This document shows positions 1 through 64,000 of a stretch of 64,000 nt of DNA, one piece after another (positions within the stretch are counted from its first letter, which is position 1; each line of letters starts with the position of its first letter). Made by a program: the position numbers and the translations under genes. The notes under the pieces are model-generated. The model was not told the DNA's origin. It did no database searches and worked only from the letters and a program-made list of their open reading frames with translations. The DNA comes from Acidovorax sp. 69 (GTDB lineage Bacteria; Pseudomonadota; Gammaproteobacteria; Burkholderiales; Burkholderiaceae_C). Location: positions 310,001 to 374,000 of the forward strand of contig NZ_PGEP01000001.1 in assembly GCF_002797445.1 (NCBI RefSeq), written 5' to 3'.

Positions 1-755
1 AGGCCAAACCATGAGGGCTCGTTGGCCTGTTTGAAACCCAGTTCGGCGTAGGTGGGCACATCGGGCAGCACATCCAGTCGCTCATGCCATGACACGGCCA
101 GCGCCTTGAGCTTGCCCGACTTGACGTGGGGCAGCGACGAGGCGACCTGGTCAAAGTACACCGCCACCTGGCCCGCCAACACGTCGTTGATGGCCGGGCC
201 TGCACCACGGTAGGGGATGTGCACCATCGAGGTGCCCGTGCTGCTCTTGAACAGCTCACCCCACATGTGGCCAATGGTGCCGTTGCCGGGCGTGGCGTAT
301 GACACCTTGCCGGGGTTGGCCTTGAGGTGCTTCACAAGGTCCGCGAAGCTCTTGACAGGCAGCACGGCCGGGTTGATGACGATGACGCCAGGCGCCTTCA
401 CGATCTCGGTCACACCGACAAAGTCTTTGGTCGGGTTGTAGGGCAGCTTGCTGTACACGGCGGGGTTCACGCCGTGCGTGGAGAGCGTGGCCACGCCAAT
501 GGTGAGGCCATCTGCCGGGGCGCGTGCCACTTCGGCCATGCCAATGGAGCCGCCTGCGCCGCCCCGGTTTTCCAGCACCACGGGCTGCTTGAGGATGCGG
601 GCCAGCGACTCTTGCAGACTGCGGGCCGTGATGTCTGTTGCACCCCCGGGAGGGAATGGGACGATGAGGCGCAGAGGCTTGCCTTCTTGCGCCAAAGACA
701 TTCCAGGAACGAAAGATACGGCGGCCAATGCGGAAAGCAGGTGACGGCGTTGCAT
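1..755 (-). CDS. Bug-family (tripartite tricarboxylate) solute-binding protein, partial
   Basis: This is a periplasmic binding protein of the Bug/TctC family. Such proteins capture small carboxylates and similar compounds, either for a TctAB permease or as orphan receptors. Reading down from the ATG at 755, a signal peptide (MQRRHLLSALAAVSF, cleavage near SLAQ) is followed by the family hallmark LRLIVPFPPGGATDITAR and later HIPYRGAGPA. About 251 of the usual ~320 residues are present, because the C-terminus lies beyond the left edge. The gene is divergent from a LysR regulator across about 107 bp, a common layout in Burkholderiales, so LysR probably controls it. The ligand cannot be told from sequence. 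The family call is firm. Confidence 0.93.
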   Translation of the reverse strand, partial: MQRRHLLSALAAVSFVPGMSLAQEGKPLRLIVPFPPGGATDITARSLQESLARILKQPVVLENRGGAGGSIGMAEVARAPADGLTIGVATLSTHGVNPAVYSKLPYNPTKDFVGVTEIVKAPGVIVINPAVLPVKSFADLVKHLKANPGKVSYATPGNGTIGHMWGELFKSSTGTSMVHIPYRGAGPAINDVLAGQVAVYFDQVASSLPHVKSGKLKALAVSWHERLDVLPDVPTYAELGFKQANEPSWFG

Positions 756-830
756 GGGGATTTCTCCTATGAAGTGCGTTGAGGTTAAATGAATTGATGT
801 GCTCTACCAAGCAATGGATATGCCTGATAA

Positions 831-847
831 CATTCCAATTTGGAATG
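831..847. promoter_or_regulatory. LysR-type operator candidate (T-N11-A palindrome)
   Basis: The sequence CATTCCAA-T-TTGGAATG is a perfect inverted repeat with 8-bp arms and a 1-nt centre. It contains the LysR-box pattern T-N11-A (833 to 845). It lies in the divergent intergenic region, 15 bp before the LysR ATG at 863 and about 75 bp before the Bug gene start. This is the expected place for autoregulation and control of the divergent gene. Confidence 0.6.
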
Positions 848-862
848 ATTTGATGACTTACT

Positions 863-1828
863 ATGTCCTCGCTGCGCCGTCTCTCACCCCCTTTGCATTT
901 GTTGCGGGCGTTCTCCACCGTGACGCGGTTTGGCGGCGTGTCGCGCGCGGCTGAGGCGTTGCACCTCACCCAGAGCGCGGTCAGCAAACAAATCAAGGAG
1001 CTGGAAACCTGGGTTGGCGTGCCGTTGTTCGAGCGCAGCCGCAAGCGCCTGGCGTTGACCCCGGCGGGTGAGCGCTATGAAAAGGCCGTGCGCGGGGTGC
1101 TGGCGCAACTGGAGGCTGCCACGCTGGAGCTGATCACCAGCGACGACGGCGGCGGCGCACTGCACCTGTCCAGCTTGCCCACGTTTGCCGCCAAGTGGCT
1201 CATTCCACGGCTGCCGCAGTTCCAGCAGCAGCACCCGCAAATCACGCTGCACTTTGTGCCCTACGTGCACAGCTACGACTTCACGCGGCCCGAGCTGGAC
1301 TGCGCGATTTTGTTTGGCGACGGCCACTGGCCGGGCGCCCATGCCCACCACATAACGGGCAACGATGTGGCGCTGATCGCACCGCGCGCCAAAGTGGCTG
1401 ACTGGGCCATCCATACCCCGCGCGACGTCGCCCAACACACCCTGCTGCGCCATGTCACGGTGCCCGAGGCCTGGCTGCGCTGGAGCGAGACCCATGCCGT
1501 CGAAGGCGCCATCGACCCCCTGGCGGGCCCGCAGTTTGACCAGTTTCAGACCATGATCCGCGCGGTGCAAGCAGGCATGGGCCTGGCGCTGGTGCCCCGT
1601 TGCCTGGTGCAAGACGAGATCACGGCGGGCCTGGTGCGCGAGCCTTTGGCCGATGCCGCCCTGCGTGGTGGTTATCAAAGCGACATGGGCTACTGGTTTT
1701 GTTACCCCGAAGGGCGCACGCAGTTGCATGCGCTGCAGTGCTTTCGGCAGTGGCTGCTGGCCTGCGCCGAGCCTGTGGGGGCTATCGACGCAGCAACGCT
1801 GCTTCAACCACCGGCTGCACCGGCGTAG
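863..1828 (+). CDS. LysR-family transcriptional regulator (GcvA-like)
   Basis: 321 aa. The N-terminal winged helix-turn-helix (about residues 7-66) contains the LysR signature: LLRAFSTVTRFGGVSRAAE, then LTQSAVSKQIKELE, then GVPLFERS. The remainder is the periplasmic-binding-protein-like effector domain, and its layout (AKWLIPRLPQFQQQHPQITL, GMGLALVPRCLV) resembles GcvA-type regulators. It is divergent from the Bug receptor gene and probably senses the same ligand or a product of it. Its 3' end overlaps the convergent MarR gene by 25 bp. The start at 863 is supported by conservation from the first helix onward. Confidence 0.92.
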   Translation: MSSLRRLSPPLHLLRAFSTVTRFGGVSRAAEALHLTQSAVSKQIKELETWVGVPLFERSRKRLALTPAGERYEKAVRGVLAQLEAATLELITSDDGGGALHLSSLPTFAAKWLIPRLPQFQQQHPQITLHFVPYVHSYDFTRPELDCAILFGDGHWPGAHAHHITGNDVALIAPRAKVADWAIHTPRDVAQHTLLRHVTVPEAWLRWSETHAVEGAIDPLAGPQFDQFQTMIRAVQAGMGLALVPRCLVQDEITAGLVREPLADAALRGGYQSDMGYWFCYPEGRTQLHALQCFRQWLLACAEPVGAIDAATLLQPPAAPA

Positions 1829-2301
1829 GCCTCCAGCCCAATGGCCACCACGGTGGCCACGTCCTGCCCTACCTCCTCGCGAAACTCGGCTTCGGCCTGC
1901 GCCACCGCATCCCGAAAGGCCTGCAACCAGGCCAGGCCCGTGGGCGTGAAACACACCCGGCGTGCCCGCGCATCCAGCGGGTCGGCTGCACGGGTGACCA
2001 GCCCCCAGGCCTCGCACTGATCCACCAGGTTGGCCATGGCCTGCTTGGTCATGCCCGCGCGCTGGGCCAGATCGGTCAGCCGGTCGCCTTGCAGCGCCAG
2101 GTGGCGGGTGATGTGCACGTGCGCAGCCGTCACCTGGTCGCGTGCCGCCAAGTTAGACAGTGCCAGTGGCACCTCGACATTGCGCGCCATGAGCTGCAGC
2201 ACCCGCGCATCAAAGCGGCGCATGGCGTGGCCGAACAGGCGGCCCAGGTGGGTCTGGCGCCAGCCATCTTCGGCGGTAGATGGGGGGACAAATTCAGGCA
2301 T
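1804..2301 (-). CDS. MarR-family transcriptional regulator
   Basis: About 165 aa from the ATG at 2301; an in-frame TTG two codons upstream is less likely. The centre has the MarR winged helix: LALQGDRLTDLAQRAGM, TKQAMANLVDQCEAWGLVTR, then the wing with ADPLDARARRVCFTPTG. The final segment holds the dimerisation helices. MarR proteins usually repress a neighbouring gene and themselves and are released by small aromatic ligands. No obvious target gene adjoins it, since recA lies on the far side in the opposite direction. The tail overlaps the convergent LysR gene. Confidence 0.88.
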   Translation of the reverse strand: MPEFVPPSTAEDGWRQTHLGRLFGHAMRRFDARVLQLMARNVEVPLALSNLAARDQVTAAHVHITRHLALQGDRLTDLAQRAGMTKQAMANLVDQCEAWGLVTRAADPLDARARRVCFTPTGLAWLQAFRDAVAQAEAEFREEVGQDVATVVAIGLEAYAGAAGG

Positions 2302-2308
2302 GGTCAAT

Positions 2309-2326
2309 TGTCAGGCAAACTGACTA
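2309..2326. promoter_or_regulatory. Inverted repeat upstream of the MarR gene, operator candidate
   Basis: GTCAG-GCAAA-CTGAC (2310-2324) is an exact 5-bp inverted repeat that extends imperfectly outward to TT/TA. It lies directly upstream of the MarR start codon at 2301. Position and symmetry suit an autoregulatory MarR site. It also lies just upstream of the recA promoter region. Confidence 0.35.
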
Positions 2327-2334
2327 AATTATCC

Positions 2335-2381
2335 TTGAAAGCCCCACAACAGCTCGCATAAACTACTGTTCAAGCATCCAG
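2335..2381 (+). promoter_or_regulatory. recA promoter with SOS (LexA) box candidate
   Basis: A -35-like TTGAAA (2335-2340) and a -10-like CATAAA (2357-2362) are 16 bp apart. The sequence CTGTTCAAGCATCCAG (2366-2381) fits the CTG-N10-CAG pattern of LexA boxes. It has a good left half (TACTGT) and a weak right half. The site would overlap the transcription start of recA, the expected place for LexA repression. Confidence 0.6.
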
Positions 2382-2442
2382 CCTGTGATTAACCGCAGAG
2401 CGATGCAACCATCTAACCTGTTGTTTCTCAAGGAGTTTTCTC

Positions 2443-3558
2443 ATGGACGTCGCAGTCAAAGGCACCAACCCCGCATTGCCAGTGAACACCGAAAAGGCCA
2501 AGGCCCTGGCCGCCGCGCTCGCTCAGATCGAGAAACAATTTGGCAAGGGCACGATCATGCGCCTAGGCGAAGGCGAGGTGATCGAGGACATCCAGGTCGT
2601 CTCCACCGGCTCGCTGGGCCTGGACATTGCGCTGGGCGTGGGCGGCCTGCCCCGTGGCCGCGTGGTCGAAATCTACGGCCCGGAATCGTCGGGCAAGACC
2701 ACGCTCACACTGCAAGTGATCGCCGAAATGCAAAAGCAGGGCGGCACCTGCGCGTTTGTCGACGCCGAGCACGCCCTGGATGTGCAATACGCCCAGAAGC
2801 TGGGTGTGCAGCTGTCCGACCTGCTGATCAGCCAGCCGGATACCGGCGAGCAAGCGCTGGAGATTGTGGACAGCCTGGTGCGCTCCGGCGCCGTGGACCT
2901 GATCGTCATCGACTCGGTCGCCGCACTCACCCCCAAGGCTGAAATCGAAGGCGAAATGGGCGACAGCCTGCCCGGCCTGCAGGCCCGTCTGATGAGCCAG
3001 GCGCTGCGCAAGCTGACCAGCACCATCAAGAAGACCAACTGCATGGTCATCTTCATCAACCAGATCCGCATGAAGATTGGCGTGATGTTCGGCAGCCCTG
3101 AAACCACCACCGGCGGTAATGCGCTGAAGTTCTACGCCTCGGTACGCCTCGATATCCGCCGCACCGGCACCATCAAGAAGGGCGACGAGGCCATCGGCAA
3201 CGAAACCAAGGTCAAGGTGGTCAAGAACAAGGTGAGCCCCCCGTTCAAGACGGCCGAGTTCGACATTCTGTTTGGCGAGGGCATCAGCCGCGAAGGCGAA
3301 ATCATCGACATGGGCGTGAACGCCAAGATCGTTGAAAAGGCCGGCGCTTGGTACGCCTACAACGGCGAAAAGATCGGCCAAGGCCGCGACAACGCCCGTG
3401 AGTTCCTGCGCGAAAACGCCGACCTGGCCCACGAGATTGAAAACAAGGTGCGCGAAAGCCTGGGCATCGCCTTGCTGCCGCCTCTGGCAGGCGCAGCGCC
3501 TGTGGCCAAGCCCGCCAAGGGCGAGAAGGCGGACAAAGCCGACAAGGAAGACAAATAA
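2443..3558 (+). CDS. recA: Recombinase RecA
   Basis: 371 aa. RecA is the DNA-dependent ATPase that forms the strand-exchange filament and acts as co-protease for LexA self-cleavage. Walker A GPESSGKT is at residues 79-86. The core also shows [26 protein letters not shown], the loop-2 region [18 protein letters not shown] and [14 protein letters not shown]. The C-terminal tail is lysine/aspartate-rich ([13 protein letters not shown]), as is usual. The start is fixed by an AAGGAG ribosome site about 8 bp upstream. An SOS-like site precedes the gene and recX follows. Confidence 0.99.
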
Positions 3559-3591
3559 GCAGCCGGCAGGGGCACGCCAATAATTGGAGTC

Positions 3592-3640
3592 AAATTGCCC
3601 TCTAGCGCTTATTCAATAAGCGCTGGCAGCTATTGATTTC
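3592..3640 (-). repeat. Dispersed palindromic intergenic element, copy A
   Basis: Copy of a short repeat family found four times in the window. Its core AGCGCTTATT-C-AATAAGCGCT (3604-3624) is a perfect 10-bp stem with a 1-nt centre. It is flanked by the family-specific CAGCTATTGAT and AATTGCCCTCT on the two sides. It lies between recA and recX and could reduce read-through into recX, which is normally made at far lower levels than RecA. Confidence 0.75.
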
Positions 3641-3663
3641 ATACCCATTGGCTGCCATGACCC

Positions 3664-4122
3664 ATGGGCTTTGACACCCTCTCCCTCAAAGGCCGCGCGC
3701 TGCGGCTGCTCAGCCAGCGCGAGCATTCGCGGGCCGAGCTGATCAAAAAGCTGGCCCCGCATGTGCAAGACGGTGAAGACCTTTCGGCCGTGCTCGACGA
3801 ACTACAGGCCAAGGACTTCATCAATGAAACCCGGGTGCTGGAGTCGGTGGTGCACCGCCGTGCCAGCCGCCTGGGGGGAGCGCGCATTCGCCAGGAGCTG
3901 CAGGCCAAGGGACTGGCGGGCGAGGCCATTCAGAACGCCGTGGCGCAGTTGCAGGCCAGTGAACTCGACCGCGCCCGCAGCGTGTGGGCGCGCAAGTTTG
4001 TGCAACCCCCCCAGACGCCCCAGGAGAGCGCGAAGCAGACCCGTTTCCTGCTCACGCGCGGCTTCTCGGGCGACGTGGTGCGGCGTGTGCTGCGTGGCAC
4101 GGTGGATGGTGATGACACCTGA
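3664..4122 (+). CDS. recX: Regulatory protein RecX
   Basis: 152 aa, the usual size. RecX binds the RecA filament and limits its extension and ATPase activity. The sequence shows the three-helix repeats of the family: LKGRALRLLSQREHSRAELI, then LQAKDFINETRVLESVVHRR, then GARIRQELQAKGLAGEAIQ, ending with TRFLLTRGFSGDVVRRVLRG. It lies 105 bp downstream of recA in the same direction, the classic pairing, with a strong palindrome between them. An ATG seven bases upstream is out of frame. Confidence 0.95.
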   Translation: MGFDTLSLKGRALRLLSQREHSRAELIKKLAPHVQDGEDLSAVLDELQAKDFINETRVLESVVHRRASRLGGARIRQELQAKGLAGEAIQNAVAQLQASELDRARSVWARKFVQPPQTPQESAKQTRFLLTRGFSGDVVRRVLRGTVDGDDT

Positions 4123-4150
4123 CCCCACCTGCCACTCACTCGGATATTTC

Positions 4151-4201
4151 AGTCTTTTTAGATGCCTGCGCTTGTTGACTAAGCGTGAGCAGCTATCAAA
4201 C
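4151..4201 (-). repeat. Dispersed palindromic intergenic element, copy B (diverged)
   Basis: The second copy of the family lies just past recX. CGCTT-GTTGACT-AAGCG (4169-4185) forms the shortened stem, followed by the conserved GAGCAGCTATCAAA end. It is in the same orientation as copy A, so copies A and B bracket recX. The stem is shorter than in the other copies. Confidence 0.65.
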
Positions 4202-4216
4202 AAGAAGCAAAACCGG

Positions 4217-5263
4217 CTACTGCAGCACCAGTTCGACGCGGCGGTTCTTCGCCCGGCCACCGTCGCTGCCATTGGATGCCACCGGCGCCAGGCTGGCCAC
4301 GCCGTTGGCGGTCAGGCGGTCGCGGGCAATGCCGTAGTCCTTGGCCAGCGCGGCCGCTACGGCATCAGCGCGGCGCCGGCTCAGGTCGAGGTTGGCGGGC
4401 AGGTTGCCCACGTTGTCGGTGTGCCCCACCACGTGGAGCTTGAGGCCCGTTTGCTGTTTGAGCAGGCCGCCGATCTGGTCGAGTGAAGCCTTGCTCTCCG
4501 CCTTGATGTCGGCCTTGCCGGTATCAAAAAGAATGCCGTAAATGGCGACCTTGCCATTGGCGTCGAGCCCCTTGGCGATCTCGCTGGAAGACAAGGTTTC
4601 CATCTGCTGCTCGCGCGCCTTGGGCTCCACGCGCACGACGGCAATGGTGGTGCGTTTCTGGAATTCTTTCTCGTCGCAGTAGACGGAGGTGATATCTGGG
4701 TTCCAGGTCAGCACGGCCAAGGTAGCGCCGGTGGCCTTGTTGTCCAGCAACGCATAACGCAGGTCGCTTGCCGTGCCGCCTGCTGCACAGGCTGCGGGGC
4801 TGTTGTCGCCCACCTTGCCCGACCATCCTGCCGGCAGCAGCGAGCGCGGCAGGCTGAAGGTAAAGATGTTGGAGCCTCCGCAGGCGTCGCCCGCGCATTC
4901 GAAGGCGGTCTCGAATCCTGCCGCTTTCAGCTCTTGCTGGTAGCCCCGCAGCACCTCCAGCGAAGATCGCCCTGCGGGCGCCACATACTGCAGCGCCGTG
5001 CGCTGGCCCGAGCGATCGAGGTTGCGTGCAGCCACCAGTTTGTCGTTTTGGTCAACCACCTTGGCCAGCGGAAACCGCACTTCGTCGTAGGCAGCGTCGT
5101 CGCGGTACACGAGCACGGAGCCGCTGTAGCGCTTGAGGCCCGTAGGGTCGGTGAATCCCTTTGCATCCTGTGTCGGGACGCGTGTCTGAGCCCCTGCAGG
5201 GGCCGCCAGGACAACGAGCAGTGTGGCCGCCGCCATCCACCCGGGAGATGCCATGTTCTTCAT
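4217..5263 (-). CDS. OmpA-family outer-membrane/periplasmic protein with DUF4892-like N-terminus
   Basis: About 348 aa from the ATG at 5263, which has a good upstream AAAGG; a GTG at 5287 is also possible. A signal peptide (MKNMASPGWMAAATLLVVLAA, cleavage near AGAQ) leads into a ~200-residue domain that looks like DUF4892. A C-terminal OmpA peptidoglycan-binding domain follows: IYGILFDTGKADIKAESKA, LHVVGHTDNVG, then LSRRRADAVAAAL and AKNRRVELVL. The C-terminal domain should bind diaminopimelate in the cell wall. The two cysteines at FECAGDACGG may form a disulphide. It lies downstream of argC on the same strand with a gap of about 110 bp. Confidence 0.85.
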   Translation of the reverse strand: MKNMASPGWMAAATLLVVLAAPAGAQTRVPTQDAKGFTDPTGLKRYSGSVLVYRDDAAYDEVRFPLAKVVDQNDKLVAARNLDRSGQRTALQYVAPAGRSSLEVLRGYQQELKAAGFETAFECAGDACGGSNIFTFSLPRSLLPAGWSGKVGDNSPAACAAGGTASDLRYALLDNKATGATLAVLTWNPDITSVYCDEKEFQKRTTIAVVRVEPKAREQQMETLSSSEIAKGLDANGKVAIYGILFDTGKADIKAESKASLDQIGGLLKQQTGLKLHVVGHTDNVGNLPANLDLSRRRADAVAAALAKDYGIARDRLTANGVASLAPVASNGSDGGRAKNRRVELVLQ

Positions 5264-5373
5264 GCCAGGCCTTTCGGTGCCGGGCACCGGCCCGGACTGG
5301 CGCGATTATGGGTGCAGGTGCCTGGCGCCCGCCGCCGCGCAGGCAGCGCGGCCGCAGCGGGGTGTGCAGGATG

Positions 5374-6306
5374 TCACAGACCCAGCATGAGCTGCAGGTT
5401 CTGCACTGCAGCGCCGCTGGCGCCTTTGCCCAGGTTGTCCAGGCGTGCAATCAGCACGGCGTGGCGGTATTCCTCGTTGGCAAACACGCGCAGCTCCAGC
5501 TTGTTGGTGTCGTTGAGCGCCGTGGCGTCGAGCTTGCCGTCGGCGGTGGCGGGGAGCACGCTCACCCATTGCTCAGGCGTATTGCTCTTGGCATAGTGGG
5601 CGGCCAAGGCGTCGTGCAAATCTGCGGCCTTGGGCGCGCCCGGCAGCAGGTCCAGGTGCAGTGGCAATTGCACCAGCATGCCCTGGCGGAAGTTGCCCAC
5701 CGACGGCACGAAGATCGGGCGCCGTGTGATGCCGGTGTAGCGCATGATCTCTGGCAAATGCTTGTGTTGCAGTGTGAGTGCATAGGCTTCGAACAGGGGG
5801 GCAGCGCCTGCTTCGTAGGCTTCAATCATGGTGCGCCCGCCGCCCGAGTAGCCGCTCACCGAAGGCAGTGCCAATGGAAAATCCGGGGGCACGAGGCCCG
5901 CATCCACCAGCGGGCGCAGCAGTGCAATCGCGCCTGTGGCGTAGCAGCCTGGGTTGGACACGCGCTGCGCTGCAGCCACGGCCTCACGCTGGCCCGCCGC
6001 CAGTTCGGGGAAGCCAAACACCCAGCCCGAAGCGGTGCGGTGCGCAGTGCTGGCATCAATCACCTTGACCTTGCGGCCCGAGCTGCGCTCGATCTCATCG
6101 ACCATGGCCACCGTGTCACGCGCAGCATCGTCGTGCAGGCACAGGATGACCAGGTCCACCCCTGCGATCAGGCCCCGTTTGGCGCCAGGGTCCTTGCGCA
6201 ACTCGGGGGCGATGCTGACCAGTTCGATCTGCGGCATGGCCTGCAGGCGCTCGCGGATCTGCAGGCCTGTGGTGCCGGCTTCGCCATCGATAAAAACTTT
6301 GGACAT
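5374..6306 (-). CDS. argC: N-acetyl-gamma-glutamyl-phosphate reductase, class 2
   Basis: 310 aa. ArgC reduces N-acetylglutamyl phosphate to the semialdehyde with NADPH, the third step of arginine synthesis. The short length, and a start [17 protein letters not shown] rather than the longer class 1 Rossmann segment, mark the class 2 enzyme. The active-site cysteine is in [18 protein letters not shown], followed by [10 protein letters not shown]. The start at 6306 is fixed by AGGAG just upstream. It is divergent from sucC across about 200 bp. A much longer open frame continues upstream antisense to sucCD but is not coding. Confidence 0.95.
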
Positions 6307-6510
6307 GGGGGAGCTCCTGCAAAAAGGCGGCAGCATCTGCCGGATAGAAAAGACGAATGGACAGGCCGTGATGCCCACCGGGGCGTCAGTGAGGCACAAG
6401 GATGGTGCGTTGCAGCATGATACAGTCGCAGGTTGCCATGTCCCAAGCCCGCGGCCAGACAACTGTTCATGGTAAACGGGTAAATACCACCCTTCCCTGA
6501 GAGAGACCTC

Positions 6511-7671
<1,161 letters not shown>

Positions 7672-7686
7672 GCCCGGAGAACACAC

Positions 7687-8583
7687 ATGTCGATCTACAT
7701 CAACAAAGACACCAAGGTCATCACCCAGGGCATCACGGGCAAGACGGGCCAGTTCCACACCGAAAAGTGCCAGGAATACGCGAACGGCAAGAACGCCTTC
7801 GTGGCCGGCGTGAACCCCAAGAAGGCTGGCGAGTCCATCTTCAACATCCCGATCTACGCCTCCGTCAAGGAAGCCGCTCACCAGACTGGCGCCACCGTGT
7901 CGGTGATCTACGTGCCTCCAGCAGGCGCTGCAGCTGCCATCTGGGAAGCTGTCGAAGCCGACCTGGACCTGGCCATCTGTATCACCGAAGGCATCCCAGT
8001 GCGCGACATGCTGGAAGTGCGCAACAAGATGAAGGCCAAGGAAGCTGCCGGCGGCAAGCGCACCCTGCTGCTGGGCCCCAACTGCCCCGGCCTGATCACG
8101 CCTGATGAAATCAAGATCGGCATCATGCCCGGTCATATCCACCGCAAGGGCCGCATCGGCGTGGTGTCCCGTTCGGGCACGCTGACGTACGAAGCCGTCG
8201 CCATGCTGACCGAAGTCGGCCTGGGCCAGTCGAGCGCTGTGGGCATTGGTGGCGACCCCATCAACGGTCTGAAGCATATCGACGTGATGAAGGCTTTCAA
8301 CGACGATCCAGACACCGATGCCGTCATCATGATTGGCGAAATCGGCGGTCCAGACGAAGCCGAAGCCGCCCAATGGTGCAAGGCCAACATGAAGAAGCCT
8401 ATCGTGGGCTTCATCGCTGGCGTGACTGCCCCTCCGGGCAAGCGCATGGGCCACGCAGGCGCCCTGATCTCTGGCGGCGCCGACACGGCCGATGCCAAGC
8501 TGGCCATCATGGAAGAGTCGGGCTTCATCATCACCCGCAATCCGTCGGAATTGGGCAAGCTGCTCAAGGCTCAGCTTAAGTAA
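7687..8583 (+). CDS. sucD: Succinyl-CoA synthetase alpha subunit
   Basis: 298 aa. This subunit carries the CoA-binding Rossmann domain ([18 protein letters not shown], then [15 protein letters not shown]) and the active-site histidine that is transiently phosphorylated ([13 protein letters not shown]). It also has [12 protein letters not shown] and [29 protein letters not shown] gives a clear start. It pairs with sucC immediately upstream. An imperfect hairpin at 8602-8631 (GGGC/GCCC with CGTAA/TTACG) may end the transcript. Confidence 0.98.
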
Positions 8584-8672
8584 GCAGCCCCACCTCGGCA
8601 CGGGCATTCGTAAGCACAATTACGGACGCCCACAGCCGCAAGGCCGGATAAACTGGCCGCTCCAATAAAAAG

Positions 8673-8706
8673 AGAAGCGCTTGGAACCCTGGTTCCCGGC
8701 GCTTCT
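8673..8706 (+). other. Long stem-loop in the leader of the first terC gene
   Basis: AGAAGCGC (8673-8680) pairs perfectly with GCGCTTCT (8699-8706). An inner stem GGAACC/GGTTCC (8683-8688 and 8691-8696) has a 2-nt loop. It ends 25 bp before the terC ATG and is preceded by an A-rich run. It has no following U-tract, so it is more likely a leader structure than a terminator. It does not match the yybP-ykoY riboswitch found upstream of the second TerC gene. Confidence 0.55.
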
Positions 8707-8731
8707 TGCATTCATAACAGTGGAGTTCAGT

Positions 8732-9418
8732 ATGGAGTTTGTGCAAAGTGCCGATTTCTGGATCGGCCTGATGAAGATCGTCTGGATCAATATCATTCTG
8801 TCGGGTGACAACGCGGTGGTCATCGCGCTGGCAGCCCGATCTCTCCCTCCCCATCAGCAAAAGAAAGCCGTCTTCTGGGGCTCGGGCGCTGCTGTGGTGC
8901 TGCGGATTTTGCTGACCGTCGTGGCAGCCAAGCTGCTGGAGTTGTCCTTTCTCCAGATTGTGGGCGGTTGCTTGTTGCTGTGGATCGGGTTCCAGTTGCT
9001 CAGCGAAGAGGATGAGGACGAAGGCGAATCCAAGACCTATGGCAGTCTGATGGCGGCGGTTCGCACCATCCTGATTGCCGATCTGGTCATGAGCCTGGAC
9101 AACGTGATTGCCGTGGCCGCTGCCGCACAAGGCAACGTGATTCTGCTGGTACTGGGCCTTGCCATCAGCATTCCCCTGGTGATCTTTGGCAGCACGCTCA
9201 TGATCAAACTCATGGAGCGTTTCCCCTTCATCGTGGTGCTGGGCGCTGCGCTGATCGGTTGGGTGGGCGGTGAAACCATCGTCAGCGATGCCATCTTGCA
9301 TGACTATGCTGTGGCACATCCTGCACTCCATTACGTCGCTGCTGCCCTGGGTGCGGCACTGGTGGTGGGTGTGGGCAAGTTCTGGCCGTCGAAGGCCCGC
9401 AAAGAGTCTGCCACCTAG
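8732..9418 (+). CDS. TerC-family integral membrane protein (first copy)
   Basis: About 228 aa from the ATG at 8732, preceded by GTGGAG. TerC/Alx-type proteins have seven or more membrane segments. Several members export manganese or load it into exoenzymes. The metal-site motifs are present: ILSGDNAVVIALAAR in the first half and IADLVMSLDNVIAVAAAAQ in the second, in the internally duplicated arrangement of the family. An acidic cytoplasmic loop EEDEDEGESK separates the halves. A second TerC gene lies at 26.2-26.9 kb with a manganese riboswitch. This copy has no visible riboswitch. Confidence 0.9.
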   Translation: MEFVQSADFWIGLMKIVWINIILSGDNAVVIALAARSLPPHQQKKAVFWGSGAAVVLRILLTVVAAKLLELSFLQIVGGCLLLWIGFQLLSEEDEDEGESKTYGSLMAAVRTILIADLVMSLDNVIAVAAAAQGNVILLVLGLAISIPLVIFGSTLMIKLMERFPFIVVLGAALIGWVGGETIVSDAILHDYAVAHPALHYVAAALGAALVVGVGKFWPSKARKESAT

Positions 9419-9431
9419 GTCTGGAATACAA

Positions 9432-9463
9432 GTCACATGGACAGCCATCGCTGTCCATGTGAC
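9432..9463 (+). terminator. Perfect 14-bp hairpin after terC
   Basis: GTCACATGGACAGC-CATC-GCTGTCCATGTGAC is a perfect 14-bp stem with a 4-nt loop. It starts 13 bp after the terC stop codon. It is followed by AAAAATGG rather than a T-run, so it is not a textbook intrinsic terminator. It would still be a stable 3' end or a pausing/RNA-protection structure between terC and the signalling operon. Confidence 0.5.
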
Positions 9464-9615
9464 AAAAATGGCACCATCCTCTGCGCAGATCTGTGCCAAT
9501 CCGACAAGAACGACATGGAGCCTGGGCTCCAGCATCGCTTTGGGCCACTGGCGGTCTCTGCGGGGCTTGAATAACCTGGGCGTAGATATTGCTTGATTGA
9601 CTGCTCATTACCTGA

Positions 9616-12294
9616 GTGGAACAACAGCAAGTGGGCAGAAAAACCTCGGCGCGGCGGCTTGATTTATGGCGTACCGATGGCTTTTTGAGCGCACTGGCGG
9701 CGCTCGCAGTGGCGGCCGTCTGCTTGGCCACAGGCATGTCCCAGCGCCTGGACAACGCGCTATACGATGCTGCCGTCAGCACCTCTGCCCCGCCCCCCCT
9801 GGCTGAAATAGCGATTGTTGGTATCGACGATGCCAGTCTGGCTGCTTTGGGCCCCTGGCCATGGACACGCGACATTCATGCGCGGCTGATTGACCAGCTG
9901 GCAACCGCTGGCGCTAAAACCATCGTTTACACCCCGTATTTCACTGAGCCGCAAGGCGATCGTGGGCTGGGATACGTCCGCAAGATCCGGGAAACATTGG
10001 CAAGTGCGGGGGATGGCTCTGCGCTGGCTGCGGAACTCAGCCGCATTGCTGCCGAGGCCGATATGGCACTCGACACCGACACACGCCTTGCCAGTTCGAT
10101 CCAGCGGGCTGGCAATGTGTTGCTGGCCTCGCGCTATTCGAACACCGGGGTGCCCACGCCTCTGCCGTCTTATGTGCGCCGCAGCGCACTGCCCGACCTC
10201 GGCAAATCTGCGACACCGGTTCAGTCGGCCCAACACCCCATCGCCATGCTTGGCGTGGTGGCTACCGGGGTCGGTCACCTGTATATCAATCCTGATCCGG
10301 ATGGCCGGGTCCGTGAGGTGCCCCTGATCCTGCGATACGACAACGTGGGCGTGCCGTCCCTTGCGTTGCTGGCAGCCCAGCACAGCCTGCACCTGGGGCC
10401 CGGTGACATACGTCCCCTGGATGCATCAGGGGGTCTGCGGCTGGGCGGACTGAACGTCGCCACAGACAGCGCGGCTGTTTTGCGCCCGCGAACGCAGGCA
10501 TTCCCGGATGGTTCGCCCCCATTTCCGGTGGCATCATTTGTCAGTGTTCTAGAGGGGAAAACCCCAGCCAGCCGCTTCAAGGACAAGATCGTGTTTGTGG
10601 GCGAGACCACCGAGGCTCTTGCGCCGGGCATGGTTCTGCACGCCGGGCGGGCAATCTACCCCGTCGATGTTTTGGCGCAGACCGTGTCTTCCATCCGTCT
10701 GGGTCTCAGCGTGCATGCGCCAGGCTGGGGTGTCATGGTCTCCTGGATGGTCTTTGCCGGGGCACTTCTCAGTGTGGCTCTGCTCGCGCCAAGAGCGCGT
10801 GGCCTGAAGGGCCTGGGCATCGGTGCAGCGTTGCTGCTGGTGCTTGTTGGCGCGCAGTGGACTTTGCTGCGCTACGTCGGCTTGTGGATTTCGGTGGTGC
10901 TGCCGGTCATGGTGCTGCTGGCGGGCTTCGTAGTCGGAGTCCTTCTTCAGGGCAAAAGCGGGTGGGGTGCATCGCCATCCGCTGAAGCTGCCGAAGCGGA
11001 CCGGATGATGGGTCTTGCCCTTCAAGGTCAAGGTCAGTTGGACATGGCTTTTGAGCGTCTGCGCAAAGTGCCTGCCAGCGACGCCCTCTTGGACAACCTG
11101 TACCACCTGGCGGAAGACTTCGAGCGCAAGCGTCATTTCGCCAAGGCCAAGGCTGTGTACGAACACATCCTGCGGCACAACCGCCAGTACAAAGACACCC
11201 GGAGTCGCTACAAGCGTGCATGCGCCCGTGCCCAGGGTGCAGACACAGCCAACAGCCAGCCGCCGACGCTGCCGCCGGTGGGTGCCAGCCTCCGGCTTCC
11301 CGGGGATGCCACATCCAGCGTACCCATGCTCGGCCGCTATCAGGTTGACCGCGAAATAGGCAAAGGGGCCATGGGGGTCGTCTATCTGGGGCGGGATCCC
11401 AAGATCGGTCGCGTGGTCGCCATCAAGACCTTGGCGCTGGGCCAGGAATTCGAAGGCGACGCGCTGATCGATGCCCGTTCCCGCTTTTTCCGCGAAGCAG
11501 AAACGGCAGGGCGCTTGCAGCATCCGAACATCGTGACGATCTTTGATGCCGGCGAGGAGCATGACCTGGCCTATATCGCCATGGAGTTCCTCAAGGGCCA
11601 GGACCTGACCCATGCCGCCAACAAAGAACACTTGTTACCCGTGCCTACCGTGTTGTCAGTCGCTGCCCGCGTGGCGGATGCGCTGGACTATGCCCACGCC
11701 CACAACGTGGTGCACCGCGATATCAAGCCAGCCAACATCATGTTTGACGGAGCCACCGACGCCGTGAAAGTGACCGACTTCGGTATTGCGCGCATCACCG
11801 ACTCCAGCAAGACCCGCACAGGGTTGGTCCTGGGCACCCCAAGCTTCATGTCGCCGGAGCAACTGGCGGGCAAGAAGGTGGATGGCCGGTCGGACCTGTA
11901 TTCACTGGGTATCACGCTGTTTCAACTGCTCACGGGCACCCTCCCGTTGCGTGGTGAATCCATGACAGAGTTGATGCACAAGATCGCGAACATCGAGGCG
12001 CCGGACATTCGCCAGCTGCGGCCTGATCTTTCGCCCGCCATTGCCAAAGTGGTCACACTGTCGTTGCAAAAACGCCCCGAAGCCCGCTACCAGACCGGCC
12101 GTCAGTTTGCCGCTGATCTGCGACAGGCCGCCGCTGGCCCGGCTCGCTCTGACAGTGCGCCCACGCCCAGGGCAGTGGTCTATGATGCGGACCGCGATGC
12201 AACAGGGCATGAGATGGCGGATTTTCAGGAAACCGTGATGGAGCCCCCCGCAGTTCGGGGAGCGGCAGTCCCGCCGATTTCAGGCGCCCAATGA
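9616..12294 (+). CDS. CHASE2-domain eukaryotic-like serine/threonine protein kinase
   Basis: 892 aa from a GTG start. An N-terminal membrane segment (about residues 22-40) leads into an extracytoplasmic CHASE2 sensor domain (about 45-350: RLDNALYDAAV, IAIVGIDDASLAALGPWPW). Three membrane segments follow at 370-445. A TPR-like helical linker (455-540) connects to a complete C-terminal Hanks-type kinase domain (574-840). The kinase has the glycine loop GKGAMGVV, lysine VAIK (604), HRDIKPAN (700-707), DFG (721-723) and an APE-like SPEQ. All catalytic residues are present, so it should be active. The stop overlaps the PP2C gene by 4 bp (ATGA), so the two are translationally coupled. The sensed signal is unknown. 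Confidence 0.93.
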   Translation: MEQQQVGRKTSARRLDLWRTDGFLSALAALAVAAVCLATGMSQRLDNALYDAAVSTSAPPPLAEIAIVGIDDASLAALGPWPWTRDIHARLIDQLATAGAKTIVYTPYFTEPQGDRGLGYVRKIRETLASAGDGSALAAELSRIAAEADMALDTDTRLASSIQRAGNVLLASRYSNTGVPTPLPSYVRRSALPDLGKSATPVQSAQHPIAMLGVVATGVGHLYINPDPDGRVREVPLILRYDNVGVPSLALLAAQHSLHLGPGDIRPLDASGGLRLGGLNVATDSAAVLRPRTQAFPDGSPPFPVASFVSVLEGKTPASRFKDKIVFVGETTEALAPGMVLHAGRAIYPVDVLAQTVSSIRLGLSVHAPGWGVMVSWMVFAGALLSVALLAPRARGLKGLGIGAALLLVLVGAQWTLLRYVGLWISVVLPVMVLLAGFVVGVLLQGKSGWGASPSAEAAEADRMMGLALQGQGQLDMAFERLRKVPASDALLDNLYHLAEDFERKRHFAKAKAVYEHILRHNRQYKDTRSRYKRACARAQGADTANSQPPTLPPVGASLRLPGDATSSVPMLGRYQVDREIGKGAMGVVYLGRDPKIGRVVAIKTLALGQEFEGDALIDARSRFFREAETAGRLQHPNIVTIFDAGEEHDLAYIAMEFLKGQDLTHAANKEHLLPVPTVLSVAARVADALDYAHAHNVVHRDIKPANIMFDGATDAVKVTDFGIARITDSSKTRTGLVLGTPSFMSPEQLAGKKVDGRSDLYSLGITLFQLLTGTLPLRGESMTELMHKIANIEAPDIRQLRPDLSPAIAKVVTLSLQKRPEARYQTGRQFAADLRQAAAGPARSDSAPTPRAVVYDADRDATGHEMADFQETVMEPPAVRGAAVPPISGAQ

Positions 12295-13100
12295 CGCTCG
12301 CCATAACATCCATGACCTACGAATTTACCGCTCGGACCGACAAGGGCCGCGTGCGCACCAACAATGAAGACGCTGTGGCGGTGGATCGCGACGCACAGAT
12401 CGCCATTCTTGCCGACGGCATGGGCGGATACAACGCTGGAGAGGTCGCTAGTGGAATGGCCACCACGTTCATCCGTACCGAGATGGCCCGCTGGCTGGCA
12501 CAAGCCGGGGCCACGCCACAATCCACCGATGTGCGCCGGGCTCTGGAAATTTGCGTGGAAAACGCCAACCACGCCATCCTGGGCGCGTCACTGTCCAACC
12601 CCCAGTATGCGGGCATGGGCACTACGCTGGTGGTGGCGGTGTTCCATGGCAGCCGTCTCATACTCGGGCACATCGGCGATTCGCGTTGTTACCGACTGCG
12701 CGACGGTGCATTGCAGCAAATCACGCGGGATCACTCGTGGCTGCAGGAGCAGGTCGATGCGGGGCTGCTTACCTCCCAGCAAGCGGCCCTATCTTCGAAT
12801 CGCAATCTGGTGACCAGAGCATTGGGCGTTGAGCCCAATGTGATGATGGAAGTCAACGAGTTCCAGGTGACACCCAGCGACCTTTTTCTGTTGTGCTCCG
12901 ACGGGCTCACGGACATGGTGTCGGACACCGACATCGCGGAAATGATGCGCGCTTCTCTGCCACTGGAGGAAAAAGCCACACTGCTCATCGACACTGCCAA
13001 TGCGAACGGTGGCCGTGATAACGTGAGCGTGCTGCTGGTGCAGGCTGCGGCGGGAGGCAAGAAACGCAGCCTCATGTCCCGATTGCTAGGGGCCTCTTGA
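12291..13100 (+). CDS. PP2C-family serine/threonine protein phosphatase
   Basis: 269 aa; an alternative ATG at 12312 (MTYEFTARTDKG) is equally plausible. The PPM/PP2C metal motifs are in order: RTDKGRVRTNNEDAV, ILADGMGGYNAGEVAS, LGHIGDSRCYRL, FLLCSDGLTDMV and GGRDNVSVLLV, giving the aspartates for the two-metal site. It should dephosphorylate the partner kinase and its substrates, making phosphorylation reversible. It overlaps the kinase stop by 4 bp and precedes the FHA gene by 41 bp. It resembles the stand-alone phosphatases paired with kinases in other FHA-containing signalling clusters. Confidence 0.95.
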   Translation: MTLAITSMTYEFTARTDKGRVRTNNEDAVAVDRDAQIAILADGMGGYNAGEVASGMATTFIRTEMARWLAQAGATPQSTDVRRALEICVENANHAILGASLSNPQYAGMGTTLVVAVFHGSRLILGHIGDSRCYRLRDGALQQITRDHSWLQEQVDAGLLTSQQAALSSNRNLVTRALGVEPNVMMEVNEFQVTPSDLFLLCSDGLTDMVSDTDIAEMMRASLPLEEKATLLIDTANANGGRDNVSVLLVQAAAGGKKRSLMSRLLGAS

Positions 13101-13141
13101 ATGGCTCAAACCACAACAATTCATCACATCAGGAGTAGATC

Positions 13142-13792
13142 ATGCCCAGAATGATCGTTTCAATCGACGGGGTCGTCATCAAGGAAGTGCAACTCACGAA
13201 GGAGCGGACAACGCTCGGTCGGCGTCCCTACAACGACATCGTGATCGACAACCTTGCTGTGAGTGGAGAGCATGCCGTGATCCACATGGAAGGGCATGAC
13301 GTAGAGATTGAAGACCTGGGGAGCACGAACGGCACCTACGTCAATGCCAAGGCCGTCAAGCGCCAGGAACTGCGCAATGGCGACACGGTAGAAGTGGGCA
13401 AGTACAAAATTCGATTCTTGCAGGAAGCCGAGGGTCAGAATTTCGAAAAAACCATGATCTTCAAGCCCGGCATGGTTCCGCCCATCGGCGCCGCCGCGCG
13501 GCCTTCGCCTGCTGCTTCTGCTCCCGTGTCCATCTCCGCGTTGATCCGGGTGATGTCGGGTGCGGCAGCCGGGCGCGAAGTGTCTCTACAAAAAGTGGTC
13601 ACCACCATTGGCAAGCCGGGTCTTGCTGTGGCTTCGATCACGAAGAGGCATCAAGGCTTTGTGTTGGCGCACGTGGAAGGTCCAGACATGCCCCTGCTCA
13701 ACGGAGCCGCCATTGGCGCCTCTCCGGTCCCGCTCAAAAACGGTGACCGACTGGAGTTGGCGGGTACCGAAATGCAATTCGAACAAAGCTGA
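13142..13792 (+). CDS. FHA-domain protein, probable phosphothreonine reader
   Basis: 216 aa. The N-terminal 90 residues are a canonical FHA domain: TLGRRPYNDIVIDN, VSGEHAVIHMEG, LGSTNGTYVN. The core G-R, S-x-x-H and N-G residues are present. The C-terminal half (about 135-216) has the same strand pattern in degenerate form: TTIGKPG, ITKRHQGFVLAHVEG, LKNGDRLELAGTEMQF. This looks like a second FHA fold that has lost the usual binding residues. Between them is a Pro/Ala linker preceded by KTMIFKPGM, which contains a possible threonine target. It sits between kinase/phosphatase and cyclase genes and probably relays the kinase signal. Confidence 0.92.
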   Translation: MPRMIVSIDGVVIKEVQLTKERTTLGRRPYNDIVIDNLAVSGEHAVIHMEGHDVEIEDLGSTNGTYVNAKAVKRQELRNGDTVEVGKYKIRFLQEAEGQNFEKTMIFKPGMVPPIGAAARPSPAASAPVSISALIRVMSGAAAGREVSLQKVVTTIGKPGLAVASITKRHQGFVLAHVEGPDMPLLNGAAIGASPVPLKNGDRLELAGTEMQFEQS

Positions 13793-13864
13793 CAAGCGGT
13801 GGCGGTTGGCGCCTTGTCGGCGTCAACTGTCAACCCCTTCACTCCATCACTCGCGGCCGGACTT

Positions 13865-16129
13865 ATGCGACAGCAGTTATCGCACTTGTTCCAGCGCCGC
13901 TGGCGGCGAATTGCTTTCACGCTGATTCCGCTCGTTTTTGCACTTCTGCACGTTGCGGATATCCTTCACCTTCAGGTCTTGGAGCGGTTGGACAACATCA
14001 TTTACGACACCCGGTTGCGGGTCACGATGCCCCGGACGCTGGATGAACGCATCGTCATTGTCGACATCGACGAAAAGAGCCTAGGCCAGATAGGGCAGTG
14101 GCCTTGGAGAAGGGACAAGCTGGCGACCCTGGTGCGCGAATTGTTCGAGAGGCAGCAGGTGTCTGTGATCGGGTTTGATGTCCTGTTCGCCGAAGCGGAT
14201 GAAAGCTCGGGCCTTTCCACACTCCAGCAATTGGCTCAAGGGCCACTCAAAGGGCAGCCAGGCTTCAAGGAACAACTGGCCCGCATCGCTCCGTCTCTGA
14301 ACTACGACGCACTTTTTGCGCAATCGTTGCAAGGGCGGCCGGTGGTACTGGGCTATTACCTTTCGGGCGACGACCGCGACGGAATCACCAAGGGAACATT
14401 GCCAAATCCGGCACTTCCCTTGACACATCTGAGGGGATTGCCGCTCATATCCACGTCCTGGAAAGGCTACAGCAGCAATATTGAAGGCTTGGCCAGTGCC
14501 GCGCCAGCGGCGGGTTTCTTCAACTCCATCACCGACGAAGACGGTGTGGTGCGATCCCTGCCATTGCTGGCCGAATACCAAGGGCAATACTACGAGTCCC
14601 TCGCTTTGGCCATGTTCCGCACCGTCATCGGCTCGCCGGAAATTCATCCAGGTTTTGCCAATGCCACACCCGGTGGCACCCATGACGCATTGGAAAGCAT
14701 CGTGTTGCGGGCAGATGGTCGTACGCTGGCGCTTCCCGTGGACCACCAACTTGCAACGCTCGTTCCTTACCGAGGCCCTGGCGATGCCAAGGGGGGATCG
14801 TTCCGATACATCTCAGCCTCCGATGTCCTGGAGGGCAGGCTGCGCGCAGGGCAGCTGAGAGACCAACTTGTTCTAGTGGGTTCTACCGCACCTGGCCTCC
14901 TGGACTTGCGCGTTACGCCTGTGGGCAGAGCGTACCCCGGTGTAGAAGCACATGCCAATGTCCTTTCCGCATTTCTTGACGGCAAGAACATGGTTCGACC
15001 TGACTACGCGGTGGGATTTGACGCTTTGCAATTGCTTTGCGCGGGCATCCTTCTGGCGGTCACCCTCCCCCTGCTGTCCGCACTGGCTGCGGTGTTGTTG
15101 AGCGCGGCGGTTGTGGGCACGCTGGTCGGCGTTAATCTCTGGCTTTATCTTGCACACGGACTGGCACTACCACTCGCCACTGCTGTGGTGATGGCGCTGT
15201 TGGCGTTCGCGCTGAACATGGCCTACGGTTACTTTGTGGAAAGTCGCTCCAAGCGGGAATTGGCGGCATTGTTTGGCACCTATGTTCCGCCGGAGCTGGT
15301 GGACGAAATGGTCAAGCAACCCGAGCACTACAGCATGCAGGCCACCAATCGCGAGCTGACCGTGATGTTCTGCGACATGCGTGGATTCACCGCGATGTCA
15401 GAGCGCATGGAGCCGCTGCAACTGCAGGCGCTGCTCAACGAGGTCTTCAGCAAACTTACCCATATCATTCGCAGGCACAAGGGCACCATCGACAAATACA
15501 TGGGGGATTGCGTCATGGCGTTTTGGGGTGCCCCTGTGGCGACACCGGAGCATGCCCAACTCGCAGTTTCGGCTGCCATGGAAATGGCGAACGCTATCGG
15601 AGAGATCAATGCAGATCACCGACAACGTGGTTTGCCCGAAATAGGGGTCGGTATAGGACTCAATACGGGTGTCATGTGTGTGGGCGACATGGGCTCTGAC
15701 ATAAGGCGCGCCTACACCGTCATCGGCGATGCCGTGAATCTCGGCTCGCGCCTGGAGGGGCTGTCAAAATACTACGGCACCTCCATCGTGGTGAGCGAAA
15801 GTGCAAAATCGCTGGCGCCTCAGTTTGCCTGGCAACAAATGGACTGTGTCCGCGTCAAGGGTAAAGCGCAGGCAGTGCCAATTTACCAGCCCTTGTCAAA
15901 GCTGTCCGACTTGCCGGACCGCCAAGTCCAAGAGCTTTCCGTATGGGCGCAATTTCTCACAGCCTATGGAGCGCAGGAATGGGCACAATGCGATGTACTT
16001 CTGACGCAGCTAAAAGAGTTTCAGCCCCATTCTGTCCTCCACGAGTTGTACGCATCCCGAATCGCCCACCTCCGATTGCAGCCTTTCAACGCGGCATGGG
16101 ACAGCGCGACCAATTTCGACACCAAATAA
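13865..16129 (+). CDS. CHASE2-domain class III adenylate/guanylate cyclase
   Basis: About 754 aa from the ATG at 13865; an in-frame GTG at 13799, 6 bp after the FHA stop, is possible. An N-terminal membrane helix precedes a CHASE2 domain (RLDNIIYDTRLRV, IVIVDIDEKSLGQIGQWPWRR). Two or three membrane segments follow, then a class III cyclase domain (about 490-665): LTVMFCDMRGFTAMSERM, then DKYMGDCVMAFWGAP, then IGDAVNLGSRLEGL. Both metal aspartates and the transition-state Asn/Arg are present. Lysine in DKYMGD and Thr in YTVIGD favour ATP as substrate. It shares its sensor type with the kinase at the head of the operon. Confidence 0.92.
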   Translation: MRQQLSHLFQRRWRRIAFTLIPLVFALLHVADILHLQVLERLDNIIYDTRLRVTMPRTLDERIVIVDIDEKSLGQIGQWPWRRDKLATLVRELFERQQVSVIGFDVLFAEADESSGLSTLQQLAQGPLKGQPGFKEQLARIAPSLNYDALFAQSLQGRPVVLGYYLSGDDRDGITKGTLPNPALPLTHLRGLPLISTSWKGYSSNIEGLASAAPAAGFFNSITDEDGVVRSLPLLAEYQGQYYESLALAMFRTVIGSPEIHPGFANATPGGTHDALESIVLRADGRTLALPVDHQLATLVPYRGPGDAKGGSFRYISASDVLEGRLRAGQLRDQLVLVGSTAPGLLDLRVTPVGRAYPGVEAHANVLSAFLDGKNMVRPDYAVGFDALQLLCAGILLAVTLPLLSALAAVLLSAAVVGTLVGVNLWLYLAHGLALPLATAVVMALLAFALNMAYGYFVESRSKRELAALFGTYVPPELVDEMVKQPEHYSMQATNRELTVMFCDMRGFTAMSERMEPLQLQALLNEVFSKLTHIIRRHKGTIDKYMGDCVMAFWGAPVATPEHAQLAVSAAMEMANAIGEINADHRQRGLPEIGVGIGLNTGVMCVGDMGSDIRRAYTVIGDAVNLGSRLEGLSKYYGTSIVVSESAKSLAPQFAWQQMDCVRVKGKAQAVPIYQPLSKLSDLPDRQVQELSVWAQFLTAYGAQEWAQCDVLLTQLKEFQPHSVLHELYASRIAHLRLQPFNAAWDSATNFDTK

Positions 16130-16145
16130 ATCAGCAAGGCACTAC

Positions 16146-16925
16146 ATGAAGGTTCGCGTGCTGGGTTGCTCCGGCGCTATCGCCAAGGACTGTCGTACGA
16201 CATCGTTCTTGATTGGGGACCGCATCCTGATCGATGCAGGCACTGGGGTCGGTGACCTCACGCTGGATGAAATGGGCAAGATTGACCATGTGTTCTTGAC
16301 GCACTCGCACCTTGATCACATCGCCGCCCTGCCTCTCATGCTGGATGCAGTGTCGTCCCTCAGGAAACACCCTGTCCAAGTTCACGCACTGCCCGAGACC
16401 GTTGAAGCGCTCCAGGCGCATGTATTTAACAACGTCATCTGGCCGGACTTCAGTGCCATTCCCTCTCCGGCGTCGCCGTTCCTGAAATATCAACCTTTCT
16501 GCACTGGCGAATCATTAATTGTCGAAGGTATCGAGATCGAAGTGCTGCCCGCCCGCCACACGGTACCGGCCGTTGGTTTTGCTGCGCGAGGAACTACAGG
16601 TTGGTGGGTATTCAGCGGTGACACCGAGCGCAATCCGCTTTTTTGGGACCGGATCAATCAGATGACTGTGGCTTGCCTCGTCATAGAAACCGCCTTCAGC
16701 AACCGCGAGTGCGACCTGGCTCGCCGCAGTCTACATTTGTCACCCGACACGCTGGCTCAGGAACTGGCGAACATCTGCCTCGCAAGTCGCTACCCCATCT
16801 ATGTGACGCACACCAAGCCGTCAGAAACCGGCCTAATCATGCAAGAGATTCGTCAATTTGATGCTGGCCAGGGCCGCGCCCATGACATACGCTGGCTGAG
16901 CGCGGGGCAGGCGCTGGAGGTGTAA
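16146..16925 (+). CDS. Class II cyclic-nucleotide phosphodiesterase (metallo-beta-lactamase fold)
   Basis: 259 aa. The metallo-beta-lactamase metal motif is FLTHSHLDHIAALPLM. Further ligands are likely in LPARHTVPAVGF, FSGDTE and VTHTKPS. The segment VIETAFSNRECDLARRS then HLSPDTLAQEL resembles the conserved C-terminal signature of class II cAMP phosphodiesterases (PDEase_II). It starts 16 bp after the cyclase gene, so synthesis and hydrolysis of the messenger are encoded side by side. A general MBL hydrolase is the alternative, but the context supports cyclic-nucleotide hydrolysis. Confidence 0.85.
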   Translation: MKVRVLGCSGAIAKDCRTTSFLIGDRILIDAGTGVGDLTLDEMGKIDHVFLTHSHLDHIAALPLMLDAVSSLRKHPVQVHALPETVEALQAHVFNNVIWPDFSAIPSPASPFLKYQPFCTGESLIVEGIEIEVLPARHTVPAVGFAARGTTGWWVFSGDTERNPLFWDRINQMTVACLVIETAFSNRECDLARRSLHLSPDTLAQELANICLASRYPIYVTHTKPSETGLIMQEIRQFDAGQGRAHDIRWLSAGQALEV

Positions 16926-17146
16926 CTCAATGCTGCTGCTGACATTCCTGACCGACAAAAATGTAAGTGACAACCATCAGCAGATGAAAGGCACTCCTGG
17001 CTGAGAATGACCAATCCAAATTTTTCGGAACGGGCAAGCGCAATGTCGCACAGACACTCTCACACCGTGCGCGCAATCAATGCGCTCCACGCCTCAAAAT
17101 GCCCTCAGCATGCTTGGATCGTTTTTTTGGCTTTGGTAAGTGGGCA

Positions 17147-17162
17147 TGGCACTTGCTTGGCT
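17147..17162 (+). promoter_or_regulatory. Sigma-54 (RpoN) promoter candidate for the pilin gene
   Basis: TGGCACTTGCTTGGCT has the invariant GG-N10-GC spacing and a perfect TGGCAC -24 element. The -12 element is TGGC instead of TTGC. It lies 35 bp upstream of the pilin ATG, a usual distance. Type IV pilin genes are classically RpoN- and PilR-dependent. Confidence 0.65.
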
Positions 17163-17196
17163 ACTGTGCATTTGCAACTTTTCCTAGGAGTTTTTC

Positions 17197-17706
17197 ATGA
17201 AGCGCACTCTGCAAAAGGGTTTTACCCTGATTGAATTGATGATCGTTGTTGCGATCATTGGTATTTTGGCCGCCGTGGCTCTGCCTGCTTACCAGGACTA
17301 CACTATTCGCGCTAAGGTGTCGGAAGTAATTTTGGCAGGCTCAGCATGCCGCACGAGTATTACGGAAACTGTTCAAACTATTTCGAGTTCAGTACTTCCA
17401 GCTGCCAACGCTTGGGGCTGCGAGCAGAATACTGCAGAAAGCACCTCCAGCAACCCAACCAAGTATGTGATGTCAATTATCACCACTGATGCTGGTCTTG
17501 TAACTATTCACACGACGGCTGAAGCCAGCCTGAAGGAAGCCGGCGATAAGGAGGTCATCATGACCCCTTTTAAGAAAACCGGCGCGACGACCTCCGCCGC
17601 TATCACCAATACAGATGTTAATATTACCGTCTATGAATGGAAGTGCGGTCCTGGCGGTGCAAAGCCAATGCCTGCGAAGTATCTGCCAGGTTCTTGCCGT
17701 GGTTAA
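17197..17706 (+). CDS. pilA: Type IV major pilin
   Basis: 169 aa. An eight-residue positively charged leader (MKRTLQKG) is followed by the prepilin peptidase site G/FTLIE and the hydrophobic helix [18 protein letters not shown], with Glu5 present. The pilin globular domain follows. Four cysteines are visible; the last two (EWKCGPGG and LPGSCRG) probably form the C-terminal D-region disulphide. The start is supported by TAGGAG about 8 bp upstream. The downstream oligosaccharyltransferase and the Ser/Thr-rich mature part suggest a glycosylated pilin. The gene is more A+T-rich than its neighbours. Confidence 0.96.
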
Positions 17707-17741
17707 TATCTTGTTTCTGCTTAACTAGCAAAAACTTGACT

Positions 17742-17776
17742 AAACGGTGCGCTTAACAGCGCACCGTTTTTTTTTG
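17742..17776 (+). terminator. Rho-independent terminator after pilA
   Basis: AAACGGTGCGC (17742-17752) and GCGCACCGTTT (17759-17769) form an 11-bp stem with the loop TTAACA, followed by an uninterrupted T-run. This is the strongest terminator in the window. It lies 36 bp after the pilin stop and would keep the abundant pilin transcript short while allowing limited read-through to the ligase gene. Confidence 0.93.
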
Positions 17777-17796
17777 TGAATGTCAGTTATTTGAAT

Positions 17797-19557
17797 ATGA
17801 GGATTCTGGTGAAAGAAAAATTGCTGATGTGGGCAGGAGTGGTGTTATTTTTGAGCTATTTGCTGCCTAACCACTATTCACCTTGGCTGAGCTTTCATCA
17901 GGAATTGACGGCCGCAGTAGCCTTTGCGCCATTGCTTGCTTGGGCATGCACTCGGGTTGCTCCATTTCCCAAAATGGCCATGGGAGTAACAGCGTTAGCC
18001 GTGGTCCCCCTGCTGCAGATAGCAGGTGGACAAATCTATTTCGCCACCGATGGGTGGATGTCGAGCCTTTATCTGCTGGGGTTTGCTCTGGCTATTTACG
18101 CAGGCGCTTTGTACTACCGCACCGACGGGACCCACTTTGCGCCAGGCTCGCCAGGAAACATCCATGTGGAGCGTTCCCTTGGCTCCATTGAGAACCTGTG
18201 GGTTGCGATACTGATGGCAGCGTTGTGCTCGGCAGGGCTGGCTTTTCATCAATGGCTCATACCGAGCTACCAAGGCATTTACATCGTAGAAATACCGCCA
18301 CAAAGCCGTCCGTTTGCCAATCTGGCCCAACCAAATCAGCTGGCTACCTTACTGATGTTAGGTATTGCGGGACTTATGTTTGTATGGGAGACCCGCCGAC
18401 TGCGCGCACCTTTTGCAATGGCTGCAGCGTTCCTACTTTTGTGGGCCTTGGTAATGACCGGATCCAGGACGGTTCTAATGGCTCTGCTTTGGCTGCTGCC
18501 AGCATATGCGCTAATGCGGTGCCGGTGCAAACTGCGAACGACACCAGCAGCGATTGCGGCGGGTGTCGTTTTTTACTTCGTAATGACATGGCTATGGCCA
18601 TTATTGAGCGAATGGCTGCTCCTCAATTCAGGCAACAACACAGCTTTAGAGCGAATGGGCTCTATCGGAATTCGGAAAGTATTTTGGATCTCCATGCTGG
18701 ACGCCATCGGCCGCGCGCCGTGGCTTGGTTATGGGTGGGGACAAGTCAGCATTGCCCAAGTGACAGTGGCACTCGACCATCCACCCACTTACTCGCTATT
18801 CGAAAGTGCCCACAATTTGTTTATTGACCTGGCCCTTTGGAATGGGCTACCAATAGCGCTATTGATTTTTCTCGGAATCGGGGCCTGGTTTTTGGGACAA
18901 GTGCGCAATTGCAACAACGCGATGAAATGGGCCACATTGGTGGGAGTGGCGTTAGTCTTCAACCACGCCATGGTGGAGTACCCTTTGAACTACGCATATT
19001 TTTTATTGCCCGTTGGGTTTTTTATAGGAGCGCTGTCCACTTCGAATAATATGCCGATGCAGACATACGCGGTTTTTCCAACAGCGAAGAGACTTGGACT
19101 TTTGACCATGGGTGGCTTGATGTCTGCAGCGACGGTTTTAGTGGTCGTGGAGTATTTTCCAATAGAAGAGGACTGGAATCTGATGCGGTTTCAAGAAGCT
19201 CGAATTGGGAATCTTGAAGTCAAAGACACCCAATCATCCGCATTGGTCCTTACAGGGCTTCAACAATTCTTACGTTTCTCACGCACGGAAGCACGACCTG
19301 GAATGTCAGTCGATGAGCTAGACGCTATGCGTCGAGCATCGGAGCGATTTGCCTATGCAGCACCTATGTTCAAGTATGCATTGGCCCAAGCTCTCAACCA
19401 GCAACCAGAAAATGCACTCATAACACTGCGAACAATGTGCTCCATGCAAGTCGAGAGCGTGTGCCTCAGCGCAAAGCGCCAGTGGGATGAGCTTGGAAAG
19501 ACCGATTATCCAGAATTGGAAAATTTACCGTTTCCAAGCTTCGGTACAAGCCGCTGA
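17797..19557 (+). CDS. PglL/Wzy_C-type O-oligosaccharyltransferase, probably pilin-specific
   Basis: About 586 aa from the ATG at 17797. A GTG at 17776 abuts the terminator T-run, and a GTG at 17809 has a GAGG site, so the exact start is unsettled. The protein has about a dozen hydrophobic segments and the Wzy_C region: LMTGSRTVLMALLWLLPAY, WLGYGWGQ, then SAHNLFIDLALWNGLPIALL. A soluble TPR-like tail follows. Such enzymes transfer lipid-linked glycans to Ser/Thr of pilins in the periplasm. Its place right behind pilA argues for pilin as substrate. It is A+T-rich relative to the flanks. An O-antigen ligase/polymerase is the alternative reading. Confidence 0.85.
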   Translation: MRILVKEKLLMWAGVVLFLSYLLPNHYSPWLSFHQELTAAVAFAPLLAWACTRVAPFPKMAMGVTALAVVPLLQIAGGQIYFATDGWMSSLYLLGFALAIYAGALYYRTDGTHFAPGSPGNIHVERSLGSIENLWVAILMAALCSAGLAFHQWLIPSYQGIYIVEIPPQSRPFANLAQPNQLATLLMLGIAGLMFVWETRRLRAPFAMAAAFLLLWALVMTGSRTVLMALLWLLPAYALMRCRCKLRTTPAAIAAGVVFYFVMTWLWPLLSEWLLLNSGNNTALERMGSIGIRKVFWISMLDAIGRAPWLGYGWGQVSIAQVTVALDHPPTYSLFESAHNLFIDLALWNGLPIALLIFLGIGAWFLGQVRNCNNAMKWATLVGVALVFNHAMVEYPLNYAYFLLPVGFFIGALSTSNNMPMQTYAVFPTAKRLGLLTMGGLMSAATVLVVVEYFPIEEDWNLMRFQEARIGNLEVKDTQSSALVLTGLQQFLRFSRTEARPGMSVDELDAMRRASERFAYAAPMFKYALAQALNQQPENALITLRTMCSMQVESVCLSAKRQWDELGKTDYPELENLPFPSFGTSR

Positions 19558-19565
19558 CTGACGAT

Positions 19566-21860
19566 TTATATTTTTCGCCCCAGTGAAGTCACCTTTTGCG
19601 CGAAGGCTGCGACTGCATGGGGATCGCTAAAAAGACGAGATCTGCGCGTACTGATTTTTTGTCTTACGCTGTCTCGTCGTGCGCTGCTTGCACACAGATT
19701 CTCAACCAGCGCTGCATAATCACTCATCGAATCGGCAATCCATTCATCAAGCTCAAGTTGCCGCAAGATACCGCTTGCAAATCTGCCTCGCATAAACTGC
19801 CCATCCCATGCGACGATAGGAGTACACCGCTCAATCGCTTGCATTGCGGTGTTAAATCCGGAAAATCCGACACTATCAAGGTAAACATCTGCTCGATCCA
19901 GCAATGCGAAAAATTTCGCCTGCGGTAGCCACGGGATGAACCGTACATGTGCGTCGAAATCAAGGCAAGCCTCCGTGAATTTTTTGCGAAGGCGCGCTTC
20001 AAGTAACGCAGTCAGAGGCTCAGGTTGTGCGCGAAAGAAGACCAGCTTGCAAGGCTGGCAGCGTTTTGCAATATCGATCCACAATACATCGTTTTGTGGT
20101 GCATATTTAAAAGGCGTACCGGCACACAATAAAATTCGATCAGCGTTTCCAATACCCCATTGCGTTAGATCAATTGGGGTAGGTGACTGGGAGAATGGGT
20201 GATAGCAGCATCCAATACCAGGCAATTCGATAAGTTCCTCTGAATAGTTTGCATAAGCCGCTTCGGGCTCTAAAGCCTCGGCACTGACAAATACATCCAT
20301 GGTGGGTAAACCAGTAGTAATGGGATGCCCCCAGCTGGCAAGCTGTACCGGCGCCAATCGCAAGGAGGCCAACCTCACAGTCGTTGAGTCCATGCCAATC
20401 TCTGGATACGCCAAGATATTCAGACGAGCGTCTGAAATCACCTTGGCCCATGCGACCCAATCTCCTTCAGCATAATAAAAACGGGTAGCCCTTCCCGCCG
20501 CCATTTCGGTCTGAGCATCCCGTCCAGTGCCCGTATGAAAAATATGAATCTCAAACTCAGTGGGATCGAGGTGCTCCACCCACCCTCGCACAATGGCACG
20601 CCAGACAGAATGCTCATGAATATGCGCCGACACAATACCGATTTTCAATTTGGAGCCAATATTCCGGACGGGTGTCGGCACCCCCACCTTGCGCGCCCAT
20701 GTTCCCATGAGAGATGTGCATAAATCACCATACTGGGATAATACGGCGCGATGGTCCTGCGGAATATAAGCCAGATAATAAGGCTGCTGCGCACCGACTG
20801 CCCTGTACCCGTCAGCCGGGCGATGAGTGCGAAACCAAGCTTTTAACTTGTCCAACTCACTCTCAAATGCTCTTGGCGCTGTGTTTTGTTCCTCATCAGA
20901 CTGTGGCACGGCAGGTAACTGAGCCATGGCATGGCCCCATCGGGCCTGCACGTAGTTGGCATTGATCCGAAGAGCTGCCTGGTAGGCTTTTCGTGCTGTA
21001 ACTGCGTCGCCAAGCCCCATTGATGCATTGCCCAGCCAATACTGCGCATCTGCCTGCTTGGGATCTGTGGCCAGCGTACTTCGAAGCCAGTGGCTGGCCT
21101 CTACCCACATCCTCTGATTCACACGAATCATCGCCAGATTGAACGTGGCCTCGGTGATATCCGGTTTCAGCCGCAGAGCATGTTCCAGATGCTGAACAGC
21201 CTCCTCATTGCGACCTCGGTCTTTCAAGAAACTCCCCAGATTGACCAGAGCATCGACATAGTCAGGGCGCGATGAAACAGCGTTGCGATAGTGCTTCTCA
21301 GCCAGATCCAGTTCGCCACGAACACGCATTAAGTTACCGAGATGAAACTGCGCTTCCGCCAAAGAAGGATCGCGGGTCACTGCCGACTGCAACAGGTTCA
21401 TGCCATCTTCCTCTTGCCCACTGGCCAGCGCTAGTTTGGCGAGATTCAAATTGGCCATCGCGTGACCTGGATCCACCGCAAGTGCCCGGTGAAAGGCAGC
21501 GGCAGATGCTTTGCCACGACCTGCAATCAGCAGCGCTCGACCGAAAGCGACATGTATCTCTGCGTTAGAAGGGTGCAAGGATGCAGCTCGCTCCAAAATA
21601 CGCAGACTATCGGCCTTGTGCCCCCGCTCCAGGGCGATCAGGCCTTGCACCAGAAGGCCATCTGCATGGTCCGGTTCAATCGCCAGTTGCGCCAATGTCG
21701 CTTGCTCGGCGGCGGCGCCTTGCCCCGCCAAGTACAAGGCCCAAGGCCCCACGGGCGCCAACACTGGTGAGTGCTCGGAGGCGATGCGCGTCGTCTGCGT
21801 TGCGGCCGATGAATCTGCACTATGGGGAGAAGCCCATTTCTTTTTGAGCCACGCCAGCAT
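19566..21860 (-). CDS. TPR protein with GT41 (O-GlcNAc transferase/SPINDLY-like) domain
   Basis: 764 aa. The N-terminal half contains about eight TPR repeats (e.g. AEIHVAFGRALLIAGRGKAS, AEAQFHLGNLMRVRGELDLA, VDALVNLGSFLKDRGRNEEA). The C-terminal half resembles the GT41 catalytic region: KIGIVSAHIHEHSVWR, LASLRLAPVQLASWGHPITT, then VYLDSVGFSGFNTAMQAIER. These enzymes usually add one sugar to Ser/Thr of cytoplasmic proteins. The bacterial substrate is unknown. It is convergent with the pilin oligosaccharyltransferase (8 bp gap), and its ATG overlaps the stop of a small upstream gene by 1 bp. Confidence 0.85.
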   Translation of the reverse strand: MLAWLKKKWASPHSADSSAATQTTRIASEHSPVLAPVGPWALYLAGQGAAAEQATLAQLAIEPDHADGLLVQGLIALERGHKADSLRILERAASLHPSNAEIHVAFGRALLIAGRGKASAAAFHRALAVDPGHAMANLNLAKLALASGQEEDGMNLLQSAVTRDPSLAEAQFHLGNLMRVRGELDLAEKHYRNAVSSRPDYVDALVNLGSFLKDRGRNEEAVQHLEHALRLKPDITEATFNLAMIRVNQRMWVEASHWLRSTLATDPKQADAQYWLGNASMGLGDAVTARKAYQAALRINANYVQARWGHAMAQLPAVPQSDEEQNTAPRAFESELDKLKAWFRTHRPADGYRAVGAQQPYYLAYIPQDHRAVLSQYGDLCTSLMGTWARKVGVPTPVRNIGSKLKIGIVSAHIHEHSVWRAIVRGWVEHLDPTEFEIHIFHTGTGRDAQTEMAAGRATRFYYAEGDWVAWAKVISDARLNILAYPEIGMDSTTVRLASLRLAPVQLASWGHPITTGLPTMDVFVSAEALEPEAAYANYSEELIELPGIGCCYHPFSQSPTPIDLTQWGIGNADRILLCAGTPFKYAPQNDVLWIDIAKRCQPCKLVFFRAQPEPLTALLEARLRKKFTEACLDFDAHVRFIPWLPQAKFFALLDRADVYLDSVGFSGFNTAMQAIERCTPIVAWDGQFMRGRFASGILRQLELDEWIADSMSDYAALVENLCASSARRDSVRQKISTRRSRLFSDPHAVAAFAQKVTSLGRKI

Positions 21861-22189
21861 TATTTTGGTAGCGTCTGCGTCGACGCCAGTGCTACGAGCC
21901 GAACAACGTCATATGCAAAAGGCTTGCTGAAGCTTTCAGGGTAACCAGCCTCTTGAAGAACATCCTGCAGCCGACTCCCCAACTTGGCCTTTTGATAAAT
22001 GTTCAATCGATGGGTATCGACAAGTTGCCGCGCATGATTTCGGATCTTTTCATCAATGCGGGTACGAGCCTTCTCTGCTTGCTTGGACTGCGTGTCCAAT
22101 TGCTGCGGAGGGAGTCCTTTCACCAATTCTCGCACTACGAGAATTGCAAAGGTATCGACGGGGACGGTATTGAAAAAGTTACCAAACAT
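21860..22189 (-). CDS. Hypothetical 109-aa protein coupled to the GT41 gene
   Basis: 109 aa with no family I can name. The start MFGNFFNTVPVDTFAILVV is hydrophobic. The middle is charged and helical (KQAEKARTRIDEKIRNHARQL) with a possible short coiled coil. There is no clear signal peptide. Its stop overlaps the GT41 start (TAATG), a signature of translational coupling, so it probably works with that glycosyltransferase, for example as a partner or adaptor. The function is inferred only from position. Confidence 0.65.
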   Translation of the reverse strand: MFGNFFNTVPVDTFAILVVRELVKGLPPQQLDTQSKQAEKARTRIDEKIRNHARQLVDTHRLNIYQKAKLGSRLQDVLQEAGYPESFSKPFAYDVVRLVALASTQTLPK

Positions 22190-22361
22190 TGAAACTGATC
22201 TCGTGCATGACTACCAACTTTACGAAACTGGCGACCCGAGAAATTTGACCGTGAGCGTCGCTGCTTGCTCTCATGAAACAGCCGGTGCAGGTCACAGCCC
22301 TTGTTTACCAGAACGAGCGGCGCTGAATTTTCGGTCACATTATGTTTGCTGCCGGTGACCC

Positions 22362-22850
22362 TCAAAGTCCGACATAGCTCCCCGACTTGCCACCATGTTT
22401 TTCCGCAACGTGCACGCCATGGATGGACATCCCCCGATCCACGGCCTTGCACATGTCGTATATGGTGAGCAGTGCGATCTGCACAGCGGTGAGGGCCTCC
22501 ATCTCGACGCCAGTGGGCCCCACCGTTTCTACGGTTGCGGTGCAAAATATACCGATGGCGCTTGATTGGCGTGCGCTGGCAGCTTCAAATTCAATAGCAA
22601 CACGGGTCAATGCAATAGGGTGGCACAGCGGAATCAGGTCGCTGGTTTTTTTGGCGGCCTGAATGCCGGCAATGCGTGCGATACCCAGTACATCGCCCTT
22701 TTTGGCGGTTCCTGCCTCAATCAACGCCAGCGTTTCTGGCTGCATCTCAATGCGCCCGCTGGCAATGGCGATACGGTGGGTGGCGGGTTTTGCAGCCACA
22801 TCGACCATGTGGGCCTGGCCTTGGGCATCAAAGTGGGTAAGTGCGGACAT
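22362..22850 (-). CDS. moaC: Cyclic pyranopterin monophosphate synthase
   Basis: 162 aa. MoaC, with MoaA, makes cyclic pyranopterin monophosphate, the first stable intermediate of molybdenum cofactor. It shows the family motifs [56 protein letters not shown] and [11 protein letters not shown]. The ATG at 22850 gives the usual N-terminus; an upstream in-frame extension lacks conservation. It stands alone, divergent from the TfpX gene by 65 bp. An inverted repeat GGTCAC/GTGACC (22333-22360) follows it. Confidence 0.97.
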
Positions 22851-22915
22851 GCGGTAAAAACACGGTTGGCGGCAATCGCTCATGAACATTCATCAGACAA
22901 AGGCATCATAAGACC

Positions 22916-23674
22916 ATGCAGAACTGGAAAGGGCGCTTGCGCGCCGGTAGCATTCACCTGGGCATCAGCCTTTGCATTGCGGCTTTGGCTGCGGCGCTCG
23001 TTTTTGGATTGTGGTATCCGTATCCCTACCGCGAAATATCGGGCGGGCGCTCACTCTTTATGTTGGTGGCCGGTGTGGACGTCATCATGGGGCCCCTGAT
23101 TACGTTGATCATCTTCAACCGCGCCAAGCCCCGGCGCGAGTTGGTGATGGATTTCACCGTCGTGGGCTTGCTGCAGGTGGCCGCGCTCAGCTACGGCTTA
23201 TGGACCGTGTTCGTTGCCCGCCCTGTACACCTGGTCTTTGAGTACAGCCGCATGAGCGTGGTCCATGCCATCGATATTGATACTGACCTGCTGGCCAAAG
23301 CACCGGCAGCGCTGCAAAAACTTCCTGTCACTGGTCCCACAACCATTGCGCTGAGGCCTTTTAAGGACGCTGCGGAGGAGTTTGACGCCACGATGGCTGC
23401 TATCGGCGGCCCTTCGCTCTCTGCCCGAAGCGACCTTTGGCAGCCCTATGCCAACAGCACTACAGACATCCTCAAGGAGTCCAAGCCCGCGTCCGACCTG
23501 CTTACGAGGTTTGCTAGCCAGACTGTATTGATTGATCGCACCATTGAAAACACCGGTAAGCCAGTGGCCCAGTTACGCTATCTGCCACTGGTGGGGCGTG
23601 ACAACGCGTGGACCGTGTTACTGGATGCGACCACGGCAGAACCTTTGGGATTTCTTCCCATCGACCCTTTCTGA
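22916..23674 (+). CDS. TfpX/TfpZ-family type IV pilin accessory protein
   Basis: 252 aa. Three N-terminal hydrophobic segments (about 12-32, 44-64, 76-98) include the family features LWYPYPYREISGGRSLF and GVDVIMGPLITLIIFN. A soluble, probably periplasmic domain of about 150 residues follows, ending PLGFLPIDPF. TfpX/TfpZ proteins are encoded near pilin genes and assist production or stability of particular pilin types. The pilin gene is about 5 kb away, with glycosylation genes between, so the locus seems to have been split. It is followed after 11 bp by an M48 protease gene in the same direction. Confidence 0.85.
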   Translation: MQNWKGRLRAGSIHLGISLCIAALAAALVFGLWYPYPYREISGGRSLFMLVAGVDVIMGPLITLIIFNRAKPRRELVMDFTVVGLLQVAALSYGLWTVFVARPVHLVFEYSRMSVVHAIDIDTDLLAKAPAALQKLPVTGPTTIALRPFKDAAEEFDATMAAIGGPSLSARSDLWQPYANSTTDILKESKPASDLLTRFASQTVLIDRTIENTGKPVAQLRYLPLVGRDNAWTVLLDATTAEPLGFLPIDPF

Positions 23675-23685
23675 CACAGGTTCTC

Positions 23686-25215
23686 ATGCGCCACGGAGGC
23701 CTAGCGCCCTTACCACGAGCACTGCTTGCCATCATTTTGGGAGCGAATTTGCTCACCTGCGGTGTATCAGCCAATGCGCAAACCGCACTCCCCACCCTGG
23801 GCGATGGAAGCGATCTGACCACCAGTGCCGAACGTCGTCTGGGCGACCGCATCATTCGCGAGCTCTACCGGGACCCTGACTACATTGATGACCCGGTGGT
23901 CGCTGACTACCTGCAGGGCATATGGCGACCTCTGCTGGCGGCCGCCAGGGCCCGTGGCGAGCTAGCCCCCGAGCTGGACGAGCGTTTCGCATGGGAAATT
24001 TTGCTCGGGCGCGACCGTACCGTGAACGCCTTTGCCTTGCCTGGTGGCTACCTGGGAGTCCATCTGGGCCTGATTGGTGTTGTCACCTCGCGTGATGAAC
24101 TCGCCTCTGTGCTGGCGCACGAGTTGAGTCATGTGACCCAGCGTCACATATCGCGCTTGATCACACAACAGAGCAAGCAAACCCCGCTTTTGCTGGGCGC
24201 CATGGTGTTGGGTGCCCTGGCAGCCAGCAAGAATCCCGGCGCCACCCAGGCCTTGGTGGTTGGCGGCCAGGCATTGGTCATGCAAAACCAACTGAACTTT
24301 TCACGCGACATGGAGCGTGAGGCTGATCGTGTCGGCTACGGGTTGATGGCCCCTGCCGGGTTTTCCCCCAACGGCTTTGTGAGCATGTTTGACAAGTTGC
24401 AACAGGCCAATCGACTCAATGACAATGGTTCATGGCCGTATCTGCGCAGCCATCCGTTGACTACCGAACGCATGGCAGATATGCAGGCGCGCATACCGCC
24501 TGGGAGGGCGACCCCGGCAGGAGTGCCCTCCACTTTTGAACACGCCATGGTGGCAGCGCGGGCCAGGGTGCTCTCTAACCCAGGTGTGGACACCTTGCGC
24601 CAGTGGATAGCCGAACCGGGAGGCCCCGGATTCGCCAGCCAACCGGTCTTTCGACGGGCTGCGGCGCTGTACGCGGCCGCCCTCGGCAGCAGTCAATTAC
24701 GCGACGCAACCGGAGCACGCGCTGCCGCCAAAAAACTGGAGGATCTGGTCCGCTCGGACCTGGTGGCTTCGCGACTGGTGCAGTTGTTGAACGCCGAGAT
24801 TGAGCTGGCTGCGGGCGATGCCATCGCCGCGATAACAGCGATGCCCATGTCCGATGGCAGCTCCCGCAGGCCCGCGTTGGTACTGCATACCCAGGCCTTG
24901 CTGAAGGCGGGTCGGGCAAGCGAGGGCTCGGAGGCGTTGCAAACCTGGGTGGCTAACCACCCCAAGGATGCTACTGCATGGCAACTTCTGGCTTCTGTAT
25001 GGCAGGCCCAAGGGCAAGGCCTGCGGGCAGTGCGTGCCGAAGCCGAAGCGCACGCGGCGCGTTACGACTACGCCGCAGCGGTGGACCGGTTCAAAGCGGG
25101 CCAGGACATGGCGCGCCGCGACGGCACAGCAGGGGATCACATAGAGGCCTCCATCATCGACACCCGGTTGCGCGCCATGGAGTCACTCCTTCGTGAACAG
25201 GCCGCCGAGCGCTGA
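23686..25215 (+). CDS. M48-family periplasmic metalloprotease with TPR domain (BepA-like)
   Basis: About 509 aa from the ATG at 23686. A signal peptide ends near ANAQ. The zinc metallopeptidase motif VLAHELSHVTQRH (HExxH) is present, with the third ligand in RDMEREADRVGYG. The family sequence FALPGGYLGVHLGLI precedes it. The C-terminal half is helical with TPR character. BepA-type proteases check assembly of LptD and other outer-membrane proteins. The gene is probably cotranscribed with the TfpX gene. Its last 33 bp overlap the convergent YvlD-like gene. Confidence 0.92.
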   Translation: MRHGGLAPLPRALLAIILGANLLTCGVSANAQTALPTLGDGSDLTTSAERRLGDRIIRELYRDPDYIDDPVVADYLQGIWRPLLAAARARGELAPELDERFAWEILLGRDRTVNAFALPGGYLGVHLGLIGVVTSRDELASVLAHELSHVTQRHISRLITQQSKQTPLLLGAMVLGALAASKNPGATQALVVGGQALVMQNQLNFSRDMEREADRVGYGLMAPAGFSPNGFVSMFDKLQQANRLNDNGSWPYLRSHPLTTERMADMQARIPPGRATPAGVPSTFEHAMVAARARVLSNPGVDTLRQWIAEPGGPGFASQPVFRRAAALYAAALGSSQLRDATGARAAAKKLEDLVRSDLVASRLVQLLNAEIELAAGDAIAAITAMPMSDGSSRRPALVLHTQALLKAGRASEGSEALQTWVANHPKDATAWQLLASVWQAQGQGLRAVRAEAEAHAARYDYAAAVDRFKAGQDMARRDGTAGDHIEASIIDTRLRAMESLLREQAAER

Positions 25216-25536
25216 TTCGATCAGTACGCCCAGCACCGAATATATGAGCGATCCGAGCAGGGCGGCACCAAAGCCCGTGACGTGAAAACCGTCCAGCACA
25301 CTGGCCGCTGCCCAGAACATGAGCGCATTGATCACAAACAGGAACAGCCCCACGGTGACGATGGTGACCGGCAGTGTCAGCACCACCAGCACTGGCCGTA
25401 GCACCGCATTGAACAGCCCGATCACGAAGGCAGCGATCAACGCCGAGGTAAAGCTCTTTACCTCAACCCCGCTGTAGATGTAGGCCACGAACAGCAGTGC
25501 TGCGGCGCTGAGCAGCCATTTGAGAAGCAGTTTCAT
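25183..25536 (-). CDS. Small membrane protein, phage-holin-4/YvlD-like family (PF04020)
   Basis: 117 aa from the ATG at 25536. Four hydrophobic segments cover nearly the whole protein: KLLLKWLLSAAALLFVAYIY, ALIAAFVIGLFNAVLRPVLV, TLPVTIVTVGLFLFVINAL and GAALLGSLIYSVLGVLIES. The ALIAAFVIGLFNAVLRP and TLPVTIVTVGLFLFVINA pattern is the family signature. Annotated as holin-like by similarity, it is a chromosomal housekeeping membrane protein of unknown role and does not imply a prophage. It overlaps the convergent protease gene by 33 bp. Confidence 0.85.
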   Translation of the reverse strand: MKLLLKWLLSAAALLFVAYIYSGVEVKSFTSALIAAFVIGLFNAVLRPVLVVLTLPVTIVTVGLFLFVINALMFWAAASVLDGFHVTGFGAALLGSLIYSVLGVLIESALGGLFTKE

Positions 25537-25564
25537 AGCCGCAGAATAGCACCGGCCCGCCGCA

Positions 25565-25590
25565 AATAAAAAGGGCCCCAAGGCCCTTTC
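25565..25590 (-). terminator. Rho-independent terminator
   Basis: On the minus strand AAGGGCC-TTGG-GGCCCTT forms a 7-bp GC-rich stem (25571-25588), followed by TTTATTTG. It lies about 37 bp beyond the stop of the minus-strand gene at 25627-26085 and should end that transcript before the YvlD-like gene. Confidence 0.75.
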
Positions 25591-25626
25591 CGTAAAAAAT
25601 CTGCAACAGGCAGGGTGACTACCAGA

Positions 25627-26085
25627 TCACTCTAGTGCCAGCACCCATAAAGCACCAAAGCCTGTCAGCAGACTGCCCAACAGCGTTCCGGGCCGGGGTG
25701 ATGACCAGCGTCCGCCTGTCTGATTTAGCTCTTCAGGCGTGTCCGACTTTGGTCGGCGAGCATCCACCACCTGGGCGCATGAAGGTTGTCCTGCCTGCAG
25801 TTGCTCGGTCAGTTCAAGCAGCGGGCCCTTTGCCACGACCGTGGTCACACTGCTCTTAGGCGTCCGCAGGGCGGGCAGGATCTGGGCAAACAGTTTATCG
25901 GCCCACTTGGTGCGCCAGTTCTCGCGCGCGCTGTGGCTCACCCACTTGCTGATGCGATGGGTCATGCGGGGAGCACAAGCCACCAGCACCCATTGGGTCT
26001 GCACGGCAGTATCCCGGGCAAACAAGGGCGCAAGCACCTGTTGGGCATACGCTGCGTCGTCCACGTACACGATGACTCTATCCAT
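25627..26085 (-). CDS. Hypothetical protein with C-terminal hydrophobic segment
   Basis: 152 aa. The N-terminal ~110 residues start MDRVIVYVDDAAYAQQVLAP and alternate short hydrophobic strands with helices, loosely like a nucleotide-binding or universal-stress fold. I cannot name the family. A Pro/Gly linker (SSPRPGTLLGS) leads to a short terminal hydrophobic stretch, LLTGFGALWVLALE, that could be a membrane or hydrophobic anchor. It lies downstream of the riboswitch-controlled TerC gene in the same direction (93 bp gap) and is followed by a terminator, so it may be cotranscribed with TerC. Confidence 0.6.
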   Translation of the reverse strand: MDRVIVYVDDAAYAQQVLAPLFARDTAVQTQWVLVACAPRMTHRISKWVSHSARENWRTKWADKLFAQILPALRTPKSSVTTVVAKGPLLELTEQLQAGQPSCAQVVDARRPKSDTPEELNQTGGRWSSPRPGTLLGSLLTGFGALWVLALE

Positions 26086-26178
26086 ACCACCTCCAGATGA
26101 ACGACGGAAACTTGCTGCAAGAGGCCCGGGGCCCCTTGCGCTTCTACCTTTGATTGTGCAATCCGATCGACGAGAGGG

Positions 26179-26934
26179 TTAGTGACCCGCTGCCGCCGAT
26201 TCCGTCCCGGCACGGCGCGCCAGAATGATCTTTCCAGCCAGCAACACCAGCAGTGCGCCCGCCACGCTGGCGCCATACTTGATCATGTCGGTGACTTCAC
26301 CGGTGGTGCTGTCGAGCGGCATTTTCAGCATCCACAGCCATTTGTCGTGGTTGGCCAGTACGGGGTCGGTCACCAGCATGCCACCTGCAATCCAGCCCAA
26401 CAGCATGCCGCCCAGCGTGATGATCATGGGGAAGCGTTCCATGAGCTTGATGACCAGTTGGCTGCCCCAGACGATGATCGGGATCGAGATCAGCAGGCCG
26501 AGCACGACCAGCAGGAACTGGTGCTCACCGGCATTCTGCGCGGCACCTGCAATGGCGATCACGTTGTCCACGCTCATCACCAGGTCGGCCACGATGATGG
26601 TCTTGATGGCGGCCAGCAGCTTGTCGCTGCCCTGCACATCGCCATGGCCATCCTCATCCGGGGCCAGCAGCTTGACGCCAATCCACACGAGCAGCACCGC
26701 ACCCACAAACTTGAGGAAGGGCAGCGCGAGCAATGTCATCGCAAACGCAATCAGGATCACGCGCAGCACAATGGCGCCGGCCGTGCCCCAGATGATGCCC
26801 TTGGTGCGCTGAGCCGGTGGCAGCTTGCGGCACGCCAGCGCTATAACCACAGCGTTATCGCCACCCAGCAGGATGTCGATGATGATGATCTGGCCGAGTG
26901 CGAGCCAGAATTCGGGCGAAGCCAAAAAGTCCAT
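26179..26934 (-). CDS. TerC-family membrane protein under manganese riboswitch control (second copy)
   Basis: 251 aa from the ATG at 26934, preceded by TTGAGGAA. The metal-site motifs are ILLGGDNAVVIALACRKLP and IVADLVMSVDNVIAIAGAAQ. Roughly seven membrane segments and an acidic loop (PDEDGHGDVQ) are present. Alx/TerC proteins with yybP-ykoY leaders are manganese exporters or related metal transporters. Here a clear yybP-ykoY RNA lies 170 bp upstream on the same strand, supporting manganese efflux or delivery. It is a paralogue of the gene at 8.7-9.4 kb, which lacks such a leader. Confidence 0.93.
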   Translation of the reverse strand: MDFLASPEFWLALGQIIIIDILLGGDNAVVIALACRKLPPAQRTKGIIWGTAGAIVLRVILIAFAMTLLALPFLKFVGAVLLVWIGVKLLAPDEDGHGDVQGSDKLLAAIKTIIVADLVMSVDNVIAIAGAAQNAGEHQFLLVVLGLLISIPIIVWGSQLVIKLMERFPMIITLGGMLLGWIAGGMLVTDPVLANHDKWLWMLKMPLDSTTGEVTDMIKYGASVAGALLVLLAGKIILARRAGTESAAAGH

Positions 26935-27436
26935 AAATTCCTCAATATCAGTGGCGCGAAAGGAGGATCTCGTCGCCACTGTAGCGCCGAGTCCATCCCA
27001 GGGATAGAGGGCCTGCTGTCGGAGGATCAAGGATTTCTTGCGCCTCCAGGGAGACATGGCAAGCGAAGGGACGGCCTTGATCAGCCCACAGAGGGCCCAT
27101 CAAAGGTCTTGCTCAGTTCAGCACACAGCCATGTGCGAGAACCCGGAACGCCGGAAGCGATGCTTCGTATTGACGACGAATCCGATGCCTTGTGCTGTTG
27201 TGCATGCCAGAAGCTGGCCTTGCTGCAGTACAAGTCGGGAGCTACTCCCCTTCGAGTTTTCGATTGGAACATCGCCAGCGTCAGCGCGCAAGGGCCGCTG
27301 TGTTGTGGTTACTGCTTACGGCCGTACTCCGCCACCTGTGTATGTCCAGGAAACCGTGCGAACCCCCAATAACAACACGGGCAACATCGCTCGGGCAGGG
27401 CGGCTATGATCCAGCCCCCTTGTGTCAACGCCCTCC
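26935..27436. other. 502-bp region between terC and the DUF3717 gene
   Basis: The minus-strand half (26935-27254) is the long leader of the TerC gene and contains the yybP-ykoY element. The remainder (27255-27436) should hold the promoters of both divergent units. I see no convincing gene here: the open frames lack ribosome sites and overlap the structured leader. Confidence 0.6.
27101..27254 (-). promoter_or_regulatory. yybP-ykoY manganese riboswitch
   Basis: On the minus strand the RNA begins CGAAGGGGAGTAGC (27254-27241), the family's near-invariant 5' segment. It ends GAGCAAGACCTTTG (27114-27101), the invariant 3' segment. The outer 5' CGAAGG and the 3' CCTTTG form a 6-bp P1 with one G-U pair. 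Between them GTCAATACG resembles the conserved internal motif. Right after P1, ATGGGCCC-TCTGT-GGGCTGAT-CAAGG can form a hairpin that uses the same CCTTTG strand, an obvious switching partner. It lies 167 bp upstream of the TerC start. Confidence 0.9.
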
Positions 27437-27880
27437 ATGGCCGCCATTCACATCACCGACATTGAAGCCGCCATCAACCACTGGCGCAGCTGTGCCCCAT
27501 CGCCTGACGGCGTCGCTCTGGCGCCCGAGATAGAAGCGCTGGGAGAGGCCTATGCGCTGATGGTCTACCACCACAAGAGCACTGTCGACGAAGAGCACCT
27601 GCCGGCCCAGGCATTGGCCGCTTGGCTGACCTGGTACGACACTACGCCCGACACACCCTGCATCGCCATCTGCTCCACCAGCCAGGGCGATGATCTTTGC
27701 AAGGGATGCGGGCGCACATTCGACGAAGTGCAGTTTTGGCCAGGCATGACACCCGCTGAGAAGCGCACGGTGTGGCGACGCATCACCTTGGAGCATTCGG
27801 CCTGGCGCTTCAACCGCTATTCAGAGCGGGCGGCGGAGGGTGTGTCGGCTTGGCAGGGCGCAATATCCCGAGGCCGGTAG
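27437..27880 (+). CDS. DUF3717-DUF1289 two-domain protein
   Basis: About 147 aa from the ATG at 27437. Residues 1-60 match DUF3717 (ITDIEAAINHWR, SPDGVALAPEIEALGEAYAL). Residues about 75-130 match DUF1289 (DTPCIAICSTSQGDDLCKGC, GRTFDEV, PAEKRTVWRRI), whose four cysteines probably bind zinc or an iron-sulphur centre. Neither domain has an assigned function that I know. The next gene is another small zinc-ribbon protein. Confidence 0.85.
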   Translation: MAAIHITDIEAAINHWRSCAPSPDGVALAPEIEALGEAYALMVYHHKSTVDEEHLPAQALAAWLTWYDTTPDTPCIAICSTSQGDDLCKGCGRTFDEVQFWPGMTPAEKRTVWRRITLEHSAWRFNRYSERAAEGVSAWQGAISRGR

Positions 27881-27952
27881 CGCAGCAGCGGCGCGAAGGC
27901 TCTTGCAAGCCAAGGCCTGTACGCCACGCGATCAAACCGCTATCGTGGTGCC

Positions 27953-28258
27953 ATGCTGCGCCTGACTCAAGCCCCGAACATCGCCATCGCCACGCTGTGG
28001 GCGGATCTGCTGTGCGAGGCGGGCATGACAGCCTCCGTGCAACGCCAGTATCTCGGTGCTGCCGCAGGACACTTGCCACCCGACCAGTGCCTGCCTGAAA
28101 TTTGGTTGGATTACGACGAACATGCTGCCCGTGCACATGCCTTGCTGCATGAACTTCAGAATCTGCCTCAGCGCCGCTGGATGTGCCGATGTGGAGAAAC
28201 TGTGGAAGGGGGATTCGAGCAATGTTGGCAGTGTGGGGCGCTCATGCCAAACGACTGA
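27953..28258 (+). CDS. DUF2007-domain protein with C-terminal zinc ribbon
   Basis: 101 aa. The first ~65 residues have the DUF2007 fold (RLTQAPNIAIATLWADLLCE, then PEIWLDYDEHAARAHALL), proposed as a small signal-transducing or PII-like domain. The C-terminus carries a CxC...CxxC zinc ribbon (WMCRCGETVEGGFEQCWQCG). The function is unknown. It follows the DUF1289 gene by 72 bp in the same direction. A strong palindrome just downstream separates it from the convergent yaeQ. Confidence 0.8.
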   Translation: MLRLTQAPNIAIATLWADLLCEAGMTASVQRQYLGAAAGHLPPDQCLPEIWLDYDEHAARAHALLHELQNLPQRRWMCRCGETVEGGFEQCWQCGALMPND

Positions 28259-28278
28259 CAATCAGTTGCAAAATTCCT

Positions 28279-28327
28279 GATTTGATAGCGGCTAGCGCTT
28301 ATGTGTCATGCGCTAGCGGCCTTTTTA
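28279..28327 (+). repeat. Dispersed palindromic intergenic element, copy C
   Basis: TTTGATAGCG leads into GCTAGCGC (28291-28298) and GCGCTAGC (28310-28317), an 8-bp perfect stem, then GGCCTTTTTAG. The T-run lets this copy act as an intrinsic terminator for the plus-strand DUF2007 gene. It lies between convergent genes, so it may separate both transcripts. Confidence 0.75.
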
Positions 28328-28340
28328 GCCCGATTTCGGC

Positions 28341-28901
28341 TCACTTCCAGCGCACGGGCTCCACATGCACGCTGCCCCGCGTGCTGCTCAGGGTGATGGC
28401 CCCTTCCTGCACCGTGGCCTGCAGTTGCATGCTGCGTTCGGCCAATTGCGCCAGCGCCTGAGAGGCGTCGGTGGGAATCCGCCACACCTGCAATTTTTCG
28501 AGCCGAGAGAGCTTGGTCTCGATTCCTTTCCACCAGATCTCAGCGGCGTGGTTGAAGCAATACACGATCACAGAATCGGCCTTGCTACAGGCTTTGGTGA
28601 GTGGCTTGTCCTCCGGCTGGCCCACCTCGATCCACACGCGCTTGCGCCCCGTGTAGTCCGTCAGCGACGCATCAGGGTCATCGGGGTCGGACAGGCCGGC
28701 GCCAAAGGCCAGTGCGGCATCGCCATTGCAAAGATCATTGAGCTGGTGCGCCTGAATGGCCAGCGCAGTCAGCCGGATCATCATGCGTTCGTCGGTCTCG
28801 CTGGGGTGGCGGGCCAAGGTGAGCGCGTGGTCGGCGTAGTAGCCGTGGTCAATGTCGGCGATCTGGAGGTTCGCTTTGAATATCGTTGATTTGATCGCCA
28901 T
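28341..28901 (-). CDS. yaeQ: YaeQ-family protein
   Basis: 186 aa, the family length. YaeQ proteins have a PD-(D/E)xK nuclease-like fold, and E. coli YaeQ was linked to RfaH suppression, but the role is unresolved. Diagnostic segments are STIFKANLQIADIDHGYYAD, TLARHPSETDERMMIRLTA and RVWIEVGQPEDKPLTKAC, which include the predicted active-site D, E and K. It follows the GT-C/TPR membrane gene by 2 bp on the same strand. Confidence 0.95.
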   Translation of the reverse strand: MAIKSTIFKANLQIADIDHGYYADHALTLARHPSETDERMMIRLTALAIQAHQLNDLCNGDAALAFGAGLSDPDDPDASLTDYTGRKRVWIEVGQPEDKPLTKACSKADSVIVYCFNHAAEIWWKGIETKLSRLEKLQVWRIPTDASQALAQLAERSMQLQATVQEGAITLSSTRGSVHVEPVRWK

Positions 28902-28903
28902 TC

Positions 28904-30598
28904 TCAGCGGGTTCCTTCCATTAATACTTCTACATCTGCTGTCTTACTTCGGCGCTTCTCGATGAAATATCGTGCAGAGAAGCTACCAAGACGCGCCGCT
29001 TTTTGCAATGCATCCTCGGCTGCAGGATGCTGCAGCGCATGGAGCGCGCGGAATCTCTCGAACCAAATGCGCGGCTCATCATGGGGCGAAATCCGCTCGG
29101 CGATATCCAGATCAGCAAGCGCCTCTGTGGGGTGGCCGGTGCGAGTGAGCGTAGTAGCCCGCGCTACGTAATAGCTGGAGTTCTTGGGGTTCAGCTCAAT
29201 CGCCTTGCTGATATCTGCGAGTGCCCCATCGGCATTGCCTCGCTGAAAACGCTCATTGCCCCGGTTAAAGTAGATGCGACTGGCCCCTGCAACCTCTGGT
29301 TTGGGCAATTTCGCAGCAGCATCTTCCCACAGCGCTCCCCTCGAAGAAAAACTCTCAAGACGATCTCGCGACTGCGCGAATAGAAAGGGCATCGCTATAC
29401 AAAACAGGACAGCAAGCCAGCGCAATGGAAGGTGTCGAGCGAGAGCGGCAACCATCACGGCATACCCAATTGCCCAGACGTAGCTTCGATAGAGCACATA
29501 GGGCTCTTGAAAACGGACAAGACTGAACTCGACCGTAAACAACAAGGCACTGAATACGAGGCCAAAGGCAACCAATCGATATTTACCCTTCCACAGGGAA
29601 AGTGCAGCTACGGTCGACGGCAAGATCACGAAAATAGCAAGTTGCAGCCACGCGCGAACATGCGTCCAAGGTTGCAGAAAATCGACTCGCAAGTCTGCCG
29701 ACATACGCGATGTGGAGGGTACAAGCCACTGCAGCCAATAGTAAAAATAGAGTTGGGCCTGCACAAAGGCTGAAAACAACCAGCGATCACCCGCACTGTT
29801 GAATGCGGGAAGACCATGGATTTCTCCTTCGAGATCGCTCAGCCTGGGCTCATACGGCTGGCCAACGAAACCCATTCCAACGCTGAACACCAGCGCGATG
29901 GCAGGCAAATTGGCGCAGAGAAATGTCGCACAGACGGACACAGTCCGTCTATCAATACGCTCCAGAAGCAGAACAAGCGACATTGCGGCAAACGGTACCG
30001 TCACTGAATGCTCTTTGCACAGCATTGCCAGGGATGACATGAGCGCTGCGCGCAATGCAGCCACTAGGCTCCCTTCCTGCAGCGCCGTAAGCAAATACCG
30101 CAAGCTGATCAGCGAGAACAGCGTCGCCATCACCGTAGTGCGCTGAATCAGATACCCAGCCGCGTACACGGCAACCGGATGCGCCACAAATAAAACGGCC
30201 AACAGCGCTGCAACAACGGATGCCCGCTTCGCTGCCAGCTCGGCTGGCATTGATGGGGTTGAATCTACAACGAGCATCTGTTTCAGCAACCGGTAGAGCT
30301 GCCAAGCAACCAACGTATGCAGCATCAGGCTTATGAGCCGATGCGCCTCCATGCTCCCAATCTGGGTTTGTACCCATCCAAGGGTGAAATATGGCAAGGA
30401 TCGGGTCACCAGTTCCCAGGGCTCTATCGCAGCCGTTGTGAGTCGCGATGAGAAAAAAAGATTGCCGTCATCAAAGACAAACGGATTCCCAAGATAGGGA
30501 CCGTACAGAGCAGAAGCAGCAGCGGCAATAGCAACAAGGACAAGAGCAGCCATGGTGGACTCCCTCGACCAGCGCACTCGTGAGATGAGCGTTGTCAT
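28904..30598 (-). CDS. GT-C-type membrane glycosyltransferase with C-terminal TPRs (TMTC-like)
   Basis: 564 aa from the ATG at 30598. After the first membrane helix comes GPYLGNPFVFDDGNLFF, where the DD pair fits the acidic motif in the first loop of GT-C enzymes. About ten more membrane segments follow. The last ~140 residues hold TPR-like repeats (IYFNRGNERFQRGNADGALA, SSYYVARATTLTRTGHPTEA). This architecture resembles the O-mannosyltransferase TMTC family and bacterial homologues. The substrate is unknown. The gene is A+T-richer than purB and yaeQ beside it, like the pilin glycosylation genes, which suggests separate acquisition. Confidence 0.75.
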   Translation of the reverse strand: MTTLISRVRWSRESTMAALVLVAIAAAASALYGPYLGNPFVFDDGNLFFSSRLTTAAIEPWELVTRSLPYFTLGWVQTQIGSMEAHRLISLMLHTLVAWQLYRLLKQMLVVDSTPSMPAELAAKRASVVAALLAVLFVAHPVAVYAAGYLIQRTTVMATLFSLISLRYLLTALQEGSLVAALRAALMSSLAMLCKEHSVTVPFAAMSLVLLLERIDRRTVSVCATFLCANLPAIALVFSVGMGFVGQPYEPRLSDLEGEIHGLPAFNSAGDRWLFSAFVQAQLYFYYWLQWLVPSTSRMSADLRVDFLQPWTHVRAWLQLAIFVILPSTVAALSLWKGKYRLVAFGLVFSALLFTVEFSLVRFQEPYVLYRSYVWAIGYAVMVAALARHLPLRWLAVLFCIAMPFLFAQSRDRLESFSSRGALWEDAAAKLPKPEVAGASRIYFNRGNERFQRGNADGALADISKAIELNPKNSSYYVARATTLTRTGHPTEALADLDIAERISPHDEPRIWFERFRALHALQHPAAEDALQKAARLGSFSARYFIEKRRSKTADVEVLMEGTR

Positions 30599-30648
30599 GG
30601 GAGTCCTCGAGTCTTGGCGCTGATCTCCGCAGGTGCGGACATACCTCA

Positions 30649-32088
<1,440 letters not shown>

Positions 32089-32134
32089 TCAAACCCGAAT
32101 TGTTTAGATCACCCCGCGCACTGGAAGACACACC

Positions 32135-32749
32135 ATGAAATTGATCGGAGCCACCACCAGCCCCTACGTGCGCAAGGTACGTATCGTGATGGCTGAGAAA
32201 AAGCTCGACTACCAGTTCGTGCAAGACAACGTTTGGGCTGACGATACCCACATCTCGGCCTCCAACCCCTTGGGCAAGGTGCCCTGCCTGGTGATGGAGG
32301 GCGGCGAAGCCGTCTTTGACTCGCGCGTGATCGTGGAATACCTCGACACCCTGTCGCCGGTGGGCAAACTGATCCCCTCCCAAGGGCGTGAACGCGCCGA
32401 GGTCAAAACCTGGGAAGCCCTGGCTGACGGCGTCGTGGATGCGGCCATCCTGGCCCGGCTTGAGGCCACTTGGGCCCACCGCAAGGACAGTGAACGCAGC
32501 CAGGCCTGGATCGACCGCCAATTGCGCAAGGTGAACGATGGCCTCAAGTCGATGAGCCAGGGCCTGGGTGACAAGCCGTTTTGCAGCGGCATCCATCTGA
32601 GCCTGTCCGATATCGCCGTGGGCTGCGCATTGGGCTGGCTGGAGTTCCGCTTTCCGGAAATCGCCTGGCGCAGTGAGCACCCCAACCTGGGCAAGCTGCT
32701 CGACAAACTGATGCTTCGGCCCAGTTTCGCGGATACCAAGCCGTCCTGA
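32135..32749 (+). CDS. Glutathione S-transferase family protein
   Basis: 204 aa. An N-terminal thioredoxin-like domain starts MKLIGATTSPYVRKVRIVM, with serine in the usual active-site position (SPYVRK) and a glutathione-binding NPLGKVPCLV then FDSRVIVEYLD. The all-helical C-terminal domain has LSLSDIAVGCALGWLEFRFP. The sequence is close to stringent-starvation/YfcF-like GSTs, but the substrate is unknown. It is transcribed away from purB. Confidence 0.93.
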   Translation: MKLIGATTSPYVRKVRIVMAEKKLDYQFVQDNVWADDTHISASNPLGKVPCLVMEGGEAVFDSRVIVEYLDTLSPVGKLIPSQGRERAEVKTWEALADGVVDAAILARLEATWAHRKDSERSQAWIDRQLRKVNDGLKSMSQGLGDKPFCSGIHLSLSDIAVGCALGWLEFRFPEIAWRSEHPNLGKLLDKLMLRPSFADTKPS

Positions 32750-32834
32750 ACAGTCGCAGGGGCCGGGTCACCTCGGCCCAGTCGCAGGGCTTTTGGCCCA
32801 CCCCGCCTCGGGCTTGCCGTATGCTCGGGCGCTT

Positions 32835-33551
32835 ATGAACGAGATGGTTCAAAACCCTTCGAAAGCCCCCGACACCCGTGCCACGCGACAACGCGCAGCA
32901 CGCGATGCCGCCGCCACGCCGGGCGCGGACCGCGTTCGTATCAACGACCCCGACCGCACCATGGCCAACATCCTGCAGGTGGCCACGGCAGAGTTTGCCG
33001 ACAAGGGGCTGGCCGGTGCGCGCATCGACGAGATTGCGGCCCTCACCAGTACCAGCAAGCGCATGATCTACTACTATTTTGGTAGCAAAGAAGGCTTGTA
33101 TGTAGCGGTGCTGGAGGATGCTTACCGGCGCATCCGTCGCATCGAATCGGAGCTGCACCTCGAAGATCTTGCGCCCGAGCAGGCGCTGCGTACGCTGGTT
33201 GGCTTCACGGTGGACTACCAGTTGGCCAATCCTGATTTCATCCGCCTCGTGATGAACGAAAACATGCACCGGGGGGAGTTCATCAGCCAGTCCACCACCA
33301 TCCAGGAGCTCAACATCCCTGTCATCCACGCTGTGCGTGATGTATACCAGCGCGGCGTGGCGGCCGGCGTCTTCCGCCCCGACGTGGACCCGGTGGACCT
33401 GCACATGTCGATCTCGGCGCTGTGCTTCTTCAACGTGGCCAACCGCCATACCTTTGGCGCGATCTTTAAGCGCTCGCTGGATACCCCCGCCGCCACGGCG
33501 CAACGCCGTGAATCGATCATCGAGATGATCGTGCGCTTCCTGCGGCCCTGA
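32835..33551 (+). CDS. TetR-family regulator of the TRAP/quinate cluster
   Basis: 238 aa from the ATG at 32835. The helix-turn-helix is NILQVATAEFADKGLAGARI, DEIAALTSTSKRMIYYYFG, SKEGLYVAVLED. The C-terminal ligand domain is typical TetR (PDFIRLVMNENMHRGEFIS). It lies directly upstream of the TRAP transporter genes in the same direction, with an operator-like palindrome in the 187-bp gap, so it probably controls uptake and breakdown of an aromatic precursor. Confidence 0.9.
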   Translation: MNEMVQNPSKAPDTRATRQRAARDAAATPGADRVRINDPDRTMANILQVATAEFADKGLAGARIDEIAALTSTSKRMIYYYFGSKEGLYVAVLEDAYRRIRRIESELHLEDLAPEQALRTLVGFTVDYQLANPDFIRLVMNENMHRGEFISQSTTIQELNIPVIHAVRDVYQRGVAAGVFRPDVDPVDLHMSISALCFFNVANRHTFGAIFKRSLDTPAATAQRRESIIEMIVRFLRP

Positions 33552-33683
33552 CCGAACACCCTCGGTCCGCCATCGCGCGGACACCCCTTCCCGGATCATC
33601 CAAAAACCCAAGGCCCGCATTGGGGCACTGGCATGGCTGCGCCTTGCCATGGAATGCCTGACAGGGTTTGCACCTAGATCAAA

Positions 33684-33699
33684 TACTAACCAGTTCGTA
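33684..33699. promoter_or_regulatory. TetR operator candidate upstream of the TRAP operon
   Basis: TACtAACc-aGTTcGTA is a 16-nt near-palindrome (six of eight pairs match) centred about 47 bp before the dctQ start and downstream of the TetR gene. Its size and place suit a TetR dimer blocking the promoter. Confidence 0.45.
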
Positions 33700-33738
33700 C
33701 AAAATTCTTCCAGGCACTCAATAACGACTGGAGACACC

Positions 33739-34329
33739 ATGCTTGCACTGGCCGATCGCTTGCTACGGGGATACGCCCGTGCGCTCGACATCCTGGGAGG
33801 TGTGTGCCTGGCCGTCATGGTGCTGCTGGTGTTCGGCAACGTGGTGCTGCGCTACACCATGAACTCCGGCATCACGGTGTCGGAAGAACTCTCACGCTGG
33901 CTGTTTGTATGGCTGACTTTCATGGGCGCCGTAGTGGCCTTGCGCGAACACGGCCACCTGGGCACGGACGCCTTCATCTCCCGCCTGCCGGCCACCGGCA
34001 AGAAAGTTTGCCTGGTTTTGGCGCAGATCGCCATGCTCTACGTGTCCTGGCTGCTGCTGGCAGGCAGTTGGGCCCAGATGCTCATCAACTGGGAGACAGA
34101 AGCCCCCGTCACCGGCGCGTCGGTCGGCATCTTCTACGCCAGCGGTGTGCTGATGGGCGGGTCAGCGATTGCGATCCTGCTGTACGACCTGCTGCGCACC
34201 TTGTTCGTGCCGCTGGCAGAACACGAATTGGTCATGGTGCAGGAGAGCGAAGACATGGCGGCGCTGGAGCATCGCCACCCCGGATCGACCGTGTCTGGTT
34301 CCGGCGCTGACGTGCCTTCCAAGCACTGA
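33739..34329 (+). CDS. TRAP transporter small permease (DctQ-type)
   Basis: 196 aa from the ATG at 33739, preceded by CTGGAG. Four membrane segments are present with the DctQ signature: VLLVFGNVVLRYTMNSGITV, SEELSRWLFVWLTFMGAVVA, REHGHLGTDAF. It forms the transport complex with the large permease encoded 59 bp downstream and the binding protein behind it. It is driven by ion gradients. The substrate is probably quinate, shikimate or a related acid, judging from the catabolic genes that follow. Confidence 0.93.
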   Translation: MLALADRLLRGYARALDILGGVCLAVMVLLVFGNVVLRYTMNSGITVSEELSRWLFVWLTFMGAVVALREHGHLGTDAFISRLPATGKKVCLVLAQIAMLYVSWLLLAGSWAQMLINWETEAPVTGASVGIFYASGVLMGGSAIAILLYDLLRTLFVPLAEHELVMVQESEDMAALEHRHPGSTVSGSGADVPSKH

Positions 34330-34388
34330 CCCACGGCACCCAAGCCAAGGCATCCCCTGTCCCTGAACACCCCTGCACGGAACCCACC

Positions 34389-35669
34389 ATGACCGTCACC
34401 ATCTTCCTTGGCTCCCTGTTGCTCGCCATGGCGATCGGCATTCCCATCGCGTTTGCGCTGCTCATCAGCGGCGTGGCGTTGATGTGGCATCTGGACCTGT
34501 TCGACGCACAGATACTGGCGCAGAACGTGATCAACGGCGCCGACAGTTTTCCCCTGCTGGCCGTGCCGTTTTTCATGCTCGCGGGTGAGATCATGAACGT
34601 GGGTGGCCTGTCCAAGCGCATCGTGAAACTGGCGCTCACGCTGGTCGGTCATGTGCCAGGGGGGCTTGGCTATGTGGCCATCATGGCCGCAGTGATCCTG
34701 GCCGCTGTCTCGGGGTCGGCCGTGGCAGACGCTGCCGCGCTGGCGTCACTACTCCTGCCCATGATGGTGGCTGCAGGGCACAACAAGGAGCGTTCGGCCG
34801 GCCTCATTGCCTCCGCCGGCATCATTGCCCCGGTGATTCCGCCCTCCATTGGTTTTGTGATCTTTGGTGTGGCAGCCAACGTGTCCATCAGCAAGCTGTT
34901 TCTCGCTGGCATTGTTCCCGGCATCATGCTGGGCCTCGCACTGGCGATGACCTGGTGGTGGCTGGTGCGGCGCGAAGACGTTGCCCCCCCAAAGCGCGCC
35001 ACACGTGCTGAATTGAAGCTGGCCTTGCGCGAAGCTGTCTGGGCACTGGGCTTGCCCATCATCATTCTGGTCGGCCTGCGCATGGGTGTCTTCACACCCA
35101 CCGAGGCCGCCGTGGTGGCGGCGGTGTATGCGCTGTTTGTGGCGATGGTGATCTACCGCGAGCTGAGCGTGCGCCAGCTGGCCGCCATCTTTCAGTCCGC
35201 CGCCCGCACCAGCGCCGTTGTGATGTTTCTGGTCGCAGCGGCCATGGTTTCCGCCTGGCTCATCACCGTGGCCGACCTGCCCTCCAAGGTCATCGGCATG
35301 CTGGAGCCCTTCATGGGCAACCAAACCTTGCTGCTGATCGCAATCATGATTCTGGTCATGATCGTTGGCACGGCCATGGACATGACGCCCACCATCCTGA
35401 TCATGACACCCGTGCTGATGCCGGTGGTCAAGGCAGCAGGCATCGACCCGGTGTACTTCGGGGTGCTGTTCATCATCAACAACGCCATCGGCCTGATCAC
35501 GCCGCCCGTGGGCACGGTGCTCAACGTGGTCGCGGGGGTCGGGCGCATTTCGATGTCGCAAGTCACACGCGGGGTCATGCCCTTCATGCTGGCCCAGTTC
35601 GTCGTGATGTTCCTGCTGGTGCTTTTCCCGTCCATCGTCACGGCGCCGCTGCGCTGGCTCGGTGGCTGA
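34389..35669 (+). CDS. TRAP transporter large permease (DctM-type)
   Basis: 426 aa, the standard length, with about 12 hydrophobic segments. DctM signatures include DSFPLLAVPFFMLAGEIMNV, SGSAVADAAALASLLLP, IAPVIPPSIGFVIFGVAANV, MDMTPTILIMTPVLMP and NNAIGLITPPVGTVLNV. This is the transporting subunit of the sodium-coupled TRAP system. The gene lies between dctQ and dctP. Confidence 0.97.
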   Translation: MTVTIFLGSLLLAMAIGIPIAFALLISGVALMWHLDLFDAQILAQNVINGADSFPLLAVPFFMLAGEIMNVGGLSKRIVKLALTLVGHVPGGLGYVAIMAAVILAAVSGSAVADAAALASLLLPMMVAAGHNKERSAGLIASAGIIAPVIPPSIGFVIFGVAANVSISKLFLAGIVPGIMLGLALAMTWWWLVRREDVAPPKRATRAELKLALREAVWALGLPIIILVGLRMGVFTPTEAAVVAAVYALFVAMVIYRELSVRQLAAIFQSAARTSAVVMFLVAAAMVSAWLITVADLPSKVIGMLEPFMGNQTLLLIAIMILVMIVGTAMDMTPTILIMTPVLMPVVKAAGIDPVYFGVLFIINNAIGLITPPVGTVLNVVAGVGRISMSQVTRGVMPFMLAQFVVMFLLVLFPSIVTAPLRWLGG

Positions 35670-35725
35670 TCTGCCGCTGCACACGTTCCCTATTTGCCCC
35701 GCCCAAAACCCAAGGAGACATTTCC

Positions 35726-36730
35726 ATGAAGCTGATCAAAACCCTGCTCGCTACCGCCATGGTTGCCGTGTCGCTGCTGTCTGCCGCGCACGCCCAGGAG
35801 CGCACCATCAAGTTCGCCTTCCAGAACCAGAAGGACCACCCGCAGGCCCAGGGCGCACAGAAGTTTGCCGACCTGGTGGCTGCAAAGACCAACGGACGCA
35901 TTGCCGTCAAGCTGTTCCCCGGCGGCTCACTGGGCGGTGACTTGCAGACCGTATCGGCGCTGCAGGGCGGCACCGTGGAGATGACCGTTCTCAACGCCGG
36001 CATCCTGTCGGCCCAGGCCAAGGAATTCGGCGTCTACGACTTCCCTTTCCTGTTCGCCACCCCACAAGAGGCCGATGCCGTGACTGACGGTCCTTTTGGC
36101 AGGAAACTGCTCGACAAGCTGCAGGCCAAGAATCTGGTGGGCCTGGGCTACTGGGAGCTGGGCTTTCGCAACCTCACCAACAGCAAAAAGCCCATTGCCA
36201 AGGCGGAAGACATTGCGGGCCTGAAGATCCGCGTGATCCAGTCACCCATCTACATCGACCTGTTCAATGCACTGGGCGCCAACGCCGTGCCCATGCCCTT
36301 CCCTGAGCTGTACACCGCCATGGAGCAAAAGGCGGTGGACGGGCAGGAGAACCCTTTCTCCACCATCCTGTCGTCCAAGTTTGCCGAGGTGCAGAAGTAC
36401 CTGACCGTGACGCGCCACATGTACAACCCCCAGGCCGTGATCGTGAGCAAGAAGTTCTGGGACAGCCTCAACCCTGCCGACCAGAAGGCCCTGACCGACG
36501 CCATGGCCGAAGCCACCACCTTCCAGCGCGGCGTGTCGCGTGTGCAGGCCACCGTGGCGCTCGACGACCTCAAGAAGGCCGGCATGCAGGTCTCCGAGTT
36601 CTCGCCCGCCGAACTCGACAAGCTGCGCGCCAAGGTCAAGCCCGTGGTCGAAAAGCACAGCGAAAAGGTGGGCACCGAGACGGTGAAGGAGGTCTATTCC
36701 ACGCTGGCCAAGCTGCGCGGCGGCAAGTAA
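35726..36730 (+). CDS. TRAP transporter substrate-binding protein (DctP-type)
   Basis: 334 aa with a signal peptide (MKLIKTLLATAMVAVSLLSA, cleavage AHAQ). DctP features are FPGGSLGGDLQTVSALQGGT, YDFPFLFATPQEADAV, GLKIRVIQSPIYIDLFNALG with the conserved ligand-carboxylate arginine, and AMEQKAVDGQENPFS. It binds an organic acid in the periplasm and hands it to the DctQM permease. The clustering with dehydroshikimate/shikimate enzymes suggests quinate, shikimate or dehydroshikimate as ligand. Confidence 0.95.
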   Translation: MKLIKTLLATAMVAVSLLSAAHAQERTIKFAFQNQKDHPQAQGAQKFADLVAAKTNGRIAVKLFPGGSLGGDLQTVSALQGGTVEMTVLNAGILSAQAKEFGVYDFPFLFATPQEADAVTDGPFGRKLLDKLQAKNLVGLGYWELGFRNLTNSKKPIAKAEDIAGLKIRVIQSPIYIDLFNALGANAVPMPFPELYTAMEQKAVDGQENPFSTILSSKFAEVQKYLTVTRHMYNPQAVIVSKKFWDSLNPADQKALTDAMAEATTFQRGVSRVQATVALDDLKKAGMQVSEFSPAELDKLRAKVKPVVEKHSEKVGTETVKEVYSTLAKLRGGK

Positions 36731-36801
36731 GCCACCGCTGCACCCCTGCGCTGCCGCGCGGTGACCCATCCCCGGCAGCGCGTCTATCCCGCATACCGCC
36801 C

Positions 36802-37713
36802 ATGAGCACACAGCTCCTTGATTACCCGGTCACCTCCACCGCGCCCGCCATGTCTTCCAACTCCCCCCGCAAGGTACTCATCGGGCTGATCGGTGCTGGC
36901 ATCCAGAAGTCGCTGTCGCCCGCTCTGCACGAAGAAGAGGCGCGCCACCACGGCATGCGCCTGCACTACCAGCTCATCGATCTGGACCGCTCGGCCTCCT
37001 CCACGGAGCACCTGCCCACGCTGCTGTCGGCAGCGCGCATCATGGGCTACGCGGGCTGCAATGTGACCTACCCCTGCAAGCAGGCGGTGATCCCGTACCT
37101 CGACAGCCTGTCCGAAGAAGCGCGTGCCATGGGCGCCGTGAACACCGTCGTCATCCGCGATGGCCAGCTGGTGGGGCACAACACCGACGGATCGGGCTGG
37201 GCCTGGGGCTTCACCCGCGCGCTGCCGAACGCTGACCTGGGCCGCGTGGTGCTGCTGGGCGCGGGCGGTGCGGGCGCCGCCATTGCCCACGCCGTGCTGC
37301 GCCTGGGCGCCCGGCACCTGAGCATCGTGGATGCACAACCCGAACGGGCTGCACAACTGGCAGCCGATGTGAATGCGCTCTATGGCCCTCAGGCCGAGGC
37401 CGGGGAGATCCGATCGGCCATGGCAAGCGCCACCGGGCTGATCCACGCTACGCCCACAGGCATGGACAAGCTCCCTGGCCTGCCTCTCGATGTGAGTCTG
37501 CTGCGGTCCGAGATGTGGGTGTCTGAAGTGGTGTATTTCCCGTTGGATACCGCGCTGGTTCAAGCTGCGCGAGCCCTGGGTTGCAAGGTGTCGGACGGCG
37601 GCGGCATGGCGGTGGGCCAGGCGGTGGGCGCGTTCGAGCTGTTCACCGGCGAGGCCCCTGACGCAGCCCGCATGGACGCGCATTTCCGCCGCATGGTCAG
37701 CACGCGTCAATGA
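36802..37713 (+). CDS. Shikimate/quinate dehydrogenase (AroE family, catabolic type)
   Basis: 303 aa, longer than biosynthetic AroE (about 270-280). The substrate region reads IQKSLSPALHEEEARHHGM and CNVTYPCKQAVIPYLD, with the catalytic lysine, then GAVNTVV and GHNTDGSGW with the catalytic aspartate. The nucleotide loop is LLGAGGAGAAIAHAV, and GGGMAVGQAVGAFELFTG ends the fold. The YPCKQ variant resembles NAD-dependent quinate/shikimate dehydrogenases rather than the biosynthetic enzyme. Its operon with a TRAP system and a dehydroshikimate dehydratase candidate supports a degradative role. Confidence 0.88.
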   Translation: MSTQLLDYPVTSTAPAMSSNSPRKVLIGLIGAGIQKSLSPALHEEEARHHGMRLHYQLIDLDRSASSTEHLPTLLSAARIMGYAGCNVTYPCKQAVIPYLDSLSEEARAMGAVNTVVIRDGQLVGHNTDGSGWAWGFTRALPNADLGRVVLLGAGGAGAAIAHAVLRLGARHLSIVDAQPERAAQLAADVNALYGPQAEAGEIRSAMASATGLIHATPTGMDKLPGLPLDVSLLRSEMWVSEVVYFPLDTALVQAARALGCKVSDGGGMAVGQAVGAFELFTGEAPDAARMDAHFRRMVSTRQ

Positions 37714-37747
37714 CCTCTCCCACAGCAGTTCACAAGGAGTCGAACCC

Positions 37748-38647
37748 ATGAGCACCCCGATGGTGGCCACCCGCGAAGCGCTCGGCGACATGCCCAACCC
37801 CCTGGGCCTGCAGGGCATCGAGTTCATTGAATACGCCACCAGTCGCCCGCAGGCGCTGGGGCAGGCGCTGGAGCGCATGGGCTTTCAGCCCGTGGCGCGC
37901 CACCGCTCGCGCGAGGTGCTTCTGTACCGCCAGGGCGACATGAACATCATCGTCAACGCGCACCAGGACAGCGAACGCACCGGCGTGCACGCGCCGCCCG
38001 CGCTGACAGAAACCCCAGTACTGGCCGCCATCGCCTTCCGCGTGGGCAACGCCGCCGCCGCCTACCGCCGCGTGCTGGAGCTGGGGGCATGGGCCGTGCA
38101 CACCGAAGTCGAAGTCATGGAGCTGAACATCCCTGCCATTCACGGAGTGGGTTCCAGCCGCATCTATTTTGTGGACCGGTACAAGGAGTTCTCGATCTAC
38201 GACGTGGACTTTGTGTCCATCCCCACTGTTGAGCCCCGTCCTGCCGCTCTGGCCGGGCTGCACTTGTTTGGTGTGGTGCAGTACATCGGCCTGGGTCGCC
38301 TGCAGGACTGGACCCATTTCTATGGCGAACTTTTCGGGTTTGCAGAGCTGTCCCCCGAGCAGTCTTTTGGCGTGCTCACGCACGGCCGTATCCTGGCAAG
38401 CCCCTGTGGCACGCTGCACTGGCAGCTGATCGAACCACTGGTCGATGCATTGGATGCCGACCCCGAGGAGTTGCTGCAGCGTGTGGCCTTTGGAACGCCC
38501 GATGTCATGGCCACCGTGAACGCGCTGCGCGCGCGGGGTGTGGACTTTGTCGAATCGCCCCAGGGTGTGCACACCGGCACACGCGGCGCCCTCACGCGCG
38601 CCGACGTGGGCTCGCCCAGTTTCGAACTGGTGCTGGACGCCCGCTGA
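37748..38647 (+). CDS. HPPD-like VOC-fold protein (stand-alone QuiC1 C-domain type)
   Basis: 299 aa. Two VOC modules resemble 4-hydroxyphenylpyruvate dioxygenase: GIEFIEYATSRPQALGQALE, MGFQPVARHRSREVLLYRQG, then GLHLFGVVQYIGLGRLQDWT, HFYGELFGF, ILASPCGTLHWQLIEP and FELVLDAR. It is shorter than true HPPD (about 360). In some Pseudomonas QuiC1 proteins a dehydroshikimate dehydratase is fused to such a domain of uncertain function. Here the same two parts are separate adjacent genes. A true dioxygenase of an aromatic intermediate is the alternative. Confidence 0.75.
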   Translation: MSTPMVATREALGDMPNPLGLQGIEFIEYATSRPQALGQALERMGFQPVARHRSREVLLYRQGDMNIIVNAHQDSERTGVHAPPALTETPVLAAIAFRVGNAAAAYRRVLELGAWAVHTEVEVMELNIPAIHGVGSSRIYFVDRYKEFSIYDVDFVSIPTVEPRPAALAGLHLFGVVQYIGLGRLQDWTHFYGELFGFAELSPEQSFGVLTHGRILASPCGTLHWQLIEPLVDALDADPEELLQRVAFGTPDVMATVNALRARGVDFVESPQGVHTGTRGALTRADVGSPSFELVLDAR

Positions 38648-38662
38648 CCCTGGAGTACACCC

Positions 38663-39568
38663 ATGCGCACATCCACCATGCAACGCAACGTCGCCGACTT
38701 CGGCATGGACACCATCAGCCTGGCCGGCCCGCTCGAAGCCAAGCTCGCCGCCGTCAAGGCCGCAGGTTTTGGCCAGATCATGCTGGCCGCGCGCGACATC
38801 GTGGGCCACCCACAAGGCATCGAAGCGGCCGTGCACGCCGTGCGCAGCAGTGGCCTGCGCGTGACGGGTTTCCAGGTGCTGCGCGACTTTGAAGGCCTGT
38901 CGGGCCACCTGCACAGCTACAAGGTGGACATCGCCAAACAAATGATTCTGATGGCACTTGACCTGGGTGCGCCGCTGCTACTGGCCTGCAGCTCCACCTC
39001 GTCGCACGCCACGGCGGACGCCGACGCCATTGCGCGCGACCTGCGCAAACTGGCCCTGCTGGCGCTGCCGCACGGAATTCGCGTGGCGTTTGAAGGACTC
39101 TCGTGGGGGCGGCACATCAACGAGGTGCACCAGGCCTGGGCGGCGGTGGAGCAGGCCGATTGTCCCAACCTCGGCCTGGCCGTCGATTCGTATCACCAGT
39201 TCGCCACCAGCACCCCGCTCGCAGCGCTGGCCGACGTAGACCCCGAGAAGATCTATCTGGTGCAGCTCTCGGATTTCATGTGGCAGGAGACCCGCACGGT
39301 GCAAGAGCGCATCGACACCGCGCGGCACTTCCGTGTGTTCCCCGGCGAGGGCGTGCACAGCCAGGCGCTGGCCGAGCTGGTGCGCACGCTCGACAGCATG
39401 GGCTACGAAGGCGACTACAGTTTTGAGGTCTTCAACGACGACTACCAGCAGCTGCCGTTGCCCTATGTGGCGCAGCGGGCCTGGAACAGTGCGCTGTGGC
39501 TGGCAGAAGGTGTGCTGCAGCGTGCTGTGCCGCTGCCGGGGCACCTGCGCATCAAAACCTTGGCGTGA
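38663..39568 (+). CDS. TIM-barrel 3-dehydroshikimate dehydratase candidate (QuiC-like)
   Basis: 301 aa of the sugar phosphate isomerase/epimerase (AP endonuclease 2) superfamily. The metal ligands fit: glutamate in RVAFEGLSWGRHINEVHQAW, aspartate-histidine in LGLAVDSYHQFA, LVQLSDFMW, and glutamate in YSFEVFNDDY. The SWG-R-H and DSYH segments resemble dehydroshikimate dehydratases that make protocatechuate. It starts 15 bp after the HPPD-like gene, at the end of the TRAP/dehydrogenase operon. Another sugar-isomerase function is possible but fits the neighbours less well. Confidence 0.82.
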   Translation: MRTSTMQRNVADFGMDTISLAGPLEAKLAAVKAAGFGQIMLAARDIVGHPQGIEAAVHAVRSSGLRVTGFQVLRDFEGLSGHLHSYKVDIAKQMILMALDLGAPLLLACSSTSSHATADADAIARDLRKLALLALPHGIRVAFEGLSWGRHINEVHQAWAAVEQADCPNLGLAVDSYHQFATSTPLAALADVDPEKIYLVQLSDFMWQETRTVQERIDTARHFRVFPGEGVHSQALAELVRTLDSMGYEGDYSFEVFNDDYQQLPLPYVAQRAWNSALWLAEGVLQRAVPLPGHLRIKTLA

Positions 39569-39590
39569 TCAACGCATCAACGGGCCCCGA

Positions 39591-40046
39591 TCAACTGTTG
39601 GCGCGCTTTTTGAGCCAGCGCATCAGTGCGCCGACCACGGGCAGTTTTTCGTACAACTCTTCGGCCGCGTCCCAATAGTCGCGGTGCAGCGTGACCAGGC
39701 CTTGTTCGTCGAGCACCAGGTGCGATGCGCCGCGCACCGTCTGCGTCACGCCTTTGTGAAAGTCCTTGAACGCGAACAGGAAGTCCCAGGTCAAAAAGCA
39801 CTGTGCGCCCTGCACCACCCGGCCGGTGACCACAAAACGCGGCTGTTCCAGCGCCTCGAACATGTGGGCAAATATGGACTGGATCGCAGGTACGCCCTGC
39901 ACCTCGTTGAAAGGGTCCTTGAAGCGGGCCTGCGGTGTGTAGAACTGGCCGATGGTTGACACGTCAGCCGGTGAGAGGTTTTCAAAGAACGCGATGATGC
40001 GGGTGACGGCTTCTTCGCTGGTGGGATGGGGATGCGGGGGCAACAT
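39591..40046 (-). CDS. NTF2/SnoaL-like protein
   Basis: 151 aa from the ATG at 40046. The cone-shaped NTF2-like fold is suggested by SEEAVTRIIAFFENLSPADV, FYTPQARFKDPFNEVQGV, IQSIFAHMFEALEQPRFVV and VRGASHLVLDEQGLVTLHRD. It is the last gene of a long overlapping minus-strand operon, 11 bp after the SDR gene. Such proteins accompany SDR and CFA-like genes in lipid-modification clusters. No catalytic role can be assigned. Confidence 0.82.
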   Translation of the reverse strand: MLPPHPHPTSEEAVTRIIAFFENLSPADVSTIGQFYTPQARFKDPFNEVQGVPAIQSIFAHMFEALEQPRFVVTGRVVQGAQCFLTWDFLFAFKDFHKGVTQTVRGASHLVLDEQGLVTLHRDYWDAAEELYEKLPVVGALMRWLKKRANS

Positions 40047-40057
40047 GGCAAATAATC

Positions 40058-40840
40058 TCAAAGACCGGTGAAACGGCGGACCGCCGGAAAATACCACCGG
40101 TACGGCAACACCCGCAGCAGCTTCATCACGCGCGTGAAACGCTTGGGGAAATGGATGTCGAAATGTCCGCGTTCCCAGCCTTGCACAATGGCCGCCGCCG
40201 CCGCCTCGGGCGAGATCAGCGCGGGCATCGTGAAGTCATTGCCCGCGGTGAGCGGCGTGGCCACAAAACCAGGGTTGATCACGCTGACACCCATGCCCAT
40301 GTCATGTAAATCCAGGTACAGCGCTTCGGCCAGATTGATCAGCGCGGCCTTCGTGGGACCGTAGGCCAGGCTTTTGGGAAGGCCGCGAAAGCCCGCCACA
40401 CTGCTGATGACGCTCACATGCCCCGGGCGCCCGGCCTGCGCCGCCGCCAGCATGGCGGGCAACACGGCAGCCAACACATGCAGCACGCCGTTGTAGTTGA
40501 TCTGCTCATGGCGCAGCATCACCGCCAGATCGAAATCGGTGGCGCGCATGTCGCGGTAGTAGCCCGCGCAGTAGCACACCAGGTCGGGCGCGCCGCCTGC
40601 CAGGACCTGCGTGGCAGCGGCCTGCACTTGTGCAGGCTCCGCCGTGTCCATGGGCAGCGCCAGGCTGCCGGGGTGTTGGGCGACAAAAGCATCGAGCGCA
40701 TCACCGCTGCGCGCCGACACGATGACCTGCGCACCCCGCGCATGCAGCGCAGTAGCCGTGGCGCGGCCAATGCCACTGCTGGCCCCGATGAGCCAGGCCC
40801 GGCGGCCATGCCAGTCGCGCAGGGGGGGGTTGAGGCTCAT
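40058..40840 (-). CDS. Short-chain dehydrogenase/reductase
   Basis: 260 aa. The NADP(H)-binding motif is RAWLIGASSGIGRATA. The catalytic serine lies in VSVISSVAGFRG and the Tyr-Lys pair in SLAYGPTKAALINLAEAL; INPGFVATPL follows. The last ~40 residues are basic and hydrophobic (MKLLRVLPYRWYFPAVRRF), suggesting membrane association and a lipid substrate. The ATG overlaps the DUF3833 stop by 4 bp. The gene belongs to the CFA/DUF1365/FAD operon. Confidence 0.93.
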   Translation of the reverse strand: MSLNPPLRDWHGRRAWLIGASSGIGRATATALHARGAQVIVSARSGDALDAFVAQHPGSLALPMDTAEPAQVQAAATQVLAGGAPDLVCYCAGYYRDMRATDFDLAVMLRHEQINYNGVLHVLAAVLPAMLAAAQAGRPGHVSVISSVAGFRGLPKSLAYGPTKAALINLAEALYLDLHDMGMGVSVINPGFVATPLTAGNDFTMPALISPEAAAAAIVQGWERGHFDIHFPKRFTRVMKLLRVLPYRWYFPAVRRFTGL

Positions 40841-41379
40841 GGCGCGCGTTTGGTAAAGGACAAAGTGATCTCGCCCAGGCGGAATCCGAACTTGCTCATG
40901 GTGGCGCGGTTGAGCATCACGCGATCGTCGATGAGGTACATCCAGTCGTCCAGGTCCACGTTGTAGACCTTGCCGTCCACCGGCAGCGCCAGCGTGTAGT
41001 TCCAGCGGAAGGCGTTGCCGCGCGTCTGGCCGTTGGCCGTGCCCACCACGTCGTCGGCGACGCCCGTGTAGCGGCCGTCGGCGTGTTTCGTCAGGCGCCA
41101 GATGCGGCGCTGTGTGGTGCCGTCGGAGTAGGTGAAGGCTTCATCGAGCACGCCTTCATTGCCCTTCCACTGGCAATCCATCACCACAGTGAAGCGTTTG
41201 ACGATCTGGCCGCTGCGGTCCTGGAAGATGCCGTGGGCATCGATCTTGCCGTTGAAATACTGGGCCAGGTCGAGCACCGGCTTTTCGTTGGCATAACCGT
41301 CCAGGCTTTGGCTGGCACAGCCGGACAGGACCATGGGAGCCGCCACTGCGGCCGAAAGAAGGAGGCGTCGTTGCATCAT
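40837..41379 (-). CDS. DUF3833 lipoprotein
   Basis: 180 aa. A lipoprotein signal with lipobox VLSGC lies near residue 20. The DUF3833 domain reads YFNGKIDAHGIFQDRSGQIV, KRFTVVMDCQWKGNEGVLDE and LDDWMYLIDDRVMLNRATMS. It starts at the double ATG at 41374-41379, overlapping the MFS stop by 4 bp. It is a conserved member of the CFA/DUF1365 cluster in many proteobacteria and is presumed to bind or carry a modified lipid at the membrane. Confidence 0.9.
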   Translation of the reverse strand: MMQRRLLLSAAVAAPMVLSGCASQSLDGYANEKPVLDLAQYFNGKIDAHGIFQDRSGQIVKRFTVVMDCQWKGNEGVLDEAFTYSDGTTQRRIWRLTKHADGRYTGVADDVVGTANGQTRGNAFRWNYTLALPVDGKVYNVDLDDWMYLIDDRVMLNRATMSKFGFRLGEITLSFTKRAP

Positions 41380-42683
41380 GGTGGCGTCGCTTGAGAGGTC
41401 AGGAATGCGTCGCGCTCGCGCGCAGGCCGCAGGATGAGTACATACAGTGCAGCCGCAGCCAGCAGCTTGAGCACGCAGGGCAGCACCGCGTAGGCCAAGC
41501 CCAGGGTCTGCAGGCCACCTTCGCTGCGTGTGCCGGGCGTGTAGCCCCACCAGCCCAGCAGCGGCAGCGCCAGGCCCGCAGCCAGCGCCAGGTTGAGCTT
41601 GGTGGCAAAGTTCCACCAGCCGAAGTACGCGCCTTCATGCTGTCCACTGTCGCCCTCGGAGGCGATCACGCCGGCCAGCAGCGCGCTGGGCAGGGCCAGG
41701 TCCGTGCCCAGCGCCGCGCCGGACAGCGCGCAGACCAGCAGGAACGGCAGCACATCGCCCGCGCCCAGAAAGGCAGTCCATACAAACACGGCAATCGCCA
41801 GCAACATGCCCGCCAGCCAGGTGCGCGCCAAACCCCCGTGTGCTACGGCACGCAGCCACAGCGGAATCGACAGCGCGGCACACACAAAGTACGCGGCCAG
41901 GAACATGGGCTCCTGCGCGGGCGGGGCCTGCAAGCGGTCCTGGATGAAAAACAGCACCAGCGTGGCCGGGATGGCGCTGGCAATGCCGTTGAGCATGAAC
42001 ACGGTCAGCAGACGGCGGAATGCGGGGCGCCCCCAGGGCCGCCACAGGCTGGCGCGCTGGGGCGGGCGGTATACACCGGCATCCCCCACCATGGGGCGCG
42101 GTGCACGCGTCCAGCACCACCAGCCCAGCAACAAGCTGAGGGCGAATACGCCGAGCATCACCGGCAGCCCCAGCAGTGCGGGCAGCACGGAGGCCAGCAC
42201 CACGCCCACCAGCGCAGCCCCTTCGCGCCACGCCACGATGCGGCCACGCTGCAATTCGTCGCCCCCCAGACGCGCGCCCCAGGACTGGTGCGCGATGCTG
42301 AGCTGGCTGTAGGCGATGTAGGTGATGAGCAGCGCAAAGAATGCCCAGGCAACGAGTGCATCGCTGCCGCGAACAGGCGGATAAAACAAGCCACTCAGCC
42401 CCGAAGCCAGCACACCGGCTGACACGGCGCCCACGGCCAGCACCGGTCGCACAGAGCGGCCAAACAGTTGGTCGGCAAGGCGGCCCAACAGCGGGTCGGT
42501 GAACGCATCAAACAAGCGTGCCGCCAGCAGCACTGCGCCCAGCGTGGCCAGCGGCATGCCGAACTCGCGTGCGTAGTGGTTGGGCAGCAGCACATACAAC
42601 GGCAACGCCACAAACGCCAGTGGCAGCCCCAGCAGCCCATAGGCCAGGCCTTGACCCGCACGCAGGGGCGGTGTCGAGGTCAT
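41376..42683 (-). CDS. MFS transporter (GPH-like)
   Basis: 435 aa with 12 predicted membrane segments. MFS features are FDAFTDPLLGRLADQLFGRS after helix 2 and AYSQLSIAHQSWGARLGGDE. The DPLLGRLAD signature is typical of sugar:cation symporter-like (GPH/MelB) members. The substrate is unknown. In this operon a lipid-linked or membrane-internal role is more likely than sugar uptake. It overlaps both neighbours by 4 bp. Confidence 0.9.
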   Translation of the reverse strand: MTSTPPLRAGQGLAYGLLGLPLAFVALPLYVLLPNHYAREFGMPLATLGAVLLAARLFDAFTDPLLGRLADQLFGRSVRPVLAVGAVSAGVLASGLSGLFYPPVRGSDALVAWAFFALLITYIAYSQLSIAHQSWGARLGGDELQRGRIVAWREGAALVGVVLASVLPALLGLPVMLGVFALSLLLGWWCWTRAPRPMVGDAGVYRPPQRASLWRPWGRPAFRRLLTVFMLNGIASAIPATLVLFFIQDRLQAPPAQEPMFLAAYFVCAALSIPLWLRAVAHGGLARTWLAGMLLAIAVFVWTAFLGAGDVLPFLLVCALSGAALGTDLALPSALLAGVIASEGDSGQHEGAYFGWWNFATKLNLALAAGLALPLLGWWGYTPGTRSEGGLQTLGLAYAVLPCVLKLLAAAALYVLILRPARERDAFLTSQATPP

Positions 42684-43249
42684 GGCTGGCCCTGGGGCCG
42701 GGTGGCGGCGATCAGGTCCTGGCGCAGCCGAGGCTCCGAGGTCTGGGGCGACAGCCAGATGCCGAAGAACAGGCGCGAGAACTCGGCGTCGGGCACCTCG
42801 CCCACCACACGCCCTGCCATCTTGAATATGGCGCCTGCACCGGGCTGGTACAGGCCCAGCAAGCGGTCGCCGGCCTTCACATTCGGCAACGCCGACTGCA
42901 GCGCCTGCTGCCAGCGCTCGGCCTGCTGTGGCGTGAAGCTGCCCACGCGCCGCATTTCTTCGATAGAGCGCTTGGCGATGGCCTCGCCCGAAAAGTCGCG
43001 GTGGTAGGTCAGCTCCAGCGCCAGCGGATGCGCCGCGTAGTTGTTGGCATCAAAACCGGGCTGCACCCACAGCCGCGCGCGGTAGATCTCAAATCCCAGG
43101 AACCGCAGCACGCCCTGGCCCACCAGGCGAGCCCCCGACAACGGGGCTGCAGCGGCTGCGCTGGCCTCTGCAACCTGCGCCAGCGCGGTTTGAGGGCCTA
43201 AAGCCACCAATGCGCCAGTGAATATTGCGGCAACAGCTATATTTTTCAT
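42680..43249 (-). CDS. Chalcone-isomerase-like periplasmic protein
   Basis: 189 aa with a signal peptide (MKNIAVAAIFTGALVALG, cleavage near ALAQ). The chalcone isomerase-like fold (Chalcone_3) is indicated by GQGVLRFLGFEIYRARLWVQ, ALELTYHRDFSGEAIAKRSI, EEMRRVGSFTPQQAERWQQA and RLFFGIWLSPQTSEPRLRQ. Bacterial members are thought to bind fatty acids rather than isomerise chalcone. It lies 8 bp after the CFA-like gene. Confidence 0.88.
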   Translation of the reverse strand: MKNIAVAAIFTGALVALGPQTALAQVAEASAAAAAPLSGARLVGQGVLRFLGFEIYRARLWVQPGFDANNYAAHPLALELTYHRDFSGEAIAKRSIEEMRRVGSFTPQQAERWQQALQSALPNVKAGDRLLGLYQPGAGAIFKMAGRVVGEVPDAEFSRLFFGIWLSPQTSEPRLRQDLIAATRPQGQP

Positions 43250-43257
43250 AGCAAACC

Positions 43258-44499
43258 TCAGTCCTTGATCAGCGTGTACTGCACCAGGTCAATGTTGCTC
43301 ATCGCAAACGCCGCCTCGCAATACGCCAGGTAGAACTCCCAGATGTGCATGAAGCGCTGGTCGAACCCCAGCTGCAGGATCTGCGTGCGCTGCGCCAGAA
43401 AACGCTCGCGCCAGCGTTTGAGGGTCTCGGCATAGTCCTGGCCAAAAGCGAACTCGTCCACCACCCGCAGGCCAGCTGCCTCGGCCTCGCGGCGGAACTC
43501 GCGCGGGCACGGCAGGCAGCCACCGGGGAAGATGTACTGCTGGATGAAGTCGGTGGAGCTGATGTAGCGCTCGAACAGGCTGTCGTCGATCACGATGCTC
43601 TGGATGCAGGCCTTGCCGCCGGGCTTGAGCAGGCGGTTCACCGACTGGAAGTAGGTGGGCCAGTATTCGCGGCCCACAGCCTCGACCATTTCGACGGAGC
43701 AGATGGCGTCATAGGGGCCGTCGGCGATGTCACGGTAGTCCTGCAGGCGCAGGTCGGCCTGGTTCTCCACCCCATGGGCCGCCATGCGTTTCTGCGCAAA
43801 CGCCAGTTGCTCGGTGGACAGCGTCACGCCAGTGAGGGACGCACCAAACTCGGTGGTCGCCATCTCGGCCAGCGCGCCCCAGCCGCAGCCAATCTCCAGC
43901 ACGCGGGCACCGGGCTGCACGCCCGCCATGCGCAGCGCGCGGCGCACCTTGGCGTGCTGTGCGGTGCGCATGTCGCCGCCCGCGTCGCCCTCGAACCAGG
44001 CGGACGAATAGTTCATCGTGTCGTCCAGCCACAGTTCGTAGAACGCATTGCCCAGGTCGTAATGGGCGTGGATATTTTTCTGGCTGTTGGCGCGTGTGTT
44101 GCGGTTGAGCAGGTGCTTGACGCGGTACAGCAGCCGCCCGGCCCAGGTGCCGTAGATCACGCCTTCGATCTGCTGGCGGTTGGCGACAAAAAGCTTGAGC
44201 AGGTCGGTGAGGTGCGGCGTGGTCCAGTCGCCTGCGATGTAGCTCTCGGCAAACCCGATGTCGCCCGACCGGAGCGCTGCGCTGCACACGTTCCAGTTCT
44301 TGAGCGTGATGGCCGCCGAGGGGCCGTTGCCGTGCCCGAAATGCTGCAGCGTGCCATCGGGCAGTTGCACTGTGAGGTGGCCGTGCTGCAGTCGCTGCAG
44401 TAGCTTGAGCGCTGTGCGTGCCGCAGCAGGGGTGCCTGCAGGCAGGGTCAAGGCAGAACGGGTGGCAGTGGTGGAGTTCATGGCGGTCTCGTTGGTCAT
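43258..44499 (-). CDS. cfa: Cyclopropane-fatty-acyl-phospholipid synthase family methyltransferase
   Basis: 413 aa from the ATG at 44499. The SAM-binding motif is VLEIGCGWGALAEMATTEFG. Other CFA features are HYDLGNAFYELWLDDTMNYS, SSAWF, SVEMVEAVGREYWPTYF and FIQQYIFPGGCLP. These enzymes add a methyl or methylene group across unsaturated acyl chains in membrane phospholipids. With FAD-oxidoreductase and DUF1365 partners they are linked in other proteobacteria to methylated or furan fatty acids. A classic cyclopropane product is the alternative. Confidence 0.94.
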   Translation of the reverse strand: MTNETAMNSTTATRSALTLPAGTPAAARTALKLLQRLQHGHLTVQLPDGTLQHFGHGNGPSAAITLKNWNVCSAALRSGDIGFAESYIAGDWTTPHLTDLLKLFVANRQQIEGVIYGTWAGRLLYRVKHLLNRNTRANSQKNIHAHYDLGNAFYELWLDDTMNYSSAWFEGDAGGDMRTAQHAKVRRALRMAGVQPGARVLEIGCGWGALAEMATTEFGASLTGVTLSTEQLAFAQKRMAAHGVENQADLRLQDYRDIADGPYDAICSVEMVEAVGREYWPTYFQSVNRLLKPGGKACIQSIVIDDSLFERYISSTDFIQQYIFPGGCLPCPREFRREAEAAGLRVVDEFAFGQDYAETLKRWRERFLAQRTQILQLGFDQRFMHIWEFYLAYCEAAFAMSNIDLVQYTLIKD

Positions 44500-44504
44500 G
44501 GCTG

Positions 44505-45302
44505 TCAACGGGTCACGATGGAGGCTGGCGCCTCGGGCTTGCGATGGAAACGCACGCGCTTGAGCCACAGCTGCAGCGCGTGCCAGTGGATGCGGGCCAC
44601 GATGGCCAGCGTCATGACGGGGTAGCCCCACAGCGCCTGGCGCAAGGTGCGCGCGTTGGCGTGCAACAGCGTGCCGCTCACGCTGGTCTGTATCAGTGGG
44701 CCGCTGGCGTCGTCGTAGTCGATGCGCGCTACGGTGCGACCTTCATCGGCGGGTGCCGCCGCCGTGCGCATGAAACGAAAGCGATAGCCTCCGGTCACTT
44801 CGCAAAATGGCGATACATGGAACACCTTGCGCGCCTGTTGCTCCACACCGTACTGCGGCGCATCCAACAGGTAGCAGTGGCGCTCGCCAAAGGTGTTGTT
44901 CACCTCCACCACGATGGCGCGCAGGCTGCCATCGGCACGGTGGCAGTACCAGAAGCTCACGGGCTTGAAGGTGTGGCCCAGCACACGCGGGTAGCAGTGC
45001 AGCCAGACCTCGCCCACCGCGTCGTCAATGCCTTCGGTGCGCAGCAGGTCGTCGAGCCAGGCCAGCGCCCCGCCCTGGTCAGCACTTCGACCATCACCAT
45101 GGTCTGTGTCATGAAAGCTGATGGCGCCGCGCCGGTTGACCGCCAGCGCACTCTGCATACCCGTCGTTTGCGCAAGGCTGCGCATCGGGAGCATCAGGAA
45201 GAACGTGGGGTAAGCAAACGCATGCCTTTTGGGCCGCAGCCGCGTGTGGCGCACCTGGCCGAAGCCGATGAGCGGCAGAGCCGGCGGGGTCGTAAGGCTC
45301 AC
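44505..45302 (-). CDS. DUF1365 protein
   Basis: About 265 aa from the GTG at 45302, which overlaps the FAD-oxidoreductase stop by 4 bp; a start at 45317 is possible. DUF1365 motifs are VRHTRLRPKRHAFAYPTFFL, VGEVWLHCYPRVLGHTFKPV, SFWYCHRADGSLRAIVVEVN and NTFGERHCYLL. It is almost always encoded between an FAD oxidoreductase and a CFA-like methyltransferase and probably acts on the same lipid. A C-terminal hydrophobic segment suggests membrane contact. Confidence 0.93.
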   Translation of the reverse strand: MSLTTPPALPLIGFGQVRHTRLRPKRHAFAYPTFFLMLPMRSLAQTTGMQSALAVNRRGAISFHDTDHGDGRSADQGGALAWLDDLLRTEGIDDAVGEVWLHCYPRVLGHTFKPVSFWYCHRADGSLRAIVVEVNNTFGERHCYLLDAPQYGVEQQARKVFHVSPFCEVTGGYRFRFMRTAAAPADEGRTVARIDYDDASGPLIQTSVSGTLLHANARTLRQALWGYPVMTLAIVARIHWHALQLWLKRVRFHRKPEAPASIVTR

Positions 45303-46618
45303 GCAGCCTCCGCCCAAGGTGCGGGCATGGCGGCCAGCAATTGCTCCGCCACGGCCAAGCCTGATTTGAGGCCGTCTTCATGGAACCCGTAGCCCGTCCA
45401 GGCACCGCAGAACCAGGTGTGCTCACGCCCCTGTATCTTGGCCAGCTGCTGCTGCGCACGGATGGCGGCCATGTCGAACACCGGGTGGGCGTACTCATAG
45501 CTGCCGATGACGTGTTCGGGCGCGATGTCGCGCACCGGGTTGAGCGACACCACCACGGGCTGGGCAAATGGCACGGGTTGCAGTTGGTTGATGAGGTAGT
45601 GCAGGCACACGCGGGCCGATTCGCGGCTGCGCTGCGGGGCGCGTTCGTAGTTCCACGCAGCCCAGGCGGCGCGGCGTTCAGGCAGCACCGCGGTGTCGGT
45701 GTGCAGCACGGCGCGGTTGGCTTGGTAGCGGATGGAACCGAGCACGGCGCGCTCTTGCGTCGTGGGCTGGGCCAGTAGCGCGAGCGACTGGTCGGAATGG
45801 GTGGCCAACACCACCTGGTCGAAATGCTCCACCGCACCCTGGGTGACCACGCGCACGCCGGCGGCATCGCGTTCGATGCGGCGCACGGGGGTGTTCAGGC
45901 GCTTGTCGGCAATGCCCGCCACGATCTTGTCCACATAGTGGCGCGCACCACCGGCCACCGTCCACCATTGCGGGCGGTTACTCACCTGAATCAGCCCGTG
46001 GTTGTGGCAGAACCGGATCATGGTGGCCACGGGGAATTTGAGCATCTGGTCCGTGGGGCAGCTCCAGATGCAGCCCAGCATGGGCAGGAAATACCAGTCG
46101 CGGAAAGCATCGCCAAAGCGGTGCTCGCGCAAAAAATCGCCCAGCGGCTGCATCAGAGCCGCCTCGGCCTGTTTCTCTGCAATGCGCGTGCACAGCTTGT
46201 TGAAGCGCAGCAGGTCACGCAGCATGCCCAGAAAGCGCGGGTTGACCAGGTTGGACCGCTGGGCAAACACGGTGCTGAGGTTGGTGCCGCTCCACTCCAG
46301 CGTGCGAGCACTGCCCGAGCCACCCAGTGCGCCTGGCACTTTCACCGAAAACGACATGTCGGACTTTGCCGTCTCCACGCCCAGCTCCGCCAGCAGGCGG
46401 ATCAGGTTCGGGTAAGTGCGCTCGTTGAACACCAGAAAGCCGGTATCCACGCCGTGAGTGACGGCGGCGCCGGAGGCGTCCGGCAACGTGACATCGACCG
46501 TGTGCGTGTGGCCACCAAAGTAGTCACCCGCTTCAAACAGTGTGATGTTCGCCTGGTCGCGCAACTGGTGCGCGACGGAGAGCCCGGAGATGCCGGAGCC
46601 GATGATGGCGATTTTCAT
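45299..46618 (-). CDS. FAD-dependent oxidoreductase (amine-oxidase-like, lipid cluster)
   Basis: 439 aa. The dinucleotide motif MKIAIIGSGISGLSVAHQL starts the protein and FEAGDYFGGHTHTVDV follows. Internal markers are GVDTGFLVFNERTYPNLIRL, AHPVFDMAAIRAQQQL and TWFCGAWTGYGFHEDGLKSG. Related flavoproteins in CFA/DUF1365 operons are candidate fatty-acid desaturases or dehydrogenases. It has an AGGGAG site and is translationally linked to DUF1365 downstream. Confidence 0.92.
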   Translation of the reverse strand: MKIAIIGSGISGLSVAHQLRDQANITLFEAGDYFGGHTHTVDVTLPDASGAAVTHGVDTGFLVFNERTYPNLIRLLAELGVETAKSDMSFSVKVPGALGGSGSARTLEWSGTNLSTVFAQRSNLVNPRFLGMLRDLLRFNKLCTRIAEKQAEAALMQPLGDFLREHRFGDAFRDWYFLPMLGCIWSCPTDQMLKFPVATMIRFCHNHGLIQVSNRPQWWTVAGGARHYVDKIVAGIADKRLNTPVRRIERDAAGVRVVTQGAVEHFDQVVLATHSDQSLALLAQPTTQERAVLGSIRYQANRAVLHTDTAVLPERRAAWAAWNYERAPQRSRESARVCLHYLINQLQPVPFAQPVVVSLNPVRDIAPEHVIGSYEYAHPVFDMAAIRAQQQLAKIQGREHTWFCGAWTGYGFHEDGLKSGLAVAEQLLAAMPAPWAEAA

Positions 46619-46866
46619 GACCGGCTCCCTCTGGCCAGTGCACGGAATAAAAAGGTTGCGAAGCGTCCCGAAACGAATAAGAGAGGGAGGGAGGAGAAGC
46701 GCTCCAGGAGATCAGTCGGAACCCGGGGGCCCGAAAGGCTTCGCAACGTTAAAACTGTACGCCGCGCAATCGTCTTGCGCAATGGATAGAGTGGGGCTTC
46801 CACCGCGAAGTTCCAGAGCCGCGCTGTGATTTTTTTAAAGAAACGTAAAGAAATCATGCTGCTCAC
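46615..46866 (-). CDS. Possible small basic protein (83 aa)
   Basis: An 83-codon frame exactly fills the gap between the glutathione peroxidase and FAD-oxidoreductase genes. It overlaps each by 4 bp (GTGA at its start, ATGA at its end). The product would be strongly basic with a hydrophobic middle (LLERFSSLPLLFVSGRFATF). I recognise no family. The alternative is an untranslated operon spacer, and the codon use is not clearly coding. Confidence 0.3.
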   Translation of the reverse strand: MSSMISLRFFKKITARLWNFAVEAPLYPLRKTIARRTVLTLRSLSGPRVPTDLLERFSSLPLLFVSGRFATFLFRALARGSRS

Positions 46867-47444
46867 CGGGGTGCGGGCAGCGCCAATTGCTGCTCAATGG
46901 CCCGGACCAGGCCTTTGTTGTCGGGCCCGGTCAGGCTGGAATAGTTGTCCACCAGCTTGCCATCGCGACCGAGCAGGTACTTGTGAAAATTCCAGCGCGG
47001 TGCCGTGCCCGACAGCTGCGCGAGTTGCCGGTACAACGGAGAGGCCTCGGGGCCCTTGACGCTGCTTTTGGCAAACATCGGGAATTTCACGCCGAACGTG
47101 TTTTCGCAGAAATCGGCAATCTGCTGGTTGCTGCCTGTCTCTTGCGAAAAGTCGTTGGAAGGAAAACCCAGCACCACCAGCCCCTTGTCCTTGTAGCGCG
47201 CGTGGAGGTCCTCCAGTCCCTTGTACTGGCCTGTGAAGCCGCAGAAACTGGCGGTGTTGACCACCAACACCACTTTGCCGCTGTACTGGCACAGCGATTG
47301 GGGCTTTTCGTCCTGAAGTCGCAGAAAGGTGTGCTGCAACGTGGCGGGACAGCCCTGGGGCGTATCCGCAGCCTGTGCTGCGGGGGCCAGCAGCGCAATC
47401 GCCAGAAGGCCTGCCATTGGGATAAGTCGTGAAAGAGTGTTCAT
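46863..47444 (-). CDS. Exported glutathione peroxidase (Cys type)
   Basis: About 193 aa from the ATG at 47444. A signal peptide (MNTLSRLIPMAGLLAIALLA, cleavage AQAA) targets it to the periplasm. The active-site cysteine is in VNTASFCGFTGQYKGLE (cysteine, not selenocysteine). The glutamine is in GFPSNDFSQETGSNQQI and the tryptophan in RWNFHKYLLG. It reduces lipid or organic hydroperoxides. It heads the membrane-lipid operon, fitting a role in protecting modified lipids from oxidation. Confidence 0.93.
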   Translation of the reverse strand: MNTLSRLIPMAGLLAIALLAPAAQAADTPQGCPATLQHTFLRLQDEKPQSLCQYSGKVVLVVNTASFCGFTGQYKGLEDLHARYKDKGLVVLGFPSNDFSQETGSNQQIADFCENTFGVKFPMFAKSSVKGPEASPLYRQLAQLSGTAPRWNFHKYLLGRDGKLVDNYSSLTGPDNKGLVRAIEQQLALPAPR

Positions 47445-47660
47445 AGGACTGTGGGCGGATGGTGGGGCCAATTTAACCATTTCATTATTTTTTGTCCACA
47501 TGAGTTTTTATTTGTACTGATTGGTATACGCGGCGCGACGCCTTTTGGATTCAGATTCCTGACACGGGGAAGGGTTTTGCCTGACTCGCCATACGGAAGA
47601 GGCCGCGATCAGGCGTGCCCAGGCCTTCCCGCGCGACCAATCGGCGACGGAACATCGGCG

Positions 47661-47724
47661 CCGCACCTGCCAGGTGCGGATCAAAGGGCGGGAGGGGAGC
47701 ACGGGCCGCATCGAACGTGCGGCC
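47661..47724 (-). terminator. Two adjacent GC-rich palindromes downstream of the HD-GYP gene
   Basis: CCGCACCTG-C-CAGGTGCGG (47661-47679) is a perfect 9-bp palindrome. GGCCGCA-TCGAACG-TGCGGCC (47704-47724) forms a second, 7-bp stem. They lie 7 to 70 bp beyond the stop of the minus-strand gene and may end its transcript, though no U-tract follows. Confidence 0.35.
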
Positions 47725-47730
47725 AGGAGA

Positions 47731-48933
47731 TCAGACCAGCTGGAGCAGCCGATCCAGAGAGAGCTTGACGCGCACGTCCTTGAAGGCCACCACGCCGGTG
47801 ACTTTCCACGGCGGCATGCCAGTGTCGCGCGGGATGGGCTCGCCCGTGGGCATGCCCTCGCGGTTGGTCACGACAGCCACGCGGGGTGTAGTGGCCGTGG
47901 TGCCCCGGCGGATGACCACCCCCACCTCCTGGCTGGCCAGCCGCACAAAGGCTCCGGGGGGGTACACACCCAGCGTCTTGACCAGTGCCACGCCAGCTTC
48001 GTCCACCTGGTGGTCCTCGTCGTAGTAGCTGGCCTGCATGGCAGCGGTGACCGGCATCGGCCATCGGGCCGCACGCGGAGCCAGCCGGGCCCCGAAGATA
48101 TCGGCGCGTTGCAGCAGGCGCGCCATTTGCTGGGCTTCGGTCTTCTTGGCCAGCGGGCCTGGAGAGCGATGGTGGTGGCAGCGCACCGCCTCCAGCCACA
48201 TCGGGTCAGCCACGCCCAGGTGGCGCAGCAATGCCTCGGACCGCGCAGCATGGTCTTCCACGGCAGCAATCTGCACGGAGGTCAGCGGATGGGTCTGCTG
48301 CGCCAGCTGGTCCTGCAGCTCGGTCATCGCGATGTTCATGCTGAGGGCCGCATGCCCCAGCTGCTGCAGCCGCCCACTGGGCCAGCTCAGCATCTCGCGC
48401 GCCACCACCATGCACACGCAGCTCACCAGCATGGAGTGGGTGGCGCTGTACAGGCGGGTTTCCTGCGCCGACAAGTAAATCAGGGCCAGCAACGTAGCGT
48501 CGGGCGTCTGTGCGCAATGGCGCGCCAGCTCGTCATGCAGTGCCTGAAATCGCCCGCCGAAATCGTTGGGCGACGGCGACCTCAGGAGCTGGGTGGCCCG
48601 TAGCTGCAGCTCGGGCCAGTCGGGCAGTGTTTTGCCCGCACGGCCTGCGGCGGCCTGCTCGCCTGCCGTCATCTTCATCGCGGCAATCTCGCCCAGGTTG
48701 GTGTCTGCGATCAGCATGCGCTGCAATTGCGCAAGGTAGGCCCGGTGGCTGCCGCCAGACTCGTCCGTGTCCACGCACAACTCTCGCCCACGCCCGACCA
48801 TTTTGGCCAGTTCTTCCCGGGTGCGAATGACATACCCTTTTTGCGCAAGCAGCGCCCCATCGGCCCCACGCAGCACAAAGGGCAACGGGTGGCCGAGCTG
48901 GATGGATTCGATGTTCAGGCTGACGAGGTTCAT
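47731..48933 (-). CDS. Degenerate HD-GYP-domain protein
   Basis: 400 aa from the ATG at 48933. An N-terminal ~140-residue region, LGHPLPFVLRGADGALLAQK then GYVIRTREELAKM, precedes an HD-GYP-like domain. Active HD-GYP enzymes hydrolyse cyclic-di-GMP using an HD pair, HHE and related residues. Here the HD position reads GHAALSMN (about 194), so the aspartate is lost. The HHE position reads CHHHRS (253-255), and the GYP region is replaced by ADIFGARLAP. It is therefore probably a catalytically dead binding or regulatory protein. A PilZ-like C-terminal segment (GVVIRRG, PRVAVVTNREG) is possible. Confidence 0.75.
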   Translation of the reverse strand: MNLVSLNIESIQLGHPLPFVLRGADGALLAQKGYVIRTREELAKMVGRGRELCVDTDESGGSHRAYLAQLQRMLIADTNLGEIAAMKMTAGEQAAAGRAGKTLPDWPELQLRATQLLRSPSPNDFGGRFQALHDELARHCAQTPDATLLALIYLSAQETRLYSATHSMLVSCVCMVVAREMLSWPSGRLQQLGHAALSMNIAMTELQDQLAQQTHPLTSVQIAAVEDHAARSEALLRHLGVADPMWLEAVRCHHHRSPGPLAKKTEAQQMARLLQRADIFGARLAPRAARWPMPVTAAMQASYYDEDHQVDEAGVALVKTLGVYPPGAFVRLASQEVGVVIRRGTTATTPRVAVVTNREGMPTGEPIPRDTGMPPWKVTGVVAFKDVRVKLSLDRLLQLV

Positions 48934-49041
48934 GGTGCTCGTTACATTATCTGACGTTTGCCCGCCTGCCAAAGCCAATACCTACCGGGTGATTTCCCGG
49001 CTTTTCGGTGGACGAAATTCCTGCAATGTAAGCACACGCTG

Positions 49042-52000
49042 TCATTGCACTGATGGCGGTGTTTGAGCAGCAGCTGGCGGGTGTGCTGGGTGCGCACCCC
49101 GAAGCCTGCGCAGGGTGCGCCCGAACCATTGCCCCAGGTCATCCACTCCGGTGAATACCGCCGGGATCACTAGCAGGCTCAGCAGCGTCGAGGTGATGAG
49201 CCCCCCGATCACGGCCACGGCCATCGGTGAACGGAAACTGGCATCGGCAGCACCCACGCCGATGGCAATGGGCAGCATGCCCGCGCCCATGGCCAGCGTG
49301 GTCATGATGATCGGGCGTGCGCGCTTGTGGCACGCATCGATCAACGCCTCGAAGCGGGTCATGCCATGCTCGCGCCGCGCCAGGATGGCGTACTCCACCA
49401 GCAGGATGGAGTTCTTGGTCGCAATGCCCATGAGCATGATGAGACCGATCAGCGAGGGCATCGAGAAGCTCTTTTGCGCAATCAGCAGCCCCACAAACGC
49501 CCCGCCCAGCGACAGTGGCAGCGCCGCCAGAATGGTGACGGGGTGCAAAAAGTCCTTGAACAGCAGCACCAGCACGATGTAGATACACAACACACCGGTG
49601 AGCATAGCCAGGCCGAAGCTGGCGAACAGCTCGCCCATCATCTCCGCATCGCCGATGGTGATCTGGCGCACGCCGGGTGGCAGGTTCTTGATGGACGGCA
49701 GCGCCTCGACGGCCTTCGTGACATCGCCCAGCGGCTGGCCCGACAACTCGATCTCGAAGTTCACGTTGCGTGCACGGTCATACCGGTCGACCACAGCCGG
49801 TCCACCACTGAACTCCAGCGTGGCCACCTGCCCGAGCATGACCGGTCCCTTGCTGCCCTGCACCGGCAGGCGCTCCAGCAGCGACAGGTCCTTGCGGGCA
49901 TCGTCCTGCAGCTTGACCACGATGGGCACCTGGCGGGACGCGAGGTTGAGCTTGGGCAGCGACACGTCGTAGTCGCCCACGGTGGCGATGCGCAGGGTTT
50001 CGGCAATGGCACTGCTGGTCACGCCCAGGTCGGCAGCGCGCGCGAAGTCGGGGCGCACCGCGATCTCGGACCGCACCAGGCTGGCGGTGGACGACACACT
50101 GCCCAGTCCCGGGATGGTGCGCAGGTCTTTCTCGACCGCGAGGGCCGCGCTGGTCAACGCCTGCGGGTCATCGCCCGTGAGCACCAGCACATACTTTTCG
50201 CCCGATCCGCCCAGGCCCACCTTGCTGCGCACGCCAGGCAGGGTTTCCAGCGCGGCGCGGATCTGGTTTTCGATGCCCTGCTTGCGCGGGCGATCGCCCC
50301 GGTCGGCCAGCAAAATGGTGAGCGTGGCCTTGCGCGTCTCGGCATTGGCGCTGCCCATGAAGGGGTCGCCCCCGGCCGATCCACCGCCGATGGTCGTGTA
50401 CACGCTTTGCACATGCGGCACCTTGGCGATGCGTTCGCGCGCATCTTCGGCCACGGCGCGCGTTCGGGCGAGCGTTGCGCCGGGCGGCAGCTCCAGGTAC
50501 ACCTGGGTCTGCGAGTTGTCGTCCGGCGGTATGAAGCCTGTGGGCAGCAGCGGGATCAGTGCCAGCGAGCCGATGAAGAACGCTGCGGTGGCCACAAAGG
50601 TCATCCATCGGTGCTTGACGCACCACGCGGCCCAGCGCAGGTACACCGTCATCCAGCGCGGGTCCTTGTGATCGCCCACGAGGGGCTTCAAAATATAGGC
50701 CGCCATCATGGGCGTGAGAAGGCGCGCCACCACCAGGCTGGCAAACACTGCGAGCGACGCCGTCCAGCCAAACTGCTTGAAGAACTTGCCTGCGATGCCG
50801 CTCATGAAGGCCGTGGGCAGAAACACCGCAATCAGTGTGAACGTGGTGGCCACCACGGCCAGGCCAATTTCGTCCGCCGCCTCCATGGCCGCCTGGTACG
50901 GTGACTTGCCCATGCGCAGGTGGCGCACGATGTTCTCGACCTCCACGATGGCGTCATCCACCAGGATGCCCACGACCAGCGACAGCGCCAGCAGCGTGAT
51001 CACGTTGATCGAAAAGCCCAGCAGGTGCATGCCGATAAACGCGGGGATGACCGACAGAGGCAGCGCCACGGCCGACACAAAGGTTGCGCGCCAGTCGCGC
51101 AAGAACAGCCACACCACCAGCACAGCCAGCAGCGCACCTTCATAAAGCAGGTGCATGGAGCCGTCGTACTCCTCCTGCACCGGCTGCACAAAGTTGAAGG
51201 CCTCGGTGATCGTGAGGTCCGGGTGCTGGGCCCGCATGTCCTTCAGGGCCGCCTGCACGGCTGCGCCCACCTCCACCTCGCTGGCGCCCTTGCTGCGCGC
51301 CACCTCAAAGCCCACCACCGGCTTGCCGTTGAGCATGGCCAGCGCGCGTGGCTCTGCAATCGTGTCCGTCACCGTGGCCACCTGATCGAGCCGCACGTGG
51401 CGACCATCCGACAAGGCCAGCGTGAGGCCCGCGAGCTCCTGTGCCGACTGCACGGTGGCCAGCGTGCGCACGGGCTGCTCACTGCCGCCCAGGTCCGTGC
51501 GACCACCTGCACTCTCTTGCTGCACCAGGCGCAACTGGCGCGACACATCGGCCGCCGTAGCGCCCAGGGCCTGCAGCTTGACCGGGTCTAGCGCCACATG
51601 CACTTGCCGGTCCACACCACCCACGCGGTTGACGGCCCCTACGCCACGCACAGTGAGCAGCTTTTTGGCCACGGCATCGTCCACAAACCACGACAGCGCC
51701 TCGTCATCCATCCGGCTTGACGCGATGGTGAAGGCCAGCACCGGCTGCGCCGCCAGGTCCATCTTGGTCACGATGGGATCGCGCACGTCCCCCGGCAGGT
51801 CGCCGCGCACGCGGGCCACGGCAGAGCGCACATCATCGAGCGCCTCTTGCGTGGGCTTCTCCAGCCGGAACTCGGCGGTGATGGTGGCGCCGCCGTCCTG
51901 CACCTTGGTGTAGATATGTTTCAGATCCTGCAGCGTGGCGATGCTGTTCTCGATCTTGCGCGCCACGTCGTTTTCGAGCTGCGCGGGCGACGCGCCCGGC

Positions 52001-52152
52001 AGCGCCACAGTCACGGAGATCGTGGGCAGGTCGATGTCGGGAAAGTTCTGCACTTTCATGGCGTTGAACGACAGCAGGCCGCCAAAGGTCAGCAGCACAA
52101 ACAGCATCAGCGCCGGGATGGGGTTCTTGATGGACCAGGTGGATACATTCAT
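49042..52152 (-). CDS. RND efflux transporter inner-membrane pump (HAE1 family)
   Basis: 1036 aa with the two repeated halves and 12 membrane segments of AcrB-type pumps. Family segments are MNVSTWSIKNPIPALMLFVL, FPDIDLPTISVTVALPGASP, QLENDVARKIENSIATLQ, and GILVDDAIVEVENIVRH with the proton-relay aspartates. Near the C-terminus are LIGLIMLMGIATKNSILLVE and KRARPIIMTTLAMGAGMLPI. It exports toxic compounds by proton antiport through the adaptor and outer-membrane channel encoded upstream. The adaptor ends only 12 bp before this start. Confidence 0.97.
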   Translation of the reverse strand: MNVSTWSIKNPIPALMLFVLLTFGGLLSFNAMKVQNFPDIDLPTISVTVALPGASPAQLENDVARKIENSIATLQDLKHIYTKVQDGGATITAEFRLEKPTQEALDDVRSAVARVRGDLPGDVRDPIVTKMDLAAQPVLAFTIASSRMDDEALSWFVDDAVAKKLLTVRGVGAVNRVGGVDRQVHVALDPVKLQALGATAADVSRQLRLVQQESAGGRTDLGGSEQPVRTLATVQSAQELAGLTLALSDGRHVRLDQVATVTDTIAEPRALAMLNGKPVVGFEVARSKGASEVEVGAAVQAALKDMRAQHPDLTITEAFNFVQPVQEEYDGSMHLLYEGALLAVLVVWLFLRDWRATFVSAVALPLSVIPAFIGMHLLGFSINVITLLALSLVVGILVDDAIVEVENIVRHLRMGKSPYQAAMEAADEIGLAVVATTFTLIAVFLPTAFMSGIAGKFFKQFGWTASLAVFASLVVARLLTPMMAAYILKPLVGDHKDPRWMTVYLRWAAWCVKHRWMTFVATAAFFIGSLALIPLLPTGFIPPDDNSQTQVYLELPPGATLARTRAVAEDARERIAKVPHVQSVYTTIGGGSAGGDPFMGSANAETRKATLTILLADRGDRPRKQGIENQIRAALETLPGVRSKVGLGGSGEKYVLVLTGDDPQALTSAALAVEKDLRTIPGLGSVSSTASLVRSEIAVRPDFARAADLGVTSSAIAETLRIATVGDYDVSLPKLNLASRQVPIVVKLQDDARKDLSLLERLPVQGSKGPVMLGQVATLEFSGGPAVVDRYDRARNVNFEIELSGQPLGDVTKAVEALPSIKNLPPGVRQITIGDAEMMGELFASFGLAMLTGVLCIYIVLVLLFKDFLHPVTILAALPLSLGGAFVGLLIAQKSFSMPSLIGLIMLMGIATKNSILLVEYAILARREHGMTRFEALIDACHKRARPIIMTTLAMGAGMLPIAIGVGAADASFRSPMAVAVIGGLITSTLLSLLVIPAVFTGVDDLGQWFGRTLRRLRGAHPAHPPAAAQTPPSVQ

Positions 52153-52164
52153 GGCGAATGCTCC

Positions 52165-53367
52165 TTATTTGATAGCTAATGGCGCTTGATTCAAAAGCGC
52201 TACAGGCACTTTTTGCTGCAAATGCTCGCCAGCTGACTGCTTGCCAGCCTCTGGCGCCGCTGCAGGGGCCGCCACGCGCACCAGGTCGCCGTCGTTCAAA
52301 AAGCCTGCGCCGCGCACGGCCACCGGGGCGTTGGCGTCCACGCCCGACAGCACCTCCACGCGGTCGGCCACGCGGCGGCCGGTCTGAACCTTGCGCATCT
52401 GCACCCGCTGGTCGGCACCCACCACGAAGACGTAAGAGAACCCGTCGCGCACCACCAGCGCCTCCTGCGGCACGGTGAGCGCATCGCTGCTGCCCAGCGC
52501 GAACTCACCGCGCGCGAACATCCCGGCACGGAAATCACCGTGGAGCGGCAGGTCTACATAGACCAGGACATTGCGCGTCTGCGGGTCCACCGTGGGAGCG
52601 ACCATGCGCACGGTGCCTTCGGCCACCGCGCCGCTGGCTGCCGTCACGCTGACCCTGGCGCCCGGCTGGATGCGGCGCAGCTCGGTGGACGTGACCTCGG
52701 CACGCCACTCCAGGCGCCCTTTGCGCACCATGCGAAACAGTTCGGTACCGGCCCCCACTACCGCACCCACGGTGGCTGTGCGCGCCGAGATCACGCCGCT
52801 GTCGGGCGCTACGACCTGCGTGTATTTCAAGCGCAGCTGCTGTGCGTTGAGCGTGGCCTTGGCCGCCTCCACGCGCGCCTGCGCAGTCTTCTCGGCCGTG
52901 GTGTATTGCTGGATCTGTTGCTGGCTCAGTGCGCCTGTGGCCTGCAGCGAGCGGGCACGGTCTGCATTGGCAGTGGCTTCGGCTGCGTTGGCCTGGGCTT
53001 CGAGCAGGCTGGCGCGCACCTGGGCCACATCGGCCTGCACCGTTTCGGCAGAGAAGGTTGCCAGCACCTGGCCTGCCTTGACCACATCGCCCACGTTCAC
53101 GCGCACCTCGGTCAGGCGCAGGCCGTTGCTTTCAGCGCCGATGCTGGCCTCTTGCCACGCGGCCACATTGCCATTGGCGGCCAGGTGTACCGGCACCGAG
53201 GTGCGCTGGGGCTGTGCCGTGCTCACCGTGAGTGCGGGGCGGGGCTGGCCTGTTTTGGGCTCATCGGCGGCGCGCGATGCGCCCGAGAAAACCAGGGCGC
53301 CCCCCGTGGCCAGCACACAGGCGGCGATCACGGCGAAGGCGGTGGGAGAGAGCTTGAAATAGGGCAT
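52165..53367 (-). CDS. RND efflux periplasmic adaptor (membrane fusion protein)
   Basis: 400 aa. An N-terminal membrane anchor or signal (LSPTAFAVIAACVLATGGAL) precedes lipoyl and hairpin regions: ANGNVAAWQEASIGAESNGL, EVRVNVGDVVKAGQVLATFS, coiled-coil QANAAEATANADRARSLQAT, then VVAPDSGVISARTATVGAVV. Beta-barrel and membrane-proximal domains follow. Its last 15 residues (KVPVALLNQAPLAIK) are encoded by repeat copy D, so the C-terminus is probably an acquired tail. It bridges the pump and the outer-membrane channel. Confidence 0.95.
   Translation of the reverse strand: MPYFKLSPTAFAVIAACVLATGGALVFSGASRAADEPKTGQPRPALTVSTAQPQRTSVPVHLAANGNVAAWQEASIGAESNGLRLTEVRVNVGDVVKAGQVLATFSAETVQADVAQVRASLLEAQANAAEATANADRARSLQATGALSQQQIQQYTTAEKTAQARVEAAKATLNAQQLRLKYTQVVAPDSGVISARTATVGAVVGAGTELFRMVRKGRLEWRAEVTSTELRRIQPGARVSVTAASGAVAEGTVRMVAPTVDPQTRNVLVYVDLPLHGDFRAGMFARGEFALGSSDALTVPQEALVVRDGFSYVFVVGADQRVQMRKVQTGRRVADRVEVLSGVDANAPVAVRGAGFLNDGDLVRVAAPAAAPEAGKQSAGEHLQQKVPVALLNQAPLAIK
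52167..52214 (+). repeat. Dispersed palindromic intergenic element, copy D (inside adaptor 3' end)
   Basis: TATTTGATAGCTAAT then GCGCTT (52182-52187), loop GATTCAA and AAGCGC (52195-52200), then TACAGGCACTTTTT, repeats the family pattern. Unlike copies A to C it overlaps coding sequence. The minus-strand adaptor gene reads through it, so the element supplies the adaptor's last 15 codons and stop. Confidence 0.7.
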
Positions 53368-53435
53368 CGATCAGTCCGTTCATCCAGTCGGCGTCAGGAA
53401 AAGGGGTTGGGCGATCGGCCCGGTCCCCGTGGGGT

Positions 53436-54884
53436 TCAGCGTGCGGCGGTGACCGCGGCCAGTGGGTTGGCCGAAGCGGCATGTGGTGGCGTCGGCACCT
53501 GCGGCGCCCACCCACCGCCAGCGGCCCGGTACAACGCGACCCAGGCTACCTGGCGTTCGTGCTGCAGGGCGATCAGTGCGTTTTCGGCCGCCAGCGAGGT
53601 GCGCCGGGCGTCCTCGAGCTCGACCAGACTGGCCAGCCCGCCACGCCAGCGCGCTTCGGTCGCATCGAACGAGGTGCGGTAGCCCTCTGCCGCAGCCCGC
53701 GCGCTGGCATTGCGTTCACCAGTGCTCTGCAGCCGCACCAGCGCCTGTTCGACTTCGCTCACAGCCTGGCGCACCTTGGCGCGGTACAGCGACGTGGCCT
53801 CGTCATAACGTGCCTGTGCCGCATCGACCTGCGCTACGCGGCGGCCCCCGTCGAACAGCGGCACGCTGAGCGCCAGCGGGCCCAGGGTCCAGGTGCTCAG
53901 GTCGGTTGTCACGCCGCCGCTGCGCACCCATGCTGCGCCCACCGTTCCGCTGAGCGACAGGCGCGGGTAGCGCTGGGCCTGCGCGCTGCCCACCTCAGCA
54001 CTGGCGGCGGCCATTTCGCGCTCGGCGCTGTAGACGTCGGGGCGCTGGGCCAGCACCTGTGCGGGCAAGGCGGCAATCGCAAACAGCGTGTCGGGTGCTG
54101 CGGGCGCTGGCGTGGAAAGGCGCGAGCGAAGCGCACGCTCTTCCCACCCTGTGAGCGCTACCAGGGTCTTGACCTCCACGTCGCACAACATGCGTTGCTG
54201 CGAGACACGGGCCTGTGCTTCAGCCGCGCTCGCGCTGGCGAGAGCTGCAGTGGCGGGTGCGGTGAAACCGGCGCGTTCACTCAGGCCCGACAGCCGCGAA
54301 GTCTCACTGCGTGACTGGGCATCGCGTTCGGCCACGCGCAATTGTGCGAGGCAGGTGCGCAGGCTGCTGGTCTGTTGTGCCACTTCGGCGGCCACACTGA
54401 CGCGGGCCTCGTGCCACAGCGCCTGCGCGCCCGCCAGGCGCTCTTCGGCCGCAGTCCGGGTCGCCCGGTTGGCACCGAACAGATCCAGCTCCCAGCTGGC
54501 CTGCAGTCCTGTCTGCGCGGTGGTGGCGATGCCAGCCAGTTGTTCGTTGAACCCGCGGCTGGCACTGGCCTGTGCGTCGACCGACGGCAGCAGCGCAGCG
54601 CGGCTCGCAACCTGCGTTGCGCGGGCCTGCGCGATGCGCGACTGGGCCTGAGCCAGGCCGGGGCTGATAGCCTGCGCCGCATCGATCAGTTCCACCAGCA
54701 CCGGGTCGCCGAGCTGCGTCCACCACTGGGCCATGTCAGCCAGTGAACCCTGGTGTGGCAAGGAGGCTTGCCACACCAGGGGCGGGGTTGCCTGCACTTG
54801 CGCCGGAGGGGCTGTGACGGCACATGCCCCCAGCGCAAAAGGCAGGCAGGCGGTTAGGATGAGGCGGGCTTTGCTCAGCGTCAT
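53436..54884 (-). CDS. Outer-membrane efflux lipoprotein (NodT/OprM-type)
   Basis: 482 aa from the ATG at 54884. A lipoprotein signal with lipobox ALGAC lies at about residues 15-20. The TolC-like channel repeats are visible: QWWTQLGDPVLVELIDAAQA, ELDLFGANRATRTAAEERL and SLSGTVGAAWVRSGG, then LALSVPLFDGGRRVAQVDAA. It forms the exit duct for the RND pump encoded downstream. The start overlaps the TetR stop by 4 bp, so the regulator and pump components form one operon. Confidence 0.95.
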   Translation of the reverse strand: MTLSKARLILTACLPFALGACAVTAPPAQVQATPPLVWQASLPHQGSLADMAQWWTQLGDPVLVELIDAAQAISPGLAQAQSRIAQARATQVASRAALLPSVDAQASASRGFNEQLAGIATTAQTGLQASWELDLFGANRATRTAAEERLAGAQALWHEARVSVAAEVAQQTSSLRTCLAQLRVAERDAQSRSETSRLSGLSERAGFTAPATAALASASAAEAQARVSQQRMLCDVEVKTLVALTGWEERALRSRLSTPAPAAPDTLFAIAALPAQVLAQRPDVYSAEREMAAASAEVGSAQAQRYPRLSLSGTVGAAWVRSGGVTTDLSTWTLGPLALSVPLFDGGRRVAQVDAAQARYDEATSLYRAKVRQAVSEVEQALVRLQSTGERNASARAAAEGYRTSFDATEARWRGGLASLVELEDARRTSLAAENALIALQHERQVAWVALYRAAGGGWAPQVPTPPHAASANPLAAVTAAR

Positions 54885-55606
54885 GCGTTGGATTCCTTGT
54901 GCGAAGTCCTGGAAGCGCGGCGCACAGGCCGTTGTGGGGCCTGTCGCCGGGTGATCTCGCCCTGCACCATGCTCAGGGCATAGCCGGTCAGCCGCTCTAC
55001 CCACGGATCGACAGCTGCAGAGCTTGCAAGCTGCGGTGCGATGGCCTGGAGCGGATCCCGCTGCGTCCACATCTGCATGATCAGCCCGGCGAGAGAGAAC
55101 GCGAGCCGGTGCATGTCGTCATCCACCTGGGCCACACTCATGTGTCGGCATAACACCTGTATCAGGGCCAAGTGCGGGGCGCGGCATTCACGCTCGATGA
55201 GTTCAGGCCACACATGGGTCGGGTCCAACAGCTCGCGCACATGCAGACGCAGCGATTGGGTCACGAGGTCGTCGTGCTTGAGGGGCTCCAGAAAACCCCC
55301 GAAATAGGCGGCCAGTGCCTGCGACAGGCTCAGGGCAGGATCGGCAAACACCGGAATCAGGTCGCTGCCGCTGCCAAAGGGCTCGTAGAACGTCGCCGTA
55401 TACAGGCGAGCCTTGTCGCCAAAATGGTAGGCGATGGCCGCCACGTTGGTGCCAGCGGCCTCGGCGATGGCCCGCACAGAGGTCTGTGCAAAGCCTTTTT
55501 CGGAGAAGAGCTGTAGCGCTGCGCGCAGCAGGCGAACGCGTGTATCTTCGCCATCGCTGCGGGCGGTGCGTTGGGCTGCGGGAACGGAATGGGCGCCAGA
55601 ACTCAT
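54881..55606 (-). CDS. TetR-family regulator of the RND operon (CerR/DUF1956-type)
   Basis: 241 aa. The helix-turn-helix reads RVRLLRAALQLFSEKGFAQT, SVRAIAEAAGTNVAAIAYHF, GDKARLYTATFYEPF. The C-terminal domain (RECRAPHLALIQVLCRHMSV, LAFSLAGLIMQMWTQRDPL) resembles the CerR/DUF1956 group. It is first in the RND operon and overlaps the channel gene. The 22-bp palindrome 21 bp upstream is its likely operator. It should repress the pump until a drug-like ligand binds. Confidence 0.94.
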   Translation of the reverse strand: MSSGAHSVPAAQRTARSDGEDTRVRLLRAALQLFSEKGFAQTSVRAIAEAAGTNVAAIAYHFGDKARLYTATFYEPFGSGSDLIPVFADPALSLSQALAAYFGGFLEPLKHDDLVTQSLRLHVRELLDPTHVWPELIERECRAPHLALIQVLCRHMSVAQVDDDMHRLAFSLAGLIMQMWTQRDPLQAIAPQLASSAAVDPWVERLTGYALSMVQGEITRRQAPQRPVRRASRTSHKESNA

Positions 55607-55627
55607 GGCACCGGATTAAACCACCAG

Positions 55628-55649
55628 AATTCAAACAGTTGTTTGAATT
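55628..55649. promoter_or_regulatory. TetR operator, perfect palindrome
   Basis: AATTCAAAC-AGTT-GTTTGAATT has perfect 9-bp arms with a 4-bp centre (core TTCAAAC/GTTTGAA). It lies 21 bp upstream of the TetR start at 55606 and is the only strong palindrome in the gap between glnE and the RND operon. It is the best-supported operator in the window. Confidence 0.75.
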
Positions 55650-55714
55650 GCCCAGGCTGCTACCCGTTGCAAGCTGTTGAAAATGCAACCGTTTGTCACA
55701 TCTTCGTGGCGCCG

Positions 55715-58486
55715 TTAGCCGGTTGGCGTGCCCGGGTCCGCCACAAAAACAGCATGCCAGAGTGCCAGCACGGCTTCACGTTCGGCCTGCAGCGCGGGGG
55801 GAGTGACCTGGGTGGGGGTCTCGTCCAGGCGCGCTACGTGCTGCACACGCCGCAGTTCCCGGTAGGCATCCGCCGCAGCGTGGCCCACACCGGCAGGCAG
55901 CAAACCCACCTGTTCGGCACGCTGCAACAAGGCAATGTTGCCCACGTTGCCCCGCAACTCAGGATGAGCTGACGACTGTGACAACACCAGGTACTGCACC
56001 GCAAACTCGGCATCCACCATGCCGCCTGTGCTGTGTTTGACGTCAAATTTACCGGGGGGCGTGGGATGGGCTGATCGCACGCGCTCGCGCATGGTCACGA
56101 TCTCGCCGCGCAAGGCCGCCGGGTCGCGGGTGGATGTGATGACGGCTTCGCGCACAGAATCGAAGCGGGCCTGCAAGGCTGCACTGCCCATCACGAACCG
56201 CGCGCGTGTCATGGCCTGGTGTTCCCAGGTCCAGGCGGTGTTGCTGCCGCGCTGCTGCTGGTAGTTGGCGTAGGCCTCGAAGCTCGTCACCAGCAGGCCT
56301 GAGTTGCCATTGGGCCGCAGTGCGGTGTCGATTTCGTAGAGGTCGCCTTCACCTGTCTTGACGGTCAGCCAGTTGATGAGCTTGCGCACAAAGGCCGCAT
56401 AAACCTCGGGGGCGCGCTCGTCATCGTCATCGAACACAAAAACGATGTCGAGGTCGCTGCCATAGCCCAACTCCTTGCCGCCCAGCTTGCCGTAACCAAT
56501 GATGGCGAATTGGGGTTCGTCGCGGTGGCGGTTTTTAAGGCGGCTCCAGCACCATTGGCTGGTGATGCGCAGCACGCTGTCGGCCAAGGCGCTGAGATCG
56601 TCGGCCACCTGTTCGACGGTGATGCGGCGCTCCACGTCCCGTGCCAGGGTGCGGAAGGTCTCGGCATGCTGGGCACGGCGCAGCAGGTTGAGCAGTGTCT
56701 CGTCGTCGTCCTCTCCGGTGGAGCGCAGCGACGCCAGGCGCATGCCCAGTTCGCGCTCGAAGTCGGCGACCACAAACCGTTCTGTCAGCAGGGCGTCGCC
56801 CACCAGTTCGTCGATCACGCCGGGGTGCTGCAGCAGGTACCGGGCGGGCCACTTCGCGGCGCCCAGCAGGTGCAGCAATTGCTCGTGCACCGAGGGCCTC
56901 TCCAGCAGCAGCGCGAGGTAGCTCTCGCGCCGCAGCAGCGGCTCCAGCCAATTGGCCATGCGCAGTGCGGCTTCTTCGGTGACGCGACCTTCCTTGAGCC
57001 ATTGCGCTGTGCGTTGCACCAAGCGGAATAGGCGCGCGCGCGCCTCGTCGCGCAGACCCGCGACTCGCGGGTGGTTGCGCCATTCGGCCACGCGCTCGCG
57101 GAACCCGGCGGGCAGTTGCTCCAGCAAGGTTTCCAGCTCGGGGGGTGGGGGCGCTGCAGCACGGGGGCCGCCGCAGCCGCCTCCGTTGCATTGCTTCTTG
57201 CCGTTGCCCCCCAGCAGGGTGTCGAACTCCTGTGCCACCAGTTCGCGGTGGGCATCCAGCTCGTGCAGGAACGCGCAACAATCCTTGAACCCCAGGGTGT
57301 GGGCAATCCAAGCCAGATCATCGTCGCGCGTGGGCAGCACATGGGTTTGCTGGTCATCGAGGTACTGGATGCGGTGCTCTACCCGGCGCAGGAACACGTA
57401 GGCCCGCGCCAGCGCATCGGCTGTCTCTTGCGGCATGAGGCCTGCATGGGCGAGCCGTTGCAATGCGTCGAGTGTGGGGCGGCGGCGAAGCTCCGGGAAC
57501 TGCCCGCCACGCACTACCTGCAACAACTGCACGGTGAATTCGATCTCGCGGATGCCACCGCGCGAGAGCTTCACATCGTTGGCGCGCTCCGGGTGGCCCG
57601 CGCTGCGTTTGGCAGCATGGTCGCGGATCTGACTGTGCAGGGACCGCAGCGCGTCGAACACGCTGTAGTCGAGGTAACGGCGGAACACAAAGGGCAAAAC
57701 CACGCCACGCAGCGCCTGCACTTCGGGGCTGCCAATGCAGTCGCGCGGGGCCACCACGCGGCTTTTGAGCCAGGCAAAACGCTCCCACTCGCGGCCATGC
57801 AGCTGCAGGTATTCCTCCAGGGCCGCCAGCGACACCGACGCAGGGCCAGAGTTTCCGTTGGGACGCAGCGCCAGGTCGACACGGAACACGAATCCATGCT
57901 CCGTGGTATCGCCCACCAGTCCGTAGATGGCTTTGACGGCGCGTGCAAAGTATTCGTGGTTGGAGATACGGCCCCGGCCATCGGCCATGCCTGCAGTCTC
58001 TCCATCGTGTTCGTAAACGTAGATGAGATCGATGTCGCTGGAGACGTTCAGCTCGCGCGCCCCCAGCTTGCCCATGCCGATGATCCAGAGTTGGACGGCC
58101 TGCCCCTCTGGTCCACACGGTGCGCCGTGGCGCTCGTCCAACTCGCGGCGTGCCTGGCGGCAGGCACGGTCCAGGGCCAATTCAGCCAGCTCGGTCACCG
58201 CACGGGTGATCCCTGAGAGGGGCGCCTGGGTTTCGCAATCGAGCTGGATGATCCGCTCCATGACCAGCTGACGCAGCATCCGCAAGGCCGTGCCGGTGTC
58301 GCAACCCCGGGCAATGAGCGCGTCATACGCCTGCTCCATGGTGGCCAGCACCGGGGTGCCCGGGGGCAGCAGTGCCAGGTCGTTGGCGTAACGGCGGTGC
58401 AGGCGCTGGTAGAAGCGGGAGTGCTCGGCCAGCGGCCCATCAGGAATGGGTTGGTTGCAGCGGGGGTCAGAGGAGGAAGGTTGCAT
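55715..58486 (-). CDS. glnE: Bifunctional glutamine synthetase adenylyltransferase/adenylyl-removing enzyme
   Basis: 923 aa from the ATG at 58486. GlnE adenylylates and de-adenylylates glutamine synthetase in response to PII and glutamine. Both nucleotidyltransferase halves are intact: the N-terminal AR site IIGMGKLGARELNVSSDIDL and the C-terminal AT site GYGKLGGKELGYGSDLDIVF. Further markers are RGGIREIEFTVQLLQVVRGG and DVKHSTGGMVDAEFAVQYL. It is divergent from yhdP by about 105 bp. A Gly-rich linker (KKQCNGGGCGG) near the centre is unusual but in frame. Confidence 0.97.
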   Translation of the reverse strand: MQPSSSDPRCNQPIPDGPLAEHSRFYQRLHRRYANDLALLPPGTPVLATMEQAYDALIARGCDTGTALRMLRQLVMERIIQLDCETQAPLSGITRAVTELAELALDRACRQARRELDERHGAPCGPEGQAVQLWIIGMGKLGARELNVSSDIDLIYVYEHDGETAGMADGRGRISNHEYFARAVKAIYGLVGDTTEHGFVFRVDLALRPNGNSGPASVSLAALEEYLQLHGREWERFAWLKSRVVAPRDCIGSPEVQALRGVVLPFVFRRYLDYSVFDALRSLHSQIRDHAAKRSAGHPERANDVKLSRGGIREIEFTVQLLQVVRGGQFPELRRRPTLDALQRLAHAGLMPQETADALARAYVFLRRVEHRIQYLDDQQTHVLPTRDDDLAWIAHTLGFKDCCAFLHELDAHRELVAQEFDTLLGGNGKKQCNGGGCGGPRAAAPPPPELETLLEQLPAGFRERVAEWRNHPRVAGLRDEARARLFRLVQRTAQWLKEGRVTEEAALRMANWLEPLLRRESYLALLLERPSVHEQLLHLLGAAKWPARYLLQHPGVIDELVGDALLTERFVVADFERELGMRLASLRSTGEDDDETLLNLLRRAQHAETFRTLARDVERRITVEQVADDLSALADSVLRITSQWCWSRLKNRHRDEPQFAIIGYGKLGGKELGYGSDLDIVFVFDDDDERAPEVYAAFVRKLINWLTVKTGEGDLYEIDTALRPNGNSGLLVTSFEAYANYQQQRGSNTAWTWEHQAMTRARFVMGSAALQARFDSVREAVITSTRDPAALRGEIVTMRERVRSAHPTPPGKFDVKHSTGGMVDAEFAVQYLVLSQSSAHPELRGNVGNIALLQRAEQVGLLPAGVGHAAADAYRELRRVQHVARLDETPTQVTPPALQAEREAVLALWHAVFVADPGTPTG

Positions 58487-58590
58487 CGCAGTCGCAGTCG
58501 CGGTTGGGCTCCGCGTACATAAGAACACTGGTTTGTAGTGAACCCACACCAGGGCTGCGGGTCATAATTCCTGCCACATTCAATCCCACC

Positions 58591-61500
58591 ATGATCGATC
58601 CCACCATGCCCCCCTCACGCCTGCTGAAAACAGTGGCAGGTTTCGCGCGGTGGTCGCTGGGTTTGCTGCTCGCCTTCTGGCTGCTTCTGACCATCGCGTG
58701 GGGGGCTCTTCATGGCTGGATTGTGCCGCGAATCGGCGATTTCCGCCCACAACTGGAGGCACAGGCCGCACGGGCTCTGGGGGTTCCCGTCAAGATCGGC
58801 GCCATTGCGGCCCGCACCGAAGGGCTGATCCCTTCAATTGAGCTGTCGGATGTAGCGCTGCTGGATGCCTCGGGGCGGTCTGCGCTGCTTCTGCCCCGGG
58901 TGGTGGTGGCCTTGTCGCCGCGTTCATTGCTCCAAGGAGGGTTCGAGCAACTTTTTGTCGAGGGGCCGGAGCTGGATGTGCGCCGTGCCGCCGATGGTCG
59001 TATTTATGTGGCGGGACTCGAGTTCGCCCAGAACCAAGGTGACAACAGCGCGGCTGCAGATTGGATTTTTTCCCAGGGCGAGGTTTTCATCAAAGACGGG
59101 ACGGTGCGCTGGACGGACGAACAGCGCGGTGCGCCCGCTTTGGCGCTGAAGGAGGTGAACCTGGTCTTGCGCAATGGAAACTGGCACCACCACATGCGTC
59201 TGGACGCCACCCCGCCCGAGGCCTGGGGGGACCGGTTTACGGTGGTGGGATTGTTCCGCGCCCCGCTGCTGCGGGCCCGGGATGGCAACTGGAAGCACTG
59301 GAACGGCCAGGTGTTTGCCGATTTCTCCCGGGTGGATGTATCGCAACTGCGCCACCACGCCGATGTGGGCGTTGAAGTAACGCAGGGCCGGGGCGCGCTG
59401 CGTGCCTGGGCCGATGTGCGCAGTGGACAGATCGTGGGTGGTACGGCAGACCTTGCGCTGGCCGATGTGAACACGACCCTCGGGCCCCAATTGCAGGCGT
59501 TGGTGCTTCCCACCCTCCAGGGGCGCCTGGGAGGGCGACGGCTGAACGGTGGGTTTGAATTCTCCACGCAGGCACTGCAGTTTCAGACCGACGACGGCCT
59601 GACCTGGCCCGGCGGGAACCTGCGGCTGGTGCACACTGCCGCAGCGGGCAAGGCCCCCGAACAGGGGGAGCTTCGTGCGGACCGCCTTGACCTCGCTGCC
59701 CTTGCGCAGATTGCCAGCCGTCTTCCGCTTGGAGCCACGGCGCACGACGCTGTTCGCACCTACACCCCCCAGGGGCTGGTCGATGAAATCCAGGCCACCT
59801 GGAAAGGTCCGCTAGAAAACCTTCAGCAATACCAGGTCAAGGGGCGCATCCGGGGCTTGGCGCTGGCAGGAGCGACGGTCGATGCCGTCCCTGCTCACAT
59901 GGGCTTGCGCGGTGCCACGGTGGACATCGACATGACCCAGACCGGCGGCAAGGCCGCCCTGTCGATGGCATCAGGCGCCCTGGTGTTGCCCGGGGTGTTC
60001 GAAGATCCGGTGTTGCCACTCGACCGACTTACCGCCGACGTGCGCTGGCAAATTGACGGCAGCCGCATTGCCGTGCAGGCCAACGATGTGCAGTTTGCGA
60101 ATGCCGACGCCCAGGGCGAGGCTCGCGCCACATGGCATACCAGTGACGCCACCAAGGCGCCTCATCATTCACGTTTTCCAGGGGTGCTGGACCTCACAGG
60201 CGCCCTGAACCGCGCCGATGGCACCCGGGTGCACCGCTACCTGCCCCTGTCCATTCCCGCCGAATCACGCCACTATGTGCGTGACGCAGTCGTTGCGGGC
60301 AGCGCCAGCAGTGTGCTGTTTCGCGTCAAGGGCGACTTGCACGATCTGCCATTCAACGATCCGAAGCTGGGCGAGTTCCGCATCGCGGCACGCGTCAAAG
60401 ATGTCACCTACGCCTATGTGCCGCCATCCATACAGCCAGCCAACACATTGCCATGGCCGGCGCTGACAGAACTGGGTGGTGAATTGATCTTCGAGCGCTC
60501 GTCGATGCAGGTGCGCGGTGCGAGCGGAGGTTTTTCGGGCAGCAAGGGTCTGCGGCTGTCCAAGGTGGATGCCAAGATCCCCGATCTGGCGCACTCCGTC
60601 GTCGGGGTAAGTGCCGACGCCCGTGGCCCGTTGGCAGATCTGCTTGCGCTCATGGCTACCTCACCATTGGGACGCATGACCGGCAATGCGCTGGACCAGG
60701 CCAGTGGCACCGGGAATGCCGACTTTCAGCTGCGCCTTGCCCTGCCGATCGGCGATATCAACAAGTCCAAGGTACAGGGCAGTGTGACGCTGGGGGGCAA
60801 TGAGTTGCGCATCACGCCCGACACCCCCACCTTGAGCCGCGTGCGCGGCGCCGTGCAATTCAGCGAGACCGGGTTCTCCCTCACCAATGTGCAAGCCCAG
60901 GCCTTGGGTGGCAACGTGCGGCTGGAGGGCGGCATGCGCGCACTCGCACCCAACGCGCCCGCCACCGAGGCGGCCATACAAGTTCGCGCGCAGGGCATCG
61001 CCACCGCAGAGGGTTTGCAGCAGTCACCCCAGCTGGGCATGCTGTCGCAATTGGCGCGCCGAGCCAACGGTAGCACCCCCTACACCATGGCCCTGTCCTT
61101 CCGCCGGGGTGTGCCTGAGTTACAGGTCAATACAACGCTGCAGGGCTTGGCCCTGGCGTTACCTTCCCCGCTGGGTAAACCCGCCGACAGCAGCCTGCCC
61201 CTGCGTTTTGAAACCCAGGTGGCGCGCGAATCGCTTGCCGGTCTGGCCAGCGGTGCCAACAGCAGTGCGGCACAGCCGCTGCGCGACCAGATCACGCTGG
61301 ACATGGGCACCCTTGGCTCGGCCACCTATGTGCGCGACCTGAGCGGCCCCCAGGCCCGCGTGCTGCGCGGTGCCATCGGCATTGGGCTGAGCAATGGAGA
61401 GTCTTCGCCCCTTCCTGCACAGGGCGTGGCCGCCAACATCAACCAGGGCAAGGTGGATGTAGATGCATGGGAGGACGTGCTGGCACAAGCCATCGGCACA

Positions 61501-62829
61501 GAAACCGCCCCCCGCGCACCCAGTGCCAACGTGCCACCAGCGGGCCCGGTGGTGGCGCAGGACTACCTGCCGACCACGTTGGCGCTGCGCGCGCGGGAGC
61601 TGACGTTGCAGGGCCGTACATTGCACAACATCGTGGCGGGGGCTCTGCGCGAAGGAACCACCTGGCGTGCCAACCTCGACGCCACCGAACTCAACGGCTA
61701 TCTTGAATACCGCCAACCCGGGACCCCCGAGCACGCCAACGGCCGCGTGTTTGCCCGCCTGTCGCGCGTGAACATGCCCCAGAGCGATGTGACCCAGGTC
61801 GAAGAACTGCTCAACGACCAACCCGGCAACCTGCCTGCACTCGACGTCGTGGTGGATGACTTCGAACTGCGCGGAAGACGGCTTGGCAGGGTAGAGATCG
61901 AGGCGCAGAACCGGGGTGGCGAGGGCGCGCAGCGCGAGTGGCGCCTCTCCAAGTTCAACATCACGGCCCCTGAAGCCAGCTTCACGGCCACCGGTAACTG
62001 GGCCGTGCTGAATGCGGCAGCCGCAGCCCCCCGGTCCGCCGAACGGCGCACCGTGCTGAGTTTCAAGCTCGACATTCGCGACTCGGGCGATCTGCTGGCC
62101 CGTATGGGCATGGCCAACGTGGTGCGGCGCGGCAAGGGGCGCATGGAGGGGCAGGTGGCCTGGATCGGTGCACCGTTCAGCCCCGACTACCGGTCCATGA
62201 CAGGACAAATCAACCTGAATGTGGAATCCGGCCAATTTCTCAAAGCCGACCCGGGCCTGGCCAAGCTGCTCAGCGTATTGAGCCTGCAGTCCCTGCCGCG
62301 CCGCCTCACCCTGGATTTTCGCGATGTCTTCAGTGAAGGTTTTGCCTTCGATTTTGTGCGCGGCGATGTGCGCATTGAGCGTGGCGTGGCCACTACCAAC
62401 AATCTGCAGATGAAGGGTGTCAATGCCGCTGTGCTGATGGAGGGCAATGCCAATATCGACCAGGAAACCCAGGAGTTGCGTGTGGTGGTGGTGCCAGAAA
62501 TCAATGCGATGACCGCCTCTTTGGTGGCTACGGCCATCAACCCCGTGATTGGGCTGGGCAGCTTTCTCGCTCAGGTGTTTCTGCGTGGTCCGCTCATCGA
62601 GGCCGCCACACAGGAGTTCCGGGTGGACGGCACCTGGTCCGATCCGCGAGTGGTGCGTGTAGCGCGCCGAGGCCGCGAGGCCAGCCCCGCCACCGACGCC
62701 ACCCCTCGCGCCACCCCCCCAAAGCCGGAGAGCCCTCATGAAAGTTGCCGCCATCCAGATGGTGTCTGGCACCCAGCGAGACGACAATCTGCAAGCGGCT
62801 CTCGCGCTGCTGGAGCAGGCTGCCCGTGA
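58591..62829 (+). CDS. yhdP: YhdP-family (AsmA-like) intermembrane phospholipid transport protein
   Basis: 1412 aa from the ATG at 58591. An N-terminal membrane anchor (LGLLLAFWLLLTIAWGALHG) precedes a very long periplasmic part. This is the lipid-transporting beta-groove of the YhdP/AsmA family, bridging to the outer membrane. The C-terminal DUF3971/AsmA_2 region is recognisable near VRRGKGRMEGQVAWIGAPFS and NINQGKVDVDAWEDVLAQA. It runs 92 bp into the nitrilase gene in another frame, ending with a basic tail that looks non-conserved. Confidence 0.92.
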   Translation: MIDPTMPPSRLLKTVAGFARWSLGLLLAFWLLLTIAWGALHGWIVPRIGDFRPQLEAQAARALGVPVKIGAIAARTEGLIPSIELSDVALLDASGRSALLLPRVVVALSPRSLLQGGFEQLFVEGPELDVRRAADGRIYVAGLEFAQNQGDNSAAADWIFSQGEVFIKDGTVRWTDEQRGAPALALKEVNLVLRNGNWHHHMRLDATPPEAWGDRFTVVGLFRAPLLRARDGNWKHWNGQVFADFSRVDVSQLRHHADVGVEVTQGRGALRAWADVRSGQIVGGTADLALADVNTTLGPQLQALVLPTLQGRLGGRRLNGGFEFSTQALQFQTDDGLTWPGGNLRLVHTAAAGKAPEQGELRADRLDLAALAQIASRLPLGATAHDAVRTYTPQGLVDEIQATWKGPLENLQQYQVKGRIRGLALAGATVDAVPAHMGLRGATVDIDMTQTGGKAALSMASGALVLPGVFEDPVLPLDRLTADVRWQIDGSRIAVQANDVQFANADAQGEARATWHTSDATKAPHHSRFPGVLDLTGALNRADGTRVHRYLPLSIPAESRHYVRDAVVAGSASSVLFRVKGDLHDLPFNDPKLGEFRIAARVKDVTYAYVPPSIQPANTLPWPALTELGGELIFERSSMQVRGASGGFSGSKGLRLSKVDAKIPDLAHSVVGVSADARGPLADLLALMATSPLGRMTGNALDQASGTGNADFQLRLALPIGDINKSKVQGSVTLGGNELRITPDTPTLSRVRGAVQFSETGFSLTNVQAQALGGNVRLEGGMRALAPNAPATEAAIQVRAQGIATAEGLQQSPQLGMLSQLARRANGSTPYTMALSFRRGVPELQVNTTLQGLALALPSPLGKPADSSLPLRFETQVARESLAGLASGANSSAAQPLRDQITLDMGTLGSATYVRDLSGPQARVLRGAIGIGLSNGESSPLPAQGVAANINQGKVDVDAWEDVLAQAIGTETAPRAPSANVPPAGPVVAQDYLPTTLALRARELTLQGRTLHNIVAGALREGTTWRANLDATELNGYLEYRQPGTPEHANGRVFARLSRVNMPQSDVTQVEELLNDQPGNLPALDVVVDDFELRGRRLGRVEIEAQNRGGEGAQREWRLSKFNITAPEASFTATGNWAVLNAAAAAPRSAERRTVLSFKLDIRDSGDLLARMGMANVVRRGKGRMEGQVAWIGAPFSPDYRSMTGQINLNVESGQFLKADPGLAKLLSVLSLQSLPRRLTLDFRDVFSEGFAFDFVRGDVRIERGVATTNNLQMKGVNAAVLMEGNANIDQETQELRVVVVPEINAMTASLVATAINPVIGLGSFLAQVFLRGPLIEAATQEFRVDGTWSDPRVVRVARRGREASPATDATPRATPPKPESPHESCRHPDGVWHPARRQSASGSRAAGAGCP

Positions 62830-63553
62830 CGGTGTTGAACTGGCTGTGCTGCCGGAATACTTCTGCCTGATGGGCCACAAGGACACCGACAAAATCGCGT
62901 TGCGCGAGGCCGATGGCAACGGAGTCATCCAGCGGTTTCTGTCCGATGCCGCACGCGCGCTGCAGATGTGGATCGTGGGCGGAACCCTGCCCTTGCAGAC
63001 GGCGACGCCGGACCGGGTGCGCAACACCACATTGGTTTTCGACCCCAGCGGCGCCTGCGTGGCACGCTACGACAAGATCCACCTTTTTTACTTCGACGAT
63101 GGGCGCGAGCAGTATCACGAAGGTCGGGTCATCGAAGCGGGCAACACCCCCGTGCAGTTTGACCTGCTGGCGCGCGATGGCCATCGCTGGCGGGTGGGCC
63201 TTTCTGTGTGCTATGACCTGCGGTTTCCCGAGCTGTACCGGGCGCACGCCAGTGCGGGCTCAGACCTGTTGCTGGTACCCAGCGCTTTCACGCACACCAC
63301 GGGGCAGGCGCATTGGGAGGTCCTGCTGCGCGCCCGTGCGATAGAGAACCTGGCTTATGTCTTGGCCCCTGCCCAGGGAGGCCTGCATGAGAATGGGCGC
63401 CATACCTGGGGCCACAGTATGTTAGTGGACCCCTGGGGCATGGTCCTCGCCCAGCAGGACCAGGGGCCAGGCGTCGTGAGCGGCGTGCTGGATGTGCAGC
63501 GGCTGCGCGATGTCCGCACGCAACTTCCAGCCCTGGCACACCGCGTGTTGTGA
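62738..63553 (+). CDS. Carbon-nitrogen hydrolase (nitrilase superfamily amidase)
   Basis: 271 aa. The catalytic triad of the Nit/omega-amidase branch is clear: glutamate in VLPEYFCLMGHKDTDK, lysine in RYDKIHLFYFDD and cysteine in GLSVCYDLRFPELYRA. A second glutamate is in HWEVLLRARAIENLAYVLAP. Relatives hydrolyse deaminated glutathione or omega-amides of 2-oxo acids. The ATG at 62738 has a GGAGAG site and lies inside the 3' end of yhdP. A sensor gene follows 5 bp later. Confidence 0.95.
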   Translation: MKVAAIQMVSGTQRDDNLQAALALLEQAARDGVELAVLPEYFCLMGHKDTDKIALREADGNGVIQRFLSDAARALQMWIVGGTLPLQTATPDRVRNTTLVFDPSGACVARYDKIHLFYFDDGREQYHEGRVIEAGNTPVQFDLLARDGHRWRVGLSVCYDLRFPELYRAHASAGSDLLLVPSAFTHTTGQAHWEVLLRARAIENLAYVLAPAQGGLHENGRHTWGHSMLVDPWGMVLAQQDQGPGVVSGVLDVQRLRDVRTQLPALAHRVL

Positions 63554-63558
63554 GTGTT

Positions 63559-64000
63559 ATGCAAAAACGCACCCTGTTGCAGCGCTGGCGCGGCGCATGG
63601 CGGCGCTGGTCGCTCTGGACGGCGCTGGTGCTGCTGGTGGTCTCGATGCTTGCCACTATGGTGTGGCTTGCGGGGCGGTACGAGGCCAGCCAGGTGCAGT
63701 CGCGCCTGGAGCGAGACACCGCAGATGCGGTGTCGGACATCCGAGCCGCACTCACGCGCAATTTGCAAAGCCTGCAGGCATTGCCCGCAGACAACCCTGG
63801 CCAGCTGGCCTGGGAGGTGGATGCCTCCGACCTGCTGCGCAACCGCCGCGAACTGGTGCGCATTGAATTGCGCGACGCCAATTTGCGGATGCGCACCCAT
63901 GTGCAGTCTCCCTACCGGCCTGTTGCATGGGACATGCGGCTGCGCGACAGCAGCCAGTCGGACCTGACGATTGCGTGTGCCAATGCCCGGCGCTTGAGTA
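63559..64000 (+). CDS. Membrane sensor, probable histidine kinase, N-terminal part
   Basis: 147 codons are visible from the ATG at 63559, 5 bp after the amidase stop, before the window edge cuts it. A basic N-terminus is followed by a membrane helix, WTALVLLVVSMLATMVWLAG. Then comes a soluble region with coiled-coil character, QSRLERDTADAVSDIRAALT, and the start of a sensor domain (VRIELRDANLRMRTHV). This looks like the periplasmic sensory half of a two-component kinase, but the kinase domain is outside the window. A diguanylate cyclase or chemoreceptor is possible. Confidence 0.6.
   Translation, partial: MQKRTLLQRWRGAWRRWSLWTALVLLVVSMLATMVWLAGRYEASQVQSRLERDTADAVSDIRAALTRNLQSLQALPADNPGQLAWEVDASDLLRNRRELVRIELRDANLRMRTHVQSPYRPVAWDMRLRDSSQSDLTIACANARRLS

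Follow-up and report, generated by a model that had tools for sequence, protein, structure and literature searches.

A CHASE2 Ser/Thr kinase (K), a PP2C phosphatase (P), an FHA protein (F), a CHASE2 nucleotide cyclase (C), and a cyclic-nucleotide phosphodiesterase (M) are encoded head to tail at 9616-16925 of the window, the whole 64,000-nucleotide stretch of DNA analyzed here (Table 1). In our judgment there is an even chance that the five genes form the core of an envelope-sensing module with a phospho-switch and a cyclic-nucleotide branch. Gene content, gene order, their conservation, the sequence motifs, and a recurrent ATPase neighbor are established. A literature search found no description of this five-gene combination.

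Table 1. Genes and candidate phosphorylation sites of the locus, with positions numbered from the first letter of the window.
Feature	Position	Strand	Details
K, CHASE2 Ser/Thr kinase	9616-12294	+	892 aa, GTG start; CHASE2 at ~30-385 and kinase domain at 575-826, followed by a C-terminal tail
P, PP2C phosphatase (Stp1/IreP-type)	12291-13100	+	269 aa; overlaps K by 4 bp
F, FHA protein	13142-13792	+	216 aa; 41 bp after P; N-terminal FHA 23-86, variable linker
C, membrane CHASE2 class III nucleotide cyclase	13799-16129	+	776 aa; 6 bp after F when read from its GTG start
M, metallo-beta-lactamase-fold class II-type cyclic-nucleotide phosphodiesterase	16146-16925	+	259 aa; 16 bp after C
K tail DFQETVMEPPA, FHA-motif-like threonine site	12220-12252	+	window K has no other site of this kind
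F candidate phospho-threonine switch motif FEKTMIF	13442-13462	+	F residues 101-107, Thr104
Neighbor, type IV pilin (not one of the five)	17197-17706	+	Pfam/NCBIfam; occupies the position that the GAF-MshEN-T2SSE ATPase has in many relatives
Neighbor, Wzy/O-antigen-ligase and PglL-type protein-glycosylation ligase	17776-19557	+	

The open reading frames, Pfam matches, and a motif check bear out the initial annotation in that the genes lie head to tail, keep their catalytic motifs, and are spaced as listed, the 6-bp gap holding for the chosen start of C. Pfam identifies CHASE2 (142 bits) and Pkinase (179) in K, PP2C_2 (66) in P, FHA (PF00498, 78.5) in F, CHASE2 (197) and Guanylate_cyc (PF00211, 93) in C, and Lactamase_B_2 (57.8) and PDEase_II in M, the last at 43.7 bits (cut-off 23.7) over profile positions 82-143 of 340 only. 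P also exceeds the NCBIfam Stp1/IreP PP2C model (251.9 vs 230) and contains the metal-binding motifs. K scores 300 under the PknB model (cut-off 450), and the Pfam/NCBIfam search gave no PASTA domain match. Residues ~145-215 of F form a degenerate second FHA-like domain (profile comparison, probability 97.7%, E 1.5e-12). No sigma-70-like promoter match occurs within 9350-17400 (2.9 expected), and the 10 terminator-like sites there are no excess over the expected 6.6 +/- 2.8. The five genes are therefore compatible with a single transcript, which is not proof of one.

The catalytic motifs are GKGAMGVV, VAIK, HRDIKPAN, DFG, and SPEQ in K and DGMGG, GDSR, SDGL, and GGRDNVS in P. Among relatives, HRDxKxxN and DFG are present in 140/140 K and GDSR in 176/180 P proteins; F has the FHA motifs GRR, VSGEH, and STNGT. 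C carries FCDMRGF, DKYMGD, and YTVIGDAVNLGSR, and the metal, substrate, and transition-state residues of class III adenylate cyclases are present. By pattern matching, K-[YF]-x-G-D is found in 101 and the first metal motif in 93 of 103 relatives. We take the substrate residues, Lys in DKYMGD and Thr in YTVIGD, to be adenylate-type; they point to ATP as the substrate and cAMP as the predicted product. The CyaB structure 3r5g is among the PDB matches of C. M contains HSHLDH (the zinc motif), ARHT, SGDT, and THTKP, and its relatives show the WPDF signature (147/147) and THxH[ML]DH (134/147). It shares an LPxT...LQxHVFNxxIWPD stretch with 4ojv, a 3',5'-cyclic-nucleotide phosphodiesterase 1 structure. 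M reaches 52 bits under an RNase Z-like model (cut-off 293) and 31 (cut-off 400) under the NCBIfam model cyc_nuc_deg_phdiest, which presumably represents Rv1339.

The check proposed in the initial annotation, co-occurrence in related genomes, was run, and the K-P-F-C-M order is kept across many lineages. Same-strand K-F-C-M clusters occur in 37/150 genomes of the window's order, across ~18 numbered families. This count uses 56 K rows after kinase-domain-only rows were dropped, with a few second-fragment F rows left out; later K counts use model-based sequence extraction. All five genes are found in 37 of the 56 order-level loci examined, and median intergenic gaps are 8 (K-P), 35.5 (P-F), 51 (F-C), and 15 bp (C-M). 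The conserved co-occurrence and order indicate that the unit is real. Scattering, which had been named as the sign against a module, does occur in some genomes; three of them (G022, G069, G113) have the genes apart yet present.

Partial clusters at the order level comprise F-M (12 loci, with P preceding F in 12/12), C-M (12, three of them at contig ends), and K-F-M (5). M stands alone at 35 of 104 places and C at 20 of 75, so neither enzyme needs the phospho-switch. A further set of 80 named loci, kept out of 360 M relatives and hence leaning to the window's own family, includes K-P-F-C-M (20), P-F-C-M (13), P-F-M (13, some cut upstream), and K-P-F-M (4). Another 14 have a partial K match followed by P-F-M; the two of these that were Pfam-scanned contain a kinase domain and no CHASE2. 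P is retained in named loci without a kinase, and loci lacking C or K still keep P-F-M as a group, indicating that C is dispensable. The messenger loop initially proposed is not supported as a balanced cyclase/phosphodiesterase pair, as M remains with P-F when C is absent.

Beyond the order, the constant element is the K-P-F trio, in line with the earlier remark that kinase/phosphatase/FHA sets occur: it is present in 34/40 class-level and 12/20 phylum-level K loci (neighborhoods examined for 40 of 64 class-level and 20 of 68 phylum-level genomes with a K match). C lies near K in 17 of the 40 class-level loci, in several orientations, which co-transcription alone does not explain. Against the C model of the module these cyclases reach 747-1100 bits; the remaining CHASE2 proteins of the window genome, L003 and L002, reach 340 and 147, and the window's K reaches 420 through its CHASE2 part. 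Both sensors are indeed CHASE2 domains, as first annotated, but their assignment to the same CHASE2 type is weak. The K and C regions are 28% identical (~85 bits), K is only slightly closer to C than to the paralog L002 (67 bits), and the two regions fall in separate clades. On these values, one ligand shared by the two sensors is no more than conceivable.

Related threonine motifs occur in K and F. The strict pattern F-E-K-T-M-[IV]-[LI] occurs in the variable linker of 130/167 F proteins, against 0.135 in shuffled linkers, and is altered or missing in the other 37. A relaxed pattern matches ~22/167 shuffled linkers, and our claims therefore rest on the strict pattern. Thr is conserved at the motif in 45/47 aligned order-level F proteins. 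A separate alignment, prepared for structure prediction, leaves out 26 of the 68 F proteins from named loci, of which 23 lack the motif, and the invariant Thr104 that it shows is accordingly not counted as evidence. A related motif, SETVILG, precedes the kinase domain in 89/131 K proteins (0.095 in shuffled sequences), comprising 44/51 order, 19/24 named, and 26/55 class/phylum proteins. Both sites occur together in 77/112 loci, and their presence is weakly associated (p 0.04). The window's K is without the linker motif, and its tail version ends in E instead of L/I. In four relatives the K site carries Ser instead (ESMIF, ESMVF), a residue not known to be bound by FHA domains.

Almost no C (1/103) or M (1/147) protein carries the motif, nor does any P (0/180) or any of the pilus-type ATPases discussed below (0/73), implying that any phosphorylation effect would run through F; the HD-GYP and CNB proteins are likewise practically free of it. 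Neither C nor M is therefore supported as a docking partner of F through this motif. The motifs resemble the GarA/OdhI switch and constitute a candidate phospho-link. The earlier suggestion that phosphorylation may tune the cyclase or phosphodiesterase gains new sequence support from the related motif in K and F.

Presence of the F motif is associated with that of the kinase strongly by plain counts (Fisher 4e-6) and weakly per branch (p 0.04), a locus being called kinase-less when the upstream stretch examined gave no kinase match. Full motif loss is seen in only 5/15 kinase-loss clades (all-loss count), and the parsimony reconstruction is unstable, with eight apparent kinase gains. Sixteen F loci lack both the motif and a kinase in the operon, and the best kinase match in any of their genomes is no better than 5.7e-67. 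At L263 F bears the motif and the operon lacks a kinase, but a kinase part 66% identical is encoded at an unlinked site; these observations favor the proposed switch. Against it, two other genomes (L254, L288) retain the F motif although none of their kinase matches reaches 1e-30.

The gene directly after M encodes a GAF-MshEN-T2SSE (PilB/GspE-like) ATPase in 46/59 order loci with a next gene present, in 23/72 named loci, and in 0/4 class/phylum loci; P-F-M-ATPase loci without K and C exist. A GAF-HD-GYP gene often accompanies it, and a cyclic-nucleotide-binding/rhodanese gene is present in 13 scanned loci. With such additions in many relatives, the ATPase above all, the description of the circuit as self-contained is not upheld. 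One ATPase representative has the T2SSE, MshEN, and GAF domains and falls below the equivalog cut-offs for PilB (483/676), GspE (437/630), and TfpB (382/850); the GAF part is closest to the adenylate cyclase 1ykd GAF (E 3.7e-26). The closest ATPase of the window genome is encoded away from the locus and covers model positions 236-798 only, without the GAF part. Upstream of the locus in the window are sucC/sucD, which also neighbor K in 14/56 order-level loci. Any functional tie of sucCD or pilA to the locus is hypothetical.

We infer all phosphorylation, binding, enzymatic, and regulatory steps of the following scheme. A periplasmic cue would act through the CHASE2 domain of K to trigger autophosphorylation on Thr in the linker before the kinase domain or, in the window's lineage, in the C-terminal tail (DFQETVMEPP). 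The phosphorylated site would recruit the FHA domain of F, and K would then phosphorylate Thr104 in the F linker. As in GarA/OdhI, the phospho-linker could fold back on F's own FHA domain and change its partner, with P resetting both K and F. The partner would most likely be the neighboring cyclic-nucleotide branch, M first and C second. C, responding to its own CHASE2 cue, would make cAMP, and M would remove it. In many relatives the ATPase, a type IV pilus/type II secretion-type motor, may read the signal; the window has a pilin gene after M in its place. Tentatively, and with some doubt on our part, the locus could unite Ser/Thr phosphorylation, cAMP, and c-di-GMP. The K/F switch would set cAMP turnover by C and M, and the output would drive the pilus/secretion motor, with GAF reading cAMP, MshEN perhaps reading c-di-GMP, and GAF-HD-GYP trimming c-di-GMP, an undescribed form of envelope-to-pilus signaling.

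The locus may instead comprise two devices, a GarA-like K-P-F switch with targets elsewhere and a C-M cAMP device, having only transcription and perhaps the cue in common. We regard this as possible while leaning against it. C-M without K-P-F and K-P-F without C-M are both found, and the near absence of the threonine motif from C, M, and the ATPase fits such a division. It does not sit well with the retention of P-F-M when C is missing, or with the varied orientations of C near K-P-F outside the order, for which co-transcription is insufficient. The branches could also meet solely at the ATPase, with F binding or releasing the motor, cAMP binding GAF, and C and M untouched by phosphorylation. 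The frequency of the ATPase after M, including loci without K and C, and the 1ykd-like GAF speak for this arrangement; yet it fails for the window and for 49/72 named loci, and the ATPase has no threonine motif, leaving it a doubtful account.

That M acts on another cyclic nucleotide or an RNA end, making the messenger loop wrong, appears improbable. The RNase Z-like score, though below its cut-off, and the failure on the NCBIfam phosphodiesterase model speak for it; against it, PDEase_II is above threshold, the 4ojv stretch is shared, and C-M pairs recur. Descent from a type VI secretion system (T6SS) phospho-pathway is scarcely credible. PMC5995506 describes the PpkA kinase, PppA phosphatase, and Fha protein controlling a surface machine, the same three protein classes and a like logic. 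However, F scores 38.3 under the TagH model (cut-off 120.25), which disfavors a relic, and no T6SS gene was recognized among 25 neighbor clusters, three of them Pfam-scanned.

If the envelope-sensing module is correct, Ser/Thr kinases of proteobacteria that act beyond type VI secretion would gain a defined substrate, phospho-site, and output, and bacterial cAMP signaling would have an example in which protein phosphorylation acts on it via an encoded neighbor. It would also offer an entry to the control of GAF-bearing PilB/GspE-like ATPases. The named candidate sites (Thr104 in F and, in K, the ET[VI] site of the linker or tail) make the question testable.

GarA and OdhI of Mycobacterium and Corynebacterium are the best solved relatives (PDB) of the F FHA domain. 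By eye, GarA VETTSVFR and the F motif share E at -2, V/I at +2, a hydrophobic residue at +3, and R/K at +4, although the HMMER alignment of these stretches reaches only -0.6 bits. Ser/Thr kinases write and a phosphatase erases the phosphorylation of OdhI, according to PMC10581250. Unlike GarA/OdhI, F has its threonine motif after the FHA domain rather than before it, carries a second, degenerate FHA-like domain, and scores below the OdhI (73 vs 200) and FhaB (62.8 vs 125) models. A tie of F to 2-oxoglutarate enzymes would be conjectural, though sucC/sucD lie upstream in the window. The T6SS pathway shares a Ser/Thr kinase, cognate phosphatase, and FHA protein with the locus, which differs in its CHASE2 sensor, cyclase, phosphodiesterase, and, in relatives, pilus-type ATPase neighbor. 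The TOMM kinase/cyclase fusion (TIGR03903), by its model name, joins kinase and cyclase in one protein; K (126 bits) and C (30) fall far below its cut-off of 705.75. Rv1339, an atypical class II-related phosphodiesterase described in PMC9293780, has the metallo-beta-lactamase fold in common with M, despite the low score of M on cyc_nuc_deg_phdiest. The CHASE2 adenylate cyclases CyaD1, CyaD2, and CyaK of Sinorhizobium meliloti likewise combine CHASE2 with a cyclase and a cAMP output, and the sections of PMC13001267 consulted do not mention a kinase-phosphatase-FHA trio or class II phosphodiesterase alongside them. In Pseudomonas aeruginosa, Pil-Chp/CyaB/Vfr connects envelope signaling through the CyaB cyclase to type IV pili (PMC11656802); that pathway is a histidine-kinase chemotaxis system, whereas the present locus encodes a Ser/Thr kinase and a putative FHA switch.

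An ORF check places five reading frames on a single strand in the order CHASE2 Ser/Thr kinase (K), PP2C phosphatase (P), FHA protein (F), CHASE2 class III cyclase (C) and class II-type phosphodiesterase (M), with the extent claimed in the initial annotation. With the start codons chosen in this analysis, the genes are spaced by a 4-bp overlap followed by gaps of 41, 6 and 16 bp, and profile and motif checks bear out the domain make-up and catalytic motifs proposed for all five proteins. M has a metallo-β-lactamase fold and carries a signature of class II phosphodiesterases; among solved structures its best match is 4ojv, a yeast 3',5'-cyclic-nucleotide phosphodiesterase 1, with the matched stretch reading HVFNNVIWPDFSA in M and HVFNDLIWPDLTA in 4ojv. 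Class III cyclases, including a CyaB structure, match C. The inverted repeat upstream of K may separate this gene from terC.

Features of the locus, its relatives and their neighbours
Feature	Position or loci	Location or basis
Five-gene locus	window 9616-16925	
14-bp inverted repeat	window 9432-9463	between terC and K; terminator-like on the - strand (terminator scan)
sucC, sucD, terC		upstream of the five-gene locus in the window
Type IV pilin; Wzy/PglL-type ligase		downstream of the five-gene locus in the window
Closest ATPase relative in the window genome (L311)	G000:C1:4764172-4766070	open frame of 633 codons
M fused to GAF-HD-GYP	L051:14854-17235	Pfam
Cyclic-nucleotide-binding/rhodanese gene	L036, L047, L048, L050, L074, L075, L078	after M; Pfam on L048
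Cyclic-nucleotide-binding/rhodanese gene	L153, L157, L160, L165, L167, L170	upstream of K; Pfam on L170

The five-gene arrangement is real and conserved, although the unit is larger and more modular than the self-contained circuit first described. In the order-level sample, presumably Burkholderiales in the GTDB sense, 81 of 150 genomes contain a K match at 1e-60, which extends into the CHASE2 part in 50 (E < 1e-177). These genomes were also searched with C, M and F, and same-strand places no more than 3 kb apart were grouped. The resulting clusters comprise K-F-C-M (37), F-M and C-M (12 each), K-F-M and K-F (5 each), K-F-C and F-C-M (2 each), and K-C-M and F-C (1 each); several incomplete clusters end at contig ends (G010, G052, G091, G103, G131). 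Unclustered places number 6 for K, 20 for C, 35 for M and 31 for F. K, P and F are present in 48 of the 56 order-level loci examined and all five genes in 37. Three genomes (G022, G069, G113) have scattered parts, with K near sucCD, P-F-M together and C elsewhere.

K matches at 1e-100 occur in 64 of 274 class-sample genomes and 68 of 299 phylum-sample genomes, the latter mostly from one family (both counts include the window genome). The 40 class-level K loci feature K-P-F in 34 cases, C in 17 and M in 3, and the 20 phylum-level loci K-P-F in 12, and C and M in 1. Relative to F, the class-level C genes are convergent (9), in the same direction (7) or upstream and divergent (1). As a rough, uncomputed estimate for a 3-Mb genome encoding as many as five cyclases, C would lie within 19 kb by chance in a few per cent of cases. 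M also served to select 80 named loci, of which those with the closest M belong to Acidovorax, Hydrogenophaga, Polaromonas, Ramlibacter, Variovorax and other Burkholderiales. The 80 divide into K-P-F-C-M (20), P-F-C-M (13), P-F-M (13), K-P-F-M (4), a partial K match followed by P-F-M (14), and cut or odd loci (16). These counts, together with those at class and phylum level, indicate that P-F-M is the group that stays together among the loci chosen by M, and K-P-F the one that does so beyond the order. The two partial-K loci that were scanned (L301, L305) encode a kinase domain without CHASE2. Some kinase-less named loci are cut upstream; 35 F loci have more than 2.5 kb of upstream sequence and no kinase in that stretch. 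Several Variovorax loci are P-F-C-M without a nearby kinase, and L267, L274, L276, L277, L279 and others also have no linker motif. Elsewhere (G014:C70, G045:C70, G062:C20, G095:C1 and others), another FHA protein is divergent to a kinase match, constituting a different FHA-kinase pair. In one metagenome bin (L233), the C reading frame is in three pieces, reflecting frameshifts or sequencing errors.

In F, a linker that varies in both length and sequence joins an FHA domain to a degenerate second FHA domain, which makes up the C-terminal half. The linker contains one conserved stretch, F-E-K-T-M-[IV]-[LI], whose threonine is retained in 45 of the 47 order-level proteins having that column. The strict pattern is found in 135 of 177 F proteins (window 1/1, order 51/62, class/phylum 40/46, named 43/68), and in 130 of 167 in the tree set versus a mean of 0.135 with linker residues shuffled. 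It is nearly absent from the module's other proteins (P 0/180, C 1/103, M 1/147) and was not found in the neighbour proteins (ATPase 0/73, HD-GYP 0/40, cyclic-nucleotide-binding 0/13). This putative phospho-motif is concrete and testable. Sequence identity is 84-92% for the best 120 F homologues listed, several of which are labelled Acidovorax. The nearest family members differ in locus content: G133 lacks K, C and M and has sucD-terC-P-F-pilin in the corresponding position, and F adjoins a pilin gene in G093 (8 kb of sequence examined). The motif is absent from F of both.

A related site, [ML]-[SE]-E-T-[VI]-[IM]-L-G, lies in the linker directly before the kinase domain in 89 of 131 K proteins, versus 0.095 when shuffled (order 44/51, class/phylum 26/55, named 19/24, window 0/1). 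FEKT-like sites are also present in 21 of the 34 K proteins with C-terminal tails longer than 25 residues, versus 1.6 shuffled over all tails. The linker site is missing from the K proteins of the window and L229-L232 (two Acidovorax and two Burkholderiaceae bins), which instead have a tail site, F-Q-E-T.

The strict motif occurs in 115 of 134 F proteins with an operon kinase versus 15 of 33 without. On the P tree, motif losses fall on 6 of 40 kinase-less branches versus 14 of 256 with kinase, a weak effect (p = 0.04). The genomes of 21 kinase-less named loci were searched for an unlinked kinase part, with three operon-kinase loci as controls. Such a part was found at 4e-61 or better for three of the five loci with the motif (66% identical in the L263 genome) and for none of the other two. 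Eight of the 16 loci without the motif have no match at 1e-30; the best among the remaining eight (5.7e-67) belongs to L240, whose F still reads FEKTMVA. The pattern agrees, short of proof, with the motif threonine being the target of the kinase.

Flanking-gene clustering identifies a GAF-MshEN-T2SSE ATPase after M, the two open frames being separated by a median of about 1 bp. It directly follows M in 46 of 59 order loci with downstream sequence, 23 of 72 named loci and none of four class/phylum loci, and is not found after M in the window; the window genome's best relative lies away from the locus and aligns without the GAF part. Because one representative falls under the PilB, GspE and TfpB cut-offs, we label the ATPase no more than PilB/GspE-like. 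The nearest matches to its GAF part are the GAF domains of an adenylate cyclase (1ykd, 3.7e-26) and of phosphodiesterases; in those enzymes they bind cyclic nucleotides. A GAF-HD-GYP protein is encoded in 33 clustered loci (25 order, 8 class/phylum). L051 and, by sequence reading, L052 have it fused with M, so that a single chain combines a predicted c-di-GMP phosphodiesterase with a cyclic-nucleotide phosphodiesterase. A cyclic-nucleotide-binding/rhodanese protein, found in 9 clustered loci and 13 of all loci scanned, is a candidate cAMP receptor. The window genome encodes 13 cyclic-nucleotide-binding and five class III cyclase domains, so other receptors and other cyclic-nucleotide sources exist.

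From the observed genes, their order and recurrence, the motifs and the neighbours, we infer that the locus most likely couples cAMP turnover (C, M) to a phospho-switch formed by K, P and F, with a pilus or secretion motor as a further partner in many relatives. K would phosphorylate itself and F, and the FHA domain of F would read the phosphorylated sites of both proteins. M, C or the motor would be the target of F action, and cAMP may be read by the motor's GAF domain. No description of the locus was found among the titles and opening lines of abstracts listed for the gene combination or CHASE2, GarA/OdhI outside actinobacteria, Rv1339-type phosphodiesterases and the ATPase, in a library that excludes most subscription papers and all preprints. 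By eye, the F motif resembles the GarA/OdhI site (VETTSVFR in GarA; alignment score -0.6 bits) but is positioned on the opposite side of the FHA domain from that site.
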